Part shown: positions 1 through 64,000 of the stretch, piece after piece
How positions within the stretch are numbered: the stretch's first letter is position 1
How the letters are laid out: the number at the start of each line of letters is the position of its first letter
Source of the DNA: Williamsia serinedens
GTDB taxonomy: Bacteria; Actinomycetota; Actinomycetes; Mycobacteriales; Mycobacteriaceae
Reading direction: 5' to 3'
DNA length: 64,000 nt
Assembly (NCBI RefSeq): GCF_024171725.1
Contig: NZ_JAMTCG010000002.1
Coordinates: forward strand, 124,001-188,000
Program-made: the position numbers and the translations under genes
The notes under the pieces: model-generated
Told to the model about the DNA's origin: nothing
Seen by the model: the letters and a program-made list of their open reading frames with translations, nothing else
The model's database searches: none

Positions 1-1
1 C

Positions 2-622
2 GATCTGCATCCCGACGGGTTGTCGGGGGCCGGTGTGCTCGATGTCGGCGGCGGTCCCGGCTACTTCGCCGACGGGTTCGCCGCCCGCGGCGCGCACTAC
101 GTCTCCGCCGAACCCGATCCGGCCGAGCTGCACGCGGCGGGGCTCCCGCATCGCGCGACGGTCCGCGCGTCCGGCATGGCGTTGCCGTTCGCGGACGGCG
201 CGTTCGACGTGGTGTTCTCGTCGAACGTCGTCGAGCACGTGTCCGATCCGTGGCGGATGTGCGCCGAGATGCTGCGCGTGACGCGGCCCGGCGGCACGAC
301 GGTCATCAGCTACACGCTCTGGTACGGCCCGTTCGGCGGGCACGAGATGGGGCTGACCCACTACCTCGGCGGGCACCGTGCAGCGCGGATGTACACCCGG
401 CGCCACGGTCATCCGCCGAAGAACCTTTTCGGCACCAGCCTCTTTCGGGTCACTGCCGCCGACGGGCTGCGCTGGGCGCGGTCGGTTCCGTCGTCGGAGG
501 CTGTGCTCATCGGCGCGTTCCCGCGCTACCTGCCGTCCTGGATGTGGTGGGTCATGCGCGTCCCTGGTCTTCGAGAACTGTTGGGCAGCAACCTCGTTCT
601 CGTTTTCCGTAGAGCCGGCTGA
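2..622 (+). CDS. SAM-dependent methyltransferase, 5' end outside window
   Basis: The reading frame is already open at base 2, so the true start lies upstream; the first in-window start (TTG at 20) is unlikely to be used. The class I methyltransferase SAM loop reads VLDVGGGPGYF, followed by an acidic residue at the end of the second strand (SAEPDP) and the motif SSNVVEHVSDP. From memory, the middle and C-terminus (GPFGGHEMGL, HYLGG, SNLVLVF) match mycobacterial Rv0224c-type methyltransferases closely. The substrate is unknown. The gene ends inside the first unit of the 20-nt repeat array. Confidence 0.85.
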   Translation, partial: DLHPDGLSGAGVLDVGGGPGYFADGFAARGAHYVSAEPDPAELHAAGLPHRATVRASGMALPFADGAFDVVFSSNVVEHVSDPWRMCAEMLRVTRPGGTTVISYTLWYGPFGGHEMGLTHYLGGHRAARMYTRRHGHPPKNLFGTSLFRVTAADGLRWARSVPSSEAVLIGAFPRYLPSWMWWVMRVPGLRELLGSNLVLVFRRAG

Positions 623-764
623 CGCTCCACATCCAGGGTTGCCGCTCCGGTTGTGGGGTCGGCGCTCCACATTCATGATTCGCGCTCCACATCCAGGGTT
701 CGCGCTCCGGATTTTCGAGGACGCTCCGGATGTATCCGGAGCGTCCTCGAATATGTGGAGCGTC
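621..764. repeat. 20-nt tandem repeat array with terminal inverted units
   Basis: Five consecutive 20-base units start at 621, 641, 661, 681 and 701, each carrying CGCTCC at positions 3-8 (for example CGCGCTCCACATCCAGGGTT). A sixth starts one base out of phase at 720. The array ends with two units in the opposite orientation, seen as GGAGCG at 738-743 and 757-762. It fills most of the gap between the methyltransferase and the DUF222 gene. It has no spacers like a CRISPR and no insertion-sequence ends. Confidence 0.8.
714..751. other. perfect 17-bp stem-loop inside the repeat array
   Basis: Bases 714-730 (TTCGAGGACGCTCCGGA) are the exact reverse complement of 735-751, separated by the loop TGTA. 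It forms where a direct unit meets an inverted one. It lies downstream of the methyltransferase and could stop or protect its transcript, but no T-run follows on either strand, so a classical terminator is not supported. Confidence 0.8.
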
Positions 765-856
765 AACGGTGCCGGGGCAGTGACGCCGATGCGCGACGCA
801 ACGCCTGGTTGTCCACAGGGCGAGTTCGGGCCTCCGTTCTTGTCGGTGGCCGCCTG

Positions 857-862
857 TACGAT
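857..862 (+). promoter_or_regulatory. -10 hexamer for a leaderless DUF222 transcript
   Basis: TACGAT lies 7 nt before the ATG at 870, the spacing expected when transcription starts at the start codon itself. No convincing -35 was seen. Confidence 0.5.
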
Positions 863-869
863 CGAACGC

Positions 870-2513
870 ATGAGCGACACGGCCACCGCCTTCGACACCT
901 CCGGTGTGGTGGCGTCGCTGGCTGCCGACGACAAGCACTCCGCGGCTGAGCTCGTCGAGGTGTTGTCGCATTGCCGGTCCATCACCGCCTCCGCCGACTA
1001 TCGGATGATCTGTGCTGCGTCGCTGATCCACGACGAGCGCTGCGAGGACTACCTGGTCGAGGTCGCCGCCCACGATTCCGGTGAACGTGCCTCGGTCGAC
1101 GAGCTGATGGCCGCGGGGATGGACCACCTCGCCGGGCGGGATCCGCGCGCCGAGTACGGCCCCGACGGGTTGGAGCGGGCGACCGCCGAAGTCGGTGCCG
1201 TCCTCAACGTGCCCGCCGCGAAGGCGCGGGAGATCATCACCGCCGGTGACACCGCGCGGTACCGGCTGGTCTTCACCGGCCAAGCCCTCGCCGTGGGACG
1301 CATCGACCTGGCCGGGTTCCTGCTCATCTGCACCCGCACCAAGCTGGTCGTCGACCCAGAGCTGGTGAAAATCCTCGACACCCACATCGCCCAAGCCCTG
1401 TTCGACCGGCCACCCCTGTCCCGGGCACGCCTCGGCGCGATGGTCGACGCCATCGTCGCCACCATCGACCCCGACGCCCTGCTGCGCCGCAAAGAACGCG
1501 CTGCCGCCGACCGGGACGTCACCATCCGCCCCGACCGCTTCCAACCCGGTGCCTCCCGGGTGTCGGCGTCCCTGCCGATGACCGACGCCGCCGCCATCGA
1601 CGCCCGGCTCACCGCCATGGCCGCCTCCGTACACACCGGTGATCCTCGAACCCGCGCGCAGCGCCGCGCCGACGCCCTCATCGCCCTCGCCGCCGGAGTG
1701 GATCACCTGGTCTGCGGCTGCGACACCTGCACCGCCGCGACCGATATCGATCCCGGCACCGACATCGATGTCGATGTCGAGAACGACGTGGACATCGACG
1801 CGACCGTGGAGCTTGCGCCCGTCGTCGACGAGCCTGCACCGATGAGTGAGCCGTCCGCGCCGCAGCCGATCGCACCGCCCGTCACGGCGGCGCAGCCCTT
1901 CTTCCACATCGTGGTCAACCTGTCGACGCTGCTCGGTCTGGACGACCAACCCGGCTACCTCGACGGCCGCGGGATCATCGACGCCGACACCATGCGCGCC
2001 CTCCTCGCCGACGCCGAGCGCGAATTCCTCCGCCGCGACGACCCCGCCCGCGCCGCGACATCGGCATCGACTTACGTGCCGTCGAAGAAACTGCAGGCCC
2101 TCGTCCGCGCCGGCGAACTCTGCTGCACCTTCCCCGGCTGCTCCGCACCCGCCTGGTCAGTCGACCTCGACCACACCGACCCGTTCGACCACCGAAACCC
2201 AAACAGTGGCGGGCAGACAACGAGATCGAATCTCAAACCGCTGTGCCGGTTCCACCACCGCATCAAGACGTTCGACAAAGCCTGGCAGGACTATCAGTCC
2301 CCGCTGGGTGAGGCGTTCTTCCACTCCCCGACCGGCCACATGTTCCTCGGCAACGCCTACACCGCCGTCGACATCTTCCCCGCCCTCGGACCACCCGCAA
2401 AGCCCGAGAACCACCCCGCCAGAACCACACTCGCCACCCGACGCGTCGAGAAACGCGCCGCACACCTGCGCGCCGTCGAACGCGCCGAGGACGCGAACCC
2501 GCCGCCGTTCTGA
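870..2513 (+). CDS. DUF222 / HNH endonuclease domain protein
   Basis: This is a 547-residue protein of the REP13E12-like actinobacterial family: an N-terminal DUF222 region, an acidic linker rich in D, I and V around residues 290-320, and a C-terminal HNH nuclease domain. The HNH signature is visible as DLDHTDPFDH, then NLKPLCRFHHRIK, with an upstream CC/C pair (CCTFPGC) likely to bind zinc. The ATG at 870 is chosen because the family sequence begins there and TACGAT sits 7 nt upstream; the frame is open further 5' but crosses the repeat array. The biological role of the family is not established; many members occur in multiple genomic copies. Confidence 0.85.
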   Translation: MSDTATAFDTSGVVASLAADDKHSAAELVEVLSHCRSITASADYRMICAASLIHDERCEDYLVEVAAHDSGERASVDELMAAGMDHLAGRDPRAEYGPDGLERATAEVGAVLNVPAAKAREIITAGDTARYRLVFTGQALAVGRIDLAGFLLICTRTKLVVDPELVKILDTHIAQALFDRPPLSRARLGAMVDAIVATIDPDALLRRKERAAADRDVTIRPDRFQPGASRVSASLPMTDAAAIDARLTAMAASVHTGDPRTRAQRRADALIALAAGVDHLVCGCDTCTAATDIDPGTDIDVDVENDVDIDATVELAPVVDEPAPMSEPSAPQPIAPPVTAAQPFFHIVVNLSTLLGLDDQPGYLDGRGIIDADTMRALLADAEREFLRRDDPARAATSASTYVPSKKLQALVRAGELCCTFPGCSAPAWSVDLDHTDPFDHRNPNSGGQTTRSNLKPLCRFHHRIKTFDKAWQDYQSPLGEAFFHSPTGHMFLGNAYTAVDIFPALGPPAKPENHPARTTLATRRVEKRAAHLRAVERAEDANPPPF

Positions 2514-2550
2514 GTTCCACCGCGACCCGCGCGCGTAACGTCCATCGACC

Positions 2551-3399
2551 ATGGGTGTGTACGCGGTGACCGGGAGCGCGTCGGGCATGGGTGCGGCAGT
2601 TGCCGAACGACTTCGGGCCGACGGGCACCGGGTGATCGGGGTCGACCGGGCTGACGCCGACGTCGTCGCCGACCTGTCGACCCCCGACGGTCGGTCTGCC
2701 GCGGCCCGCGAGGTTCTGACGACCGCAGGAGACCGTCTCGACGGCGCGGTCATGGCAGCGGGGATGGGCCCGACGCCCGGGAAGATCGCGACCGTGGCGC
2801 AGGTCAACGTGCTCGGCGTCACCGATCTGCTCACCGCGTGGCTCCCCGCCCTGCAGGCGACGCGCGGCAAGGCCGTCGTGTTCGGCTCGAACTCGAGCAC
2901 GACGACCCCGTTCGTCCCCCGCGGCGCGACACGGCGACTGGTCGCGGGTGACGTCGCCGGCGCCATCCGGATCCTGCGCCGCATCCCGCCGCTCGCGCCG
3001 GTGACCACGTACGCCGCGTCGAAGGTCGCAGTGACCCAGTGGGTCCGTACCCACGCGACGTCGCCGGAATGGGCAGGGGCCGGCGTCTGCCTCAACGTGA
3101 TCTGCCCCGGCGCCGTCGAGACCCCGCTGCTGCAGGGACAACTCGACGGCGCGACGGGCGGCCACGTCCGCCGGTTCCCCATCCCGATCCGGCGCTTCGG
3201 TACCGCATCCGAGATCGCGGAGTGGGTTCTGCTCATGCTCTCGCCGGCCGCGGACACCATGGTCGGCAGCGTCGTGACCGTGGACGGCGGCACCGACGCG
3301 TGGTTCCGCGCCCGCGACTGGCCGCGGCCGCCCCGACCCCGCGCCGTCCCGCGCTACCTCGTCCGGATGGCCACGTGGCGGCGACAGGCCCGCCGCTGA
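2551..3399 (+). CDS. short-chain dehydrogenase, 3-alpha-hydroxysteroid dehydrogenase-like
   Basis: This 282-residue SDR has the cofactor loop TGSASGMGA at the N-terminus, the catalytic YxxxK as YAASK, and late motifs (PGAVETPLL, VDGGTDA) resembling the Comamonas 3-alpha-hydroxysteroid dehydrogenase/carbonyl reductase branch; the segment ADVVADLSTPDGR is typical of that branch. It would reduce or oxidise a hydroxyl/ketone pair with NAD(P). Substrate assignment to steroids is inference. The likely -10 TAACGT (2536-2541) is 9 nt before the ATG, suggesting a leaderless single gene. The insertion around residues 115-145 is arginine-rich and longer than usual. Confidence 0.8.
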   Translation: MGVYAVTGSASGMGAAVAERLRADGHRVIGVDRADADVVADLSTPDGRSAAAREVLTTAGDRLDGAVMAAGMGPTPGKIATVAQVNVLGVTDLLTAWLPALQATRGKAVVFGSNSSTTTPFVPRGATRRLVAGDVAGAIRILRRIPPLAPVTTYAASKVAVTQWVRTHATSPEWAGAGVCLNVICPGAVETPLLQGQLDGATGGHVRRFPIPIRRFGTASEIAEWVLLMLSPAADTMVGSVVTVDGGTDAWFRARDWPRPPRPRAVPRYLVRMATWRRQARR

Positions 3400-3405
3400 T
3401 CCCGA

Positions 3406-4251
3406 TCAGCCCGCGGGCACCGCGCACCGCAGCAGACCGGTCGACGACGTCGCGGTCGTCAGCACCTGGCCGTCACGGGAGATGGTGCAGGTGACGGAGC
3501 CGCTGAGGACCACGGCGGTGAGCGACGGGTCGGAGTCGACGGTCGCGGCCACCGACCAGGGCGGGGTGATCAGCGTCGGCGACACCTTCAGCGTCGTCCC
3601 CGACGCGAAGGTCACGCCGAGCACCTGACCGTTGCCGCTCAGCTGGTACAGCACCTGCCCCGGTGCGGCGGACGCGCTCGGCTGACCGCCGTCCTGCGGG
3701 GTCGACGGGTCGGCGAAGGTCGGGAACAGGTTGTCTGTGGAGGGCGCCGGCTCGGAGGTGCTCGACGCCGCGGCGGCGGTGTCGTCGGACGAGTCCGACC
3801 GGCTGATCAGGAAGTACCCGGCCACCAGCGCGACGACGAGGATCAACGCCACGACCGCGGCGATGAGCCACAGGGTGCGCGACGACCCACCGTTCGGCGG
3901 CGGTGGCCCTCCCGCCGGCGCGTACTCGCCGTACCCCTGCCCATAGCCGGGTGGCGGGGTGCCCGGACCGCCCGAGAACTGCTGGGTCGGCCCGTAAGCA
4001 GGGCCGCCGTACACCGGTCCCTGCGTGGCGTACGGGTCCGGCTGTCCGTACGGCTGCTGACCGTAGGGCTGCTGCGCGTACGGGTCCGGTGGGGCGTACG
4101 GGTCGAACGCCCGCGTCGGCGGGTTCTGCTGCGGATACGGGTTCGGCTGGTAGGGCCCGGCGGCCTCCGTCGGCGGGTCGACCGGCCGCCACTGACCGTC
4201 GTCGGGCCGCGACGGGTCGTCGGGCCGACGGTCGTCGGGTCGATCGGTCAT
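3406..4251 (-). CDS. MmpS-like membrane protein with Tyr/Pro/Gln-rich N-terminal tail
   Basis: The 281-residue protein has three parts. About 125 cytoplasmic residues are rich in Pro, Tyr, Gln and Gly, with repeated PYG/QQPYG and DPYA units. One transmembrane helix follows (LWLIAAVVALILVVALVAGYF). The extracytoplasmic C-terminal domain looks like the MmpS fold: LYQLSGNGQ, then PPWS and VTCTISRDGQV match the GSG, LPWS and ITC.I.VDG positions I recall for MmpS proteins. MmpS proteins partner MmpL transporters, but here the neighbour upstream on the same strand is a MacB/FtsX-type ABC exporter 68 nt away, so it may be an accessory of that exporter. The MmpS assignment is by eye. Confidence 0.65.
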   Translation of the reverse strand: MTDRPDDRRPDDPSRPDDGQWRPVDPPTEAAGPYQPNPYPQQNPPTRAFDPYAPPDPYAQQPYGQQPYGQPDPYATQGPVYGGPAYGPTQQFSGGPGTPPPGYGQGYGEYAPAGGPPPPNGGSSRTLWLIAAVVALILVVALVAGYFLISRSDSSDDTAAAASSTSEPAPSTDNLFPTFADPSTPQDGGQPSASAAPGQVLYQLSGNGQVLGVTFASGTTLKVSPTLITPPWSVAATVDSDPSLTAVVLSGSVTCTISRDGQVLTTATSSTGLLRCAVPAG

Positions 4252-4319
4252 CGGCGGCCTCCTGCACGGTGCGACGCCTCGACGATCAAGGCGCCTCCAG
4301 TGTGCCGGAACCGCTCGCG

Positions 4320-6863
4320 TCAGACGTCGGAGATCGCCTCGAGCGGGTTGGTCCGCGCGGCACGGACCGCGGGCCACAGCGCCGCGACCACCCCGACGAC
4401 CGCCGCGGCGACCAGCGTGATGCCGATCAGCGAGTACGGCAGCACCGCACGGGTGATCCCGAGGTCCTTGAACGTGCGGACCACGGCGACACCGAACCCG
4501 CTGCCCAGGATCACCCCCAGCACGGCACCGAAGATCGCGATGAGCACCGACTCGATGTAGATCGTCCGCCGCACCTGCGCCCGCGCCATCCCGATCGCGC
4601 GCAGCATTCCGATCTCCCGCTTGCGTTCGATCACCGACAGCGCCAGCGTGTTGATGATGCCGAGCACCGCGATCACCAACGCCAACCCGAGCATCGCGTA
4701 GAGCACCGCGAGCATCTGGTCGATCTGCGACGACGCCTGTCCGGCGAACTCCGCCCGGTCCTCCACCTGCACCGTCAGGTAGTCCTTCGTGGCGGCGGTC
4801 AGGTCCGTGCGCAGCTTGTCGACCGACACACCGTCTTTCGCCGTCACCAGGATCAGGCGGTCGGACCGGTAGGACGCGGGCACCAGCTTCTCGTACGCGG
4901 CCGACCCCATCTGCCAGGGATCGAGGACCTGGTTGTCGGCGAAGACACCCGTGACCCGCACGGGGACGACGGTCCCGTCGTACCCGGTGAAGGTGACGGT
5001 GTCGCCGAGCTTCCACCCCTTCGCGTCACTCGTCTTCTGCGACACGATCATCCCGTCGGCCGGGATCGTCGCCGACCCCGATCGCATCTCGTACGGCGTG
5101 ACCTTCTCGAGGTCACCGGCGGGCGAGATGCCGGTCACCGCATCGGTTCCCACCTTCGCGGCGACGATCCGGAACGAGACCGCGGTCGCGACGTCCGGCG
5201 AGTTCGTCGCAGCTGCGACGACGGACGTCGGCAGCGAACCCTGATCGGAGGTCGTCAGGACGAGATCCGCGCTGAGGTTCTTGTCGATGGTGTCGTCGAT
5301 CGAGCCCTTCAGACTCGACCCGAACGTGCCGACGACGGCGACCAGGATGAGCCCGAGCGTGAGCGCGAAGGCCGTCGCGGCCGTCCGACGCGGATTGCGA
5401 ACGGCGTTGGTACGGGCCAACACCCCGATCTTCCCGAACGGCCGTCCCAGGACGCGGCCGAGCAGCCCGACCGCAGGCCGCGACAACGCCGGCGCGGCGA
5501 ACACCACCGCGAGGATCATCACGAACGCGCCGACCCCGACGGTCGCGGCCCAGCTCGCACCCTGGCCGGTGGTGCCGACGCCGATGAGCACCACACCGAT
5601 CACCGCGAGCAGCGCACCGATCAATGTGCGGCGTCTCAGCGACGTGGCACCGTCGGTCTGGCTCTCCCGCATCGCCTCGACCGGCGACACCTGGGCTGCG
5701 CGCCGGGCCGGCGCGTAGGCGCTGACCATCGTGACGACGATGCCGACCGCCATGCACGCGATCACCGCGCTCGGCGTGATCGCCAACGACGCCGACGGCA
5801 GACCGGAGTTGGACGACGTGATCGCACGCAGCAGCGCGGCGAGACCGATCCCGATGCCGAGCCCGACGACACCGCCGAACACACCGACGACGAACGCCTC
5901 GAGCAACACCGATCGGGTGATCTGGCTGCGCGAGGCACCGATCGCCCGCAGCAGCGCCAACTCCCGGACGCGCTGGGCGATGATCATCGAGAAGGTGTTG
6001 TAGATGATGAACGTCCCGACGACGAGCCCGATCGCGGCGAACCCGAGCAGGATGTAGTTGAAGACGTCGAGGAACTTGTTGACCTGGTCCTTCTCCTGCT
6101 GCCGGACCTGCGCGCCGGTCTGCACCGAGTAGTCGGACCCGACCACCGACTCGATCCGCTGCGTCAACTGCTCCGACGAGACACCCTGCACCGCAGACGC
6201 TTCCACGTACGCCGGCGAGCCGTCGGAGAACAGGTCCCGTGCGACGGACTGCTGCATCTGGACGTTGACGTAGCCGCCGGTGTCCTGCGGGAGGTCGAGG
6301 ATGCCGACCACCTTCACGGTGATGGGTGCGGCGGAACCGCGGCTGACGACGAGCTTCGTGGTCGACCCGACCGACAGCCCTGCCTTGGTGGCCGCGGACT
6401 GGTTCAGTGCGATCTCACCGGTTCCCTGCGGGGCCCGTCCGCCGGGCTCGAGCTTGCTGTCGGTGGGCGACAACGATTCCGAGCTCGGCAGGAACGCGGT
6501 GCCGATGCTCGGCGCCCCACCCGTCTGCAGCGCTGTCCCGTCGGCCGTGGCGATGGTGACCGGCGCCGAGTAGCGCGGCACGAGCTTCGCGATGCCGAGC
6601 TTCTGCCGGTCGGCGTTCAGCGTGTCCAGGACGGAGTTGGGGATCCCGTTGGCCTGCGTCTCCTTCGGGCTGACGCGGGTGTCGACGCCCAGCGCGACCC
6701 CGTCGAAGATCGTGGAGAACGCCGAGGAGATGGTGGCCGTGAAGATGATCGACCCGGCGACGAACGACGTGCCGAGCACCACCGAGAGCACGGTGAGGAC
6801 GAGACGGACCTTGTGCGCGGCCAGGTTCCGCAGGGACACCCGCCGCATCGCAGAGCCGGCCAT
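4320..6863 (-). CDS. ABC transporter permease, FtsX/MacB type, two FtsX domains
   Basis: The 847-residue permease has an N-terminal helix (VRLVLTVLSVVLGTSFVAG), a large extracytoplasmic domain, an FtsX core around residues 250-400 (LRAIGASRSQI), a second extracytoplasmic domain and a C-terminal FtsX core (IGMLRAIGMARAQVRR). This is the layout of full-length actinobacterial lipoprotein/peptide-type exporters. Its ATG overlaps the stop of the ATPase gene as TGATG, so the two are translationally coupled. Substrate is unknown; lipid, lipoprotein or antimicrobial export are the usual roles. Confidence 0.85.
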   Translation of the reverse strand: MAGSAMRRVSLRNLAAHKVRLVLTVLSVVLGTSFVAGSIIFTATISSAFSTIFDGVALGVDTRVSPKETQANGIPNSVLDTLNADRQKLGIAKLVPRYSAPVTIATADGTALQTGGAPSIGTAFLPSSESLSPTDSKLEPGGRAPQGTGEIALNQSAATKAGLSVGSTTKLVVSRGSAAPITVKVVGILDLPQDTGGYVNVQMQQSVARDLFSDGSPAYVEASAVQGVSSEQLTQRIESVVGSDYSVQTGAQVRQQEKDQVNKFLDVFNYILLGFAAIGLVVGTFIIYNTFSMIIAQRVRELALLRAIGASRSQITRSVLLEAFVVGVFGGVVGLGIGIGLAALLRAITSSNSGLPSASLAITPSAVIACMAVGIVVTMVSAYAPARRAAQVSPVEAMRESQTDGATSLRRRTLIGALLAVIGVVLIGVGTTGQGASWAATVGVGAFVMILAVVFAAPALSRPAVGLLGRVLGRPFGKIGVLARTNAVRNPRRTAATAFALTLGLILVAVVGTFGSSLKGSIDDTIDKNLSADLVLTTSDQGSLPTSVVAAATNSPDVATAVSFRIVAAKVGTDAVTGISPAGDLEKVTPYEMRSGSATIPADGMIVSQKTSDAKGWKLGDTVTFTGYDGTVVPVRVTGVFADNQVLDPWQMGSAAYEKLVPASYRSDRLILVTAKDGVSVDKLRTDLTAATKDYLTVQVEDRAEFAGQASSQIDQMLAVLYAMLGLALVIAVLGIINTLALSVIERKREIGMLRAIGMARAQVRRTIYIESVLIAIFGAVLGVILGSGFGVAVVRTFKDLGITRAVLPYSLIGITLVAAAVVGVVAALWPAVRAARTNPLEAISDV

Positions 6864-7648
6864 CAGGACGAGGCCCCGCGCGCCGGGTCGTCGAGGTCCC
6901 GCAGGAACGCGTACACGTCGTCGGCCGACGGCGATCGGAGCTCCTCCACGATGCGGCCGTCGGCGAGGAACACGACGCGATCGGCCCAGCTCGCCGCGCG
7001 CGGATCGTGGGTGACGATGACGACGGTCTGGCCGAACTCGTCGACCGCGGCACGCAGGATGCCCATGACCTCCGCCGACGACCGCGAGTCCAGGTTGCCG
7101 GTCGGCTCGTCGCCGAAGATGATCTGCGGCCGACCGACCAGCGCCCGCGCGCACGCGACACGCTGCTGCTGCCCGCCCGACAGCTCGCTCGGCCGGTGGT
7201 CGAGCCGCGCGGTGATGCCGAGTCGCTCGGTGACGGTGTCGAACCACTGCTGGTCCGGGGTGCGCCCGGCGATGTCGAGCGGCAGGGTGATGTTCTCGCG
7301 CGCGGTGAGCGTCGGCACCAGGTTGTAGGACTGGAAGACGAAGCCGATCCGGTCACGCCGGAGCCGCGTCATGGCCTTGTCGTCCAGGGTGGTGAGGTCG
7401 GTGTCGCCGATGGTCACCGATCCCCCGGAGACGGAGTCGAGGCCGGCGAGGCAGTGCATCAGCGTCGACTTGCCGGAGCCGGACGGCCCCATGATCGCGG
7501 TGAACTCTCCGGTCGCGAACGACACCGAGACGCCCTTGAGCGCCTCGACGGTGGTGTCTCCGCTGCCGTAGACCTTGCGGACGTCGTCGGCCCGGGCGGC
7601 GATGGTCGTCGTCGACGCGGCGTGACGCGGGCGCTCGTCGGTGCTCAT
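6863..7648 (-). CDS. ABC transporter ATPase, LolD/MacB family
   Basis: This 261-residue ATPase shows Walker A GPSGSGKST, the signature LSGGQQQR and Walker B IIFGDEPTGN. It pairs with the overlapping FtsX permease downstream. I use the ATG at 7648, which follows a purine-rich GAGAGAG stretch; an in-frame ATG at 7681 would add 11 residues (MSRMPPRERAP) and cannot be excluded. The 130 bases between this gene and the phytase-like gene upstream should hold the operon promoter; I found no clear elements there. Confidence 0.87.
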   Translation of the reverse strand: MSTDERPRHAASTTTIAARADDVRKVYGSGDTTVEALKGVSVSFATGEFTAIMGPSGSGKSTLMHCLAGLDSVSGGSVTIGDTDLTTLDDKAMTRLRRDRIGFVFQSYNLVPTLTARENITLPLDIAGRTPDQQWFDTVTERLGITARLDHRPSELSGGQQQRVACARALVGRPQIIFGDEPTGNLDSRSSAEVMGILRAAVDEFGQTVVIVTHDPRAASWADRVVFLADGRIVEELRSPSADDVYAFLRDLDDPARGASS

Positions 7649-7778
7649 GGGGGCTCGCTCTCTCGGGGGCATACGCGACATCGTCGCCCGACCACCGTAG
7701 TCACGGCATCCGGGCGGACCCTGAGAAATGTCCCTGAGGTGCGGTGATCCGCATCTCAGCCCCGGTCGGAGACCGGCA

Positions 7779-8861
7779 TCAGCTCAGCGCGAGCAGGTGG
7801 AACTTGGTGTGCTGGCGCGGGGTGGCGAAGTTGTCGTCGCTGACGAGGACCAGGGTGCGCCGACCATCGGCGAGCCGCGGACCGTAGGCCATGCCCTCGA
7901 CGTTGTCCGGACGCAGCAGCGGCAGCATGCCGAAGTCGAAGATGAGCCGCTTGGGCATCACGGTCTCCGAGCCGGAGAGCTTGTACTTCCCGCCGACCTG
8001 CGTCGCGCCGCGGGTCGTCGCGAGATAGACCTTGATGTCGTTGCGGTTCGTCGCGGGGTCATAGCCGCGTTCGAGGACGTAGAAGTCGGTGTTGTTCACC
8101 GCCAGGATCTCCGAGACATTCTTCGTCGCCCCGCGGCTCGCGCCCTTCGCGAGCGGGTCCGTGCGGTAGACGTACTCGCTGGTCCCGCGCGATCCGAACA
8201 CGGCCAGCCGCGACGAGGTGCCGGTGGCGATCGTCGGGCCGCCGCCGTCCTGCCGCAGCGCGTCCTCGGTCATCGCGGCGACGGTGCCATTCGGGGTGAC
8301 GGCGAGGCCCTCGAAGCCGTCGTTGACGCCCATGCCCTTGCCCGGGCCGGGGATGTAGGCCGACGGGATACGCAGGTCGCGCACGTAGACGCCCAGCGGG
8401 CTGACCACGCGGATCCACGGTCGGGCACCCTCGCTGCTGATGACGTAGTTCGGGCCGAGTCGGCGGATCGCCTCCATGTCCATCTGACCGGGCAGCAGCG
8501 GCAGCTGGTTCGGCGCGAGGACCGTCCCACCCCCGGTCAGCTGCGGTGTGGGCGCGGTGAACATGCCGTTCCCGGCGATCGGAAGCCGGAACTGGAAGTA
8601 GCGCGCCGGGCCGTACTGACCCTGGTCGTCGCTGATGCCGACGTAGTTGCCGCCGCCGATGTTCTCCAGACCCGAGATGCCGCCCCACCGCACCGGTGTC
8701 GGGATGAAGTTGTCGGGCACCGTCATCGTGGAGACGTAGCGCGCCGCAGGAGGTGCCGGGACCGCATGAGCGGCGCTGACACCGAGCGACAGGGCCGCGG
8801 CCGTGGCCGTCAGCAGCGAACCGACCCGGAGCAGGGGTGTGCCGACACGGCGCAGACTCAT
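7779..8861 (-). CDS. secreted esterase-like protein of the phytase-like family
   Basis: The 360-residue protein has a signal peptide (basic MSLRR start, hydrophobic core, likely cleavage after SAAHA). The mature part fits the esterase-like/phytase-like beta-propeller family (pfam13449): GGISGLE near the start, FEGLAV and EDAL in the middle, and DNVEGMAYG near the end. Members are predicted exported calcium-dependent propellers; few have a tested activity. It stands alone between pckA and the ABC operon on the same strand. Confidence 0.75.
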   Translation of the reverse strand: MSLRRVGTPLLRVGSLLTATAAALSLGVSAAHAVPAPPAARYVSTMTVPDNFIPTPVRWGGISGLENIGGGNYVGISDDQGQYGPARYFQFRLPIAGNGMFTAPTPQLTGGGTVLAPNQLPLLPGQMDMEAIRRLGPNYVISSEGARPWIRVVSPLGVYVRDLRIPSAYIPGPGKGMGVNDGFEGLAVTPNGTVAAMTEDALRQDGGGPTIATGTSSRLAVFGSRGTSEYVYRTDPLAKGASRGATKNVSEILAVNNTDFYVLERGYDPATNRNDIKVYLATTRGATQVGGKYKLSGSETVMPKRLIFDFGMLPLLRPDNVEGMAYGPRLADGRRTLVLVSDDNFATPRQHTKFHLLALS

Positions 8862-8942
8862 GGTGGCCGATGCTAGCGAATGCAGGATCGGCGGCGCGAC
8901 GCGAACGGTGTCAAACGTGACGCCGCCGATACCGACCCGGTA

Positions 8943-10766
8943 TCAGCTCAGACGCTGCTTGAGTGCGGAGAACTCGTCGGCGATGCCGCTGGGGAGCTTG
9001 TCCCCGACGAACGAGAACCACTCCTCGATCGAGGGGATCTCCTCGCGCCATTCGTCGACGTTCACCGCGAGCGACTCGGCGACGTCCTGCACGTCGACGT
9101 CGAGCCCGTCGAGGTCGAGGGCCTCGGGGGTGGCGACGACACCGATCGGCGTCTCGACACCCGACGCGCTGCCCTCGATGCGCTCGACGATCCACTTCAG
9201 CACGCGGCTGTTCTCGCCGAACCCGGGCCACAGGAAGCGCTTGTCGTCTCCGCGGCGGAACCAGTTGACGTAGAACACCTTCGGCAGCTTCGACTCGTCG
9301 GCGTTCTTGCCGATGTCGATCCAGTGCTGCAGGTAGTCGCCGACGTTGTAGCCGAGGAACGGGAGCATCGCCATCGGGTCGCGACGGACGGTGCCGACCT
9401 TGCCCTCGGCCGCGGCGGTCTGCTCGGACCCGACGGTGGCACCCATGAACACGCCGTGCTGCCAGTCGCGGGCCTCGGTGACGAGGGGGACGGTCGTCTT
9501 GCGGCGTCCGCCGAAGAGGATGGCCGAGATGGGCACACCCTGCGGGTCGTCCCACTCGGGCGCCATGATCGGGCACTGGCTCATCGGGGTGCAGTACCGC
9601 GAGTTCGGGTGCGCCGCAGGGCCGTCGGAGTCGGGCGTCCAGTCCTGTCCGCGCCAGTCGATGAGGTGGTCGTGCTCGCCCTCGAGGCCCTCCCACCACA
9701 CGTCACCGTCGTCGGTCTTCGCGACGTTCGTGTAGATCGTGTTGCCGGCCTCGACGGTCTTCATCGCGTTCGGGTTCGACGACCAGTTGGTGCCGGGCGC
9801 GACACCGAAGAACCCGAACTCCGGGTTCACGGCGTACAGACGGCCGTCCTTGCCGAACCGCATCCACGCGATGTCGTCGCCGAGGGTCTCGGCGCGCCAG
9901 CCGGGGATGGTGGGCTGGATCATCGCGAGGTTCGTCTTGCCGCAGGCGCTCGGGAACGCGGCGGCGATGTAGTAGGCCTTGTCCTCGGGGCTGATCAGCT
10001 TGAGGATCAGCATGTGCTCGGCGAGCCAGCCCTCGTCGTGGGCCATCGCCGACGCGATGCGCAGCGAGTAACACTTCTTGCCGAGGAGAGCGTTGCCGCC
10101 GTATCCCGACCCGAAGGACCAGATCTCGCGCTCCTCGGGGAAGTGGGTGATGTACTTCGTCGAGTTGCAGGGCCACGGCACGTCGGCCTGACCCTCCTCC
10201 AGCGGCGCGCCCAGCGAGTGCAGCGCCTTGACGAAGAACCGGTCCTCACCGAGCGCCTCGACGACCTTCGGCCCGACGCGGGTCATGACGCGCATCGACA
10301 GGACGACGTACTCCGAGTCGGTGATCTCGACACCGAGCTTCGGGTCCTCGGCGCCCAGCGGGCCCATGCAGAAGGGGATGACGAACATCGTGCGGCCGCG
10401 CATGCAGCCGCGGTACAGCTCGGTCATCGTCGCGCGCATCTCGGCGGGGTCGACCCAGTTGTTGGTCGGGCCGGCGTCCTCCTCGCGGTGCGAGCAGATG
10501 AACGTCCGGGACTCCACACGGGCGACGTCGGCGGGGTCGGAGTGGGCCAGGAACGAGTTGGGCTTCTTCTCCTCGTTCAGCTTCGTGATGGTGCCGGCGG
10601 CCTGCAGGTCGGCGGTCAGACGATCCCACTCGGCGTCGCTGCCGTCGGACCAGACGACGCGGTCGGGCTGGGTCAGCTCGGCGACCTCGGCCACCCAGCG
10701 GAGCAGTTCCGCGTGCTTCGTCGGGGCACTGTCGGGATCGAGTCCGGGGATGGTCGCCGAGGTCAT
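8943..10766 (-). CDS. pckA: phosphoenolpyruvate carboxykinase (GTP)
   Basis: This enzyme converts oxaloacetate and GTP to PEP, CO2 and GDP, the entry step of gluconeogenesis. The 607-residue length is normal for the GTP class. The kinase P-loop with the hyper-reactive cysteine reads [12 protein letters not shown], and other family blocks are [23 protein letters not shown] and [22 protein letters not shown]. The ATG at 10766 follows CAGGAG by 7 nt. The 157-base upstream gap contains TAACCT, a plausible -10. In mycobacteria pckA also lies close to trmB and mmpL3. Confidence 0.97.
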
Positions 10767-10923
10767 TCGTCTACTCCTGGTGGCCGTCAATGCGGTCAAG
10801 CGGCCGACGGGCGGGACTCCCCGTCCGCCGACACGCCGCAGTGTCTGTTTGTCCAGGTTACCGGTCGGGTGCGGGCCCGATCCACACGGGTGAGCGATCG
10901 CACGCTCGGGTGCGCGGCCGGTG

Positions 10924-11280
10924 TCAGTCGAGCCGACCGACGTGGGTGCGTATCCACTCGCCGGTCGCGCCGTCGAGCGTGTGGGTCTCGACGGCGCCGT
11001 CGCCGTGGACCTCGGTGATCGCGTCGACGCGACCGTCGTGATCGGTGTCGGTGTAGACGGTCATGCCGTCGGGTCCGACGCGGGTGAGCGAGTCGGCCAC
11101 GCCGTCGGCGTCGGTGTCGGTCTCGGCGGGACCCAGGTCCCAGATGCGGTCGCCGTCGGCCATCCAGAGATGGTCGTGGGCATCGGGCAGGGGTGTGACG
11201 ACGTGGGCGGCGACCTCGACCACGGGGTCGCCGTGGTCGTCGGGGTCGCCGGATCCGTCGAGATGGGTGTGGACGTCCAT
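10924..11280 (-). CDS. small Asp-rich protein with DxDxDG repeats
   Basis: This 118-residue protein has no signal peptide or membrane segment. Two calcium-binding-like loops are visible: DTDADGVAD near residue 60 and DTDHDGRVD near residue 80, resembling thrombospondin type-3 or dockerin-like repeats. It is histidine- and aspartate-rich at the N-terminus. Its start abuts the end of the upstream membrane P-loop gene, so it is the third gene of a minus-strand operon leading towards pckA. I do not recognise a function. Confidence 0.6.
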
Positions 11281-12563
11281 CAGGTCCTCTCGGGTCGTGC
11301 GCCGGACATCTCCTGTGGGTTGGACGCACCGACGCGGCGATCGGTTCCACCGGCCGCACGACGGATCCGGTCGTCGATGTCGGCCACCTCCCGCGCCGCC
11401 TGTCCCGACCGTCGCTCCGCATGGCGCAGCACCCGACCGGTGATCACCGTCTCGGCGTCGGCGACCCGGACGGCCACGTCCTGGTCGATCACGGACCGCG
11501 CCTCGGCGAGCGACGCGGTCGTCGCCGCGCGCACCCGTGTCCGGAGCGCCGACCGGCGTCGCACCGAGGTGATGACGAGACCGATCGCCAGCCCGATCAC
11601 CAGCGCCAACGGGGTGCTGATCTGACGGACGACCTCCACCTCGACGAACGGTTCGACGAGGAACCGGGCGACGGCGAAACCCGAGGCGGCACCGAGCAGC
11701 GCGCCGACGACCTCCTCGGTGGGCGCCCCGGCCGGGGGCGGATCACGCAGGACGATCGGCGAGGCCGGCGCGGTCGGCTCCGGCCGGAACGGTTCGACCC
11801 CGAGCAGGACCGCCGCGCGCAGCCGGTCGAGGTCGTCGTCGACGGCCTCGAGCACCTCCGACTGCAGGTGGTGCACGCGCTCGGCGAGCCATCGTCGGTG
11901 GTCGGCGACGTGGCGGGCGCCCATCCGGGCGACCACACGGTCGGACTCCGCGGTGATCTCCCGCAGCCCGGCGGCGCTGTCGGCCGCCGCCGAGGCCCGG
12001 ACGCGGGCGAGTCCGCTCCGGACGGCCGCGAGGCGGTCCGTGCGTCCCCGATCCCGACCCCGCACGATCCGCGCCCGCTGTCGCCGCAGGTCGGTGATCT
12101 CGTCCGACGCCGGACGCGGGACGGCCCGGGCGGGGCGAGGGGCCACCGGGCCCTCGGCCAGACACCCGCGGATCCACGCGGCGAGTGCGTCGACGCCGGA
12201 CTCGTCGACCGCGCCGGCGACCGCGGCGGCCGCCGACACCGCGAACACCGGCAGGTCCTCGGACGGGTCCAGCACCGACCGCGACGCACGGGCGACCGTC
12301 GGCCAGTCCCAGAACGCGTCGACCTTGGTCACCACGATCGCGACGTGCCCCACCGTGGACCGGAGGGCACGCATCGCAGCGAGGTCGTCGTCGCCGGCGA
12401 GCGCCGACGGCTCGAGCACCAGCAACCCGACGGTCGCGGACCGGGCGGCGAGGGCCTCCGCGGGCACGGCCGCGACCGACAGCGAGCCGTCGACCGCGGC
12501 GAGGGCATGCGCCAGCGTCCGCGCACCGGAGCGCGGGACACCGGTCACGACGACGCGGGTCAC
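11280..12563 (-). CDS. P-loop GTPase-like membrane protein (second of a pair)
   Basis: The 427-residue protein begins with a Walker-A-like loop (GVPRSGART) and carries a TKVD specificity motif near residue 75. An arginine-rich helical region follows, then two predicted membrane helices around residues 285-340 (LLGAASGFAVARFLV and LALVIGLAIGLVIT). The layout recalls dynamin-like or membrane-tethered GTPases, but the P-loop lacks the usual GKS/T. The GTG start overlaps the preceding gene's stop as GTGA. Position between trmB and pckA corresponds to mycobacterial Rv0209/Rv0210; equivalence is inference from gene order. Confidence 0.65.
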   Translation of the reverse strand: MTRVVVTGVPRSGARTLAHALAAVDGSLSVAAVPAEALAARSATVGLLVLEPSALAGDDDLAAMRALRSTVGHVAIVVTKVDAFWDWPTVARASRSVLDPSEDLPVFAVSAAAAVAGAVDESGVDALAAWIRGCLAEGPVAPRPARAVPRPASDEITDLRRQRARIVRGRDRGRTDRLAAVRSGLARVRASAAADSAAGLREITAESDRVVARMGARHVADHRRWLAERVHHLQSEVLEAVDDDLDRLRAAVLLGVEPFRPEPTAPASPIVLRDPPPAGAPTEEVVGALLGAASGFAVARFLVEPFVEVEVVRQISTPLALVIGLAIGLVITSVRRRSALRTRVRAATTASLAEARSVIDQDVAVRVADAETVITGRVLRHAERRSGQAAREVADIDDRIRRAAGGTDRRVGASNPQEMSGARPERT

Positions 12564-13366
12564 CGGCTCACCTGCGCGAGTGTCGTCTCGATGGGGTCGC
12601 GTTCCACGCCGGCAGCGGCGAGGCGGTCGAGCAGTCCGGCCACCACCTCCCGGCGATGGGCCTCGACAGCGGCGGCCATGGAGTCGAGGACAGGTCGCAG
12701 GGCCGCGAACCCGCTCTCCGCGACCAGCAGCCGGTTCAGGTCGCGGGCGCCGGGCCGGCGGCCCTCCTCTCGGGCCACGGCGATCTCGTCGGTGGCCACG
12801 AGCAGTCCGTACTGGTCGAGCCGACGCAGCAGGCCCGTCCGCAGGCGCCGTTCGTCCCCGTCGCCGACGACGAAGGTCGCCGCCATCGACGGGACCGGCT
12901 CGTCCGCGTCGACCATCCCGTGCAGGAAGGCCACCTCGTCGTCGGAGAGGTCGACACACCCCAGGACCGCCGACACCGGGTGGACCGGCACCCCCACCAC
13001 CGCTGCGCACTCGCGTGCACGCTCCAGCGCGGCGTCGGGATCACCGAGCGTGTCGGCCTTCGCGAGGACCACGACCGTGCGGTCGGCGGGGAGACGACGC
13101 AGCGCCGCGACATCCTCCGACCGCGGCCACCCGACGAGGGCGTGGCACCAGACGTCGGCGTCGTCGAGGTCGTCGCCGGGCACGATCGGAGCGACCCCGA
13201 GCCGGTCCCGCAGCGCGCGAGCCAGAGTGTCGCGGCCCGCGCCCGGACGTCCCCGGACCGCGACACGGACGGGGCCGTCGCGTACGCGTCGAGCTCGTCG
13301 GGCGAGGGGCTCGTCGGGGTGACGACGCAGGATCTCGTCGACCGCCGACAGCAGGACGGGGTCCAC
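12560..13366 (-). CDS. P-loop GTPase-like protein (first of a pair)
   Basis: The 268-residue soluble protein has GRPGAGRDT as a degenerate Walker A and LAKAD at the NKxD position, then a helical C-terminal half. The GTG at 13366 (protein begins VDPVLLSAVDEIL) follows GGGGAG closely; the frame is open further upstream but runs into trmB on the other strand. It is divergent from trmB with only about 20 bases between them and overlaps the next gene by 4 nt. The pair probably works together, as paired GTPases do in dynamin-like systems. Confidence 0.65.
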   Translation of the reverse strand: MDPVLLSAVDEILRRHPDEPLARRARRVRDGPVRVAVRGRPGAGRDTLARALRDRLGVAPIVPGDDLDDADVWCHALVGWPRSEDVAALRRLPADRTVVVLAKADTLGDPDAALERARECAAVVGVPVHPVSAVLGCVDLSDDEVAFLHGMVDADEPVPSMAATFVVGDGDERRLRTGLLRRLDQYGLLVATDEIAVAREEGRRPGARDLNRLLVAESGFAALRPVLDSMAAAVEAHRREVVAGLLDRLAAAGVERDPIETTLAQVSR

Positions 13367-13386
13367 CCACTCCCCTCTCTGACACC

Positions 13387-14184
13387 ATGTCTCCCGTGGA
13401 GAACCCCGAGACCGGCACGACCCGCACCGCGGGCGCCGACGCGCTCGCCGACCACGAGGCACGCGCCCGCCTCTACCCGCGGGTCACCAGCTTCCGGTCG
13501 CGGCGCGGGACGCTGACGCCGGCCCAGCAGCAGAACTGGGAAGCATTGTGGCCGATCATCGGCCGCGACGCCACGGTCAGCGCCTCCGCCGACACGGCCG
13601 GCGAACCCCTCGACCTGCCCGCGTGGTTCGGGCGCCAGGCGCCCCTGATCATGGAGATCGGGTGCGGCACCGGCACCGCCACCGCCGCGATGGCGGCCGC
13701 CGAGCCGCAGTTCGACGTGCTGGCCGTCGAGGTCTACAAGCCGGGCCTGGCCCAGCTGGTCGGGATGATCGCCCGCGGCGACATCGGCAACATCCGGATC
13801 ATCCGCGGCGACGCGGTCGTCGTGCTCCGCGAGATGCTCGACCCCGCGTCCCTGACCGGCGTACGCATCTTCTTCCCCGACCCCTGGCCGAAGGCCCGTC
13901 ACCACAAGCGGCGACTGATCCAGCCCGGGACCATCGACCTGCTGGCACGGGTCCTCGCCGACGGCGGGGTGCTGCACATCGCCACCGACCACGCCGACTA
14001 CGCGGAGTGGATCGCGGAGGTACTCGCCGACCAGGACGTCTTCGTCCCACTGGAGGGCGACGCCCCGTTCTCCCTCGACCGGCCGACCACGAAGTTCGAG
14101 GGTCGCGCCGACCGGGAGGGCCGGTCGGTCACCGAGTTCGTGCTGTCCCGGGTGGCGCGCGACGAGGCAGGGAGCGACTCGTGA
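13387..14184 (+). CDS. trmB: tRNA (guanine-N7)-methyltransferase
   Basis: TrmB makes m7G46 in the tRNA variable loop from SAM. The 265-residue protein shows the SAM loop MEIGCGTGT and the family block FFPDPWPKARHHKRRL, with TKFEGR near the C-terminus. About 50 extra residues precede the core, as in other actinobacterial members. It starts a plus-strand run with the NYN gene (GTGA overlap) and mmpL3, the same order as Rv0208c-Rv0207c-Rv0206c. Confidence 0.95.
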   Translation: MSPVENPETGTTRTAGADALADHEARARLYPRVTSFRSRRGTLTPAQQQNWEALWPIIGRDATVSASADTAGEPLDLPAWFGRQAPLIMEIGCGTGTATAAMAAAEPQFDVLAVEVYKPGLAQLVGMIARGDIGNIRIIRGDAVVVLREMLDPASLTGVRIFFPDPWPKARHHKRRLIQPGTIDLLARVLADGGVLHIATDHADYAEWIAEVLADQDVFVPLEGDAPFSLDRPTTKFEGRADREGRSVTEFVLSRVARDEAGSDS

Positions 14185-14864
14185 GCGGGAACCCGAACGT
14201 CGCACAGACCATCTCCGGCTCCAGTACCGCACGCCGGGTGCTGCTGGTGTGGGACGCACCGAATCTCGACATGGGGCTCGGCGCGATCCTCGGCGGACGC
14301 CCGACCGCCGCCCACCGCCCCCGTTTCGACGCCCTCGGCCGGTGGCTGCTCGGCGAGACGGCTGAGATCTCGCGCACACTCCCCGACGACGAGCACGACG
14401 TCGAACCCGAGGCGACGGTGTTCACCAACATCGCCCCGGGCAGCGCCGAGGTGGTCCGCCCCTGGGTCGAGGCGCTGCGCAACGTCGGCTTCGCCGTCTT
14501 CGCGAAGCCCAAGCTCACCGAGGACTCCGACGTCGACGCCGACATGCTCGACCACATCGAGTTGCGTCGACACACCGTCGGGCTGGCGGGGTTGTACGTC
14601 GCCTCGGCGGACGGGCAGGCATTCCGTACCCTGGCCGAGGACGTCGCCGCCGAGGGCGTGCCGGTGACGGTGCTGGGGTTCCGGGAACACGCGAGTTGGG
14701 CGGTCACCTCCGAGGTGATCTCCTTCGTGGACCTGGAGGACATAGCGGGGGTCTTCCGCGAGCCGTTGCCGCGGATCAATCTCGACTCGCTGCCGGACGA
14801 GGGCGCCTGGCTCGCCCCGTTCCGACCGCTGTCCGCGCTGCTCAGCGGCCGTAACCAGGGGTAG
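14181..14864 (+). CDS. NYN-domain protein (Rv0207c-like)
   Basis: The 227-residue protein fits the NYN (PIN-like) nuclease fold. The core begins VLLVWDAPNLDMGLG, where the Asp and Asn sit at the expected metal-binding strand; later acidic positions are DSDVDADMLDHIEL and ASADGQAF. It follows the family found between trmB and mmpL3 in mycolic-acid bacteria, annotated as a conserved protein without known substrate. The GTG start overlaps trmB's stop. Ribonuclease activity is predicted from the fold only. Confidence 0.8.
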   Translation: MSGNPNVAQTISGSSTARRVLLVWDAPNLDMGLGAILGGRPTAAHRPRFDALGRWLLGETAEISRTLPDDEHDVEPEATVFTNIAPGSAEVVRPWVEALRNVGFAVFAKPKLTEDSDVDADMLDHIELRRHTVGLAGLYVASADGQAFRTLAEDVAAEGVPVTVLGFREHASWAVTSEVISFVDLEDIAGVFREPLPRINLDSLPDEGAWLAPFRPLSALLSGRNQG

Positions 14865-14923
14865 ACGTGCACCGGTGGGACAATCGGTGCGATCGATCCG
14901 ACCGACGAGAGAGGACGTGAGCG

Positions 14924-17914
14924 GTGTTCGGAGCCATCGGCACCTTCGTCTACCGACTTCGCTTCGCCGTCATCGCCGTCCTGATCGTGGTGATGGGTGG
15001 ACTCGGGCTGTACGGACTGGGGCTCGGGAAGAACCTCAGTCAGAGCGGCTTCTTCGACGACGGCTCGCAGTCGGTGAAGGGCTCCCAGCTCGCCGACTCG
15101 ACCTTCGGCCGTGACCACAAGTCCGACATCGTCCTGCTGATCACCCCACCGGCCGGGACCACGGTCGACAACGCGCAGTTCGGGGCCAAGGTCGAGAACT
15201 TCGTCGACGCGCTCATCACCGCGCATCCGACCATCGTCAACCGCGACGACCCCGGCATCATCGACCCGTTCGCCCCGGCCACCGGGCCCGCGGCCCTGGC
15301 CGCGCAGTCGCAGATCCGCGCGCAGACGTTCGACGCGTCGAAGCAACACGCGTTCATCTCGATCGGCGTCAAGGGCGACGACGACACGACGATCCTGAAC
15401 AACTTCAAGACGATCGAACCGTTCTTCGACAACATCGCCGGACGGTTCGACCTACAGGGCACGACGTTCCAACTCGCCGGCCTGCAACCGGTGGCCAGCG
15501 CCATCTCCAACGGCGTCGCGAAGGACACCTCCCGCGCCGAACTCGTGGCGCTGCCACTCGTGGCCGTGATGCTGTTCTTCATCTTCGGTGGCGTCGTCGC
15601 CGCCGTGCTGCCGGTCATCATCGGTGGCCTCACCATCGCCGGCGCCACCGGCATCCTCAACGGCCTGACGCAGGTCACCGAGGTCAACTTCTTCGCCCAG
15701 CCGGTCATCTCGCTCATCGGCCTCGGCATCGCCATCGACTACGGCCTGTTCATCGTCAGCCGGTTCCGAGAAGAGCTCGCCGAGGGCTATCCACCACCGC
15801 TCGCGGTGAAACGCACGGTGATGACCGCGGGCCAGACCGTCGTCTTCTCCGCGACGATCATCATCGCCGCGCTGGCCTGCGTGCTCATCTACCCACAGGG
15901 CTTCCTCAAGTCGGTCGCCTACGGCGCCATCTGCGCCGTCGGACTCGCGGCCCTGCTGTCCATCACCGTCCTGCCGGCGATCCTGGCCATCCTGGGACGC
16001 CGGATCGACGCGCTCGGCTTCAAGTTCTTGCGGCGCACGAAGCCGAAGAAGGAGATCGAGAACGGGCCGTGGGGTCGTCTCGCGGGCTGGGTCATGCGCC
16101 ACCCGCTGAAGACGGCCATCCCGACGGTCCTGCTGCTGCTCGTGCTGATCGTCCCGTTCAGCAACATCTCGTTCGGTGGCATCACCGAGAAGTACCTGCC
16201 GCCGGACAACGCGTTCCGCACCGCGCAGGAGGACTTCGACCGCATCTTCCCGACGCAGCGGACCGAGGAGATCAAGCTCGTCGTCCGCTACGACGAGAAC
16301 AGCTCGTCCGACGGCGCGAAGCTGCAGCAGATCGCGAACGAGGCCAACAAGATCCCCGGCTTCACCAAGCCGTTCAGCCTCGACTCCAGCCAGGGTGCGC
16401 TCACCGGCACCATCCCGAACACGTCGACCGGTGTGGTCCAGATGTCGGCCGGCCTGGTCAACCGCGACCTCACCGCCGACGCGGTGAAGGCGTTGCGCGG
16501 CATCGACACCCAGGGCCTGACGATGTACGTCGCCGGTACGCCCGCGCTGACACAGGACTCCATCGACACCCTGCTCGACGACCTCCCGCTGATGGCCGTC
16601 CTGCTGATCGTCGTGACGTTCCTGCTGATGTTCCTGCAGTTCGGGTCGGTGGTGTTGCCCATCAAGGCAGCGCTGATGTCGGCGCTGGGCCTGGGGTCCA
16701 CGCTGGGCGTCCTGACCTGGATCTTCATCGACGGCCACGGCGCCGGGCTGTTCAACTTCACGCCCGGACCGCTCATGTCGGCGGTGCTCGTGCTGATCAT
16801 CGCGATCATCTATGGCCTGTCCACCGACTACGAGGTGTTCCTGTTGTCCCGCATGGTGGAGGCGCGACAGCAGGGCGCGACGACGACCGAGGCGATCCGC
16901 AGCGGCACCGCCCACACCGGTCGCATCATCACCGCGGCCGCGGCCATCCTCGTGGTGGTCGTCGGTGCCTTCGGCTTCTCCGAGATCGTGATGATGAAGT
17001 ACATCGCGTTCGGCATCATCGCCGCGCTCATCCTCGACGCCACCGTCATCCGCATGCTGCTCGTGCCGGCCGTCATGAAGCTCCTCGGCGACGACTGCTG
17101 GTGGGCGCCGCGCTGGATGCAGACCGTCCAGCGCAAGATCGGCCTCGGCGAGACGGTGCTCGAGGACGAGCCCGGCCGGATCGTCGCCCCGGGTGCGCCG
17201 CGCGACGCGGGCACCGTCGTGTCGCAGGTCCCGACGACCGCACTCGCCACCGCGGGCGGTCGTCCCCCGGTGCGGGGACCCGTGCGCCGGCCGGACGGTC
17301 CCGACGCACCCCGTCGCGCCGAACCCGCCCGTGTCGATCCCGCGAGGGTCGGCCCCGTCGTCGGCGACCGACGCGGCGCCCCGCGTCCCGAGCCCGGGCG
17401 ACCGGCCGGCCCGCCGGACGCCCGCCCCGCCGCACGACCTGCCCCGCGTCCCGAGCCGCGTCGGGAACCCACCCGCGCACAGGACGACTCGGGGCGACGC
17501 CCACCACCGCCGCCGGACAGCGGACCCCTCGCCCCGCGGGGTGTCGGCCGCCCGCACCGGTCGCCCGTCGGCGGGTCACGACCGGCGCCCTCCGGGTCGT
17601 CGTCGCGTCCCGACACCGGCGGCTGGAGCCTCGGCGACAGCGGGATCCGGCTGAACAGCGCGATCCGTGACGAGCCCGCTCCCGCCCGTACCGGCAACGG
17701 CGCGAGTCCGAACGGGGCGGCTCCTCGCGGGTCGGCGTCGAACGGCGCGCCACGCCCTGCGTCGCCGCCCCCGCCGCGACGTCCCGAGCCGGCCGCCCCG
17801 CGTCCCGAGGCCCGCGACGACGGCGGACGACGCCACAAGCGCGAGGGCGAGAGCCAGATCAGCGTGCAGGAACTGCTGCGCCGCCGCGCTGGCCGCGACG
17901 GCGATCAGGGCTGA
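14924..17914 (+). CDS. mmpL3: MmpL3-type trehalose monomycolate flippase (RND)
   Basis: MmpL3 moves trehalose monomycolate across the inner membrane, an essential step in mycolic-acid envelope assembly. The 996-residue protein has the two RND halves with paired Asp-Tyr proton-relay motifs: GIAIDYGLFIVSRFREE in helix 4 and GLSTDYEVFLLSRM in helix 10. Two periplasmic porter loops lie between helices 1-2 and 7-8. After the last helix (near residue 735) comes a disordered Pro/Arg tail of about 250 residues ending in SVQELLRRRAG, close to the SAQDLLRR ending I recall for the tubercle bacillus protein. The GTG start follows GAGAGGAC. Confidence 0.95.
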   Translation: MFGAIGTFVYRLRFAVIAVLIVVMGGLGLYGLGLGKNLSQSGFFDDGSQSVKGSQLADSTFGRDHKSDIVLLITPPAGTTVDNAQFGAKVENFVDALITAHPTIVNRDDPGIIDPFAPATGPAALAAQSQIRAQTFDASKQHAFISIGVKGDDDTTILNNFKTIEPFFDNIAGRFDLQGTTFQLAGLQPVASAISNGVAKDTSRAELVALPLVAVMLFFIFGGVVAAVLPVIIGGLTIAGATGILNGLTQVTEVNFFAQPVISLIGLGIAIDYGLFIVSRFREELAEGYPPPLAVKRTVMTAGQTVVFSATIIIAALACVLIYPQGFLKSVAYGAICAVGLAALLSITVLPAILAILGRRIDALGFKFLRRTKPKKEIENGPWGRLAGWVMRHPLKTAIPTVLLLLVLIVPFSNISFGGITEKYLPPDNAFRTAQEDFDRIFPTQRTEEIKLVVRYDENSSSDGAKLQQIANEANKIPGFTKPFSLDSSQGALTGTIPNTSTGVVQMSAGLVNRDLTADAVKALRGIDTQGLTMYVAGTPALTQDSIDTLLDDLPLMAVLLIVVTFLLMFLQFGSVVLPIKAALMSALGLGSTLGVLTWIFIDGHGAGLFNFTPGPLMSAVLVLIIAIIYGLSTDYEVFLLSRMVEARQQGATTTEAIRSGTAHTGRIITAAAAILVVVVGAFGFSEIVMMKYIAFGIIAALILDATVIRMLLVPAVMKLLGDDCWWAPRWMQTVQRKIGLGETVLEDEPGRIVAPGAPRDAGTVVSQVPTTALATAGGRPPVRGPVRRPDGPDAPRRAEPARVDPARVGPVVGDRRGAPRPEPGRPAGPPDARPAARPAPRPEPRREPTRAQDDSGRRPPPPPDSGPLAPRGVGRPHRSPVGGSRPAPSGSSSRPDTGGWSLGDSGIRLNSAIRDEPAPARTGNGASPNGAAPRGSASNGAPRPASPPPPRRPEPAAPRPEARDDGGRRHKREGESQISVQELLRRRAGRDGDQG

Positions 17915-17917
17915 CGG

Positions 17918-19624
17918 TCACACCGCGCGGACACGGGCCTGTCGCGCGCCGACGGCGAGCAACACCAGGCCCGCTGCCACGAAGGCGCCGACGCGGAACG
18001 CGCCGTCGAGCGTCGCGAGGTCGAACGTGACGAGCTTGGCGACCGCCGCACCGGCGAGCGTCAGTGCGCCCGCGGTCGGTGCGCGGCGCGCCGGGCCCGC
18101 GGGCATCCGAGCCGTGAGCGCGAGGACCACCGACGCCGCGACGACCCACAACACGGTCGCGGCCATGTGGCCGGCGAGGAACCCGGCGCCCGGTCCACCC
18201 AGCGACACGCCGACGGTGACCGGCGTCGCGGTCAGCCCGTAGAGGGCGACTGCGCCGGCGGCGATCGACGCCCCCGGCCTCTGACGGTGCAACCCGCCCT
18301 GCGCGGCCGCGGCACCGATGAGGAGCAGGCTCGCGACGATCGCCGACGCCGTCTGACCGTCCGTTCGGGAGATGGGGGTGGCCAGCGTCTCGACCGGCAC
18401 CGACCACCCGAGGTAGGCGATCGTCCCGACCGCTGTGAGCCCCGTCCCGACCGCGGCGACCACCCGATCGCCCCGCCCGACGACGGTCACGACCGCGGCG
18501 AGCGCGAGAAGTGCGGGCACGGCCACGGGCGCGTCGACCGCCGTCGGGATCGCGATCACCGACGCGACCGCCGCGAGACAGGCCCACGTGGTCCGGACCG
18601 CCGACGGGGCCGCCCACGCGACCAGTGCCGCCGCCGCGACCGCGACGGCGGCGAGCACCGACGCGGCGAGGCCTCGCCCGAGTGCGAGCCCACAGACGAG
18701 CGCCGGGGCGCACCCCACGGCCGATGCGAGTGCCGCGGCCGTCTCCGACACCCGGCGTGTCACCGCCGAGACACCCGCCACGAGGCCGGCCGCCGCTGTC
18801 GAGGCGCAGGCCACGGCGAGCAGCGACCCGCCGTCGAGGTCGGAGAGGTGCGCTGCGACGACCGCCGCGATCGCCCACAGGGACGACCCCGCGACACCGG
18901 CGACCGGGAGCGCCGCCCACGGGGTGCGGTGTGACGTCGCGGCGCAGGCGACCGCGACGACGAGCATGAACCAGACGAGCCCGAGGTCGACGCCACCGGC
19001 CACGAGCGGCGCGACCCCGATCAGGGGCGCGACGGTGATCAACGCGAGCCGCTCGGACCGCCACGCCCGCGCCCACGCGACACCGGCGCCGGCGACCGCG
19101 GCGGCGAGGACGAGACCGACCGCGGTCGGGACCCAGTGGTACAGCCGGGTCACCGCGACGACGTCGAGATAGGCGGTGGCGATCCCGGTGGCGGCGAGCG
19201 CGACGGCGCCGACCTCCGCGCCGCGGGCGCGGCAGCGGACGGCGAGGGCCGCGAGGCACGTCGCGAACAGCGCCCCGGCGCCGACGCGGACCTCGGGCCG
19301 CAGCAGGCCGGCCTGCGCGGCGAGCGCCAGCAGCAACCCGACGCCGACGACGGTCACAGCGACGCCCGTCACGGCGAGCACCGTCCCGACGAGCCGCCCG
19401 TCCTCGGCCGCGCGGCTGAGCCACGACCTCCGGGGCGGGGGCGGCTGGACCGCCGGCGGCGCCGGGGTCCATGCCGGCGCGGGAGTCGGCGCGACGGGCG
19501 CCGGTGGCGGCACTGCCTGCATCGCCGCCAGTTCCGCGGCGATCTGGGACGTGCGGTGGGACAGGTGCGCGCACTCCTGCGCGAGACGCTGCAGGTGGGC
19601 GGGGTGGGGGTACGGGGCTGTCAT
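17918..19624 (-). CDS. DUF2339-like polytopic membrane protein
   Basis: The 568-residue protein starts with a helical segment and a Pro-rich linker (residues 8-65), then carries roughly 16-18 hydrophobic segments rich in Ala and Val, as in the DUF2339 family (pfam10101). No catalytic motif is visible. It is convergent with mmpL3 with only 3 nt between the stops. The ATG at 19624 is preferred over an upstream in-frame start that would add MAGRDDDRR. Function is unknown. Confidence 0.65.
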   Translation of the reverse strand: MTAPYPHPAHLQRLAQECAHLSHRTSQIAAELAAMQAVPPPAPVAPTPAPAWTPAPPAVQPPPPRRSWLSRAAEDGRLVGTVLAVTGVAVTVVGVGLLLALAAQAGLLRPEVRVGAGALFATCLAALAVRCRARGAEVGAVALAATGIATAYLDVVAVTRLYHWVPTAVGLVLAAAVAGAGVAWARAWRSERLALITVAPLIGVAPLVAGGVDLGLVWFMLVVAVACAATSHRTPWAALPVAGVAGSSLWAIAAVVAAHLSDLDGGSLLAVACASTAAAGLVAGVSAVTRRVSETAAALASAVGCAPALVCGLALGRGLAASVLAAVAVAAAALVAWAAPSAVRTTWACLAAVASVIAIPTAVDAPVAVPALLALAAVVTVVGRGDRVVAAVGTGLTAVGTIAYLGWSVPVETLATPISRTDGQTASAIVASLLLIGAAAAQGGLHRQRPGASIAAGAVALYGLTATPVTVGVSLGGPGAGFLAGHMAATVLWVVAASVVLALTARMPAGPARRAPTAGALTLAGAAVAKLVTFDLATLDGAFRVGAFVAAGLVLLAVGARQARVRAV

Positions 19625-19687
19625 GCGCCGATCGTCGTCGCGACCGGCCACGCCGACATGCGTGGGACTACCTACACCGGGTGGGGA

Positions 19688-20326
19688 CTACTCGTCGAGA
19701 CCGTGCTCGATGGCGTAGCGGGTCAGCTCGACGCGGTTGCCCAACTGCAGCTTCCGCAGCGTCGACTGGACGTGGTTCTCGACGGTGCGGTGACTCAGTC
19801 CGAGGCGGGTCGCGATCTGGCGGGCGGTGAGCCCCTTGGCCACCAGGCGCAACACCTCGGTCTCCCGCTCGGTGATCGGCGGGGTCGACCGCTCGGTGCC
19901 GCCCTCGGCGATGCGTCGGAACTCCCCGAGCACCAGACCGGCCAGTCCCGGCGTGAACACCGCCTGACCGGCGGCGGTGGCGGTGACCGCGTCGACCAGT
20001 TCGGACCGCGACGCACTCTTCACGAGATAGCCACTCGCACCGGCTTTCACGGCGTCGAGGACGTCGGCGCGCTCGGCCGAGGCCGAGAGCACCAGGACCC
20101 GCGTGTCCGGCGATGCCTCCACGACGCCGGCCGTCGCCTCCGCACCGGTCCCGTCGGGGAGCTGCATGTCCATCAGCACCACGTCCGGACGGACGGCCGC
20201 GGCCCGCGCCACGGCCGCGCGCACGCCGTCGGCGGTGGCGACGACGTCGAAACCCTCGTCGGTGAGGTCCCGGGCGACCCCGTCCCGCCAGATCGGGTGG
20301 TCGTCGACGACCATCACCGTCGTCAT
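19688..20326 (-). CDS. NarL/LuxR-type response regulator
   Basis: This 212-residue regulator has a receiver domain (acidic pair DDH, phosphoacceptor Asp in MDMQLPDG, conserved LVLSAS and Lys in LVKSA) and a C-terminal LuxR-type helix-turn-helix (TERETEVLRLVAKGLTARQI). It overlaps the histidine kinase gene by ATGA and is the last gene of an operon with the kinase and an AI-2E transporter. Targets are unknown. Confidence 0.93.
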   Translation of the reverse strand: MTTVMVVDDHPIWRDGVARDLTDEGFDVVATADGVRAAVARAAAVRPDVVLMDMQLPDGTGAEATAGVVEASPDTRVLVLSASAERADVLDAVKAGASGYLVKSASRSELVDAVTATAAGQAVFTPGLAGLVLGEFRRIAEGGTERSTPPITERETEVLRLVAKGLTARQIATRLGLSHRTVENHVQSTLRKLQLGNRVELTRYAIEHGLDE

Positions 20327-21495
20327 CGGCGTGCCCCGCCGTCCCAGGGGACGGTCAGCTCCCAGTCGGTGCCCTCGCCCGGCGCGGACTCGAGACGGGC
20401 TGTGCCGCCGAGCGATTCGATCCGACCGACGATCGCCTGGCCGATCCCGAGACGCCCCTCGGCCGTAGCTTCGCGCAGCCGCCCCGGCGCGATGCCGACA
20501 CCGTCGTCGCGCACGCTGACCACCACCTTCCCGCCCAGATCCTCGAGGAGGACGAACACGCGCGGTGCGATCCCGTCGGGTCCCGCGCCGTGCCGCCTCG
20601 CGTTGTCGAGGGCATTGTCCACCGCGGCGAGCACCTCCGTGACCCGGTCGGCGTCGCCGATCACCGGTTCGGCGGGGGCGCTCACCGTGACCCGGTCGTC
20701 GGCGCGGGCCCGCAGGGCATCCGCGAGGTCGAGGTGGGCGGCGGCGGGTCGCGCGGTGCCCTGTCCGAGCAGCTCGCGCAGCACCCGCTCCTGGTCGGCG
20801 GCGAGATCTGCCAGATCACCGGTCGCGCCGCCGATCTCGCGTCCGCGGCGGGCGATCAACGCGAGCACCTGCAGGACGCCGTCGTGGACCTGTCGGGACA
20901 AACGGTCGCGTTCGGCGGTGGCCGCCGCGAGACGCGTCGCCTCCTCGAGACGCGCCGACGCCCGCCGCAGCGCACTCGCCCCGAGTCCGATCACCACGCC
21001 GAGCGCCAGCAGGATGACGACGGCCGCGTTCCGGGCGAGGTCGACGACGACGAACCCCTTGGCGACGGTGCTGCAGGTGATCACCGCGATCGCCGCCGCC
21101 CCACCCCTGACGGCCCCGAGCTGGATACCCACCGAGATCACCGCGTTCGCCGCCCACAGCGTGGTCGGGATCGACTGGTGGTCGGCGCGCCAGTCGTCGG
21201 ATGCCAGGGCCACGGTCGACAGCATCAGCAGACACACGACGACGAGGTCGGCGACCACCCAGCCGACGGTGCGCCCCGGTCCGCGCGTGAGTGCCCACCC
21301 GCAGACGACGGACCACAGCACCACGATCCCGCCGACCACGACGCCGCCCGCGGGGTGGTCGAGATCGTCGTGGACCGCGACGACGAAGCCGACCGCGTAC
21401 AGCACCGTCAGCGCGCGGAAGACCTGTGCCGCCCGCCACAACTCGGCGACCGCCGCGTCGTCGCGAGCGGTGGCGGCGGCGCCGGCTGCGGTCAC
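20323..21495 (-). CDS. membrane sensor histidine kinase, NarX/MacS type
   Basis: The 390-residue kinase has five to six N-terminal membrane helices with short loops, so it may sense membrane state rather than a soluble ligand. A HisKA_3 dimerisation region follows with the phospho-accepting His in SRQVHDGVLQVLAL, then an ATPase domain with N-box DNALDNARRHG and G-box DDGVGIAPG. The GTG start overlaps the upstream AI-2E gene's stop as GTGA; the response regulator follows with another overlap. Confidence 0.92.
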   Translation of the reverse strand: MTAAGAAATARDDAAVAELWRAAQVFRALTVLYAVGFVVAVHDDLDHPAGGVVVGGIVVLWSVVCGWALTRGPGRTVGWVVADLVVVCLLMLSTVALASDDWRADHQSIPTTLWAANAVISVGIQLGAVRGGAAAIAVITCSTVAKGFVVVDLARNAAVVILLALGVVIGLGASALRRASARLEEATRLAAATAERDRLSRQVHDGVLQVLALIARRGREIGGATGDLADLAADQERVLRELLGQGTARPAAAHLDLADALRARADDRVTVSAPAEPVIGDADRVTEVLAAVDNALDNARRHGAGPDGIAPRVFVLLEDLGGKVVVSVRDDGVGIAPGRLREATAEGRLGIGQAIVGRIESLGGTARLESAPGEGTDWELTVPWDGGARR

Positions 21496-22730
21496 GACGT
21501 CCGGGCACCCCCGTCGCCGGGGCCGTCGGTGTCAGGGCTTTCGTCGTCGGGGTCGGCCGCGTCATCGTCGGGCCGGCCGTCGATACCGGGGTGGTCGGCG
21601 CTGTCCCAGATGGGCTTGTCGGGCGAGACGGTCGAGTGGTCGGCGTCGGGATCCGGCCGGGAGCCGAGGATCGACCGGACCGCGGTGTTGAGAAAGGCGA
21701 TCACCGGGACCGCGACGAGTCCACCGATGATGCCGGCGGTCACGATGCCCGCGGCGATGCCGACCACGACGGCCACCGGGTGCACCCGCACGCTGCGACC
21801 GAGCAGGAACGGCTGGAGCACGTGACTCTCGATCTGCATCACGGCGACCACGACGGCCAGGGCGATGACCGCCGCGATCCACCCCTGCGTGACGAGGGTG
21901 ACCACCACCGCGAGCGCGCCGGTGACCAGTGCACCGACGATCGGGATGAACGCGCCGATGAACACCAGTGAGGCCAACGGCAGCGCGAGCGGCACCTGCA
22001 GGATCGCCAGACCGACACCGATGCCGATCGCGTCGACCGCCGCGACGGCGACGGTCGCGCGCACGTAGCCGACGAGTGTGCCGAACCCCGCACGGCCCGC
22101 GACACGGACCCGGTCGCGCGTCGAGCTCGGGACGAGCTTGGTGACGAACATCCAGATCTGTCCGCCCCCGTAGAGGAAGAAGATCATCAGGAACAGCAGG
22201 AGCAGCGCACCCGTCGCGAACTCGGTGACCGTGGCCGCGGTGGCGATCGCGCCGGTGGTGATCTTGCTCTGGTTGCGCTGCAGCATGGCGACGAAGTCGT
22301 CGCCGACGTGGTCGAGTTGCGCCTGGTCCAGCCCGAACGGCCCGTCGAGGAGCCAGCTCTTCACCGAGTCGATCGTCGACGTCGCCTGGTTCGTCAGATC
22401 GGGAAGGCCGTCGATGAACTGCTGCACGACGAACGACAGGATCCCGGCGATGACACCGATGGCGACGATCATCGTCAGCGCGACGGCGACGCCGCGGTGC
22501 AACCCGCGGCGATCGAGCCAGTCGACGACCGGGACCAGGAACGCGGTGCCGAGGATCGCCAACGCGATCGGCACGGCGACGGCCTCGTACTTGTGGCCCA
22601 GCCAGAACAGCGCGTAGACGGCGACCCCGATGGCCAGCAGCCGCCACGACCACTCGGCCGCGGCCCGGACCAGCGGGTGCACGGCGAACCGATCAGCGCG
22701 ACCCGACGAGTCGGGCATACGGTCGCTCAC
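21492..22730 (-). CDS. AI-2E family (PerM-like) membrane transporter
   Basis: The 412-residue protein has the AI-2E/PerM layout: two N-terminal helix pairs, a central soluble segment (residues 95-160), then five helices with the family signatures GTLVGYVRAT, FIGAFIPIVGALV and ESHVLQPFLLGRSV. An acidic Asp/Pro-rich tail of about 50 residues closes it. It heads an operon with a kinase and response regulator, which suggests a signalling link. A PerM-like gene (Rv0205) also neighbours mmpL3 in the tubercle bacillus. Substrate unknown. Confidence 0.85.
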   Translation of the reverse strand: MSDRMPDSSGRADRFAVHPLVRAAAEWSWRLLAIGVAVYALFWLGHKYEAVAVPIALAILGTAFLVPVVDWLDRRGLHRGVAVALTMIVAIGVIAGILSFVVQQFIDGLPDLTNQATSTIDSVKSWLLDGPFGLDQAQLDHVGDDFVAMLQRNQSKITTGAIATAATVTEFATGALLLLFLMIFFLYGGGQIWMFVTKLVPSSTRDRVRVAGRAGFGTLVGYVRATVAVAAVDAIGIGVGLAILQVPLALPLASLVFIGAFIPIVGALVTGALAVVVTLVTQGWIAAVIALAVVVAVMQIESHVLQPFLLGRSVRVHPVAVVVGIAAGIVTAGIIGGLVAVPVIAFLNTAVRSILGSRPDPDADHSTVSPDKPIWDSADHPGIDGRPDDDAADPDDESPDTDGPGDGGARTS

Positions 22731-22780
22731 CCGCCAACCCTAGCCCGCAGAGGCGCAGCCCCTCGCCCCCGCGGGACCCC

Positions 22781-23995
22781 TCAGTTCGCCGAGGCGGTCG
22801 TCGGTGTGTCGGCCGAGGTGGGCGGCGGGGTCACCGCGGTCGTCGCTGTCGTCGGTGTGGTCGTGGTCGTCGATGTGGTGGTTGAAGGCGCCGACGTGCT
22901 CGTGCTGGTCGTGGTCGACGTGGTCGTGGTCGTGGTGGCGCCCCGGGTTCCCGACGGCGGTGTGGTGGTGCTCGTCGTCGTGCGCTGGGGGCTCGCCGCC
23001 TGCACGGACTGCCGCGCCTGGTCGATCGACGACACGTAGCGGTCGACGACACCCTGCGGCGTCTGCCCCGGGCCCAGGCGCGCGGGCACCGGCGTCCCCG
23101 GTCCGGCCGACCGGTCGTAGGCCTTCTCGATCTGGGCCCGCAGTCCCGGCTCCATCGCGTCGAGGACCGGCTTCGGCACACCGAGCAGCTTCAACGGCAT
23201 CAACAGCGGGATGTACTCGCCGCGCACGGTGACGTAGCGGGTGTTGCCGACGGTCACGTCCTGCACGATCGAGGACGTGTCGTCGAGGTCCACCGTCTTG
23301 TAGCTGCCGTGGATCAGGAAGCCGAAGGCCGCGTTGAGCATGGCCAGGCCGTTCGACGGGTCGCGGGGGAAGTCCGAGACGCCGTCGTACTCCCAGCTGA
23401 CGTCGAGGACCTTGTAGTCGGTTGTCGGCGCCGCGCCGTCGAACGTCATGCCGAAGGGCACGGCGTACAGGCCCGGGAACCGCGCGAAGACACCGCCGTT
23501 GGGCCGGTTGGGGTTGCCGAAGACGACCGCCGTGGTGTCGGTGGGCGACGGTGCGTAGCCGCCCGCGTCACGGATCTGCTGCCACTTCCGCAGCGACGTC
23601 ATGACGACGCCCGCACTGGCCGAGTACCCGACGACCAGGATCGGCCCCTTCGGAGCCCGCGGCCCGAGCGTGGCGAGTTCGAGAGCGGACACACCCGCCT
23701 GCTGCGACTGGTCGTAGGTGAGTCCGGTCCACCCCGCGGTGAACGGCGTCTGCGCCGGCCACTGCACCGTCCGGTACGTCCGCCCGGCGTAGGGCGTGCC
23801 CGGTGCACCCGAGAAGTAGCCCGAGAGCTCCTTCTCCATGTCCTGGCCCTGCGGGTTGCTGTTGCCCCCGAGCACGAGGATGGTGCCGCTGGTCGACGGC
23901 GGCGTCTCGGCGAGCGCCGACCCCGCCCCCACCCCGAACGTCAGCGCTGCCGCCATCGTCAGGGCTGTCGCGCCCACGACGGAACGTCGGAACAT
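22781..23995 (-). CDS. secreted PE-PPE-domain alpha/beta hydrolase with Thr-rich tail
   Basis: The 404-residue protein has a signal peptide (MFRRSVVG, hydrophobic core, cleavage near GSALA). The alpha/beta-hydrolase domain fits the PE-PPE family (pfam08237): LVLGGNSNPQ at the first strand and the nucleophile elbow GYSASAG. From about residue 340 a tail made almost entirely of Thr, Ser, Pro and Ala follows; such tails are often O-glycosylated in actinobacteria. No PE or PPE targeting domain is present. Possible GTG start at 23998. Esterase or mycolate-related activity is inference. Confidence 0.78.
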   Translation of the reverse strand: MFRRSVVGATALTMAAALTFGVGAGSALAETPPSTSGTILVLGGNSNPQGQDMEKELSGYFSGAPGTPYAGRTYRTVQWPAQTPFTAGWTGLTYDQSQQAGVSALELATLGPRAPKGPILVVGYSASAGVVMTSLRKWQQIRDAGGYAPSPTDTTAVVFGNPNRPNGGVFARFPGLYAVPFGMTFDGAAPTTDYKVLDVSWEYDGVSDFPRDPSNGLAMLNAAFGFLIHGSYKTVDLDDTSSIVQDVTVGNTRYVTVRGEYIPLLMPLKLLGVPKPVLDAMEPGLRAQIEKAYDRSAGPGTPVPARLGPGQTPQGVVDRYVSSIDQARQSVQAASPQRTTTSTTTPPSGTRGATTTTTTSTTTSTSTSAPSTTTSTTTTTPTTATTAVTPPPTSADTPTTASAN

Positions 23996-24096
23996 CACGA
24001 GTGCCTCCCCCTCGGGCCGCCCCCACAGCCAGGCCCGACGCGGAAAGGATAACGGGCGCGTCGGACAGGCGGGGCGATGTCGGCCGATGGGGTGAC

Positions 24097-24102
24097 TAGG
24101 GT
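24097..24102 (+). promoter_or_regulatory. -10 hexamer for leaderless flippase-like gene
   Basis: TAGGGT lies 8 nt before the ATG at 24111, consistent with a leaderless transcript. Confidence 0.45.
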
Positions 24103-24110
24103 GAGGCCTC

Positions 24111-25268
24111 ATGACGGCCCAGTTCGGCGACGCCGCCGACGACGGCGTACCCGCCGCACCGACGCGTCGTCGGTTCTGGTGGGTCCGCTGGGTGGCCCTC
24201 GCCGTCGTCGTCGTGGTGTTGACCGTCGAGGTCGTCCTGGTGTGGCCGAAGCTCACCGAGGCCTGGCGGAGCATGGGCTCGCTCGACTGGTGGTGGGTGC
24301 TGGCGTGCATCGTGGCGTCCGGGTTCTCGATGGACAGCTTCGCCCAGGTCCAGCGCGCGCTCCTCCGGTCGGCCGGCGTGCGCGTGAAGCAGATGAAGTC
24401 GTTGGCCGTCGTCCTCGCCGCGAACTCCGTCAGCCAGACGATGCCCGGCGGCAACGTGCTCGCACCCGCCTTCACCTACCGGCAGACCCGCAAGTGGGGT
24501 GCCACGCCGGTGATCGCCTCGTGGCAGGTGGTCATGTCGGGCCTGCTCATGGGCGTCGGCCTGGCCGTCCTCGGCATCGGCGGTGCGCTGCTCGCCGGGG
24601 CGAAGACCAGCCCGTTCTCGGTCATCTTCTCGATCGGCGGCTTCCTCGCGTTCGTCATCGTGGCGCAGTACGTCGCCTCGCACCCGGACATGATGAAGAC
24701 GATCGGCACCCGGTCGCTGCACGCGCTGAACAGCCTGCGCGACAAGGACCACGAGCACGGCGTCGCCCGATGGCACGAGATCGTCGACCAGCTCCGCGCC
24801 GTGCAGCTGACGGGCAAGGACACCTCGATCGCGTTCGGGTGGTCGCTGTTCAACTGGGTCGCCGACGTCGCCTGCCTCGCCTTCGCCTGCTACGCCGTCG
24901 GCGGGGAGCCCGGTATCGCGGGCCTGGCCGTCGCCTACGCCGCCGGCAAGGCGGTCGGCACCGCCTTCCCGCTGCTGCCGGGTGGCCTCGGCGTCGTCGA
25001 CGCCGTCCTCGTGCCCGCGCTCACCTCGGCCGGGATGGGTGCGGGTGAGGCCGTCACCGCGGTGCTCGTCTACCGCCTCATCAGCTACCTGCTCGTCGCC
25101 CTCGTCGGCTGGGTCGTCATCGCGGTCATGTTCCGACAGGCCCTGTCCGACACCGACGACGAGCTCGAGGCCGACGTGCATCCCGGGACCGCGCACACGG
25201 GGGACGCCCCACCCGCCGGCGTCGCCGACGACCCCGATCCGCCCGACCCGCGACCGGGTCCGACATGA
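24111..25268 (+). CDS. YbhN / lysylphosphatidylglycerol synthase TM-domain (flippase-like) protein
   Basis: The 385-residue protein has about eight membrane helices with family motifs SQTMPGGNVLAPAFTYRQ in the first third and PLLPGGLGVVDAVL near residue 290, typical of the UPF0104/YbhN branch. These proteins are thought to flip or bind membrane lipids; the substrate here is not predictable. The acidic, Pro-rich C-terminal tail overlaps the DUF3054 gene by ATGA, so the two are co-translated. Confidence 0.82.
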   Translation: MTAQFGDAADDGVPAAPTRRRFWWVRWVALAVVVVVLTVEVVLVWPKLTEAWRSMGSLDWWWVLACIVASGFSMDSFAQVQRALLRSAGVRVKQMKSLAVVLAANSVSQTMPGGNVLAPAFTYRQTRKWGATPVIASWQVVMSGLLMGVGLAVLGIGGALLAGAKTSPFSVIFSIGGFLAFVIVAQYVASHPDMMKTIGTRSLHALNSLRDKDHEHGVARWHEIVDQLRAVQLTGKDTSIAFGWSLFNWVADVACLAFACYAVGGEPGIAGLAVAYAAGKAVGTAFPLLPGGLGVVDAVLVPALTSAGMGAGEAVTAVLVYRLISYLLVALVGWVVIAVMFRQALSDTDDELEADVHPGTAHTGDAPPAGVADDPDPPDPRPGPT

Positions 25269-25684
25269 CGCGGGGACGGGTGGTCGCGCTCGCCGCCCTC
25301 GCCGACGTCGTGGCCGTCCTCGTGTTCGTCGTCATCGGGCGCATCAACCACGACGACGGGCTCGCGATCACCGGCATCCTGTCGACCCTGTGGCCGTTCC
25401 TCGCCGGCACGGCGGTCGGGTGGTCGGTCGGATACGTCGTCGCCCACGTGCACACCGACCAGATCGGCGCGCCCCACTTCCGCCCCGAACGCGTCGTCCC
25501 CGACGGCGTGATCACCTGGATCTGCACCGTGGCGATCGGCATGGTGCTCCGAGACCAGTTCGGCCAGGGCATCGCGGTGAGCTTCATCGTCGTCGCGACG
25601 ATCGTCCTGGGCCTGTTCCTGCTCGGCTGGCGTGGATTGCGCCGTCCCGCAACACGTCTCGTCTCCGCCCGCCCGGGGCGCTGA
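25265..25684 (+). CDS. DUF3054 membrane protein
   Basis: This 139-residue, four-helix membrane protein carries the DUF3054 pattern: DVVAVLVFVVIGR with a following H, then TLWPFLAG, RPERVVPDGV and MVLRDQFGQG. The function of the family is unknown. It is coupled to the flippase-like gene by ATGA overlap. Confidence 0.8.
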   Translation: MTRGRVVALAALADVVAVLVFVVIGRINHDDGLAITGILSTLWPFLAGTAVGWSVGYVVAHVHTDQIGAPHFRPERVVPDGVITWICTVAIGMVLRDQFGQGIAVSFIVVATIVLGLFLLGWRGLRRPATRLVSARPGR

Positions 25685-25725
25685 CGACGGCGCGAAATTC
25701 GGTGGCGGGTCCGTCCGCGACGGCC

Positions 25726-25731
25726 TAGCGT
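25726..25731 (+). promoter_or_regulatory. -10 hexamer for leaderless ABC-F gene
   Basis: TAGCGT is followed by 8 nt and then GTG at 25740. This supports that GTG over an upstream start which would overlap the DUF3054 gene. Confidence 0.5.
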
Positions 25732-25739
25732 CGCCGGAC

Positions 25740-27308
25740 GTGGTTCCCCGTTCGGTGACGACGACGTCCCTCCACTTCCGTCTCCCCGACGGCACGGTCG
25801 TGTTCGACGACGTCTCCGTCACCCTCGCCGGACACCATGTCGGCGTCGTCGGGGCGAACGGCGCCGGCAAGACGACCTTCGTCCGCCTGCTCACCGGCGA
25901 GCTCGCACCGACCTCCGGCGCGATCGACCGCCCCGCGTCCATCGCCCTGGTGCCGCAGGACATCACGGTGCGGTCGGCGGTGGCGATCGACGAGCTGATC
26001 GGGATCGCCGATGTCCGTGCCGCGTTGCACCGCATCGAGCACGGGACGGCCGACGACGCCGATCACGCCGCGCTCGAGGGCAACTGGGACGTCGAGGAGC
26101 GGGCGGTCGCCCTGTTCGGCCAGCTGGGCCTCGCACGACTCGTCGCGACCCCGACCGACCTGTCCCGCGTCGTCGACACCCTGTCCGGTGGTGAGGCGAC
26201 GCTCGTCGCGGTCATCGGCGCCGTCCTCGCCTCACCGGAACTGCTCGTGCTCGACGAGCCGACGAACAACCTCGACCCGCGGGCCCGACGCCTGCTGCTC
26301 GACGCGATCGAGCGGTTCGACGGCCAGGTGGTCACGGTCAGCCACGACCGTGACCTGCTGGACCACGTCGACGCGGTCGCGGAGGTGCGGGACGGCGACA
26401 TCCGCGTGGTCGCCGGCGACTACGCCCACTTCGAGGCCGTGCTCGCCGCCGAACAGGAGCGTGCCCGCGAGGTGCTGGCCGCCGCGCGCAACGACGAGGC
26501 CCGGCAGAGGCGGGAGCTGACGGAGTCGCAGACCGTGGTCGCGCACCGTCAGCGGTACGGCCGGAAGATGTACGCGCAGAAGCGGGAACCGAAGATCGTC
26601 ATGCAGCAGCGCAAGCGCGCGGCGCAGGAGTCCGCAGCGAAACTGACGGGTGGGCACCGCCGCCGTCTCGACGAGGCGCGGGAGCAGGCGTCCGCCGCGG
26701 CCGACGCCGTGCGCGACGACCGCACCGTCCGCGTCGACCTGCCCGACACCGCGGTCCACCCGGGACAGGTGGTCCTCCCGCCGACCCGGTTCACGGTGCC
26801 CGCGGGAACCGTCGAGGTGGGAATCGTCGGACCGGAGCGGATCGCGCTGCGCGGGCGCAACGGCGCCGGGAAGACCACGCTCATCGACCAGCTCGTCGCC
26901 GCCGGGCCGCAGGTCCCCGTGGGCGTGCTCCCCCAGGTCCTCGACGGCCTCGACCCCGACGCGAGCCCCTACGACCTCGTCGCCGCGGTGAGTCCCGACC
27001 GCACCGCCGAGGACAGGCGGGCCGGGCTCGCGCGACTGCTGTTCCGCGGCCGCGACGCCGACCGACCCGTGCGCGAACTGTCGGGTGGTGAGCGGGTCCG
27101 CGCCGCGATGGCCGTCGCGCTGCTGTCGTCTCCCGCGCCACGTCTGCTCGTCCTCGACGAGCCCACCAACAACGTGGACATCACCACCCGCGAGCATCTC
27201 GCCCAGGCGCTCGCCGACTTCCGCGGGGCACTGCTCGTCGTCAGTCACGACGAGCGGTTCGTCGACGCGCTCGGGATCACCCGCGAGATCGACCTCGACC
27301 GTCTCTGA
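25740..27308 (+). CDS. ABC-F family ATPase (ribosome-associated)
   Basis: This 522-residue protein has two ABC domains and no membrane segment. Domain 1 has GANGAGKTT, LSGGEAT and LLVLDEPTNNLD; domain 2 has GRNGAGKTT, LSGGERVRAA and LLVLDEPTNNVD. The linker (about residues 225-320) is basic and helical (RQRYGRKMYAQKREPKI), the part that reaches into the ribosomal E site in ABC-F proteins. It could give resistance to ribosome-targeting antibiotics or rescue stalled ribosomes; the sequence alone does not decide. The 21-bp repeat array begins about 45 bases after its stop. Confidence 0.87.
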   Translation: MVPRSVTTTSLHFRLPDGTVVFDDVSVTLAGHHVGVVGANGAGKTTFVRLLTGELAPTSGAIDRPASIALVPQDITVRSAVAIDELIGIADVRAALHRIEHGTADDADHAALEGNWDVEERAVALFGQLGLARLVATPTDLSRVVDTLSGGEATLVAVIGAVLASPELLVLDEPTNNLDPRARRLLLDAIERFDGQVVTVSHDRDLLDHVDAVAEVRDGDIRVVAGDYAHFEAVLAAEQERAREVLAAARNDEARQRRELTESQTVVAHRQRYGRKMYAQKREPKIVMQQRKRAAQESAAKLTGGHRRRLDEAREQASAAADAVRDDRTVRVDLPDTAVHPGQVVLPPTRFTVPAGTVEVGIVGPERIALRGRNGAGKTTLIDQLVAAGPQVPVGVLPQVLDGLDPDASPYDLVAAVSPDRTAEDRRAGLARLLFRGRDADRPVRELSGGERVRAAMAVALLSSPAPRLLVLDEPTNNVDITTREHLAQALADFRGALLVVSHDERFVDALGITREIDLDRL

Positions 27309-27352
27309 TCAGCGCTGGCGCAGGCCGCAGGCCGGCACAGCGCGCCCCGCCT

Positions 27353-27511
27353 GGTGGGCAGTAGGAACCGCCTGTTGGGCAGAAGGAACCGTCTGTTGGG
27401 CAGTTGGAACCGGTACGCCCACGGCGGTTCCGCTCCTGCTGCCCAACCAGTTGCTCCGGCTGCCCACCGAACGGTTCCGGCTGCCCACCGAACGGTTCCG
27501 GCTGCCCACCG
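27353..27511. repeat. 21-bp repeat array, three direct then four inverted units
   Basis: TGGGCAG occurs at 27355, 27376 and 27397, exactly 21 bases apart, each followed two bases later by GGAACCG. Its reverse complement CTGCCCA then occurs at 27439, 27460, 27481 and 27502, again exactly 21 apart, preceded by CGGTTCCG or a close variant. The array can fold into one long hairpin centred near 27421. It lies between the convergent ABC-F and degenerate PBP genes and may act as a two-way transcription end. Coding in either strand would give a 7-residue repeat, but no start or ribosome site supports that. Confidence 0.85.
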
Positions 27512-27563
27512 AATGGGAGCGACCCGCGCGGTGAGACGCCTCGAGCGCCTGCGAGCAGGTGGG

Positions 27564-29189
27564 TCAGCGCTGACGCAGGTACTTCTGGACGACCTGGAGT
27601 GCGGCCGAGCCCGACTTCTCCCCGGCACAGTGCACGACGATCACCTGTCCGCGCGTGATGCCGACGAACCAGCCGGGTCCCTGCGGGCCGTTCGTCCCGA
27701 CGAGGGCGCGCAGGTCCGGCGCACCCGTGAGGTCACTCGCGTCACCGGTGGTCGCGGTGGTACGCATGGCCGCGGCGATCCGCGCGCCGAGCGCCTGGTC
27801 GACCGGGCCGAGATCGCCACCACGGACGGTGGTCGTGGTCCCGCGCACGAACGTCGGTGCGACACCGGCCATCCGGGCGATCGCCACGCCGAGCGCGCCC
27901 ATCGACAACGCCGACACCTGGGGTGCGGAGTCGAGGCCGGCGGCGGAGATGGCGGCACGGTTCGTGGTGGCCGCGGTGACACCGGGGACGGTGTAGTCGA
28001 CGCCGAGACCCAGCGTGTGGAGGGCCTTCTCGCCCGCGCCGCGGTCGTCGCCCGTGGTGGCCGAGATCGCCCCGAGCACCGGGTCGAGCGTGGATCCCGG
28101 CGTGACGAGGTTGTCGAGGTCGGCACCGGCCGCGTCGGCGGCGTCGTTGTTGGCCGCGGCGACGATCGCGCCCGACGCGGCGTCCAGCACGAGCATGGTC
28201 GCCGGCTGGGCGACGTCCACGACCGAGGCGTTCACGGTGAGCTGCACCGGCTGCGAGATCGTGGTGGAGAAGCTGGGGGCGGGCGGACCCTGCTGCCCGG
28301 CGAGTCGTGTGATCCCGCCGTCGGCCCCGACGCGCTGGACCGCCCAGCCCGACGTGGCGTCGCGCAGCGCCTGCCAGTACGCCGCCGTCGACTCGGCCAG
28401 GGGCGACGAGATCCGTCGGTCGGTGGTCAACAAAGCCATGGTCCGGTTGACCGACACACCCGGCACCGACGCGGGGTTCCCGTCGAGCACCTGCATGTCC
28501 GAGTCGCGGAGCGCGACGACCGTCGTCGGCTTGCCACCCGAGGCAGCAACCCGCTGCGTGATGACGGGCGCGGTGATGAGCGGCGCGATGGGCGCGATGA
28601 CTGCGGCGAGGCGCCGGATGCTCGAGGCACGATCACCGGTCGCGGTCGGGTCGAAGACGACATCGGTGAGACCCTGCGGCGTCATCCAGGGCTTGCGGGC
28701 GGTGTCGAGGACGGCGGGCGCCGGGGTCGCGTCGGTGCGGACCAGTCGCAACGAACCGCCGTTCTGCAGGCCGGGCGCGAGGACGGTCGGGTCCCACTGG
28801 ATGCGCCAGCCGGACGAGAGCTTGCGCGCGGTGCCCGTCGTCGAGGTGGAGTACGAGCGGCCGTCGCCGAGGTCCCAGGTGTAGTCGAGGCCGTAGTCGG
28901 CGGTCCCGTCGGAGTACTCGACGGGCTTGGTGACCCGCACGGACACCGACTCCGCGTGCATGCCCGACAGGGTCGCGGCGATGGTCGGTGCTGCCTGTCC
29001 CGGTGCCGACGTGAGCGCAGCCGCCCGCGCGGCGTCCTGGGCGTCGAGCGCGGCGCCGAAGTCGGCCAGCATGCGCTGCGACCCGGAGACGGTCGGATCC
29101 GAGAACACACCGCACGACGCGAGCACCAGCGCACCGCTGACCACCGTGGCCGCGGCCACGCGCGAACGCAGGGAGGAGAAGACCATCAC
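27564..29189 (-). CDS. penicillin-binding-protein-like lipoprotein lacking catalytic SxxK lysine
   Basis: The 541-residue protein has a lipoprotein signal (LVLASC) and an NTF2-like MecA_N domain (residues 30-140), a PBP dimerisation-like region and a C-terminal transpeptidase-like domain; it resembles the Rv2864c family. Where active members have GSTFK, this one reads PGSTLDPV, so the acylation lysine is replaced by Asp. I also see no clear SxN or KTG motif. The last residues (GPGWFVGITRGQVIVVHC) keep the fold. It is probably an inactive relative with a binding or scaffolding role. Start could be one codon downstream. Confidence 0.75.
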   Translation of the reverse strand: MMVFSSLRSRVAAATVVSGALVLASCGVFSDPTVSGSQRMLADFGAALDAQDAARAAALTSAPGQAAPTIAATLSGMHAESVSVRVTKPVEYSDGTADYGLDYTWDLGDGRSYSTSTTGTARKLSSGWRIQWDPTVLAPGLQNGGSLRLVRTDATPAPAVLDTARKPWMTPQGLTDVVFDPTATGDRASSIRRLAAVIAPIAPLITAPVITQRVAASGGKPTTVVALRDSDMQVLDGNPASVPGVSVNRTMALLTTDRRISSPLAESTAAYWQALRDATSGWAVQRVGADGGITRLAGQQGPPAPSFSTTISQPVQLTVNASVVDVAQPATMLVLDAASGAIVAAANNDAADAAGADLDNLVTPGSTLDPVLGAISATTGDDRGAGEKALHTLGLGVDYTVPGVTAATTNRAAISAAGLDSAPQVSALSMGALGVAIARMAGVAPTFVRGTTTTVRGGDLGPVDQALGARIAAAMRTTATTGDASDLTGAPDLRALVGTNGPQGPGWFVGITRGQVIVVHCAGEKSGSAALQVVQKYLRQR

Positions 29190-29396
29190 GACACCGAACC
29201 CGTCACCCGGAAGAGTCCACTCGCATCAGGTCACGGATGACACCGTTGGCGTTTTCGGTTCGCTCACGATCACATCACGATCGGATCACCGAGGGCCACC
29301 ACTCAGATCGACGCCCGCACAGCGCCTTTCCGCGGCACACTACCCCGTCGTCGGCGTGGGCGTGCGGCGATCCGTGCGCCCGTCGCGAGGCGATGC

Positions 29397-29402
29397 CAGG
29401 AT
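29397..29402 (+). promoter_or_regulatory. -10 hexamer for leaderless zmp1
   Basis: CAGGAT is followed by GGGCGGG (7 nt) and the GTG at 29410. This favours the GTG over the ATG at 29401, which lies inside the hexamer. Confidence 0.45.
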
Positions 29403-29409
29403 GGGCGGG

Positions 29410-31395
29410 GTGAGTGCACCCACCGACACCGACCGTCCCTCCGGCATCGACCTCCAGTGGGTCGACTCGGGGGTCCGCGCCCAGGACGACCTCTACGCGC
29501 ACGTCAACGGCGTGTGGATCGCCGAGCACGAGATCCCCGCCGACCGGCCCATCGACGGCTCGTTCCTCACGCTGCGCGACCGCGCCGAGGAGGACGTCCG
29601 TGACATCGTCGTCGAGTGCGCCGGCGCGGACGCCGCGCCCGGTTCCGACACGCAGCGCATCGGGGACCTCTACACCTCCTTCATGGACACCGACCGGATC
29701 GAGTCGCTCGGTCTCGACCCGATCCGTGCCGATCTCGACCGCGTCGCCGGCATCACCTCGACCGAGGAGCTCGCCGAGGTGATCGGCGAGCTGCAGCGTC
29801 GCGGGTCGGGCGGGGCGATCGGCTTCTACGTCGACACCGACTCGAAGAAGTCCGATCGCTACCTGGTGCACCTCGGACAGTCGGGGATCGGCCTGCCCGA
29901 CGAGTCGTATTACCGGGAGGACAAGCACGCCGAGACCCGCAGCGGATACGTCGCGCACATCGAGCGCATGTTCACCCTCGTCGGGTTCGACGACGCGGCC
30001 ACCCGCGCGGCGACCGTGCTCGACCTCGAGACCGCCCTCGCCTCGCACCACTGGGACGTCGTCAAGCGCCGCGACGCCGACCTCACCTACAACCTCCTCA
30101 CCCACGAAGAGCTGGCCTCGTCCGCCGGGGCCTTCGACGTCGCCGCGTGGCTGCGCGGTCTGGGTGTCATCGACGACGCGGTGTTCGCCGAGGTGGTGGT
30201 GCGCCAGCCGTCGTTCGTGGAGGGTCTCGGCGCACTCGTCGCCGACCGCCCGCTGACCGACTGGATCGCCTGGCTGCAGTGGCGCCTGGTCCACTCCGCG
30301 GCGCCCTACCTGACGTCGGCGATCGTCGACGAGAACTTCGCCTTCTACGGCCGCACGCTGTCCGGGACGCCGGAGATCCGCGAGCGGTGGAAGCGTGGCG
30401 TCGGCCTCGTGGAGGCGGCGGTCGGCTTCGCCGTCGGGAAGCTCTACGTCGAGCGGCATTTCCCGCCCGCCGCCAAGGCCCGCATGGACGAGCTGATCGC
30501 GAACCTCGTCGAGGCCTACCGCCGCAACATCAGCGACCTCGACTGGATGAGTCCGGCCACCCGCGAGAAGGCGCTGGCCAAGCTCGACAAGTTCACCCCC
30601 AAGATCGGGTACCCGGCGCGCTGGCGCGACTACTCCGGACTCGAGATCCGGCCCGACGACCTCGTCGGGAACGTCGCCCGGGCGTCGGCGTTCGAGCAGG
30701 ACCGCGAGTTCGCCAAGATCGGCGGCCCGGTCGACCGCGACGAGTGGTTCATGACCCCGCAGACCGTCAACGCCTACTACAACCCCGGGATGAACGAGAT
30801 CGTCTTCCCGGCTGCGATCCTGCAGCCGCCGTTCTTCGACCCCGAGGCCGACGACGCCGCCAACTACGGTGGCATCGGCGCGGTGATCGGGCACGAGATC
30901 GGTCACGGCTTCGACGACCAGGGCGCCAAGTACGACGGCGACGGCAACCTCGTCGACTGGTGGACCGACGACGACCGCACCGAGTTCGGCAAGCGCACCC
31001 GCTCGCTGATCGACCAGTACGACACCTTCACCCCGACCGGCCTGGACCCGTCGCACACGGTCAACGGCGAGTTCACCATCGGCGAGAACATCGGCGACCT
31101 CGGTGGTCTGTCGATCTCGCTCGCCGCGTACCGGATCGCCACCGAGGGCACCGAACCGCCCGTGGTCGACGGGCTGACCGGTCTGCAGCGCGTGTTCTTC
31201 GGCTGGGCACAGGTGTGGCGGACCAAGACCCGGGAGGCCGAGGCGATCCGACGGCTCTCCATCGACCCGCACTCGCCGCCGGAGTTCCGCTGCAACGGCG
31301 TCGTCCGCAACATCGACGCCTTCTACGAGGCGTTCGACGTGTCCGAGGGCGACGAGTTGTACCTCGAGCCGGGACAGCGCGTCCGGATCTGGTGA
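29410..31395 (+). CDS. zmp1: M13 family zinc metallopeptidase (Zmp1/PepO-like)
   Basis: This 661-residue neprilysin-family peptidase has the zinc site HEIGH (in VIGHEIGHGFDDQG) and the third ligand Glu in GENIGDLGG; NAYYNPGMNEIVFPA is the substrate-cleft block. It has no signal peptide. From memory it matches Zmp1 (Rv0198c) along its whole length, including WFMTPQTVNAYY and PHSPPEFRCNGVVRN. Zmp1 acts on small peptides and affects host inflammasome signalling in pathogens; here the natural role is open. The start is set by the leaderless pattern; ATG at 29401 would add three residues. Confidence 0.95.
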   Translation: MSAPTDTDRPSGIDLQWVDSGVRAQDDLYAHVNGVWIAEHEIPADRPIDGSFLTLRDRAEEDVRDIVVECAGADAAPGSDTQRIGDLYTSFMDTDRIESLGLDPIRADLDRVAGITSTEELAEVIGELQRRGSGGAIGFYVDTDSKKSDRYLVHLGQSGIGLPDESYYREDKHAETRSGYVAHIERMFTLVGFDDAATRAATVLDLETALASHHWDVVKRRDADLTYNLLTHEELASSAGAFDVAAWLRGLGVIDDAVFAEVVVRQPSFVEGLGALVADRPLTDWIAWLQWRLVHSAAPYLTSAIVDENFAFYGRTLSGTPEIRERWKRGVGLVEAAVGFAVGKLYVERHFPPAAKARMDELIANLVEAYRRNISDLDWMSPATREKALAKLDKFTPKIGYPARWRDYSGLEIRPDDLVGNVARASAFEQDREFAKIGGPVDRDEWFMTPQTVNAYYNPGMNEIVFPAAILQPPFFDPEADDAANYGGIGAVIGHEIGHGFDDQGAKYDGDGNLVDWWTDDDRTEFGKRTRSLIDQYDTFTPTGLDPSHTVNGEFTIGENIGDLGGLSISLAAYRIATEGTEPPVVDGLTGLQRVFFGWAQVWRTKTREAEAIRRLSIDPHSPPEFRCNGVVRNIDAFYEAFDVSEGDELYLEPGQRVRIW

Positions 31396-31419
31396 CCGCC
31401 CCGCTACGGTGAGTCCGAC

Positions 31420-31442
31420 CTCCCGCCCACACCGGGCGGGAG
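31420..31442. terminator. 9-bp stem-loop after zmp1
   Basis: CTCCCGCCC (31420-31428) pairs perfectly with GGGCGGGAG (31434-31442) around the loop ACACC, 25 bases after the zmp1 stop. There is no T-run after it. It may end the zmp1 transcript or lie at the 5' end of the next one, since TACGGT at 31405-31410 could be a -10. Confidence 0.45.
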
Positions 31443-31463
31443 CGGGAAGCGAGGTGGACCGCC

Positions 31464-31721
31464 ATGGCCGCAACAACGATCCTCGGGGCGTCGCTCGCCG
31501 TGGTCGGACCACTGCACTACGTGGCGCCCGAGAAGTTCGAGGCGTTCACCGCGACCGCGTTCCCCGACGACACCCGCACGTGGGTACTGCGACACGGCGC
31601 GATCGAGACGGCGCTCGGTGTCGGGCTCCTCGTCCCGGCCACCCGCACGCTCGCCCGCGTCGGACTGCTGGCCTACGGCGCCCACCTGGGACTCCACGCG
31701 TTCCGCACGCTCACGGCCTGA
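31464..31721 (+). CDS. small DoxX-like membrane protein
   Basis: The 85-residue protein has two to three hydrophobic segments, with RHGAIETALGVGLLVPATR in the middle and LLAYGAHLGLHAF at the end, reminiscent of short DoxX-family proteins. The start ATG follows GAAGCGAGG. No operon partner is obvious; zmp1 lies upstream and the ANTAR gene 160 bases downstream. Function unknown. Confidence 0.6.
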   Translation: MAATTILGASLAVVGPLHYVAPEKFEAFTATAFPDDTRTWVLRHGAIETALGVGLLVPATRTLARVGLLAYGAHLGLHAFRTLTA

Positions 31722-31882
31722 GTCGGCCGACCCCGGGCGACCGGGTGACGTCCAGGTTTGCCGGTCTCCCACCGCGCGTGCGGTATCGGGTGATTACAAT
31801 CCTGCCACCGACATCTAGACCACAGGTGTCCGCTGGTGGGCCCGAGCGGCCCAGACGTCGAGCGGTGAAGGAAGCTGCTGCG

Positions 31883-31939
31883 ATGAACGACCTGACACGT
31901 CCCGTCCCCGACACCCCCGTCGCCGCGGTGCGCGCATGA
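31883..31939 (+). CDS. 18-residue upstream ORF coupled to the ANTAR gene
   Basis: ATG at 31883 is preceded by GAAGGAAG with 8 nt spacing, the best ribosome site in this intergenic region. The ORF encodes MNDLTRPVPDTPVAAVRA and its TGA overlaps the next ATG (ATGA at 31936). The downstream gene has no comparable ribosome site of its own, so its translation may depend on this ORF. TACAAT at 31795-31800 is a possible -10, giving a leader of about 75 nt. Confidence 0.5.
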   Translation: MNDLTRPVPDTPVAAVRA

Positions 31940-32688
31940 CGACACCGTCGGACGGTTCCGTCGACTCCTCGTCGGACCTGCTCGACCACGGTTCGGACAC
32001 CGCGCCCACGTTGGCGAACCTGTCGACCCAGATGGCCGAACTGGCCCGTCGCCTGCGGTCGGAGAGCCGCGACACCGAGACGATCCTGCGGGCGATCAGT
32101 GCGGCGGCGGTCGAGTCCATCCCGCACGCCGAGTACGCGAGCATCACCCTGGTCGAGGGGTCGTCCTCCATCACCAGCCCTGTGCTCATCGGGGACCTCG
32201 CCGCCGAGTCCGACCGGCTGCAGGCCGAGCTGCAGGAGGGCCCCTGCGTCACCTCGGCACTCCAGGCCGACACGATCGTCATCGACGACATGCTCGACGA
32301 CGACCGGTGGCCGCGCTTCAGCAACGCCGCGGCCGAGCTCGGCATCCGGTCGATGCTGTGTTTCTGCCTGTACGTGGAGGGCAACAACTTCGGCGCCCTG
32401 AACCTGCACAGCACCCGTCCCCACGCCTTCGACGACGAGTCGCAGTCGATCGGCAGCCTGTTCGCCGCACACGCCGCGATCGCGTTCTCGTCGGTGCGGG
32501 AGAAGGAGCAGATCCGCTCGGCGCTGACCAACCGCGACATCATCGGTCAGGCCAAGGGCATGCTCATGGAGCGGTATTCGCTGAACGCCGACGACGCCTT
32601 CCAGCTGCTGGCCCGGCTGTCGCAGGACTCGAACACCAAGCTCGCCGACGTCGCGGCCCAGGTGGTGCAGGCCGGCCCGGGCGAGTAG
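31936..32688 (+). CDS. GAF-ANTAR domain RNA-binding antiterminator
   Basis: This 250-residue regulator has a GAF sensor domain (about residues 55-180, with GPCVTSALQ and FGALNLHS) and a C-terminal ANTAR domain (ALTNRDIIGQAKGMLMERY, then AFQLLARLSQDSNTKL). ANTAR proteins bind paired hairpins in nascent RNA and prevent termination. The GAF ligand is unknown. The gene is coupled to an 18-codon ORF upstream. Confidence 0.9.
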   Translation: MTTPSDGSVDSSSDLLDHGSDTAPTLANLSTQMAELARRLRSESRDTETILRAISAAAVESIPHAEYASITLVEGSSSITSPVLIGDLAAESDRLQAELQEGPCVTSALQADTIVIDDMLDDDRWPRFSNAAAELGIRSMLCFCLYVEGNNFGALNLHSTRPHAFDDESQSIGSLFAAHAAIAFSSVREKEQIRSALTNRDIIGQAKGMLMERYSLNADDAFQLLARLSQDSNTKLADVAAQVVQAGPGE

Positions 32689-32695
32689 CCCGCGC

Positions 32696-33553
32696 TCAGG
32701 CCCGCAGGAAGGCGAGAACCGTCGCCTCGAAGGCCTCCTTGGCCTCGATCATCACCCAGTGACCGCACCGCGGGAAGACGTGCAGCTGCGCGTCGGGGAT
32801 GAGACGCATGGGCACGAGCGCCATGTCGGGGGGACTGACGCGGTCGTCTCGGCCCCACGTCAGCAGCGTCGGGCACGACACCTTGTGCATCATCGCCCAA
32901 TAGGGCGGGGTGTCGGACGCGGCGAGGAACTGCTGCTGCATCGCGAAAGCCGCCGACCCGTACATCGTCTCGCCGGTCTTGCGGGCGTCCGGGTGCGTCG
33001 CCGCCTCCCAGCGCTCCTCGATCAACTCGTCGGTGACGAGCGACTTGTCGAACACCATCGAGCGCAACCAGCGGACCAGCCGATCGCGGTCGGGGTCGTC
33101 GGCGAACTCCTGCAGCAGTTGCAGGCCCTCGGTCGGCTGAGGGCTGAACAGGTTGGCGCCGACGCCGCCGATGGTCACCAGCTTGCTCACCAGCTCGGGC
33201 TTGCGGATCGCCAGGTTGACCCCGACGACGCCGCCCATGGAGTTGCCGATCACGGCGGCCGACGGGATCCCGAGTTCCTTCATGAACACGGTCACGGACT
33301 TCCCCGCGTCGAGCACCGGCATACCGCCCCAGGCGTCGCTGACGCCGAAGCCCGGGAACTCCAGGACGTAGGTGTGGAAGTGCTCGGCGAAGACGCCGAG
33401 GTTGCCGCGGTAGTTGCGCCACCCCGTCACGCCCGGGCCCGACCCGTGCAACAGGATCAGCGGCGGGGCGTCGGTCCCACCGGCCTCGTGATAGCGAAGT
33501 GTGCCCTTGTCGGTGACAAGTTCCCTGCGGGTGCCTTCGTAGGTGACGTCCAC
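32696..33553 (-). CDS. alpha/beta hydrolase, meta-cleavage-product hydrolase-like
   Basis: The 285-residue hydrolase resembles the C-C bond hydrolases BphD and HsaD: oxyanion region LLHGSGPGVTGWRNYRGN, nucleophile Ser in GNSMGG, acid Asp in GRDDRVSP and His in CGHWVMIE. Such enzymes cleave ring-opened products of aromatic or steroid breakdown. The GTG at 33553 lies 9 nt beyond a KstR-like palindrome that would overlap the promoter, consistent with control by a sterol or fatty-acid regulator. No dioxygenase genes are nearby, so the pathway is inferred only from family and operator. Confidence 0.85.
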   Translation of the reverse strand: MDVTYEGTRRELVTDKGTLRYHEAGGTDAPPLILLHGSGPGVTGWRNYRGNLGVFAEHFHTYVLEFPGFGVSDAWGGMPVLDAGKSVTVFMKELGIPSAAVIGNSMGGVVGVNLAIRKPELVSKLVTIGGVGANLFSPQPTEGLQLLQEFADDPDRDRLVRWLRSMVFDKSLVTDELIEERWEAATHPDARKTGETMYGSAAFAMQQQFLAASDTPPYWAMMHKVSCPTLLTWGRDDRVSPPDMALVPMRLIPDAQLHVFPRCGHWVMIEAKEAFEATVLAFLRA

Positions 33554-33562
33554 CCCGACAGA

Positions 33563-33578
33563 CTAGAACGTGTTCTAG
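33563..33578 (-). promoter_or_regulatory. KstR-like operator upstream of the hydrolase
   Basis: CTAGAACGTGTTCTAG is a palindrome with arms CTAGAAC and GTTCTAG around GT. It fits the published KstR half-site pattern TnnAACnnGTTnnA. On the minus strand the possible -10 TAGTCT begins within its last bases, 6 nt before the GTG, so a bound repressor would block transcription. Confidence 0.6.
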
Positions 33579-33610
33579 CCGGCCGGGGTGGACGGTCTCG
33601 ATCGGACGGG

Positions 33611-34426
33611 TCAGGGCTTGGCCTCGACCAGGTCCTCCTTGCCCTCGTCCTTGGCGAAGGACTTCTCGTCGGAGAACGACTTCAGACGGGCGATGCGGTA
33701 GATCAGCAGGCCGTACAGGCACTTGGCCAGGATGTCGGCGACCGAGTAGGCGCCCTGCTTGCTCACCCAGGCGACCGGTCCGTCGCCACCGATGACGGGC
33801 AGCAGATACGAGATCGGATAGACACCCCACGAGGCGAACAGCAGGATCCGCATGCGCGACACCGTCATCCGGACGGTCGGCGACTGACGGTCGAGCGAGC
33901 GGGTCAGCTCCACGAAGAGCACGTAGAGGATGTAGAGGAACGGGATGGTCGACAGCGTCCCCCAGATGAGGCGCGTGGTGGTGTCGCCGCTGATCTCGCC
34001 GGGGTACCCCAACGCGATCATCAACGCCGACGCCGGGATCAGGCGCCACAGCAGGGAGGCCTGCAGCTTGCGGGCGAGCGCCAGCACGACGACCAGCTCC
34101 ATCAGGAGCAGCGGCACCGTCAGGAGCCAGTCAACGTAGCGGTAGCCCTCGTTGAACGACTCCCCGATGGCCTGCTTGTACACACTCTCGCCGCCGGGCG
34201 CGTCGGAGACGAACGCCTTCTTGAACGAGTCGAAGATGCGGAAATAGTGGTACGCCGCGATGCCGCAGACGATCGCGGAGATCACGAGTGCCTGTCGATA
34301 CCGTTGCAGCACACGGGGTTGCGCTGCGAGCAGGAAGATCGCCGTGAACAACTGTGCGGCGATCGCCAGGGACAGCACGTTGTAGACGGTGTCGAACTGC
34401 CCCTTCGTCAATTCGTCGGGAATCAT
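33611..34426 (-). CDS. light-driven proton pump rhodopsin, xanthorhodopsin/Gloeobacter-rhodopsin type
   Basis: This 271-residue, seven-helix opsin has the retinal lysine K235 in helix G (VADILAKCLYG). The helix C triad is D99, T103 and E110 within RYVDWLLTVPLLLMEL, the DTE set of outward proton pumps, and H60 in helix B matches the histidine that pairs with the counterion in proteorhodopsin. L107 at the tuning site suggests green absorption. G156 (IWGTLSTIPF) takes the place of bacteriorhodopsin Trp138, the opening that lets xanthorhodopsin hold a carotenoid antenna. The ATG follows GAAAGG. The divergent blh gene would supply retinal. Confidence 0.93.
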   Translation of the reverse strand: MIPDELTKGQFDTVYNVLSLAIAAQLFTAIFLLAAQPRVLQRYRQALVISAIVCGIAAYHYFRIFDSFKKAFVSDAPGGESVYKQAIGESFNEGYRYVDWLLTVPLLLMELVVVLALARKLQASLLWRLIPASALMIALGYPGEISGDTTTRLIWGTLSTIPFLYILYVLFVELTRSLDRQSPTVRMTVSRMRILLFASWGVYPISYLLPVIGGDGPVAWVSKQGAYSVADILAKCLYGLLIYRIARLKSFSDEKSFAKDEGKEDLVEAKP

Positions 34427-34500
34427 GACACGACCTTTCTCGGTGTCGGGTGACTTGTCGTCCGCCGATGGCGAACGCCTGCCCTTCCTCACTGAACGCC

Positions 34501-34580
34501 GAGACCAGTAGTGGATCAACGGTGCGCGGACATCGGCGCGGAATCGTGACCAGTACTGGACATAGTGACCAATTCGTGAC
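34501..34580. promoter_or_regulatory. repeated sites between divergent rhodopsin and blh genes
   Basis: The 190-base divergent region holds GAGACCAGTAGTGGA (34501-34515), GTGACCAGTACTGGA (34546-34560) and GTGACCAATTCGTGAC (34565-34580). The second contains the perfect palindrome CCAGTACTGG. GTGACCA recurs 19 bases apart. This looks like a multi-site operator able to control both genes. The regulator is not in the window. Confidence 0.5.
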
Positions 34581-34603
34581 GCGACAACCCGGCGGCCGGC
34601 GCG

Positions 34604-34609
34604 GATACT
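34604..34609 (+). promoter_or_regulatory. -10 hexamer for leaderless blh
   Basis: GATACT is followed by 7 nt and the GTG at 34617, consistent with leaderless transcription. Confidence 0.45.
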
Positions 34610-34616
34610 GGCGACG

Positions 34617-35630
34617 GTGGTGACCACGAGAACTGTTGGCACCGTGCGGATCACGCCCGTCTCCGTCGTGTCCGGCACGGCGCTCGTGACGCGCGTGTCG
34701 CTCGCCGTCGGCGGGGCCGTCGCCGTCGTCGCCGACCGACTCGTGCCCGACCCGTCGCCGATCCTCTGGACGCTCGTCGGCCTGGGCATCGTGCTCGGGG
34801 TCCCGCACGGCGCCCTCGACCACCTCATCGCGGCACAGGTGGCCGGCGTCCGCCGGGTCACCGCCGCCGTCCTCTACGCCGGGCTCGCCGTCGCCGCGTG
34901 GGTCGCACTGCAGTGGGGTGGGCCCGTCCCCCTGGCGATCATGATCGTGGCGAGCATCGTGCACTTCGGCCTGGGCGAGGTCGAGGTGTCGTCGTTGTCG
35001 TTGCGCCGCAACCCGGTTCGGCAGATCGCCGTCATGCTCGCCGGAGCCGGATGTCTCATCCTCCCCCTGGCGCGGGGAGGTCCCGGCTGGGACGACACCC
35101 TGCACGCCCTCTCCCCGTCCCTGGCCGACGTCCTCGCCGTCGGTGCGGTTCGGTGGTCGCTCGTCGGGCTCTGGGTGGTCGGTGCCGCGGTCGTCGTCGC
35201 GCTGGCCGTGACAGAGCGGACCTGGTCGGCCGTCGCGGACGTCCTGGTCGTCGGCGCCGTCGGCGCACTCGTCGACCCGCTGACCGCGTTCGCGCTGTGG
35301 TTCGGGGTGTGGCACGGCCCGCGGCACATGGCGCGGTTGGTCGCCCGCGACGTCGAGCGGGGGGCGTCACCGTCCGGCGCGCTCCGATCGCTCGTGCGTC
35401 GCGCGGCGCCGGCAACCGCCGGGGCTGTCGTGACCCTCGGCGTCGTCGTCGGTGTCGTCCTCTCCGCGGGCTCGTCGTACGCGGCGGTCGCCGCCGCGTT
35501 GACGGTCCTGCTCGCACTGACCGCGCCTCACATGCTGGTCGTCGCCGCTCTCGACGCCTCGGCGCGCCGACGCGCCCGCGCGCCGATCGCTTCCCGGGGC
35601 GGGTCCATTTCGGCAGACTGGGACGGGTGA
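34617..35630 (+). CDS. blh: Brp/Blh-family beta-carotene 15,15'-dioxygenase
   Basis: Blh cleaves beta-carotene into two retinals, the chromophore of the neighbouring rhodopsin. The 337-residue membrane protein has about eight helices and the family's conserved histidines: GVPHGALDH near residue 63, IVHFGLGE near 118, VWHGPRHMARL near 240 and TAPHMLVV near the end. No carotene biosynthesis genes are in the window, so the precursor must come from elsewhere. The GTG start has a leaderless -10 7 nt upstream. The stop overlaps the next gene as GTGA. Confidence 0.88.
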   Translation: MVTTRTVGTVRITPVSVVSGTALVTRVSLAVGGAVAVVADRLVPDPSPILWTLVGLGIVLGVPHGALDHLIAAQVAGVRRVTAAVLYAGLAVAAWVALQWGGPVPLAIMIVASIVHFGLGEVEVSSLSLRRNPVRQIAVMLAGAGCLILPLARGGPGWDDTLHALSPSLADVLAVGAVRWSLVGLWVVGAAVVVALAVTERTWSAVADVLVVGAVGALVDPLTAFALWFGVWHGPRHMARLVARDVERGASPSGALRSLVRRAAPATAGAVVTLGVVVGVVLSAGSSYAAVAAALTVLLALTAPHMLVVAALDASARRRARAPIASRGGSISADWDG

Positions 35631-36211
35631 CCGATCCACCGTCCACGGTGACCCGACGGGCCCGACCGGACGAGCGCGTGCTCGTCGCGGACGTCCTCGC
35701 GCAGGCGTTCGTCGAGGATCCCGTCGTGCGGTGGATCTTCCGGGACGAGGACGCCGGCCGGTACTTCCGCGTGGCCGCCCGGCACGAGCACTGTTCCCCC
35801 GACGCCGCCGATCTCCGCGTCGAGGGCGATCGCGCCGTCGGCGCCGCGCTGTGGGACCCGCCGTCGTTCCGTCCGTCCCTGATCCACCGTGTCCTGCTGG
35901 TGCCCGCGCTGCTCACGGCGATGCGCCCGAGCGCCGCGGGGCGCGGCTCCATTGCGACGCGGCTGATGCAACAACACCGTCCGAAGCAACCACACTGGTA
36001 TCTCGCCCAGCTCGGGGCGATCGAACCGGGACGCGGACACGGGTCGGCGCTGCTGCAGTATCGACTGCCGTCGATCACCGGCCCGGCGTACCTCGAGAGC
36101 AGCAACGTCCGCAACGTCCCGCTCTACGAGCGCCACGGCTTCGTCGTCACCGGCGAGATGACCCTCCCCGACGACGGCCCCACCCTCTGGGCGATGTGGC
36201 GAGACGGCTGA
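35627..36211 (+). CDS. GNAT-family N-acetyltransferase
   Basis: The 194-residue protein has the GNAT acetyl-CoA loop near residue 125 (GAIEPGRGHGSALLQ) and the late strand/helix YLESSNVRNVPLYERHGF. Acceptor unknown. The GTG start overlaps blh's stop, so it can be translated from the blh message; CAGACT 7 nt upstream (35614-35619) could also drive it alone. A role in photobiology is not implied by its sequence. Confidence 0.85.
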   Translation: MTDPPSTVTRRARPDERVLVADVLAQAFVEDPVVRWIFRDEDAGRYFRVAARHEHCSPDAADLRVEGDRAVGAALWDPPSFRPSLIHRVLLVPALLTAMRPSAAGRGSIATRLMQQHRPKQPHWYLAQLGAIEPGRGHGSALLQYRLPSITGPAYLESSNVRNVPLYERHGFVVTGEMTLPDDGPTLWAMWRDG

Positions 36212-36228
36212 TCCGTGGTGGCCAGCCA

Positions 36229-36384
36229 GTGCCGACTGTGTGGAAACCGCCGTCGAGTGTGCTGGCGACCACGGTGCCGACTGTGTGGAAACCGCCGCCG
36301 AGTGTGCTGACGGCGCTTCGCGACACAACAGACGATCGACGCACACTCGGCGACGGGCTTCCGCACTGTCGGCGGCTCGAGAAC
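36229..36384. repeat. intergenic repeat cluster 1 (two direct units, one inverted)
   Basis: GCCGACTGTGTGGAAACCGC occurs at 36231 and again 45 bases later at 36276, each followed by GAGTGTGCTG. An inverted copy follows (GCACACTCGGCGACGG, then CCGCACTGTCGGCGGC). Bases 36274-36384 recur at 37943-38053 with five differences. The cluster lies between the convergent GNAT and monooxygenase genes. Confidence 0.8.
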
Positions 36385-36392
36385 GCGCGTGG

Positions 36393-37919
36393 TCAGCGGA
36401 TGGCAGACGCCTCGCGATCGGTCGCGCGGGTGAAGGTGTAGGCGTCGAGATCGAAACGTCGACTGGTCCACATGGTCTCGAGGGTCGTCGACGGCCGGAA
36501 CGGGACGTCGCCGTGCTCGTCGAAGTAGTAGCTGTTCGCCGAGCCGCACCCACCGGCGAAGAACACCTGGTTGTCGCGACGGGCCAGCATCGCGCGCATG
36601 TAGTCGTCGTTCGCATGCTCGGACACCTCGACGCGGGTGGCGCCCACCGACCGTGCGCGCTGCAGACACCGGACGATGTGCCGGCTCTGGGTCTCGATGA
36701 GGTTGAAGTAGGACGACCCGTTGTAGGCGTACGGGCCGAGGATCGAGAAGAGGTTCGGGAACCCGGGCACGCTGACGCCGTGGAACGCCTGTAGGCGGTT
36801 CTCGGACCAGAACGCCTCGAGATCCCGGCCGGCGACACCGCGGACGTCGAAGGGTGGCATGTTGCCCCGTTCGAAGACCTTGAACCCGGTGGCGAGCACC
36901 AGCACGTCGCACTCGTGCAGGGTGCCGTCGGCGGTGCGGATGCCGTCCGCCTCGACACGATCGATGGACGACGTCTCAAGGGACACGTTCGGGCGGTTGA
37001 ACGTCGGGAGGTACGCGTTGGAGAAGCTCGGTCGTTTGCACCCCATCGCGTAGCGCGGCGTCAGCTTGTCGCGCGTCACCGGGTCGGTCACCGTGCGCTT
37101 CAGGTACGCGCGCGCCACCTTCTCGCCGCCGGCCGCGATGGGCACGACGCCGTGGAAGTGGGCGGGCAGAGGGAAGTTCACCTCGACGAATGCCTGCGAC
37201 AGGGTCCGAGCGAGACGCCTGGCACCGGGAATCCGCGACAGCACGGTTTGCACGACGCCGGGGATCGGCGCGTCGGGCTTGGGCATGCACCAGATGGGTG
37301 TGCGCTGGAAGACGGTGAGGTGCTCGGCGACCTTCGCGATCTCCGGGATCGCCTGCACCGCGGACGCTCCCGTGCCGATCACCGCGACCCGCCGACCCCG
37401 CAGGTCGATCGCGTGGTCCCAGCGGGCGGTGTGGAGCACCTCGCCGGCGAAGTCGTCGAGCCCTGCTATGTCGGGACGCTTGGGCTGGGTGAGAACACCG
37501 GTCGCGCTGACGACGTGGCGCGCGGTGATCGAGTCCCCGTCGCCGGTGGTCAGCGTCCAGAGATCGGCGGCCTCGTCGAACTCGGCGCCGACGATGCGTG
37601 TGTTCAGTCGGGTGTGGTCGGTGACGCGGAAGCGCTGCGCCACGTCGTCGGCGTATGCCTTCAGCTCGCGACCCGGCGCATAGATGCGGGACCAGTCGGT
37701 GCGCTGGTCGAAGGAGAACTGGTAACTGAACGACGGGATGTCGACACCGACCCCGGGATAGGTGTTCCAGTGCCACGCCCCGCCGAGCCCGTCACCGTCC
37801 TCGACGAGGAGGTAGTCGGAGAACCCGGCCCGGTCGAGGAGGATCGCTGCGCCGATGCCGGAGAACCCACCCCCGACGATGACGATCTCGTGGTCGGGGG
37901 TCGTGGCGGTGCCATCCAT
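36393..37919 (-). CDS. flavin-containing / Baeyer-Villiger-type monooxygenase
   Basis: The 508-residue FAD enzyme has an N-terminal FAD Rossmann loop (GGGFSGIGAA), an NADPH loop (GTGASAVQ) and the Baeyer-Villiger fingerprint FxGxxxHxxxW(D) as FAGEVLHTARWD near residue 165. It would insert oxygen next to a ketone or oxidise N or S; the substrate is not predictable. The ATG at 37919 overlaps an alternative ATG at 37915 in another frame. Near-identical 111-bp repeats flank the gene in direct orientation, which could have helped it move or duplicate. Confidence 0.88.
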   Translation of the reverse strand: MDGTATTPDHEIVIVGGGFSGIGAAILLDRAGFSDYLLVEDGDGLGGAWHWNTYPGVGVDIPSFSYQFSFDQRTDWSRIYAPGRELKAYADDVAQRFRVTDHTRLNTRIVGAEFDEAADLWTLTTGDGDSITARHVVSATGVLTQPKRPDIAGLDDFAGEVLHTARWDHAIDLRGRRVAVIGTGASAVQAIPEIAKVAEHLTVFQRTPIWCMPKPDAPIPGVVQTVLSRIPGARRLARTLSQAFVEVNFPLPAHFHGVVPIAAGGEKVARAYLKRTVTDPVTRDKLTPRYAMGCKRPSFSNAYLPTFNRPNVSLETSSIDRVEADGIRTADGTLHECDVLVLATGFKVFERGNMPPFDVRGVAGRDLEAFWSENRLQAFHGVSVPGFPNLFSILGPYAYNGSSYFNLIETQSRHIVRCLQRARSVGATRVEVSEHANDDYMRAMLARRDNQVFFAGGCGSANSYYFDEHGDVPFRPSTTLETMWTSRRFDLDAYTFTRATDREASAIR

Positions 37920-37942
37920 GGATGACAGTGTCCCTGACTGCG

Positions 37943-38173
37943 GTGCCGACTGTGTGGAAACCGTCGCCGAGTGTGCTGACGGCGCCTCGCGACACGACAG
38001 ACGAACGACGCACACTCGGCGACGGGCTTCCGCACTGTCGGCGGCTCCAGAACACAGGCCATGGGCACAAGCCGCTGACAGGGCGGAAACGCCACATCGA
38101 GTGTGCGCAGCCGCCAACAGATCTCACCCCTCGCTGCGAGCACACTCGACGGTCGTTTCCACCCAGTCAGCAC
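37943..38173. repeat. intergenic repeat cluster 2 (direct, inverted, direct, inverted)
   Basis: Together with the terminator this occupies nearly all of the 334-base gap between the monooxygenase start and the fadB end. The first half (37943-38053) is the 111-bp copy of cluster 1. The second half has more diverged units: GCGGAAACGCCACATCGAGTG near 38082, then the inverted form CACACTCGACGGTCGTTTCC near 38141. Each direct/inverted pair can fold back on itself. Confidence 0.8.
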
Positions 38174-38196
38174 TGCGGTTGCGCTCAACAGTCAGA

Positions 38197-38229
38197 AGCG
38201 GCCCGGCTCCCATCGGGAACCGGGCCGCT
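38197..38229 (-). terminator. strong hairpin downstream of fadB
   Basis: AGCGGCCCGG (38197-38206) pairs with CCGGGCCGCT (38220-38229), with an inner 4-bp stem TCCC/GGGA. It begins 24 bases after the fadB stop. On the minus strand it is followed by TTCTGACTG, only weakly T-rich, a common form in high-GC actinobacteria. Confidence 0.65.
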
Positions 38230-38253
38230 CAGCTGGTCTGAGGTCAGCTCAGA

Positions 38254-40428
38254 TCAGTACTTCTCACCCTTCGCGGCCTTGTCGACCAGCGACTGCGGCG
38301 GCTCGAAGTGCTTGCCGTACTTCGACGCCAGGTCGCGGGCGCGGTCGACGAAGCCCTGCAGGCCACCCTCGTACTGGTTGATGTACTGCACGACACCACC
38401 GGTCCACGCCGGGAAGCCGATCCCGAAGATGGAGCCGATGTTGGCGTCGGGCACCGAGGTGATGACGCCCTCGTCGAAGCACTTCACCGTCTCCAGGGCC
38501 TCGGCGAAGAGCATGCGCTCCACCATGTCCTGGAACGGGATCTGCGTGCTGCCCGACTTGTACTGGTCACGCAGGCCCTGCCAGAGACCGGCACGCTTGC
38601 CGTTCTCGTCGTACTCGTAGAAGCCCTTGCCGGCGGTCTTGCCGTCACGGCCCTGCTCGAGCAGCCAGTCGACGACCGCGAACGACCCGTGGTCGGGGTA
38701 GTCCTTGCCCTCGGCCTTCGCCGCGGCAGCGGTCTCGTTGCGGATCTTCTGCATCAGGCCGAGCTTCAGCTCGTCCGAGAGCTGCAGCGGCGCAGCGGGG
38801 TAGCCGGCCTGCTGACCGGCCTGCTCGATGAACGCCGGCTCGACACCCTCACCGACAGCGGCGATCGCCTCGTTGATGAACGTGCCGATGACACGCGAGG
38901 TGAAGAAGCCGCGGCTGTCGTTGACGACGATCGGGGTCTTCTTGATCGCGAGGGTGTAGTCGATGACCTTCGCCAGCACCGCATCCGAGGTCTTGGCGCC
39001 GCGGATGATCTCCACCAGCGGCATCTTGTCGACCGGCGAGAAGAAGTGGATGCCGATGAAGTCGTCGGCCCGCTTCACGCCCTCGGCGAGCGAGGTGATC
39101 GGCAGGGTCGAGGTGTTCGAACCCAGGACCGCGTCGGGCTCGACGATGTCCTCGATCTCCTGGAACACCTTGTGCTTCACCTCGACCGACTCGAACGCGG
39201 CCTCGATGACGAGGTCGACCCCGGCGAAGTCCTGCGGGTCGACGGTCGGGTGGATGCGCGCGAGCAGCTCGTCGGACTTCTCCTGCGTGGTCTTGCCCCG
39301 CTTGAGCGCCTTCTCCTCGAGCTTCTCCGAGTAGTTCTTGCCGCGCTTGGCCGCCTCGATGTCGATGTCCTTGAGGACGACGTCCATCCCGGCCTTGGCC
39401 GAGACGTACGCGATGGCCGCACCCATCATGCCGGCGCCGATGACGCCGACCTTCTTGGCGGTGTACTTGTCGTAGCCCTCGGGACGCGAACCGCCACCGT
39501 TGATGTGCTGCAGGTCGAAGAAGAACGCCTTGATCATGTTCTGCGCGACCTGACCGGTCACCAGCGACACGAAGTAGCGGGTCTCGATCTGCGTGGCGGT
39601 GTCGATGTCGACCATCGCGCCCTCGACGGCGGCCGCGAGGATCGCGCGCGGCGCGGGCATCGGGGCACCCTTGAGCTGACGACGCAGGATGGCCGGCATG
39701 GCCGGGAGGAACTGCGCGACAGCGGGACTCGACGGCGAGCCGCCGGGGATCTTGTAGCCCTTCTCGTCCCACGGCTGCACGGCCTCGGGGTTCTCGGCGA
39801 GCCACTTCTTCGCGGCGGGGAGGAGCTCCTCCACCGATCCGACGACCTCGTGGATCAGGCCGGTCTCCAGGGCCTGGGCCGGCTTCATCCGCGGGCCCTG
39901 CAGCAGCACGTTCATCAGGGCGTTCTGGATGCCCAGCAGGCGCACGGTGCGGGCGACGCCGCCACCACCGGGGAGCAGACCGAGGGTGACCTCGGGCAGG
40001 CCGATCGAGGCACCCTTCACGTCGGCGGCGATGCGGTGCTGCGTGGCGAGGGTCAGCTCGAGACCGCCGCCGAGCGCCGCGCCGTTGATGGCCGAGACGA
40101 CAGGCTTGCCGAAGGTCTCCAGCCGGCGCAGGTACGACTTCAGCTCGTTGGTGCGGTTGGTGATCTCGGTCGCGATCTCGACCTTGTCCTTGTCACCGCG
40201 GCCGCTGGTCATGTCCTTGAGGTCGCCGCCGGCGAAGAAGGTCTTCTTCGCGGAGGTGAGCACGACACCGGTGATGTCGTCCTTCTCGGCCTCGAGGCGC
40301 TCGACGGTGGCCTTGAGCGAGCTCTGGAAGAGGTCGTTCATGGTGTTGGCGCCCTGGTTGGGGTCGTCCATGGTGAGTACGACGACGCCGTCGGCGTCCT
40401 TCTCCCACGCGATCATGTTGTCACTCAT
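38254..40428 (-). CDS. fadB: fatty-acid oxidation trifunctional-type subunit: enoyl-CoA hydratase / 3-hydroxyacyl-CoA dehydrogenase
   Basis: This 724-residue fusion carries out hydration and NAD-dependent oxidation in beta-oxidation. The N-terminal crotonase domain keeps both catalytic glutamates (GGGLELTL and GLPEVTLGLLPGGGG); the dehydrogenase domain starts with GAGMMGAAIAY, then HFFSPVDKMPLVEII and the GFFTSRV block. It resembles mycobacterial FadB (Rv0860). It lies 31 nt after fadA with AGGAGA upstream of the ATG, so they form one operon and probably one complex. Confidence 0.95.
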   Translation of the reverse strand: MSDNMIAWEKDADGVVVLTMDDPNQGANTMNDLFQSSLKATVERLEAEKDDITGVVLTSAKKTFFAGGDLKDMTSGRGDKDKVEIATEITNRTNELKSYLRRLETFGKPVVSAINGAALGGGLELTLATQHRIAADVKGASIGLPEVTLGLLPGGGGVARTVRLLGIQNALMNVLLQGPRMKPAQALETGLIHEVVGSVEELLPAAKKWLAENPEAVQPWDEKGYKIPGGSPSSPAVAQFLPAMPAILRRQLKGAPMPAPRAILAAAVEGAMVDIDTATQIETRYFVSLVTGQVAQNMIKAFFFDLQHINGGGSRPEGYDKYTAKKVGVIGAGMMGAAIAYVSAKAGMDVVLKDIDIEAAKRGKNYSEKLEEKALKRGKTTQEKSDELLARIHPTVDPQDFAGVDLVIEAAFESVEVKHKVFQEIEDIVEPDAVLGSNTSTLPITSLAEGVKRADDFIGIHFFSPVDKMPLVEIIRGAKTSDAVLAKVIDYTLAIKKTPIVVNDSRGFFTSRVIGTFINEAIAAVGEGVEPAFIEQAGQQAGYPAAPLQLSDELKLGLMQKIRNETAAAAKAEGKDYPDHGSFAVVDWLLEQGRDGKTAGKGFYEYDENGKRAGLWQGLRDQYKSGSTQIPFQDMVERMLFAEALETVKCFDEGVITSVPDANIGSIFGIGFPAWTGGVVQYINQYEGGLQGFVDRARDLASKYGKHFEPPQSLVDKAAKGEKY

Positions 40429-40459
40429 GTGTTCTCGGATTCTCCTGTGTGGCCGTGCG

Positions 40460-41668
40460 TCAGACGCGCTCGATGATGGTCGCGACGCCCATGCCGCCAC
40501 CGATGCAGAGGGTGATGAGGCCGTAGCGGCCGCCGGTGCGCTCGAGCTCGTCGACGACGGTGCCGAGGATCATCGCGCCGGTCGCCCCGAGCGGGTGACC
40601 CATCGCGATCGCGCCACCGTTGACGTTGGTCTTCTCGTGCGGGATCTTCAGGTCCTTCATCCACTTGAGGACGACGGACGCGAAGGCCTCGTTCAGCTCG
40701 AACACGTCGATGTCGTCGACGGTCAGGCCGGCCTTCTTCAGCACGATCTCGGTGGCCGGGGTGGGCCCGGTGAGCATGATGGTCGCGTCGCTGCCCGTCT
40801 GGGCGGTCGCGACGACGCGGGCGCGCGGGGTCAGGCCGGCACGCTTGCCCGCCTCCTCGCTGCCGATGAGGACCAGGCCGGCGCCGTCGACGATGCCGGA
40901 GCTGTTGCCACCGGTGTGGACGTGGTTGACCTTCTCGACGCTGTAGTACTTCTGCTTCGCGACCTCGTCGAACCCGGCCATCTCGGCGATCCCCGCGAAC
41001 GCGGGCTTGAGCTTGGCGAGCTGCTCGACCGTGGTGCCCGGACGACGGTGCTCGTCGTGGTCGAGCACGAGGACGCCGTTCATGTCGCGCACGGGCACGA
41101 CCGACTTGGCGAAGTACCCGGCGGACCAGGCGGCCTCGGCGCGGTTCTGCGACTCGACGGCGTAGGCGTCGACGTCGTCGCGGCTGAAGCCCTCGAGGGT
41201 GGCGATCAGGTCGGCGCCGATGCCCTGCGGGGCGATGTACAGGTCGTAGGCGGTGGCCGGGTCCTGGAACATCGCGCCGCCGTCGGAGCCCATCGGGACG
41301 CGCGACATGGACTCGACACCACCGGCGATGACCAGCTGGTCCCAGCCGGAGGCGACCTTCTGGGCGGCGAGGTTGCTGGCCTCGAGACCGGAGGCGCAGA
41401 AGCGGTTGATCTGGGTGCCGGGAACGGTGTCCGGCAGGCCCGCGACAAGCGCCGCGGTGCGGGAGATGACAGCGCCCTGCTCGCCGACGGGCGACACGAC
41501 ACCGAGCACGACGTCGTCGATGTCGGCCGGGTCCATGTCGGGGAAGCGGGTCCGGAGTTCCTTGATCAGTCCGACGACGAGGTCGACGGGCTTGGTGCCG
41601 TGCAGCGAACCACCGCGCTGCTTGCCACGGGGCGTACGGATCGCCTCGTAGATGAATGCGTCACTCAT
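40460..41668 (-). CDS. fadA: acetyl-CoA acyltransferase (thiolase)
   Basis: This 402-residue thiolase cleaves 3-ketoacyl-CoA in the last beta-oxidation step. The acyl-accepting Cys is in [11 protein letters not shown], the catalytic His in GHPLGATGA and the second Cys in LCIGGGMG. It begins with [12 protein letters not shown] and resembles FadA (Rv0859), partner of fadB. The ATG follows AAGGAC; TAGCCT on the minus strand (41697-41702) is a plausible -10. The gene is divergent from a double TetR regulator. Confidence 0.95.
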
Positions 41669-41700
41669 GGACGGGTCCTTTCACATCGGTGCCCGTAGGC

Positions 41701-41712
41701 TAACGCGCGATA
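41701..41712. promoter_or_regulatory. imperfect palindrome in the fadA/TetR divergent region
   Basis: TAACGCGCGATA is symmetric around CGCGCG except for one mismatched pair, and abuts the probable fadA -10. It is a candidate binding site for the divergent TetR protein, on position alone. Confidence 0.3.
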
Positions 41713-41766
41713 ACTTACGCCGCCATAGCCGGTGCTCACAAGGTTCGCCGACTGTTCGCCGTGCGC

Positions 41767-41772
41767 TAGTGT
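41767..41772 (+). promoter_or_regulatory. -10 hexamer for the double-TetR gene
   Basis: TAGTGT lies 9 nt before the ATG at 41782, suggesting a leaderless or near-leaderless transcript. Confidence 0.4.
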
Positions 41773-41781
41773 CGGTTCACC

Positions 41782-42963
41782 ATGACTGCCGCGCCCGCTC
41801 GGTCACGCCGACACCCCGACCGCCGCCGCGTCCTGTTGGACGCGGCGGCGGCGCTGTTCGCCGAGCGCGGCTACGCGCGGGTGTCGGTGGCCGACGTCGC
41901 CCGCGCGGCGGGTGTGACCGCCCCCGGCGTCTACCGCCACTTCGCCGACAAGCAGGCGTTGCTGGCCGAGACGGTGATGGCGCGCGTCGACGACCTGCAG
42001 GCCTGCACCGACGGCGCCCTGTCGGTGCCGGCGACGGATCCGCAGGCGCAGCGGGACGCACTGATCGAGGCGGCCTGTCGGATGGGCCTGCACCGGCCCG
42101 ACGCCGCGATCCTCTGGCGCTGGAACGGCGTGTTCCTCTCCGACGAACAGAACGCCCACGTCCGTCGACGGACCGGGGAGATCCTCGACCGCTGGGCCGC
42201 CGCCCTCACGTTCGACCGCGACGATCTCGACGCCCGGGCGACCCGCCTCATCGCGTGGGCGGTGCTGTCGATCGTCGGAAGCACGTCGGCGCACAGCACA
42301 CGGATCCCCGTCGGTCGGGCGCAGGCGCGCCTGGTCGAGTTGGTCCGGCGCACCGTCGCGGTGCCGCTGGGCGACGCGCCGGCGCTCACCCACACCACAC
42401 TGCCCGGGACCCCCGCCGACAGCCGTCGGGAGGAGATCCTCGACGCCGCGTCGGATCTGTTCGAGCGCCGTGGTTACGGCCATGTCGGCGTCGACGAGAT
42501 CGGCGAGGCCGTCGGCATCACCGGTCCGAGTGTCTACAAGCACTTCCCGAGCAAGGTCGCGATCCTCGTCGACATCGGTCGACGCAGCGCGGCGCGGCTC
42601 GAGGCGGGCGCGATGGCGGCACGGGCGGTCACGGAGACGCCGGCGGAGTTCCTGGGCGCCCTGGTCGAGTCCTATGTGACGGTGATCGGTCAGACGCCGG
42701 ACCTGTCCGTGGCGTTCAACAACGGTCCCGTCCTGCGGGAGACCGACGCGCAGGATCTCCTCGCGGTGCAGCACCACTACGTGCGACGCTGGGTCACGCT
42801 GGTGACGGAGATCGAGCCCGGTCTCGCCCCGGCGGAGGCCGCGGTCACCGTGCACGCCGCGCTCAGCATCGTCAACGATGCCGTGCGGATGCGCCGCGGT
42901 CGGATGCGGCCCGAGCTGCCCGCGCAGCTCGCCTGTCTGATGAGAGGTGTCCTGGGACTGTGA
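41782..42963 (+). CDS. tandem double TetR-family regulator
   Basis: The 393-residue protein contains two complete TetR units in one chain. The first DNA-binding region is around residues 18-62 (VADVARAAGVTAPGVYRHFADK) and the second around residues 218-262 (VDEIGEAVGITGPSVYKHFPSK); each is followed by its own helical ligand domain. Typical TetR proteins are about 200 residues with one such unit. It is divergent from fadA and overlaps an adenylate cyclase gene by GTGA, so it may repress fadAB. It may bind as a pseudo-dimer. Confidence 0.85.
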   Translation: MTAAPARSRRHPDRRRVLLDAAAALFAERGYARVSVADVARAAGVTAPGVYRHFADKQALLAETVMARVDDLQACTDGALSVPATDPQAQRDALIEAACRMGLHRPDAAILWRWNGVFLSDEQNAHVRRRTGEILDRWAAALTFDRDDLDARATRLIAWAVLSIVGSTSAHSTRIPVGRAQARLVELVRRTVAVPLGDAPALTHTTLPGTPADSRREEILDAASDLFERRGYGHVGVDEIGEAVGITGPSVYKHFPSKVAILVDIGRRSAARLEAGAMAARAVTETPAEFLGALVESYVTVIGQTPDLSVAFNNGPVLRETDAQDLLAVQHHYVRRWVTLVTEIEPGLAPAEAAVTVHAALSIVNDAVRMRRGRMRPELPAQLACLMRGVLGL

Positions 42964-43922
42964 GCGTGGGCGAATCGTTCTCCGACATCGAGGAGGCACT
43001 GCTCGGCGGACCACCGGTGTTCACCCGGGACCAGGCGATCGGCGAACTGGGTGTCGACGCCGACTTCGCCCACGAGCTCTGGCGGGCCTTCGGGTTCGCC
43101 CACGACGACCGGGACGAGGCCATCTTCACCGAGGACGACCTCGCCGCGATGGGCACTGTGATCGCGGCCTACGCGTCGGCCCCGGAGGGCACCACCGTCG
43201 CCGCGGCGCGGTCGATCGGACAGACCATGTCCCGCCTCGCCGACTGGCAGGCCTACCGCCTGCACGAGCTCGCGAACGACCCGGACAACGACATCAGCAT
43301 GCCGCAGATGGCCCGAGCCATGGGACGCGTGCAGACCCTCATCTGGCGACGTCACCTGGCGGCCGCGCTGCGCAACCTCTCCGCCGACCGCGGCGCGAAC
43401 GGCGACGAACGCCACGACCTCACCATCGGATTCTGCGACATCGTCGGCTACACGAGCCTGTCGCGGAAGATCGGCATGGAGGAGCTGAACACCCTCCTCG
43501 AGACGTTCGAGGTGAAGGCCAGCGAGATCGTCACCGAGCACGGCGGCCAGGTGATCAAGACCCTGGGCGACGCCGTGATGTTCGCCGTCGACGACGCGGC
43601 CTCCGCGGTCGAGATCGGACTCGAACTGCACAGCATCTCCGAGATCGACGACATCCCGCCGTTGCGTGTGGGTCTCGCCTACGGGCGGGTGCTCACGCGG
43701 TTCGGCGACGTGTTCGGCGAACCGGTCAACATCGCGGCGCGGCTCACCGGGTCCGCGCGCCCCGGGACGTCGCTGTGTGATGCCGCCCTGGCCGACGTCG
43801 TCGAGGACGACCGGTTCTTCTTCAAGTCGATCGGCACGCTGAGCGTCCGCGGCTACCGGCACCTCAAGGCCCGCGTGATCGAGTTCAACCGCGACCACGT
43901 ACCCGCCGACACCACGCGATGA
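42960..43922 (+). CDS. class III adenylate cyclase with N-terminal regulatory domain
   Basis: The 320-residue protein has an N-terminal helical domain (about residues 1-140) like the autoinhibitory, pH-responsive domain of Rv1264/Rv2212-type cyclases, then a class III catalytic domain. Metal-binding Asp residues sit in GFCDIVGYTSLSR and TLGDAVMF, the substrate-side Lys in QVIKTLGD, and the transition-state Asn/Arg in VNIAARL. It should make cAMP as a homodimer. The GTG start overlaps the TetR stop, so cyclase and regulator are co-expressed; GTG at 42966 is an alternative start. Confidence 0.87.
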   Translation: MSVGESFSDIEEALLGGPPVFTRDQAIGELGVDADFAHELWRAFGFAHDDRDEAIFTEDDLAAMGTVIAAYASAPEGTTVAAARSIGQTMSRLADWQAYRLHELANDPDNDISMPQMARAMGRVQTLIWRRHLAAALRNLSADRGANGDERHDLTIGFCDIVGYTSLSRKIGMEELNTLLETFEVKASEIVTEHGGQVIKTLGDAVMFAVDDAASAVEIGLELHSISEIDDIPPLRVGLAYGRVLTRFGDVFGEPVNIAARLTGSARPGTSLCDAALADVVEDDRFFFKSIGTLSVRGYRHLKARVIEFNRDHVPADTTR

Positions 43923-43985
43923 GTTCTCCCGCCGGACCCGGTCTACTCCACTGACAGACACACCCGGCTCTTCGGAGGAGTTCCC

Positions 43986-44555
43986 ATGCGACAGCTCATC
44001 GTCACCGCGTTCGTCTCGCTCGACGGCGTCATGGAGGCGCCCGGCGGTGAACCCGGCTACCGCAACTCGGGGTGGACGATGCAGTCCGTCGAGTTCGACC
44101 CGGCCGCCTACGAGATCAAGGGCCGTGAACAGCAGGAGGCGGAGATCCTGCTGTTCGGGCGCACGTCCTACGAGGCGTTCGCCCCGGTGTGGCCGACCAT
44201 CGACGACTTCGCCCACATGAACACCCTGCCCCGGTACGTGGTCTCGACGACCCTCGAGACCGACGACGACGGCTGGCCGGCGACCATCCTGCGCTCGCTC
44301 GACGACGTCGCCCGCCTCAAGGACACCGACGGCGGACCGATCCTGGTGCAGGGCAGCGCGACCCTGGGTGCCTCGCTGGCCGACGCCGGCCTCGTCGACC
44401 GCTACCACCTGCTGGTGTTCCCGGTTCTGCTCGGTGTGGGCAAGCGACTGTTCAGTTCGGCCGACAAGGACATGGAGCGCCTGACGCTCGTCGAGCACGC
44501 CGTCTACGGCAACGGCGTGCAGAAGCAGGTGTTCGACGTCGTCCACGCGGACTGA
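43986..44555 (+). CDS. dihydrofolate-reductase-like RibD C-terminal domain protein
   Basis: The 189-residue protein has the RibD_C/DHFR-like fold: LIVTAFVSLDGVMEAPGG at the N-terminus, LLFGRTSYEAF, LVQGSATL and YHLLVFPVLLGVGKRLF. Members are common single-gene NADPH-dependent reductases of unknown substrate, not true folate reductases. A strong ribosome site, GGAGGAG, precedes the ATG. It is convergent with modC. Confidence 0.85.
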   Translation: MRQLIVTAFVSLDGVMEAPGGEPGYRNSGWTMQSVEFDPAAYEIKGREQQEAEILLFGRTSYEAFAPVWPTIDDFAHMNTLPRYVVSTTLETDDDGWPATILRSLDDVARLKDTDGGPILVQGSATLGASLADAGLVDRYHLLVFPVLLGVGKRLFSSADKDMERLTLVEHAVYGNGVQKQVFDVVHAD

Positions 44556-44558
44556 GGA

Positions 44559-45623
44559 TCATCGTGCGGTCGGGTGCACCTGCACCTCACCGGCTTTCAC
44601 CGTCACCCACACCGCGGCGCCGGCCGCGAGACCGAGTTCGGCGACCGCACCCCAGGTCACCTCGGCGGTGATCTCACGGTCGGCGACAGCGCAGCGAACC
44701 GCCACCCGCGACCCCACCGGCGCGACCTCGACGACGCGTGCGGCGAGCACCGTGCGGGGGCTGCCGACGCCGGGGCGCTCGGTGTAGACCGCGACCGCCG
44801 ACGGGTCGAAGACGGCGACGACCGGGGCCCCGGCCCGCACCGTGTCCTCCGGCGTGCCGACGACGCGCACGTCACCGTCGACAGCGGCCTCGCCGTCCCA
44901 GGTGCCCGACACCAGGTTCAGTCCGGCCAGACGTGCCGCGAAATCGTCCGTGGGCCTGGACAACACCTCCCGAACCGGCCCGTGTGCGGTCACCCGGCCG
45001 TCCGTGAGCACGAGGGCCTCGTCGGCGAGCGTGACCGCGTCGACGAGGTCGTGGGTGACGAGGAGCGCCACCCGCCCGCGGTCGGCGAGGACACGGCCCA
45101 CCAGCGCGCGCAGCCGCGCGGCGACGTCGACGTCCAGCGCGGCGAACGGCTCGTCGAGGAGGAGGACGTCGGGGTCGGCGGCGAGAGCCCGCGCGACGGC
45201 GACCCGTTGCGCCTGTCCGCCCGAGAGCTGATGGGGTCTGCGCCGCAGGAGGTCTGCGACGTCGACGGCCTCCGCCCACTCCGCGACGCGGCGACGGACC
45301 TCGGCCCGCGGTCGGTGGGCGGCGGCCGGTGCGAACGCGATGTTCTGGGCGACGGTCATGTGCGGGAACAGTCTCGGCTGCTGCCCGAGGAGCGCGACCG
45401 ACCGTCGGTGGGGCGCGACGAACGTCGACGCGTCGACGAGGACCCTCTCCCCGACGGCGACCCGCCCGGAGGTCGGCCGGAGGAGCCCGGCGACCACATG
45501 CAACAGACTGCTCTTGCCCGCCCCGTTGCGTCCGAGCACGGCGACCGTCGTCCCGTCCGGCACCGAGACGTCGACGTCGAGGTCGGGCGCGACCATCGTC
45601 GCCCGGACGGACAGTCCGGTCAC
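44559..45623 (-). CDS. modC: molybdate ABC transporter ATPase
   Basis: This 354-residue ATPase powers molybdate uptake. It has Walker A GRNGAGKSS, signature LSGGQAQR, Walker B VLLLDEPFAALD and a C-terminal TOBE domain (about residues 285-350) that can bind molybdate. Assignment rests on order with modB, modA and a TOBE-containing regulator. The GTG start overlaps modB's stop. Confidence 0.9.
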   Translation of the reverse strand: MTGLSVRATMVAPDLDVDVSVPDGTTVAVLGRNGAGKSSLLHVVAGLLRPTSGRVAVGERVLVDASTFVAPHRRSVALLGQQPRLFPHMTVAQNIAFAPAAAHRPRAEVRRRVAEWAEAVDVADLLRRRPHQLSGGQAQRVAVARALAADPDVLLLDEPFAALDVDVAARLRALVGRVLADRGRVALLVTHDLVDAVTLADEALVLTDGRVTAHGPVREVLSRPTDDFAARLAGLNLVSGTWDGEAAVDGDVRVVGTPEDTVRAGAPVVAVFDPSAVAVYTERPGVGSPRTVLAARVVEVAPVGSRVAVRCAVADREITAEVTWGAVAELGLAAGAAVWVTVKAGEVQVHPTAR

Positions 45624-46453
45624 AGGACGGGCTGTCGTCCGGGGCGGCGCAGGTGCACGGCGACCACCACGACCAGCGCGACGACGATGAGGACGAACGA
45701 CAGGGGCAGCGCCTGCTGCGGGTCGTTGATCTCGTCGACGTAGATCTTCAGCGGCGCGGTCTGCGTGACCCCGGGTGCGTTGCCCGCGAACGTGATCGTC
45801 GCGCCGAACTCCCCCATCGCCCGCGCGAACGCGAGGACCAGGCCACTGAGCAATGCCGGGGCCACGAGGGGGATGGTGACGCGGACCAGTGTCCGTGTCG
45901 GCCCCGCACCCAGCGTCGCCGCGACCTGCTCATAGGAGGACCCCGAGACCCGCAGTGCGCCTTCGACACTGATCACGAGGAACGGCAGCGCCACGAACGT
46001 CTGCGCGAGGACCACCGCGGTCGTCGAGAAGGCGATGTCGACACCGAGGACGGTCAGGTGCTCACCGATCAGCCCGCGACGGCCGAACGCGTAGAGCAGC
46101 GCGATGCCGCCGACGACGGGCGGCAGGACCAGGGGCAGGAGGACGAGCGCGCGCACCACGCGCAGCGCGACGCCGTCGCTGCGCGCGAACACGATCGCCA
46201 TCGGTACACCGATCAGCAGGCAGAGCACCGTGCTGATCACGGCGGTCCGCAGACTCAGCTCGAGCGCCTGCAGCGACGACTCGGAGGTGATCGACGACCA
46301 GAAGTCACGCCACGGCAGCCGCTGCGTCAGAGCGATCGGCGGGATCACGACGAGCGCGAATCCCACGAGCGCCGGCAGGTACAGCCATCCCGGGACGCCG
46401 CGCGCCGGCCTCACCGCGCCGCGCCCCGGTGACGCGTCACCGCCCTCCGCCAA
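45620..46453 (-). CDS. modB: molybdate ABC transporter permease
   Basis: The 277-residue permease has six predicted helices and the inner-membrane permease loop EQVAATLGAGPTRTLVRVTIPL, plus FARAMGEFGATITFAGN typical of ModB/CysT. The start is uncertain. The longest reading uses TTG at 46453 and overlaps modA by 17 nt. A GTG at 46414 (VRPARGVPGW) starts after the modA stop and gives 264 residues with all helices intact. Confidence 0.9.
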   Translation of the reverse strand: MAEGGDASPGRGAVRPARGVPGWLYLPALVGFALVVIPPIALTQRLPWRDFWSSITSESSLQALELSLRTAVISTVLCLLIGVPMAIVFARSDGVALRVVRALVLLPLVLPPVVGGIALLYAFGRRGLIGEHLTVLGVDIAFSTTAVVLAQTFVALPFLVISVEGALRVSGSSYEQVAATLGAGPTRTLVRVTIPLVAPALLSGLVLAFARAMGEFGATITFAGNAPGVTQTAPLKIYVDEINDPQQALPLSFVLIVVALVVVVAVHLRRPGRQPVL

Positions 46454-47222
46454 AGCCCAACTCTCGCAACACGTCTTGACCGGTGCTCCCGGTGACCAGG
46501 TCGATGAACTGGCGGGCTTCGCCTGCGTGCTGCGATCCCTTGACCGTCGCGATCGGGTACTCGTTGACCACCGCGGCGAACGCGGGGTCGTTCACAGCGG
46601 TGACCGCGGATCCGGCCGCCTTCGCATCGGAGGTGTAGACGAGTCCGGCGTCGGCCTGGCCGGTGGTCACCTTGGTGACGACACCGGAGACCGACGTCTC
46701 CTCGCTGGCCGGGCGGATGTCGACGCCGGTGTTGCGCTCGACGGTGGCCGCGGCGTTGCCGCAGGGGACCTGGGGTGCGCAGAGGACGGTCGTCACCCCG
46801 GACCGGGCGAGGTCCCGGACCGACTCGATGCGCTTCGGGTTGCCCGATGCGGTGATGATCGTGAGGACGTTGCGGGTGAACGTCGTCGGGTTCAGGGCGG
46901 TGTCGCCGAGCGAGGCCATCGTCTTCTCGTCGGCAGTCGCGATCACGTCGGCGGTCGCCCCCTGCTTGATCTGGGTGACCAGGGCCGAGGAGCCGTCGAA
47001 GGTGGTCTTCACCGTGACGTTCGGGTGCGCTTTCTGGAAGTCGGCGGCGATCTCGGTGAAGCCCTTCTTCAGCGACGCGGCCGCGAACACCGTGAGGGTC
47101 ACCGGCGCGTCCGCCGACGACGAGGTCGCCGCCGGCTCTGAACCGCCCGACGAGCAGGCGCCCGCGCCGAGCGCGACGACAGCCATCGCGGCGGCGATGC
47201 GGGAGGTGGAGCGAGTGATCAT
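46437..47222 (-). CDS. modA: molybdate-binding lipoprotein
   Basis: The 261-residue protein has a lipoprotein signal ending in GAGACSSGG. The ModA fold shows TVFAAASLKKGFTEIA at the start of the mature part, the ligand-side segment FDGSSALVTQIKQGATADVIATAD, and the later GQADAGLVYTSDA. It delivers molybdate to ModBC. The ATG overlaps the regulator gene's stop by ATGA, so the operon is regulator-modA-modB-modC. Confidence 0.95.
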   Translation of the reverse strand: MITRSTSRIAAAMAVVALGAGACSSGGSEPAATSSSADAPVTLTVFAAASLKKGFTEIAADFQKAHPNVTVKTTFDGSSALVTQIKQGATADVIATADEKTMASLGDTALNPTTFTRNVLTIITASGNPKRIESVRDLARSGVTTVLCAPQVPCGNAAATVERNTGVDIRPASEETSVSGVVTKVTTGQADAGLVYTSDAKAAGSAVTAVNDPAFAAVVNEYPIATVKGSQHAGEARQFIDLVTGSTGQDVLRELGFGGGR

Positions 47223-47644
47223 GAGTCCTCTTCGCCGGGGCGGATGGGTTCGGGTCGTTCGACGATGACGGTGGTGGCCTTGACGACGGCGGTGGCGACG
47301 ACACCGATCTCGAGACGCAGGTCGCGCACGGCGTCGGTGCTCATCAGCGACGTCACCTCGAACGGACCGCACTGCATGGTCACCTGCGACATCACCGTGT
47401 CGGACCGGACGTCGGTGACGAGGCCGACGAACCGGTTGCGCGCCGATCGCCCCACGCCGGTGCCGTCCGTCGGCGGCTCGGGCGCCCGGCGGCTCGCCAA
47501 CCGGGCGAGGTCGGCGCCGTCGACGACGGTCCTTCCCGCGTCGTCGGTGTCCGACGCGACGTCACCGTGCGCGATCCACCGGCGCAGTGTGTCGTCGCTG
47601 ACGCCGAGCAGCTCGGCTGCGCGTCGGACGCGAATGGGTGCCAC
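47219..47644 (-). CDS. helix-turn-helix regulator with TOBE/Mop domain
   Basis: The 141-residue protein has an excisionase/MerR-like helix-turn-helix (RRAAELLGVSDDTLRRWI) at the N-terminus and a molybdopterin-binding-like TOBE domain from about residue 72 (RNRFVGLVTDVRSDTVMSQV). This is a compact alternative to ModE. The GTG at 47644 has TAGGAT 6 nt upstream on the minus strand, so the operon message is probably leaderless. Two identical palindromes lie just upstream. Confidence 0.8.
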   Translation of the reverse strand: MAPIRVRRAAELLGVSDDTLRRWIAHGDVASDTDDAGRTVVDGADLARLASRRAPEPPTDGTGVGRSARNRFVGLVTDVRSDTVMSQVTMQCGPFEVTSLMSTDAVRDLRLEIGVVATAVVKATTVIVERPEPIRPGEEDS

Positions 47645-47656
47645 AAAGAGATCCTA

Positions 47657-47698
47657 CGCAGATGCGGGTACACAAACCGTATCGATCCGCAGATGCGG
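47657..47698 (-). promoter_or_regulatory. paired palindromes at the mod operon promoter
   Basis: CGCAGATGCGG occurs at 47657-47667 and 47688-47698, start-to-start 31 bases or about three helical turns. Each contains CGCA-GA-TGCG. The nearer copy abuts the -10 TAGGAT (47651-47656, minus strand) in the spacer region. This fits autoregulation by the HTH-TOBE protein. Confidence 0.55.
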
Positions 47699-47738
47699 TC
47701 TACTGACCGTTGGCGAGATCAAACGTTCCCGCCAAAAC

Positions 47739-47752
47739 GAGAACGTGTTCTC
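47739..47752 (+). promoter_or_regulatory. KstR-like palindrome upstream of the enoyl-CoA hydratase
   Basis: GAGAACGTGTTCTC shares the 12-base core AGAACGTGTTCT with the site at 33563-33578. It ends 7 nt before the ATG. The outer T/A of the KstR pattern is replaced by G/C, so affinity may differ. Confidence 0.5.
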
Positions 47753-47759
47753 ATTGGGC

Positions 47760-48566
47760 ATGGACTTCGTGCTCGTCGGCCGCCCCGTCCCGGACGTCGC
47801 CGTGGTGACTCTGAACCGCCCCGAGCGGATGAACTCGATGGCGTTCGAGGTGATGATCCCGCTGCGCGACACCCTGCGGAGCCTCAGCGACGACACGTCG
47901 GTCCGCGCGGTGGTCCTCACCGGCGCCGGGAAGGGCTTCTGTTCCGGCGCCGACCAGAGTGGCGACGTCCCGGACGTCCCGCACATCGGCGGCCTCACCA
48001 CGCCGACGATCGCCCTGCGGATGATGGAACTCCTCGACGACCTGGTCACCACGCTGCGGGGGATGCACCAGCCGGTGATCGCGGCCGTGAACGGCGCGGC
48101 GATCGGCGGTGGGCTGTGTCTCGCGCTGGCGTGCGACATCCGCGTCGCGGCCACCGGTGCGTACTTTCGCGCCGCCGGCATCAACAATGGGCTCAGCGCA
48201 TCCGAGCTCGGGTTGAGCTACCTGCTGCCGCGTGCGATCGGATCGTCACGGGCGTTCGAGATCATGCTGACCGGCCGAGACGTCGACGCCGCCGAGGCCG
48301 ACCGCATCGGGCTCGTGTCCCGGGTCGTCGACGAGGCGGACGTCGTCGCCGAAGCCGTCGGTTAGGGACAGACCATCGCCGGCTGGAGCCGCCCGGGCAT
48401 CGAGCTCACCAAGAAGACGTTGTGGGCCGGTCTCGACGCCTCGTCGCTCACCTCGCACATGCACGCCGAGGGCGTCGGCCAGCTGTTCATCCGACTGCTC
48501 ACCGGGAACTTCCAGGAGGCCGTCAAGGCGCGGAAACAGAAGCGTCCGGCGGTCTTCCAGGACTGA
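47760..48566 (+). pseudogene. enoyl-CoA hydratase (EchA12-like) interrupted by one in-frame TAG
   Basis: The crotonase frame runs from ATG at 47760 to TAG at 48363-48365 (201 residues). Without any frame change it then continues for 66 more codons to TGA at 48566, reading GQTIAGWSRPGIELTKKTLW at once, then LTSHMHAEGVGQLF and a C-terminus typical of the family. A complete gene would be 268 residues, the normal size. The active-site region is intact before the stop (FCSGADQSG, NGAAIGGGLCLAL). It resembles EchA12 as I recall it. The stop may be a recent nonsense mutation, a sequence error or a read-through site. The 201-residue product would lack the C-terminal helices needed for oligomer packing. 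Confidence 0.85.
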
Positions 48567-48573
48567 CCGTCAC

Positions 48574-48634
48574 AAACGTCCGCATGAGGCGAGCAGAGGG
48601 CAATATGCCCTCCAGCCACGTATGTCAGACGTTT
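48574..48634. terminator. two-level hairpin between convergent echA and nei
   Basis: An inner stem GAGGGC/GCCCTC (48596-48601 and 48607-48612, loop AATAT) is bracketed by AAACGTC (48574-48580) and GACGTTT (48628-48634). GTTT on plus and its mirror on minus suit a terminator used from both sides. Confidence 0.5.
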
Positions 48635-48649
48635 CTGACGAGTTGACGA

Positions 48650-49474
48650 TCAGCCGGGCGGTCCGTCCGGTCCCGGCTGACAGTGCGGACACCACCAGGT
48701 GCGACGGCGTTCGGGATCGTTCGGGACCTCGTCGACGACACGGATCGGCGTGCCGCAGCGCAGGCAGGGTTTCGCCTTACGGCCCGCGACCCAGTGTTGT
48801 TCTCCGCGACGGGTGTTGCCCGTCGTGACCTGGTACGCCCCGGGGACCGTCGCCGAGTGGTGGATGGCCTTGCGGCCCAGACGCAGCAGCGCGGGGACGT
48901 CCACGTCGCCGATCGGCGTCCACGGGTTGAGTCCCCGCAGGAAGCACAGCTCGTTGACCCAGAGATTGCCGAACCCGGCGACGCACCGCTGGTCGAGCAG
49001 GACCGCAGACACGGCACGGTCGGGCTCGGCGGTCATCCTCCGCACGGCCTCGTCGGGATCCCAGTCCGCACGCAGCGGGTCGGGCCCGAGGTACCCGATG
49101 ACGGTGTGCTCGTCGGCGGTGCGGATGAGCTCGACGATCGGCATCGTCACCCCGTAGGCCGCCGGGCCGTCGCGACCGCCCGGTCCCGCGGTCCGCAGGA
49201 GCACGCGGACGTCGAGCATCATGTCCCGCGGCAACCACTTGCCCTGGCGCGACACGGTCCAACTGCCGGTCATGAGCATGTGGGTGTGCAGCGTCAGCCC
49301 GTCGGAGAACCGAGTCAGCAGGTGCTTGCCGTGGGTGTCGAGGCCGAGGACCGTGTGATCCGAGAGGTCCGCGGTGGCGTGCGCGGGGACGCGGAGCTCT
49401 CCGCGGGTCACCGTCCGGCCGACGAGGACGTCGAGCTTGCGGGCGGCGACGTAGACGCTGTCACCTTCGGGCAC
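48650..49474 (-). CDS. nei: Fpg/Nei family DNA glycosylase (endonuclease VIII-like)
   Basis: This 274-residue repair enzyme removes oxidised bases. Starting at GTG 49474 the protein begins VPEGDSV, which after Met removal gives the catalytic Pro1-Glu2. A lyase-type helix-two-turn-helix region follows (LLDQRCVAGFGNLWVNELCF), then a C-terminal zinc finger with four Cys (CLRCG and WWCPHC). PEGD places it in the Nei rather than Fpg branch. CACGAT lies 6 nt upstream on minus. It is divergent from surE. Confidence 0.92.
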   Translation of the reverse strand: MPEGDSVYVAARKLDVLVGRTVTRGELRVPAHATADLSDHTVLGLDTHGKHLLTRFSDGLTLHTHMLMTGSWTVSRQGKWLPRDMMLDVRVLLRTAGPGGRDGPAAYGVTMPIVELIRTADEHTVIGYLGPDPLRADWDPDEAVRRMTAEPDRAVSAVLLDQRCVAGFGNLWVNELCFLRGLNPWTPIGDVDVPALLRLGRKAIHHSATVPGAYQVTTGNTRRGEQHWVAGRKAKPCLRCGTPIRVVDEVPNDPERRRTWWCPHCQPGPDGPPG

Positions 49475-49522
49475 GTCACCATCGTGCCCGCCCCGAGGCC
49501 AGCGACGCCCCCGACCGCCCGA

Positions 49523-49528
49523 TAGCGT
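49523..49528 (+). promoter_or_regulatory. -10 hexamer for leaderless surE
   Basis: TAGCGT followed by 7 nt and the ATG at 49536. Confidence 0.5.
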
Positions 49529-49535
49529 CGAGCAC

Positions 49536-50333
49536 ATGAGCCTGCGCATCCTGCTGACCAACGACGACGGCTGGGAGGCGCCCGGCATCTCGGCGATGGC
49601 CGACGGTCTGCGCGCCGCGGGTCACGAGGTCGTCGTGGTCGCCCCCGCGGACAACCAGAGCGGGGCGAGCGCCCGGATCTCGCCGACCGGGAAGCTCACC
49701 GTCACCCGCCCGCGCGGTGACGACCCGGTGTGGGCGGTGGGCGGCTCACCGGCGGACTCCGTGATCTTCGGTCTCACTCACGTCTTCGAGACCACGCTGG
49801 GCGGACGCCCCGACCTCGTGGTCTCCGGCGCGAACGCCGGGGCGAACGCCGGTCAGGCCGTGCACTTCTCCGGGACCGTCGGGGCCGCGGTGTGCGCCAC
49901 CGGGTTCGGCACACCGGCGATCGCGGTGTCGACCCTGATGGCGTGGGACACCACGCCCACGACCGAACTCTTCGACGACACGGTCGTCGCCGTGGTCGCC
50001 CTGCTCCACGGTCGGACGCCGGCCGACGTCGTCCCCGACGGGGCGGTGCTGAACATCAACATCCCCGACGCCGACGCGCCGCGACCGCTCACCGCCGCCG
50101 CGGCGCGCGCCGACCACCTGCCGATGGGACGGATGGGCTACGCCGGCGACGGCCCCGAGTACCAGCTCGCGTTCGAGCCGGGACCCGAGCCCGCACCCGG
50201 CACCGACACCGCGGTCCTGCGCTCGGGACGGATCAGCCTGTCGGTGGTCCCGGTTGTCGGGACACCCTCAGCCGCAGACCATCTCGCCGCGGTCGCGACC
50301 GATCTCACCGACCGGATCGCCGCTCACCAGTAG
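49536..50333 (+). CDS. surE: 5'/3'-nucleotidase SurE
   Basis: SurE dephosphorylates nucleoside monophosphates in a metal-dependent way. The 265-residue protein has the metal-binding LLTNDDGWEAPG, then APADNQSGAS and VVSGANAGANAG. Its last bases overlap the end of the convergent reductase gene by 10 nt, so the two transcripts must overlap. Confidence 0.95.
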   Translation: MSLRILLTNDDGWEAPGISAMADGLRAAGHEVVVVAPADNQSGASARISPTGKLTVTRPRGDDPVWAVGGSPADSVIFGLTHVFETTLGGRPDLVVSGANAGANAGQAVHFSGTVGAAVCATGFGTPAIAVSTLMAWDTTPTTELFDDTVVAVVALLHGRTPADVVPDGAVLNINIPDADAPRPLTAAAARADHLPMGRMGYAGDGPEYQLAFEPGPEPAPGTDTAVLRSGRISLSVVPVVGTPSAADHLAAVATDLTDRIAAHQ

Positions 50334-52330
50334 ACACCCGGGATCAAGCGCGCGATCCGCTTCGCCGACTCCGGGAGGGTCGCGTTCGGCACCGGCACCG
50401 GCGGGCGGGACCCCTTCTTCGACGGTGCGCTCTCGACCGGCGGCTTCTCCCCCTTCGCCGCGGCCGACTCCGGGAACAGCCGGTAGGCCTGGTGCAGCAG
50501 CAGGTTCTTGAAGCGCGGGGCGAAGATGCCGGTGAACTCGGCGATCGTGCCGACCGGGGTCTCGATGCGGACCGGCCGCTTCTCGAGCGCACGGATCACC
50601 ATGTCCGCCGCGTCGTCCGGGGACGACGTCGGCAGCGACTGATAGATCGTGGTCGGCGCGATCATCGGGGTCCGCACCAGCGGCATCTTGATCGAGGTGA
50701 AGGTGATGCCGTCGTCGTGCAGCTCCGAGGAGATCACGTCGCTGAACGCGTCGAGCGCGGCCTTGCTGGCGACGTAGGCCGAGAACCGCGGGACCTTCGT
50801 CTGCACGCCGATCGACGACACGTTGACGATGTGTCCGAACCGTCGCTCGCGCATGCTCGGCAACAGCGCGAGCACGAGGCGCACCGCCCCGAAGTAGTTG
50901 ACGCTCATGGTCCGTTCGAAGTCGTGCATGCGCTCGGTCGAGTGCACCACGCCACGGCGGATGGACCGGCCCGCGTTGTTGACGAGGAAGTCGACGTGGT
51001 CGTGCTCGTCGAGCACACGCTTGACGGTGATGTCGACGGACTCGTCGTCGGTGATGTCGCACGGGTAGCCGTACGCGTCGCCTCCGGCCTTCCGGATCTC
51101 CTCGACCGCGGCCTCGAGATCCTCGGCGCCCCGGGCGATCAGGATGACACGCGCACCGCGCCGCGCGGCCTTGTGCGCTGTCGCCAGACCGATGCCCGAC
51201 GACCCGCCCGTGATCATCACGCGCCGTCCCGCGAGCTCACCCTCGGCGCTGGGACGACGGGCGCGGTTCGGGTCGAGGTGGTGCAACCAGTAGTCCCACA
51301 GCACGTCGGCGTAGGTGGAGAACTCCGGCACCGTCAGCCCCGTCCCGGCCAGCTCGCGCTGCGTCGCCGACGAGTCGAACACCGACGGGAACGCCATGTG
51401 CTCGAGGATCACCGGCGGGATGCCGATCTGGTCCAGGAAGAGATCACGGGCGATCTTGATCCCGGGCAGCTCGGTCGCCGCGAGCGCACGCGTGGAGATG
51501 GCCTCGGGGATGGCCCCGACGACCGTCGGCGCACCCGCGGCCCGGGCGAGCGCACCGAAGATCTCCGTCGCCGGTTGTGGCCGCGGGTTCACCAGGTGGA
51601 AGGCGCGACCGTCGAGATCGGAGGAACCGTGGATCAGCTCGACCATGGCGCCGGCCACGTAGTCGACCGGCACGATGTTGGTGTCGCCGATGTTCGGGAC
51701 GAGCGTCGGCAGCAGATGAGGCAGCTGGGCCAAGAGCCGCAGCGCGGTGAAGAAGTAGTACGGGCCGTCGATCTTGTCCATCTCGCCGGTCTCGGAGTCG
51801 CCGACGACGATCGCAGGCCGATAGACGCGCCACCGCAGCCCGACCGCCTCGCGGACCATCTTCTCCGCCATGAACTTCGTCTCGTGGTACGGCGACGGCA
51901 GTCCCTGGCCGAGATCGAAGTCGTCCTCGGTGAACCGGCCGCGGTGATCGCCGGCGACCGCGACCGACGAGATGTGATGCAGCGTCGCGTCGAGTCGACG
52001 GGCGAGGTCGATGACGGCACTCGTGCCGGCGACGTTGGCGGCCTCCGACTCGGCGGCGCTGGCCGTCATGTCGTACACCGCGCCCAGGTGCACGACGTGG
52101 TCGGCCTCGGGTGCGTCGTCACCGAGTCCGAGCTCCGGTTGCGTCAGGTCACCCACCAGCGGTGTCACGCGATCGCCACCGATCCAGTCCGCCGCCATAC
52201 GCTCGATGCGCGGGACCGACGAGGCGCGGACCAGGGCGTGGATCGTCGCGTCGGGTTCCCGTTCCAGCAGGCGGGCCACGACCCGTCGACCCAGGAACCC
52301 CGTCGCGCCGGTGACTATGTAGGTGGACAT
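50324..52330 (-). CDS. two-domain fatty acyl-CoA reductase (AcrA1/FcrA-like)
   Basis: The 668-residue protein joins an N-terminal extended-SDR reductase domain (VTGATGFLGRRV, catalytic YHETK near residue 165) with a C-terminal classical SDR (TGGSSGIGLATA, NNAG, YVASK). The same fusion occurs in mycobacterial acyl-CoA reductases such as Rv3391, which make fatty aldehydes or alcohols for wax esters. A Lys/Pro-rich linker lies near the C-terminus. The ATG at 52330 starts STYIVTG. Confidence 0.87.
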   Translation of the reverse strand: MSTYIVTGATGFLGRRVVARLLEREPDATIHALVRASSVPRIERMAADWIGGDRVTPLVGDLTQPELGLGDDAPEADHVVHLGAVYDMTASAAESEAANVAGTSAVIDLARRLDATLHHISSVAVAGDHRGRFTEDDFDLGQGLPSPYHETKFMAEKMVREAVGLRWRVYRPAIVVGDSETGEMDKIDGPYYFFTALRLLAQLPHLLPTLVPNIGDTNIVPVDYVAGAMVELIHGSSDLDGRAFHLVNPRPQPATEIFGALARAAGAPTVVGAIPEAISTRALAATELPGIKIARDLFLDQIGIPPVILEHMAFPSVFDSSATQRELAGTGLTVPEFSTYADVLWDYWLHHLDPNRARRPSAEGELAGRRVMITGGSSGIGLATAHKAARRGARVILIARGAEDLEAAVEEIRKAGGDAYGYPCDITDDESVDITVKRVLDEHDHVDFLVNNAGRSIRRGVVHSTERMHDFERTMSVNYFGAVRLVLALLPSMRERRFGHIVNVSSIGVQTKVPRFSAYVASKAALDAFSDVISSELHDDGITFTSIKMPLVRTPMIAPTTIYQSLPTSSPDDAADMVIRALEKRPVRIETPVGTIAEFTGIFAPRFKNLLLHQAYRLFPESAAAKGEKPPVESAPSKKGSRPPVPVPNATLPESAKRIARLIPGVYW

Positions 52331-52459
52331 CACACCTCCGTGTCGTGCGGGCATCAGTTGCCCTCCATCGTCGCCCACCCGACACCCCGCTCACAGGCGG
52401 TTGCCGAGATCGGGGCGCCGTCCCAGCGGCTTCCCAGTGATCCTGGTGAGACTCCGGAC

Positions 52460-53155
52460 ATGACATCGATCGCACAGGCTGTCGTGACCACCGACCTCCC
52501 GGACCGCCAGGGGTTCCACCCGACGACCCGCGTCCGCGCCGGCGGCGCAGCGCTGATCGCGGGCGGCGCCCTCTGCATCGCCGGCGGGACACTTCACCCC
52601 ATCGTCGACGGGCGGTCCCACTCCGTCGACGCCCTCACCGCCCCGCTGTCCCCCGGCGCCCAGGTGCTGCTGGCCGTCGGGACGGTCCTGCTGATCCTCG
52701 GACTACCGGTGCTGCACGCCTGGCTGTCCGGCCGCATCGGTCGTCTCGGATCGGTCGGGCTCGTCGCCTACCTGCTGGGGAACCTGGTGTCCGCGGGGGC
52801 TCACCTCGTCGTCGAGGTGTTCGTCGCGCACCCCCTCGCCGCCGATCCGGCGACCGCCGGGCTCATCGCCGACGACGACTCCATGCTCGGCACCTCCGCC
52901 TTTGGCGCGGTCAACGGGGTCGGCGGGGTCGTGATGCTCGCGGGGATGGCCGCGTTCGGTGTCGGACTGCTGCGGTCGCGGATCGTCCCGCGCTGGATCG
53001 GTGTGCTGACGACCCTCGGGATGCTCGGCTTCTTCCTCCCGATCCCGGCCACCCAGTTCCTGTCCGGGTTCGTCTACGAGGCACCCCGCGGCGTCGCGGT
53101 CCTCGCGCTCGGCGTGCTGATGCTGCGATCGCCGGCGGGTCCCTCGACCCGCTAG
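52460..53155 (+). CDS. six-helix membrane protein of unknown function
   Basis: The 231-residue protein has six predicted membrane helices: near residues 27-45, 68-90, 97-122, 152-175, 179-197 and 207-225. A His-Pro (TLHPIVDGRSH) follows helix 1 and an acidic stretch (LIADDDS) precedes helix 4. I do not recognise a family. The ATG is close to a possible -10 (GAGACT, 6 nt upstream). Its TAG stop forms the first three bases of the next gene's -10. Confidence 0.7.
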   Translation: MTSIAQAVVTTDLPDRQGFHPTTRVRAGGAALIAGGALCIAGGTLHPIVDGRSHSVDALTAPLSPGAQVLLAVGTVLLILGLPVLHAWLSGRIGRLGSVGLVAYLLGNLVSAGAHLVVEVFVAHPLAADPATAGLIADDDSMLGTSAFGAVNGVGGVVMLAGMAAFGVGLLRSRIVPRWIGVLTTLGMLGFFLPIPATQFLSGFVYEAPRGVAVLALGVLMLRSPAGPSTR

Positions 53156-53158
53156 CGT
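53153..53158 (+). promoter_or_regulatory. -10 hexamer built on the upstream stop codon
   Basis: TAGCGT contains the TAG stop of the membrane protein gene and lies 7 nt before the GTG at 53166, fitting a leaderless start for the next gene. Confidence 0.5.
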
Positions 53159-53165
53159 CGACAGG

Positions 53166-53450
53166 GTGGAACCGCAGAGCTACTCCTCGGGTGAGCGGGT
53201 GTTCGGGCCGCCTCGGGGGACCTTCGACGCCGACTGGGCCGCGACCGCCCTGCGGTCCACCCGGCCCGACCTGGACCACCCGACATCGGTGCGGCTGATG
53301 GAGCGGGCGTGGGGCCTCATCCGCGAGGACGGGATCCGCGGGGACGAGCTGGCCGCGGCACTCATCGAACGAGACGGCGTCGACGCGACGACCGCGGCCG
53401 ACGTCGCGGCCGTCGGCACCGAGATCGCGCAGTTCTACCTCGACCGCTGA
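53166..53450 (+). CDS. small conserved-looking helical protein
   Basis: The 94-residue acidic, soluble protein is mostly helical (MERAWGLIREDGIRGDELAA, then DVAAVGTEIAQFYLDR). It has no signal peptide, membrane segment or metal motif. The GTG start is supported by the leaderless -10. I do not recognise it. It sits between a membrane protein and a DrrAB-type exporter. Confidence 0.6.
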   Translation: MEPQSYSSGERVFGPPRGTFDADWAATALRSTRPDLDHPTSVRLMERAWGLIREDGIRGDELAAALIERDGVDATTAADVAAVGTEIAQFYLDR

Positions 53451-53602
53451 GCGGACCGACGGAAATCGGACACCCGCGACGACATCACCGATGAGTTCCG
53501 ATCCCGGCACCGGTCAGAACCCGTGACGCCCGCGAAGTCCGAGAGGTTCCCGATGACCCCACCCCGCACGAAAACCGATGGCGATTTGTCCGACTCCGTC
53601 GA

Positions 53603-53608
53603 TACCCT
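53603..53608 (+). promoter_or_regulatory. -10 hexamer for leaderless drrA-like gene
   Basis: TACCCT followed by 7 nt and the ATG at 53616. This argues against the in-frame start at 53523. Confidence 0.5.
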
Positions 53609-53615
53609 GACCGCC

Positions 53616-54607
<992 letters not shown>

Positions 54608-54611
<4 letters not shown>

Positions 54612-55456
54612 CCGCCACCGTCACACCCCCCGCGTTGTCCCTCGCCGCGCCCGAGATCCGTCGCACCACCGTGCTCCAGCAGTCCTGGATCATGGTCAAG
54701 CGCAACCTGATCCACACCAAGCGCATGCCGGAGATGCTCGCCGACGTGACGGTGCAGCCGATCATGTTCGTCGTGCTGTTCGCCTACGTGTTCGGCGCGT
54801 CGATCACCCAGACCGGTGGCGTCGACTACAAGGAGTTCCTGCTCCCCGGCATCATGGGCCAGACCATCGTGTTCTCGGCGTTCATCGTCGCGACCGGCAT
54901 CTGCGGGGACCTGGAGAAGGGCATCATCGACCGCTTCCGGTCGCTGCCCATCAACCGGTCGTCGGTGCTCATCGGACGCAGCATCGCCGGGCTGCTCCAC
55001 TCGTCCATCGGCATCGCCGTCATGGCGCTGACGGGTCTGCTCATCGGGTGGCGCATCCGCGGCAACGTCGGCGAGGCGATCCTGGCCTTCGCGCTCATCG
55101 TGGTGTTCGGGTTCGCGATGATCTGGTGGGGCATCTTCGTCGGCTCGCTGATGCGCTCGGTCGAGGCCGTCAACGGGGTGATGTTCACGATCCTGTTCCC
55201 GATCACGTTCGTGGCCAACACCTTCGTCCCCACCGGGCCGATGCCGACCTGGCTGCGCACCATCGCGGAATGGAACCCGATCTCGTCGCTCGTGCAGGCC
55301 CTGCGGGTGCTGTGGGGCAACGGCCCCGACGCCGCACCCGGCGCCGCGCTGCCGCTGCACCACCCGGTGCTGGCGACCGTCCTGTGGTCGGTCGCCCTCA
55401 CCCTCGTCATCGCCCCGTTCGCGTTGCGCGCGTACACCAAGCGCACCTCGGACTGA
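54608..55456 (+). CDS. ABC-2 type permease, DrrB-like
   Basis: The 282-residue permease has six helices in the ABC-2 layout with DVTVQPIMFVVLFAYVFG at helix 1, EKGIIDRFRSLP in the cytoplasmic loop and FVANTFVPTGPMP before the last helices. It is coupled to the ATPase by ATGA overlap. A strong terminator hairpin follows about 30 bases after the stop. Confidence 0.9.
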
Positions 55457-55485
55457 CCGTCGCGACAATCCGCGCATAGCGGACG

Positions 55486-55517
55486 AACCCGGTGCACACG
55501 CTGGTGTGCACCGGGTT
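55486..55517 (+). terminator. 14-bp perfect hairpin terminator after the DrrAB-like operon
   Basis: AACCCGGTGCACAC (55486-55499) is the exact reverse complement of 55504-55517, loop GCTG, ending in GGGTTT. It separates the exporter operon from the MFS gene and is symmetric enough to work from either side. Confidence 0.8.
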
Positions 55518-55537
55518 TCGTGCGGTAAGCCCGTCTG

Positions 55538-56806
55538 ATGCGGGCCACGGCAGGCGACAAGCTCGACAGGGATCAGCGGTCCGCGTTCGCCGCCAGCTAC
55601 CTCGGTTGGACGATGGACGCGTTCGACTACTTCATCCTCGTCCTCGTCTACAAGGAGATCGCCGACGACTTCGGGGTCTCCCTGGAGAAGATGGCGTTCC
55701 TGACGACGGTCACCCTCGTGATGCGCCCGGTGGGTGCGTACCTCTTCGGCATCTGGGCCGACAAGATCGGTCGCAGGACACCGCTCATCGTCGACGTCTG
55801 CTTCTACTCCGTCGTCGGGTTCCTCTGCGCGTTCGCGCCGAACTACTGGTTCCTGTTCGTGCTGCGACTGCTCTACGGCATCGGGATGGGCGGCGAGTGG
55901 GGACTGGGCGCGGCGCTGTCGATGGAGAAGGTGCCGGCGCACCGCCGCGGGTTCTTCTCCGGTGTGCTGCAGGGCGGGTACGCGGGCGGATACCTCCTCG
56001 CGTCCCTGGCCTACCTGCTCGTGCACTCCTGGCTGGACCTCAGCTGGCGGTGGATCTTCGCCTTCTCCCTGCTGCCCGCGCTGGTCAGCCTGATCATCCG
56101 GCTCGGCGTGTCCGAGTCGGAGGTGTGGGTGACCACGAAGGAGACCCTCGCCCGCCACAACACGTCGGTCCGGACGGTCTTCCTCGACCCGACGATCCTC
56201 CGGCGGTTCGTCTACCTCGTCATCCTCATGGCCGCGTTCAACTTCCTCTCCCACGGCACCCAGGACATCTATCCGACATTCCTCAAGTCGACGGAGAACC
56301 GTGGTGCGGGCTTCGACGCGACGACGGCCACGTGGATCGCCGTGATCTACAACGTCGGCGCGATCATCGGAGGCCTGATCCTCGGATGGGCGTCCGACCG
56401 CATCGGGCGCAAGGGCGCCATCATCGTCGGCGCGCTCCTGACGTTGCCGATCATCCCGGTCTTCGCCTACTCCCGGTCGGCCGGGATGCTGTGTCTCGGC
56501 GCGTTCCTCGTCCAGGCGACGACGCAAGGCGCGTGGGCCGCGGTGCCGGCGCACCTGTCGGAGATGTCGCCGAACGCCATCCGCGGGTTCTACCCCGGGG
56601 TGACCTACCAGCTCGGCAACGTGATCGCAGCGCTGAACCTGCCACTGCAACAGCAGCTCTCGTCGACCTGGGGTTATCCGGCCGCACTCGCGACCACCGT
56701 GGCCCTCGCTGCCGTCGCGGTGGCGGTGCTGACGGCGGTGGGATCGCAGGCCACCGCCGTCGATTTCACCGCCGCCACGTCGGAACGCGCACCCGACCTG
56801 GTCTGA
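55538..56806 (+). CDS. MFS transporter, carboxylate (SHS/JEN-like) type
   Basis: The 422-residue carrier has 12 helices, with the loop motifs GIWADKIGRRTPL (2-3) and GWASDRIGRKGAI (8-9). GWTMDAFDYFILVLV in helix 1 and GGEWGLGAALSMEKVP are typical of sialate/lactate:proton symporters of the SHS family. The substrate is probably an organic acid; not proven. It is convergent with the ROK regulator 20 bases away. Confidence 0.82.
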   Translation: MRATAGDKLDRDQRSAFAASYLGWTMDAFDYFILVLVYKEIADDFGVSLEKMAFLTTVTLVMRPVGAYLFGIWADKIGRRTPLIVDVCFYSVVGFLCAFAPNYWFLFVLRLLYGIGMGGEWGLGAALSMEKVPAHRRGFFSGVLQGGYAGGYLLASLAYLLVHSWLDLSWRWIFAFSLLPALVSLIIRLGVSESEVWVTTKETLARHNTSVRTVFLDPTILRRFVYLVILMAAFNFLSHGTQDIYPTFLKSTENRGAGFDATTATWIAVIYNVGAIIGGLILGWASDRIGRKGAIIVGALLTLPIIPVFAYSRSAGMLCLGAFLVQATTQGAWAAVPAHLSEMSPNAIRGFYPGVTYQLGNVIAALNLPLQQQLSSTWGYPAALATTVALAAVAVAVLTAVGSQATAVDFTAATSERAPDLV

Positions 56807-56825
56807 CGCGCCCGTCTCCGCCCGA

Positions 56826-58148
56826 TCAGGCGGTCAGCGCGAGGGCGGCGAGCGGGTCGCTGTACACCGCGTCGAGCGACACCGCCCCGGCCGCCTGCTG
56901 CTGCACCGACGCACCGGCGCGGGTGACACGGACGTCCCGGTTGGCCGCCGCGGGCGTCGACCGGACGGCCTTGGCCACCGCGGGCAGCGTCGACGGAGCG
57001 TCGGTGAACGCCTGCCCGCCGAGGATGACGTGGTCGGGGTTGAACATGTCGGCGATCAGCGACACGGTGCGGCCGAGGACCTCGGCACGCTCCAGGAGGA
57101 TCGCCGACGCGGCCTCGTTGCCCGACGCCGCCGCGGCGTGCACGTCCTCGACCTGCTCGGCCGCCAGTCCGGCCGCGCGGGCGGCGTCGACGATGCCGGT
57201 GTCGCTGACCGCGGGCTCGAGGCGCCCGGTCTTGTCCGGGTCGAGCCAGGTGGTCGCGCCGATCGGGAAGTGTCCGATGACCGGCGGGCCGGCGGTCGGG
57301 GTGTAGACGGTGCCGCCGACGGTGAACGCGATGCCGACCATCTCGCGGGCGTAGAAGTACAGGAAGCTGCCCGGACCGTCCCCGTCGGAGAGGGATTCGG
57401 GGTTGACGAGCAGTTCGGCCGCGGCCATCGCCTCCACGTGCGAGGCCACCGACACGGGCAGGCCGATGGTCTGCGACAGCACGGGACCGACCGGCGCGCC
57501 CGACCAGCCCAGCCGGGGATGGTCGACGAGGCCGCCCTCGGCGACGCGACCGCCGATGGCGACACCGGTCCACAGCACGCGCTGCGACGGCCACCGCGAC
57601 GCGAACCGTCGCGCCGACAGCCCGATCGCCGTCAGGGTCTGCTCCGGGGTGTCACCGACCGGGGTGGGGATCTGGATGGCCCCGACCACGCGGTGCTGCA
57701 GGTCGTGGGTGGTGATCGCGGTGACCTTCAGTCCGATGTGGATGCCCACGGTGAGGAAGTCGATCGTGTTGACCTCGAACGGCAGTCGCGGACGGCCGAT
57801 GGCGCCGGCCGGCGCGAGGTCGGCGCGCTCACGGACGATGCCCGCCTTCAGCAATGCGCTGACCTGCCGGTTCACCGTCGAGATGGACAACCCGGACTGG
57901 GCCGCGGCGTCGTCGCGGAAGATCGGGCCCTGCAGACGGGCGATGCGCAGGACGACCGCCGACGGTTTCGTCGACAGCTGCAGCTGTGGCGTCGCGATGT
58001 GGATGACCGGTGTCCTCGTCGTCAGCGGGCCCCCGGCCGCGCCGATGGCCAGTGGTCGGGATCCCGGTCGCGTCCGCGCTCCGGCGTAGAGCGGACGGGG
58101 GCCGGCGGGCCGGCGGCGGGTGGTGACGTGGTCGAGCGATGCGGTCAT
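56826..58148 (-). CDS. ROK-family transcriptional regulator
   Basis: The 440-residue protein has an N-terminal winged helix-turn-helix (about residues 65-110, QSGLSISTVNRQVSALLKAGIV) and a ROK body (VGIHIGLKVTAITTHDL, TGVAIGGRV, MFNPDHVILGGQAF). The zinc-binding CxCGxxGC of sugar kinases is absent, so it is a regulator only. AGGACA precedes the ATG. The position opposite two sulfur monooxygenase genes suggests control of organosulfur use, although ROK proteins usually sense sugars. Confidence 0.82.
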   Translation of the reverse strand: MTASLDHVTTRRRPAGPRPLYAGARTRPGSRPLAIGAAGGPLTTRTPVIHIATPQLQLSTKPSAVVLRIARLQGPIFRDDAAAQSGLSISTVNRQVSALLKAGIVRERADLAPAGAIGRPRLPFEVNTIDFLTVGIHIGLKVTAITTHDLQHRVVGAIQIPTPVGDTPEQTLTAIGLSARRFASRWPSQRVLWTGVAIGGRVAEGGLVDHPRLGWSGAPVGPVLSQTIGLPVSVASHVEAMAAAELLVNPESLSDGDGPGSFLYFYAREMVGIAFTVGGTVYTPTAGPPVIGHFPIGATTWLDPDKTGRLEPAVSDTGIVDAARAAGLAAEQVEDVHAAAASGNEAASAILLERAEVLGRTVSLIADMFNPDHVILGGQAFTDAPSTLPAVAKAVRSTPAAANRDVRVTRAGASVQQQAAGAVSLDAVYSDPLAALALTA

Positions 58149-58170
58149 GGAGATGTCCTGTCGAATGTGC

Positions 58171-58198
58171 CACATCCTGCGCGACGTGCAGGGATGTG
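58171..58198 (-). other. leader hairpin before the ROK gene
   Basis: CACATCCTGC (58171-58180) pairs with GCAGGGATGTG (58188-58198) with one bulged base and the loop GCGACGT. It lies between the leaderless 33-codon ORF and the ROK ribosome site, about 22 bases before the start codon, where a regulatory RNA fold would act. Confidence 0.5.
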
Positions 58199-58253
58199 AA
58201 CGCGAATGTCTGACAACCGGCGTCACGCGGGATGCGGACGGACCGGGGCGGGT

Positions 58254-58355
58254 TCAGAGATTCGTGCGACAGAGAAGACGTGCGAACGGCAGACGGCAGC
58301 CCAGCGCGGTGATCACGTAGGTGACCTCCGGGATGGACGACGTCGTGCTCGGCAT
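58254..58355 (-). CDS. leaderless 33-residue ORF with two cysteines, candidate leader peptide
   Basis: ATG at 58355 is 7 nt after TAGATT (-10), which is exactly 17 nt after TTGCCG (-35): the best full promoter seen in the window. The peptide ends LGCRLPFARLLCRTNL; Cys-containing short leaderless ORFs are known cysteine-responsive attenuators in mycobacteria. It lies 105 nt upstream of the ROK start on the same strand, with a hairpin between. Together with the hairpin this accounts for the 364-base region 58149-58512; I saw nothing else certain there. Confidence 0.5.
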   Translation of the reverse strand: MPSTTSSIPEVTYVITALGCRLPFARLLCRTNL

Positions 58356-58362
58356 GTCGCTG

Positions 58363-58391
58363 AATCTAGCAAGGCGAACCAGGGGCGGCAA
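58363..58391 (-). promoter_or_regulatory. sigma-70-type promoter for the leader ORF / ROK gene
   Basis: On the minus strand, TTGCCG (58386-58391), a 17-nt spacer and TAGATT (58363-58368) fit the housekeeping promoter model. The start site would fall at or next to the ATG at 58355. Confidence 0.6.
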
Positions 58392-58512
58392 AGGCGGGAT
58401 GTCGCAGGTCAGCGCGGTGGGGTTTCGCTCACGGCGCGTAAAAGTCGGCATCTGCGAGAAGCCGCACGCCACACTGGACGGCGACCTCGACCCGACGACG
58501 GAAGGATGCCGC

Positions 58513-59694
58513 GTGCCCGTGGACCTGCACTGGTTCCTGCCGACCTATGGGGACTCCCGCGACCTCATCGCCGGCGGCCACGGCAGCGGCATGCGCGGCG
58601 ACCGCCCGGCCGACCTGAAGTACCTCAAACAACTGGCCGGCGCGGCCGAGATCAACGGCTTCTCCTCTGTCCTGATCCCGACCGGTCAGTGGTGCGAGGA
58701 CGCGTGGCTGACCGCGGCACTGCTCGCCGACGCCACGGACACGCTGAAGTTCCTGGTCGCCGCGCGCCCCGGACTCGTCAGCCCCACGCTGACCGCGCAG
58801 ATGGCCGCGACGCTGCAGTGGCAGTCGAAGGGGCGCCTGCTGATCAACGTCGTCACCGGCGGCGAGAGCTCGGAGCAGCGTGCCTACGGCGACTTCCTGA
58901 CCAAGGACGCCCGGTACGAGAGGACCGGCGAGTTCCTCGAGGTGCTGCACCGACTGTGGACCGGTTCCGAGCCGGTCACGCTGAACGGCAACCACATCCG
59001 CGTCGAGAACGCCGACATCCCGCGCCGCCCCGACCCGGCGCCGCCCATCTTCTTCGGTGGCTCGTCACCCGCCGCCGGCGTTGTCGCGGCGCGTCACGCC
59101 GACACCTACCTCACGTGGGGTGAGCCGCCGGCCGCGGTCGCCGCCAAGATCGGCTGGATCCGCGACCTCGCACACGAGGTCGGTCGCTCCCCGACGTTCG
59201 GCATCCGTCTGCACGTGATCGCGCGGGAGACGTCGGAGGCGGCGTGGGCCGAGGCCGATCGGCTCCTCCACGCCCTCGACCCCGCGGTCGTGCGGCAGGC
59301 GCAGGCGTCGCTGGCCCGTTCGGAATCCGAGGGCCAGCGTCGGATGCGGGAACTGCACGGCGGTGGCGACGACTTCGTGACGTCCCGCGACGCGCGGTCG
59401 CTCGAGATCCACCCGGGCCTGTGGTCGGGGGTCGGCCTGGTCCGCGGCGGAGCGGGAACCGCGCTGGTCGGCTCGTACGATGAGGTCGCCGACAGCATCG
59501 CCGAATACGCGGCTCTCGGTCTCGACCACTTCATCCTCTCGGGATACCCCCACCTGGAGGAGGCGTACCACGTCGGGGAGGGTGTCCGACCGGCACTGGC
59601 CCGACGGGGACTACTCGACGACGACCCCGCCCCCGAGACCGGGCGCACGGGAACGGCTTTCCTCTCGTCCCTGGAGCCCGCGAGCGCGTCCTGA
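58513..59694 (+). CDS. ssuD: FMNH2-dependent alkanesulfonate monooxygenase-like (SsuD family)
   Basis: SsuD-type enzymes free sulfite from alkanesulfonates using FMNH2 and oxygen. The 393-residue luciferase-fold protein begins VPVDLHWFLPTYGDSRDL, matching the SsuD start; other blocks are NVVTGGESSEQ, FFGGSSPAAG and LVGSYDEVAD. The GTG at 58513 follows GAAGGA by 6-7 nt; the frame is open to 58321 but that part has no family similarity. It is followed 34 nt later by the sfnG-like gene. No flavin reductase gene is nearby. Confidence 0.82.
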   Translation: MPVDLHWFLPTYGDSRDLIAGGHGSGMRGDRPADLKYLKQLAGAAEINGFSSVLIPTGQWCEDAWLTAALLADATDTLKFLVAARPGLVSPTLTAQMAATLQWQSKGRLLINVVTGGESSEQRAYGDFLTKDARYERTGEFLEVLHRLWTGSEPVTLNGNHIRVENADIPRRPDPAPPIFFGGSSPAAGVVAARHADTYLTWGEPPAAVAAKIGWIRDLAHEVGRSPTFGIRLHVIARETSEAAWAEADRLLHALDPAVVRQAQASLARSESEGQRRMRELHGGGDDFVTSRDARSLEIHPGLWSGVGLVRGGAGTALVGSYDEVADSIAEYAALGLDHFILSGYPHLEEAYHVGEGVRPALARRGLLDDDPAPETGRTGTAFLSSLEPASAS

Positions 59695-59728
59695 GACCCG
59701 TTCCGAATCACCGACAAGGAAGACACAC

Positions 59729-60835
59729 ATGAGCACCGATGGCATCGCCGACGAGATCAAGTTCGCCTATTGGGTTCCCAACGTGAGCGGTGGGCTGGTC
59801 ACCAGCGACATCGAGCAGCGGACCAACTGGGAGTTCGAGTACAACAAGAAGCTCGCTCAGACGGCCGAGCGCGTCGGGTTCGAGTACGCGCTCTCGCAGG
59901 TGCGCTACATGGCCTCCTACGGCGCGGAGTTCCAGCACGAGTCGACGTCGTTCTCGCTGGCGCTGCTGATGGCGACCGAGAAGCTGAAGGTGATCGCGGC
60001 CATCCACCCCGGCCTGTGGCACCCGGCCGTCCTCGCGAAGTTCGGCGCCACCGCCGACCACCTGTCCAACGGGCGCTTCGCCATCAACGTCGTCTCCGGC
60101 TGGTTCTCCGGTGAGTTCAAGGCCCTCGGCGAGCCGTGGCTCGAGCACGACGAGCGCTACCGCCGCAGCGCGGAGTTCCTCGAGGTGATCCGCAAGATCT
60201 GGACCGAGGACAACGTCGAGTTCGCCGGCGACTTCTACCGGATCCGGGACTTCACGCTGAAGCCGAAGCCGCTGAACACGCCCGAGCGTCCGAACCCCGA
60301 GCTGTTCCAGGGCGGCAACTCGACCGCGGCCCGCCGCAACGGTGGGCAGTTCGCGGACTGGTACTTCTCCAATGGCAAGGACTTCGACGGCGTCACCGAG
60401 CAGATCGAGGACCTGCGGTCGGTCGCGCAGGCGCACAACCGCTCGACGAAGTTCGGTCTCAACGGCTTCATCATCGCCCGCGACACCGAGAAGGAAGCCC
60501 ACGACACCCTGCGCGAGATCATCGAGAAGGCGAACAAGCCTGCGGTGGAGGGCTTCCGGGACTCGGTGCAGCAGGCCGGCAAGTCGACCTCGGACGGCAA
60601 GGGCATGTGGGCGGACTCGAAGTTCGAGGACCTCGTCCAGTACAACGACGGTTTCAAGACGCAGCTGATCGGCACCCCGGAGCAGATCGCCGAGCGGATC
60701 GTCGCCTACAAGCGTCTCGGCGTCGACCTCATCCTCGGTGGCTTCCTGCACTTCCAGGAGGAGATCGAGTACTTCGGCGAGAAGGTCCTGCCGCTCGTCC
60801 GCGAGATCGAGGCCTCGCAGAAGGTCCCGGCCTGA
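59729..60835 (+). CDS. sfnG: dimethyl-sulfone monooxygenase (SfnG-like)
   Basis: SfnG converts dimethyl sulfone to methanesulfinate with FMNH2 and oxygen. The 368-residue luciferase-fold protein carries IKFAYWVPNVSGGLV near the start, then INVVSGWFSGEF and GNSTAARRNGG, as in SfnG and related flavin monooxygenases. AAGGAAGA precedes the ATG. With the SsuD-like enzyme it would form a route from dimethyl sulfone towards sulfite. Confidence 0.87.
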   Translation: MSTDGIADEIKFAYWVPNVSGGLVTSDIEQRTNWEFEYNKKLAQTAERVGFEYALSQVRYMASYGAEFQHESTSFSLALLMATEKLKVIAAIHPGLWHPAVLAKFGATADHLSNGRFAINVVSGWFSGEFKALGEPWLEHDERYRRSAEFLEVIRKIWTEDNVEFAGDFYRIRDFTLKPKPLNTPERPNPELFQGGNSTAARRNGGQFADWYFSNGKDFDGVTEQIEDLRSVAQAHNRSTKFGLNGFIIARDTEKEAHDTLREIIEKANKPAVEGFRDSVQQAGKSTSDGKGMWADSKFEDLVQYNDGFKTQLIGTPEQIAERIVAYKRLGVDLILGGFLHFQEEIEYFGEKVLPLVREIEASQKVPA

Positions 60836-60836
60836 C

Positions 60837-61493
60837 ATGATTCTCGCAGCCGCACCGACGACCCGGACCGACGCACCCCTGGAGCCCGTGGACGTCGCGC
60901 GCGTCCTCGGCGGGTGTCGTGGTCCCGGGGCGTCGGTGCGGCTGCAGGAGTCGGGACTGCTCGACCTGACGGTGCTGCCGGCCGACGGGGGCATCGCGCC
61001 GTCGACGGCCGCCGAGGTGGTCCGCGTCGTCGCGGTGTCCCATCTCGACCTCGCCCGCCGGGTGCGGCGGTCGCTGCTCGCCAACGACCACGCCGTCGGC
61101 GACGACCTCGTCGCCCGTCTGCTCGACATCGCGCTCGAGGCGGGATCCGCCGCCGCGGCGCTCCACGGTGCCGTCGCCACCGTCCGGGACGGTCGTCGTG
61201 ACAGCTCTGCCCGGCGCCGCCTCGGCGAGCTGTCGGTGGCGGTGTCCGCCGCCGAGGCCACCCTGGCCGCCGCGGGATCCGCCGTCGACGCCGTGCGCAC
61301 CTGCGCCGACGAGCCCGCGCTGTTGCGCGACGAGGCCGTCGCCGCCGTGTCCACGGCCTCGGTCCTGGCCTCCCGCGCCGCGGCCGACACCTCGCACGCC
61401 CTCGTCGACCTCGGTGCGTCCGGCGTCTCCGACGCCGACACCGACCTCGACGTCCTCGGCGGGTTGGCCCTCACCGGTCGTATCTCGCCCTGA
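60837..61493 (+). CDS. shortened acyl-CoA-dehydrogenase-like protein
   Basis: The 218-residue Ala-rich protein starts 1 nt after the sfnG stop. Residues about 40-80 (LLDLTVLPADGG, VVRVVAVSHLDLARRV) look like the N-terminal helical domain of SfnC/DszC-type acyl-CoA-dehydrogenase relatives. Residues about 125-218 (LGELSVAVSAAEATL, STASVLASRAAADTSHALVDLGA) look like their C-terminal helices. The FAD-binding beta domain is missing, as is the final HW...THT region. It may be a remnant or a small binding partner. By-eye assignment. Confidence 0.5.
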   Translation: MILAAAPTTRTDAPLEPVDVARVLGGCRGPGASVRLQESGLLDLTVLPADGGIAPSTAAEVVRVVAVSHLDLARRVRRSLLANDHAVGDDLVARLLDIALEAGSAAAALHGAVATVRDGRRDSSARRRLGELSVAVSAAEATLAAAGSAVDAVRTCADEPALLRDEAVAAVSTASVLASRAAADTSHALVDLGASGVSDADTDLDVLGGLALTGRISP

Positions 61494-61540
61494 CCGGGGC
61501 GGCCGGGTCGCGAACCCTGCCGGATGTCCGATCCCTGTTC

Positions 61541-61546
61541 TAGGCT
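61541..61546 (+). promoter_or_regulatory. -10 hexamer for leaderless sigma factor gene
   Basis: TAGGCT followed by 8 nt and the ATG at 61555. Confidence 0.5.
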
Positions 61547-61554
61547 CCTCAGGC

Positions 61555-62580
61555 ATGACGACCTCGATGTCGACCGATGCCGAGTTCCTGCAGATCACCG
61601 AGCCCTATCGGCGCGAGATCATGGCGCACTGCTACCGGATGATGGGCAGTCACCACGACGCCGAGGACCTTGTCCAGGAGACGTACATCCGCGCCTGGCG
61701 GGGTTACGCCGGGTACGACCAGCGCGCGTCGGTCCGCACGTGGTTGCACAAGATCGCCACCAACACCTGTCTCACCGCCCTGGAGAGCAAGAAGAAGCGG
61801 CCGCTGCCGTCGGGACTCGGTGGCGACGCCGACGACCCGAGCGACACCCTCGTCGTCGACAAGGAGGTGCCGTGGCTCGAACCGTGGGCCGGCACCGATG
61901 AGGTGTCGCCGGCGGACACGGCCGACCCGGCGACCGTCGTCGACTCGCGTGAGTCCATCCGGCTCGCGTTCATCGCGGCACTGCAGCACCTGCCGGAACG
62001 CCAACGGGCCGTGCTGATCCTGCGCGACGTGCTGCAGTGGCGCGCCGCCGAGGTCGCGTCGACGCTCGACCTGACAGTCGCCACCGTCAACAGCCTGCTC
62101 CAACGCGCGCGCCAGCAGGTCAAAGACACGGCACCGCAGAGGGATTCCACGCGCGAGCCCGACGACACGATCCAGCGGGAGACGCTCGCGCGCTACGTCG
62201 CCGCGTTCCAGGACTACGACGTCGACGCGATCGTCGAGATGTTCACGGCGAGGTCCATCTGGGAGATGCCCCCGTTCACCGGCTGGTACGAGGGCGGGGA
62301 GGCCATCGGCACCCTCATCCGGAAGAACTGCCCCGCGGAGAAGGCCGGCGACCAGATCCTGCTGCCGACCGTCGCCAACGGCCAGCAGGCGTTCGGGCTC
62401 TACATGCTCGACAAGGACTCCGGCGAACACCTGCCGTTCCAGCTGCAGGTCCTCGAGCTGTCCGCCGACGGCCGCACCGTCGACCACGCGGTGGTCTTCT
62501 TCGACGACGACACCGAGGCACTGTTCGCGCGCTTCGGCCTGCCCGCACGGCCGCCGGCGTCGGCGACCATGCAGGCCTGA
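61555..62580 (+). CDS. sigG: ECF sigma factor, SigG-like with C-terminal SnoaL-like domain
   Basis: The 341-residue sigma factor has region 2 (YRMMGSHHDAEDLVQETYIRA), a long linker, region 4 (LQHLPERQRAVLILRDVLQWRAAEVA) and a C-terminal SnoaL/NTF2-like domain (about residues 215-330, with FTARSIWEMPPFTGWYEG). This layout matches SigG (Rv0182c) and related ECF groups that lack a classical anti-sigma factor; the extra domain tunes activity. The next gene, convergent, is a VOC protein. Targets unknown. Confidence 0.85.
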   Translation: MTTSMSTDAEFLQITEPYRREIMAHCYRMMGSHHDAEDLVQETYIRAWRGYAGYDQRASVRTWLHKIATNTCLTALESKKKRPLPSGLGGDADDPSDTLVVDKEVPWLEPWAGTDEVSPADTADPATVVDSRESIRLAFIAALQHLPERQRAVLILRDVLQWRAAEVASTLDLTVATVNSLLQRARQQVKDTAPQRDSTREPDDTIQRETLARYVAAFQDYDVDAIVEMFTARSIWEMPPFTGWYEGGEAIGTLIRKNCPAEKAGDQILLPTVANGQQAFGLYMLDKDSGEHLPFQLQVLELSADGRTVDHAVVFFDDDTEALFARFGLPARPPASATMQA

Positions 62581-62584
62581 GGGG

Positions 62585-62995
62585 TCACTGCCCCGGCATC
62601 TGCGCCGGGTCCATCCAGACGACCTCCCAGGCGTGACCGTCGAGGTCGACGAAGCTGCGTCCGTACATGAACCCGTGGTCCTGGGGTTCGTCCCAGTGCG
62701 ACCCGCCGGCCGCGAGTGCCGCGTCCACGAACGAGTCCGCCTCCTCGCGGGAATCGGCCGACAGTGCGAAGAGCGCCTCACGGCCGGTGGAGGTGTCGGC
62801 GATCCCGCCCCGGGTGAGGAACGACCGGAAGCGCTCGGTCTGCAGCATCATCACCGTCGTCTGGTCGTTGATGACGACACTGATCGTGGTCTCGTCGGAG
62901 AAGGTCTCGTTGATCTCGAACCCGAGTCCGGTGAAGAACGTCCGCGACGCGGTGACGTCGGCGACGGGGAGGTTGACGAACAGCATGCGGCACAT
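62585..62995 (-). CDS. VOC (glyoxalase/bleomycin-resistance fold) protein
   Basis: The 136-residue protein has the paired beta-alpha-beta-beta-beta units of the VOC fold (FVNLPVADVTASRTFFTGLGF at the start, FVDLDGHAWEVVWMDP at the end). It resembles PhnB-type lactoylglutathione-lyase-like proteins; specific chemistry unknown. A strong AAGGAG lies 7 nt before the ATG. It ends 4 nt from the sigma factor stop. Confidence 0.87.
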   Translation of the reverse strand: MCRMLFVNLPVADVTASRTFFTGLGFEINETFSDETTISVVINDQTTVMMLQTERFRSFLTRGGIADTSTGREALFALSADSREEADSFVDAALAAGGSHWDEPQDHGFMYGRSFVDLDGHAWEVVWMDPAQMPGQ

Positions 62996-63121
62996 CGGGG
63001 TTCTCCTTGCGGTGAGTGGTGCGGTCGCCCGTACTGACACCCGCCGTGCCCGGAACTCATCGCGACCTCCGACTTCCGCCTGATGCGCGGGGCGGCCGGG
63101 ATGGGCGACGATGGCCGGGTC

Positions 63122-64000
63122 ATGACCCTGCCGCTGCCCTATCCGAGCACCCCGGCGCCGGACCCCGTCCGCGTGCGCCGTCCCTGGTTGCCGGGCGCCG
63201 TGCAGGCGGAACTCGACGGCGATCCGCGACCGCTGCACGGTCGTCGGACCGCCCGCGACATCCTCGTCGACGCACTCGTGGTCGTCCTCGCCGCGACGAT
63301 CGGTGTGCTCGCGGCGGTCCCCGGGGTGGGCGGCAGCACCCTCTCGCTGTGGCCCGACCTCGTCGTCGGGGCCCTGTCCTGCGCGGCCCTCGTGTGGCGG
63401 CGGCGGTGGCCCGTGCCCATCGCGGTCGTCACCAACCTCATCTGCATCCCCTTCACCGCCGTGGCCGGGGCTGCCTATCTCGCCTCGTTCTCGCTCGCCG
63501 TGCACCGCCCGCTCCGGTACGCGATCCCCGTCGGCGTGCTCGGGCTCGTCGCCGCACAGCTCAACCTGGTGCTCGTCGCCGACATCGACGGGACGCAGTT
63601 CTGGATCACGCTGGCGTTCAGCGTCCTCCTGACCGGCGGCGCTATCGGGTGGGGCACGTCGGTCCGCAGTCGTCGACAGCTGTTGATCTCGCTGGCGGAG
63701 AGGGCGAATCGCGCCGAGTCGGAGCAGCGGGAACGACTGGCCGCGGCGCGGGCCGCCGAGCGTGAGCGCCTCGCCCGCGAGATGCACGACGTCCTCGCGC
63801 ATCGGATGAGCCTGCTGTCGGTACACGCGGGCGCGCTGGAGTACCGGCCGGACGCACCCCCGGAGGACATCGCCCGGGCGGCGGGCGTGATCCGCGGTGG
63901 GGTCCATCAGATGCTGGAGGACCTCCGCGACGTGATCACGATGCTCCGGGAGACCGACGACCTGGTGGCGGAGCCGCAGTCCCTCGCCGACGTCGAGGAC
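63122..64000 (+). CDS. sensor histidine kinase (HisKA_3 type), 3' end outside window
   Basis: The open frame runs off the window after 293 codons. It has four to five N-terminal membrane helices (about residues 47-190), a helical linker, and a HisKA_3 region with the phospho-accepting His in AREMHDVLAHRMSLL. The ATPase domain is not reached. This is the NarX/DesK-like class that pairs with LuxR-type regulators, probably encoded just beyond the window. GACGAT is 9 nt before the ATG. Confidence 0.88.
   Translation, partial: MTLPLPYPSTPAPDPVRVRRPWLPGAVQAELDGDPRPLHGRRTARDILVDALVVVLAATIGVLAAVPGVGGSTLSLWPDLVVGALSCAALVWRRRWPVPIAVVTNLICIPFTAVAGAAYLASFSLAVHRPLRYAIPVGVLGLVAAQLNLVLVADIDGTQFWITLAFSVLLTGGAIGWGTSVRSRRQLLISLAERANRAESEQRERLAAARAAERERLAREMHDVLAHRMSLLSVHAGALEYRPDAPPEDIARAAGVIRGGVHQMLEDLRDVITMLRETDDLVAEPQSLADVED

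Follow-up and report, generated by a model that had tools for sequence, protein, structure and literature searches.

Williamsia makes mycolic acids, and the question raised by a 64,000-nucleotide stretch of the W. serinedens genome (hereafter the window, on contig C2 of the 4.64-Mb genome G000) is whether it encodes a complete light-driven proton pump together with the enzyme that would supply its retinal, and what would control the pair. Family searches of this genome returned a single opsin match and a single blh match. The features concerned, in window coordinates, are as follows.

33611..34426, minus strand: actinorhodopsin-type opsin, 271 aa (PF01036, residue table, tree, AlphaFold model, Foldseek)
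34617..35630, plus strand: Blh/Brp-type beta-carotene 15,15'-dioxygenase, predicted retinal source (PF15461, TIGR03753)
34427..34616, no strand: divergent opsin/blh intergenic region, 190 bp
34489..34514, minus strand: predicted regulator-binding element facing the opsin, with dyad TGAAC-N5-GACCA at 34493-34507, 62 bp upstream of the opsin start
34550..34575, plus strand: second predicted copy of the element, facing blh, with dyad TGGAC-N5-GACCA at 34557-34571, 41 bp upstream of the blh start
32696..33553, minus strand: alpha/beta hydrolase (PF00561, E 3.3e-26), 57 bp downstream of the opsin and on the same strand

The opsin matched Bac_rhodopsin (PF01036) with an E value of 1.8e-42 and 145.8 bits, for a cut-off of 24.6. 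Its start codon is the ATG at 34426-34424. A start giving a 416-aa reading frame, which reaches 34861, was rejected, as homology begins at this ATG and the rest is an upstream extension. The residues noted in the protein are H60, D99, T103, L107, E110, P131, G156, D231 and K235. They were compared over 93 distinct rows, 88 opsins from the collected loci and 5 solved chains. D99, T103, L107, E110, D231 and K235 were invariant (93/93 rows, the five solved relatives included), and H60 was kept in 91 of the 93. The original prediction had read H60, D99-T103-E110 and K235 as the residue set of a proton pump; alignment and residue table placed all of them at exactly the positions that it gave, and their presence supports that reading. 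It had also proposed that a divergent blh gene supplies the retinal. The word is correct in the sense of divergently transcribed, the opsin being on the minus strand and blh on the plus strand. A retinal-forming enzyme alongside the opsin holds as a prediction too, since the Blh protein scored above cut-off against both PF15461 (E 1.8e-31, 110.2 bits, cut-off 28) and TIGR03753 (119.2 bits, curated cut-off 95.25).

The hydrolase downstream of the opsin resembles HsaD (NF045632, 267 bits, below the cut-off of 400), and it adjoins the opsin in the Williamsia relative G004 as well. Co-transcription with the opsin is possible, and its function is probably unrelated. The end of blh is overlapped by a frame with a weak resemblance to GNAT acetyltransferases (E 5.3e-4, under cut-off). 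Neither a sigma-70-like promoter nor a terminator was found in 33400-36400, and 31000-40000 gave no Rfam match above gathering score.

We next consider which kind of rhodopsin this is. The nearest solved chains by sequence were 9hfk, 6nwd, 9wfa, 3ddl and 7ytb. An AlphaFold model made with 22 aligned opsins had seven long helices (mean pLDDT 86.5, pTM 0.84), and its top Foldseek matches were 9wfa (psXR), 6nwd (Gloeobacter rhodopsin, GR) and 9hfk (the Rhodoluna lacicola actinorhodopsin RlActR, 54% identity). In the tree, the window opsin paired with that of G004 (99), and both fell in a clade of 87 rows, almost wholly actinobacterial by record title, that included 9hfk (SH-aLRT 99) and stood apart from GR/psXR and SrXR/Kin4B8. 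This is a quick maximum-likelihood tree, made without bootstrap and carrying a long-branch warning, in which the branch of 9hfk is long and its exact place unsure. The 23 rows labelled mycolate did not form one group: the starred branches force at least 3 changes, and the tree as drawn has 8. According to a paper on an Aquiluna actinorhodopsin (PMC8113403), ActR and XR are told apart by a proline halfway along helix D. Its counterpart in the window opsin, P131, sits inside helix 119-145 of the AlphaFold model. It was present in 87/93 rows, including 9hfk, and missing from GR, psXR, SrXR, Kin4B8 and two type-2 opsins, the four xanthorhodopsin/GR structures having F, L, V and V at this position.

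On these grounds, membership of the clade with 9hfk and the helix-D proline, the window opsin is an actinorhodopsin. A xanthorhodopsin or a Gloeobacter-type rhodopsin was rejected, as the protein lies outside SrXR, Kin4B8 and GR in the tree and has the ActR proline; the phylogeny suggested in the original prediction, with actinorhodopsins, xanthorhodopsins and Gloeobacter rhodopsin as references, places it with the first of these. With RlActR and the Candidatus Aquiluna protein ActR-13023 (PMC8113403), the window opsin shares the DTE motif, the retinal lysine, the helix-D proline and the antenna glycine discussed below. It differs from RlActR, with which it shares the clade, in its Williamsia host, in being only 54% identical, and in belonging to the sister part, whereas 9hfk branches on a long branch outside the other 86 rows. 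With the xanthorhodopsin family (SrXR of Salinibacter, 3ddl; Kin4B8, 7ytb/8i2z; GR, 6nwd; psXR, 9wfa) it has in common the fold, the DTE motif and the histidine partner, but not the residue at P131 nor the position in the tree. As a protein this opsin is ordinary; it is uncommon in its host.

The opsin is best read as an outward proton pump, on the strength of its homology with known pumps. We consider it very likely that the opsin-blh pair makes a working retinal-protein proton pump, with retinal from Blh, outward pumping, and a TetR-type regulator probably acting at the 190-bp region. In this scheme Blh would cleave beta-carotene to retinal, which would be bound to K235 as a Schiff base. Light would then move a proton out of the cell: D99 would act as acceptor and counter-ion in partnership with H60, E110 would be the cytoplasmic donor, and a heterotrophic host would gain additional proton motive force. 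Both genes would be read outward from a single region holding two copies of a dyad element, and a TetR-type repressor, suggested by the family of the regulator and by the dyad, would set their expression. In favour of this scheme are the invariant residues, the fold and the clade, the joint occurrence of Blh and rhodopsin, the carotenoid genes and the purifying selection on the opsin. Against it count the cyclase score under the NCBIfam cut-off, the negative promoter and terminator search, the occurrence of this opsin type in 3 of 8 Williamsia genomes, and the missing element in Williamsia sp. CHRR-6.

An additional chromophore is conceivable. G156, a position on which the original prediction was silent, aligns with Gly156 of SrXR and Gly153 of Kin4B8, and is Gly in 89/93 rows, the others having Phe (Ornithinimicrobium, Nesterenkonia). 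It is predicted to leave space by the retinal ring, where xanthorhodopsin seats its carotenoid antenna, a role also credited to this glycine in one actinorhodopsin. Two papers report that this glycine opens the antenna pocket in SrXR and Kin4B8 (PMC13093654), and that Gly145 of the Aquiluna actinorhodopsin lines up with XR Gly156 (PMC8113403). The same papers report that Kin4B8 binds keto carotenoids but receives energy from them poorly (PMC13093654), and that the pumping rate of ActR-13023 fell on adding salinixanthin (PMC8113403). The W. serinedens genome encodes a polyprenyl diphosphate synthase, a phytoene synthase, CrtI and a CrtL-type cyclase, which make up a route to beta-carotene; the cyclase was over the Pfam cut-off and under that of NCBIfam (183 versus 209.5). 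Matches to a CruF-like protein (PF04240) and a CrtD-like protein were also found. A CrtO-like ketolase match reached 243 bits, far under the cut-off of 1000. Such matches (243-267 bits, all under cut-off) occurred in 8/8 Williamsia genomes, 4 of them without rhodopsin. The search also gave matches, again all under cut-off, in 12 of the 14 genomes used as controls. A 4-keto carotenoid in the host is thus conceivable at best, and a carotenoid antenna on the opsin may be regarded as possible. We do not claim one, because the ketolase match is independent of the opsin, energy transfer in Kin4B8 is poor and salinixanthin slowed ActR-13023. The idea that the carotenoid set was acquired together with the opsin was left as weak, the CrtO-like match being found in all 8 Williamsia, opsin or not, and in the controls.

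We then turned to the control of the pair, on which the original prediction named neither an element nor a regulator. Among 19 compared opsin loci, 7 had a divergent TetR-family gene beside the opsin, and a wider look brought this to 12 distinct loci (adding L009, L023, L026, L027 and L089). Neighbours common to more than 4 of the 19 loci plus the window were just blh and, in a subset, TetR. A 26-bp weight matrix was built from the upstream regions of the first seven of these loci (L005-L008, L013, L028, L029). Over the whole 64-kb window, its top two matches were 34489-34514 (17.5) and 34550-34575 (16.5), both in the opsin/blh intergenic region, and the best score elsewhere was 8.9. When the intergenic region was shuffled 2000 times by mononucleotides, the best score was never reached, either for the window or for G004, in which one copy of the element is likewise directed towards each of the two genes (24.0 and 21.0). 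The 34489-34514 element is the sole match of CACTANTGNNCNNNNNGTTCA without mismatch in the genome. The core dyad TGRWC-N5-GWYCA is unspecific when taken alone (8 matches in the window, 2 of them intergenic), so that the claim of an element rests on the weight matrices. The carotenoid loci L105, L106 and L123 scored at most 8 with the first matrix.

The motif (C/A)GTGA occurs three times in this intergenic region (34545, 34564, 34575), and by a count made by eye its steps of 19 and 11 bp recur in G004. A CRP-like or LitR/CarH-like regulator acting on these repeats was considered and set aside in favour of the dyad common to the TetR loci, the spacings of 11 and 19 bp being found in just 2 of 24 upstream regions.

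No TetR gene adjoins the opsin in the window. A clear orthologue of the regulator was found in 8/8 Williamsia genomes, with identities of 49-57% and E values from 3e-51 to 5e-63, the next TetR being at 3e-11, and in W. serinedens it lies at C7:53025-53570, on another contig than the window. PF00440 (TetR_N) was over cut-off in the three opsin-adjacent proteins and the one Williamsia protein scanned. The binding helix GYSKTTLY was identical in 11 of 13 aligned TetR proteins, each of the other two having a single change. Across 17.5-19.5 kb, the best match of the first matrix lay just upstream of the TetR gene, within a strongly conserved block, in all eight Williamsia genomes; these loci are close kin, and 8/8 does not represent eight independent events.

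Across this upstream region from the TetR gene, W. serinedens has genes for a HAD phosphatase, a dehydroquinate-synthase-like protein, an O-methyltransferase, an ATP-grasp protein, a D-Ala-D-Ala-ligase-like protein and a TauD-type dioxygenase. Frames for the HAD, dehydroquinate-synthase-like, methyltransferase, ATP-grasp and TauD proteins were matched in the other 7/7 Williamsia loci, a count of presence and not of order. The dehydroquinate-synthase-like protein matched 5tpr with 572 bits, versus 276 for the next chain. This structure is labelled 3-dehydroquinate synthase, and we take it to be a desmethyl-4-deoxygadusol synthase. The gene set beside the Williamsia TetR gene looks like a cluster for mycosporine-like amino acids. 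In W. serinedens, the dehydroquinate-synthase-like, O-methyltransferase, ATP-grasp and D-Ala-D-Ala-ligase-like genes stand in a row, and the Actinosynnema mirum cluster amir_4256-4259 presumably has this same gene content. A review gives amir_4256-4259 as a four-gene actinobacterial mycosporine cluster (PMC10384724). Compared with the Actinosynnema cluster, the W. serinedens set, which is outside the window, is proposed only as a second target of the regulator.

A second matrix was then built from the eight Williamsia TetR regions alone; it is not blind, since the block was chosen after the first matrix had pointed there. Its top match fell in the opsin-TetR intergenic region at 12/12 distinct TetR-adjacent opsin loci, ten of them scoring 16-32, L026 11.0 and L027 24.9. 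At the other 22 loci the best score was 14.7. In G004 its top match was at the opsin/blh region (15.6 versus 11.1).

These results suggest that a TetR-family regulator probably binds the dyad of the opsin/blh intergenic region. A light-response regulon common to opsin/blh and the sunscreen-like genes is plausible. In its full form, the proposal is that one TetR-family repressor controls in Williamsia its own gene and the mycosporine-like sunscreen operon, and at another locus the actinorhodopsin and the retinal synthase; we give this an even chance. If true, visible-light capture and ultraviolet protection would be switched together. Mycobacterial and rhodococcal genomes have this regulator directly beside the opsin. 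Their modules of opsin, blh and TetR, in Mycolicibacterium, Mycobacterium and Rhodococcus (for instance L005, L006, L008, L028), resemble the window by their opsins (75-78% identity), the adjacent Blh and the upstream element. They differ in having the TetR gene adjacent and opsin and blh in tandem, whereas the window has a divergent blh, and the TetR orthologue of its genome is found on a separate contig next to the sunscreen-like genes.

The main competitor of this regulon is that the element is a mere conserved promoter or the site of another factor, and that gene order links it to TetR and the sunscreen genes by chance. We hold it to be a serious reading, somewhat short of an even chance. 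The element was found by footprinting only, and Williamsia sp. CHRR-6 (G006, opsin on NZ_JAHCSG010000004.1) has both the opsin and the TetR gene but carries no copy of the element at the opsin. Matches to CACTANTGNNCNNNNNGTTCA with up to 2 mismatches numbered 33 across the genome, which is no more than background, since the reversed control gave 42. Moreover, the second matrix placed its top match in the window at the opsin/blh region by a small margin (10.5 versus 9.8), and at L006 a site outside the intergenic region scored 19.4. Against a coincidence stand the dyad symmetry of the element, which is like that of a TetR operator, and the placement of the top second-matrix match at all TetR-adjacent loci. 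In addition, of 29 opsin upstream regions outside the training set, 3 scored above 16 bits with the first matrix (L023, L089, L026), the other 26 being below 11.5, and these 3 are precisely those with an adjacent TetR gene; L023 and L089 are close kin of training loci, so that this agreement is not an independent count.

A second alternative keeps the link to the regulator and changes the role of the opsin, which would chiefly be a light sensor, or whose pumping would mainly signal, for example by switching sunscreen or pigment genes. Dedicated transducers are in principle not required for a pump-type opsin to signal, and the upstream element ties this opsin to a regulator adjoining sunscreen-like genes. 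However, every pump residue is kept, the donor E110 included, no transducer gene was found beside the opsin in the window, and blh and TetR were, as said, the only widely shared neighbours of the compared opsins. We consider a sensor improbable, and retain the proton pump.

How common is such a pair? The scan of genome contigs for opsins matched at least 592 stretches, of which at least 558 encode relatives. The best 80, which were kept, include Mycolicibacterium, Mycobacterium, Rhodococcus, Pseudonocardia, Nocardioides, Arthrobacter and Cryobacterium. Of 401 sampled host-family genomes, drawn from a larger group, 13 had a rhodopsin match and 11 were over cut-off. Blh was found in 10 of the 401, every one among those 11, the single rhodopsin genome lacking it being G248 (matched to Rhodococcus sp. 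ARC_M5). In this sample, therefore, Blh occurs solely together with rhodopsin, and we conclude that mycolate bacteria do have rhodopsins, though in a patchy way, and that the retinal enzyme accompanies them. Within the genus, 4/8 Williamsia genomes had a rhodopsin, that of G007 being of another type (34% identity, without H60). The window type was present in just 3/8, from which it follows that this opsin is dispensable in Williamsia.

The least probable reading, that the pair was acquired and is now silent or decaying and without a function, would agree with this patchiness (11/401 in the family, 4/8 in the genus), but we give it very little credit, as both reading frames are intact, GC3 is 0.92 for the opsin and 0.91 for blh, near the 0.93 of the neighbouring hydrolase gene, Blh is retained in 10/11 rhodopsin genomes, and dN/dS relative to G004 is about 0.15 for the opsin and about 0.40 for blh. 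Given these last values both genes look maintained, and the opsin is, by this measure, under purifying selection.

The original prediction had called rhodopsin phototrophy a trait not commonly described in mycolic-acid bacteria, and rarity is borne out by the family sample. The locus adds a complete opsin and retinal-synthase pair to a lineage of mycolic-acid bacteria with few rhodopsins. The claim to novelty is weaker than the prediction had it, as opsins 75-78% identical, with Blh adjacent, were among the matches listed in several Mycolicibacterium, Mycobacterium and Rhodococcus genomes. A search of part of the literature found no publication on rhodopsin in Williamsia, Mycolicibacterium or mycobacteria (PMC12422013 and PMC2889829 are, by title and abstract, not on this subject), and, among the papers listed, none joining TetR, mycosporines and rhodopsin. 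The pair also occurs in relatives, and it is the regulatory link that is unexpected, and testable. Through the element one may approach the control of rhodopsin genes in these actinobacteria, and the question whether one regulator serves both light harvesting and sunscreen. Among plasmids, no match to the TetR regulator was found at 1e-25, and opsins were found on 3 records, all below 60% identity. Three opsin relatives came from assemblies labelled Bifidobacterium breve, and these labels look wrong.

Three features lie around the opsin and blh genes of the window:

34545-34581, three (C/A)GTGA repeats, at steps of 19 and 11 bp
35627-36211, weakly GNAT-like frame (E 5.3e-4, below the cut-off)
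31936-32688, GAF-ANTAR protein, two genes from the opsin

The repeats overlap the predicted blh-facing element, a 26-bp dyad site, and are conserved in the Williamsia genome G004 despite the changed sequence between them. The GAF-ANTAR protein, possibly an RNA-binding antiterminator, is also found at the G004 locus. The GTG of the GNAT-like frame overlaps the stop codon of blh. No counterpart of this frame was found in the G004 locus, and on this sequence comparison it probably lies outside the opsin/blh system.

The pairing of rhodopsin with Blh, the predicted retinal source, was followed across 401 searched genomes. Only one of the 11 with a rhodopsin, that of Rhodococcus sp. ARC_M5 (G248; loci L060, L088 and L116), had no Blh match. 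Rhodococcus sp. IEGM 1381 (G241) carries two rhodopsins and one Blh. A distant second rhodopsin type was observed at L004 (1480-2235, in the Williamsia genome G007) and at L095 (genome G018), with 31-34% identity to the window opsin. The DTE triad and the lysine are kept in both, Ala replaces H60, and the helix-D proline is absent; the L004 gene is adjoined by Blh.

Opsins 74-77% identical to that of the window were found in metagenome assemblies labelled Bifidobacterium breve (L010, L012 and L027), labels which look wrong. At L027, a TetR gene and the predicted element are both present. In the actinorhodopsins of Ornithinimicrobium and Nesterenkonia (L032, L037, L040 and L072), the antenna pocket looks closed, judging from the residues, because Phe occupies the antenna-glycine position.

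Outside the window, the genome to which the window belongs holds a TetR locus (L136, G000:C7:44000-63500):

L136 9023-15795, TetR gene and, divergent from it, an operon of the mycosporine-like amino acid type, with genes for HAD, DHQS-like, O-methyltransferase, ATP-grasp, D-Ala-D-Ala-ligase-like and TauD dioxygenase proteins

Its HAD, DHQS-like, methyltransferase, ATP-grasp and TauD frames were matched in all seven of the seven other Williamsia loci.
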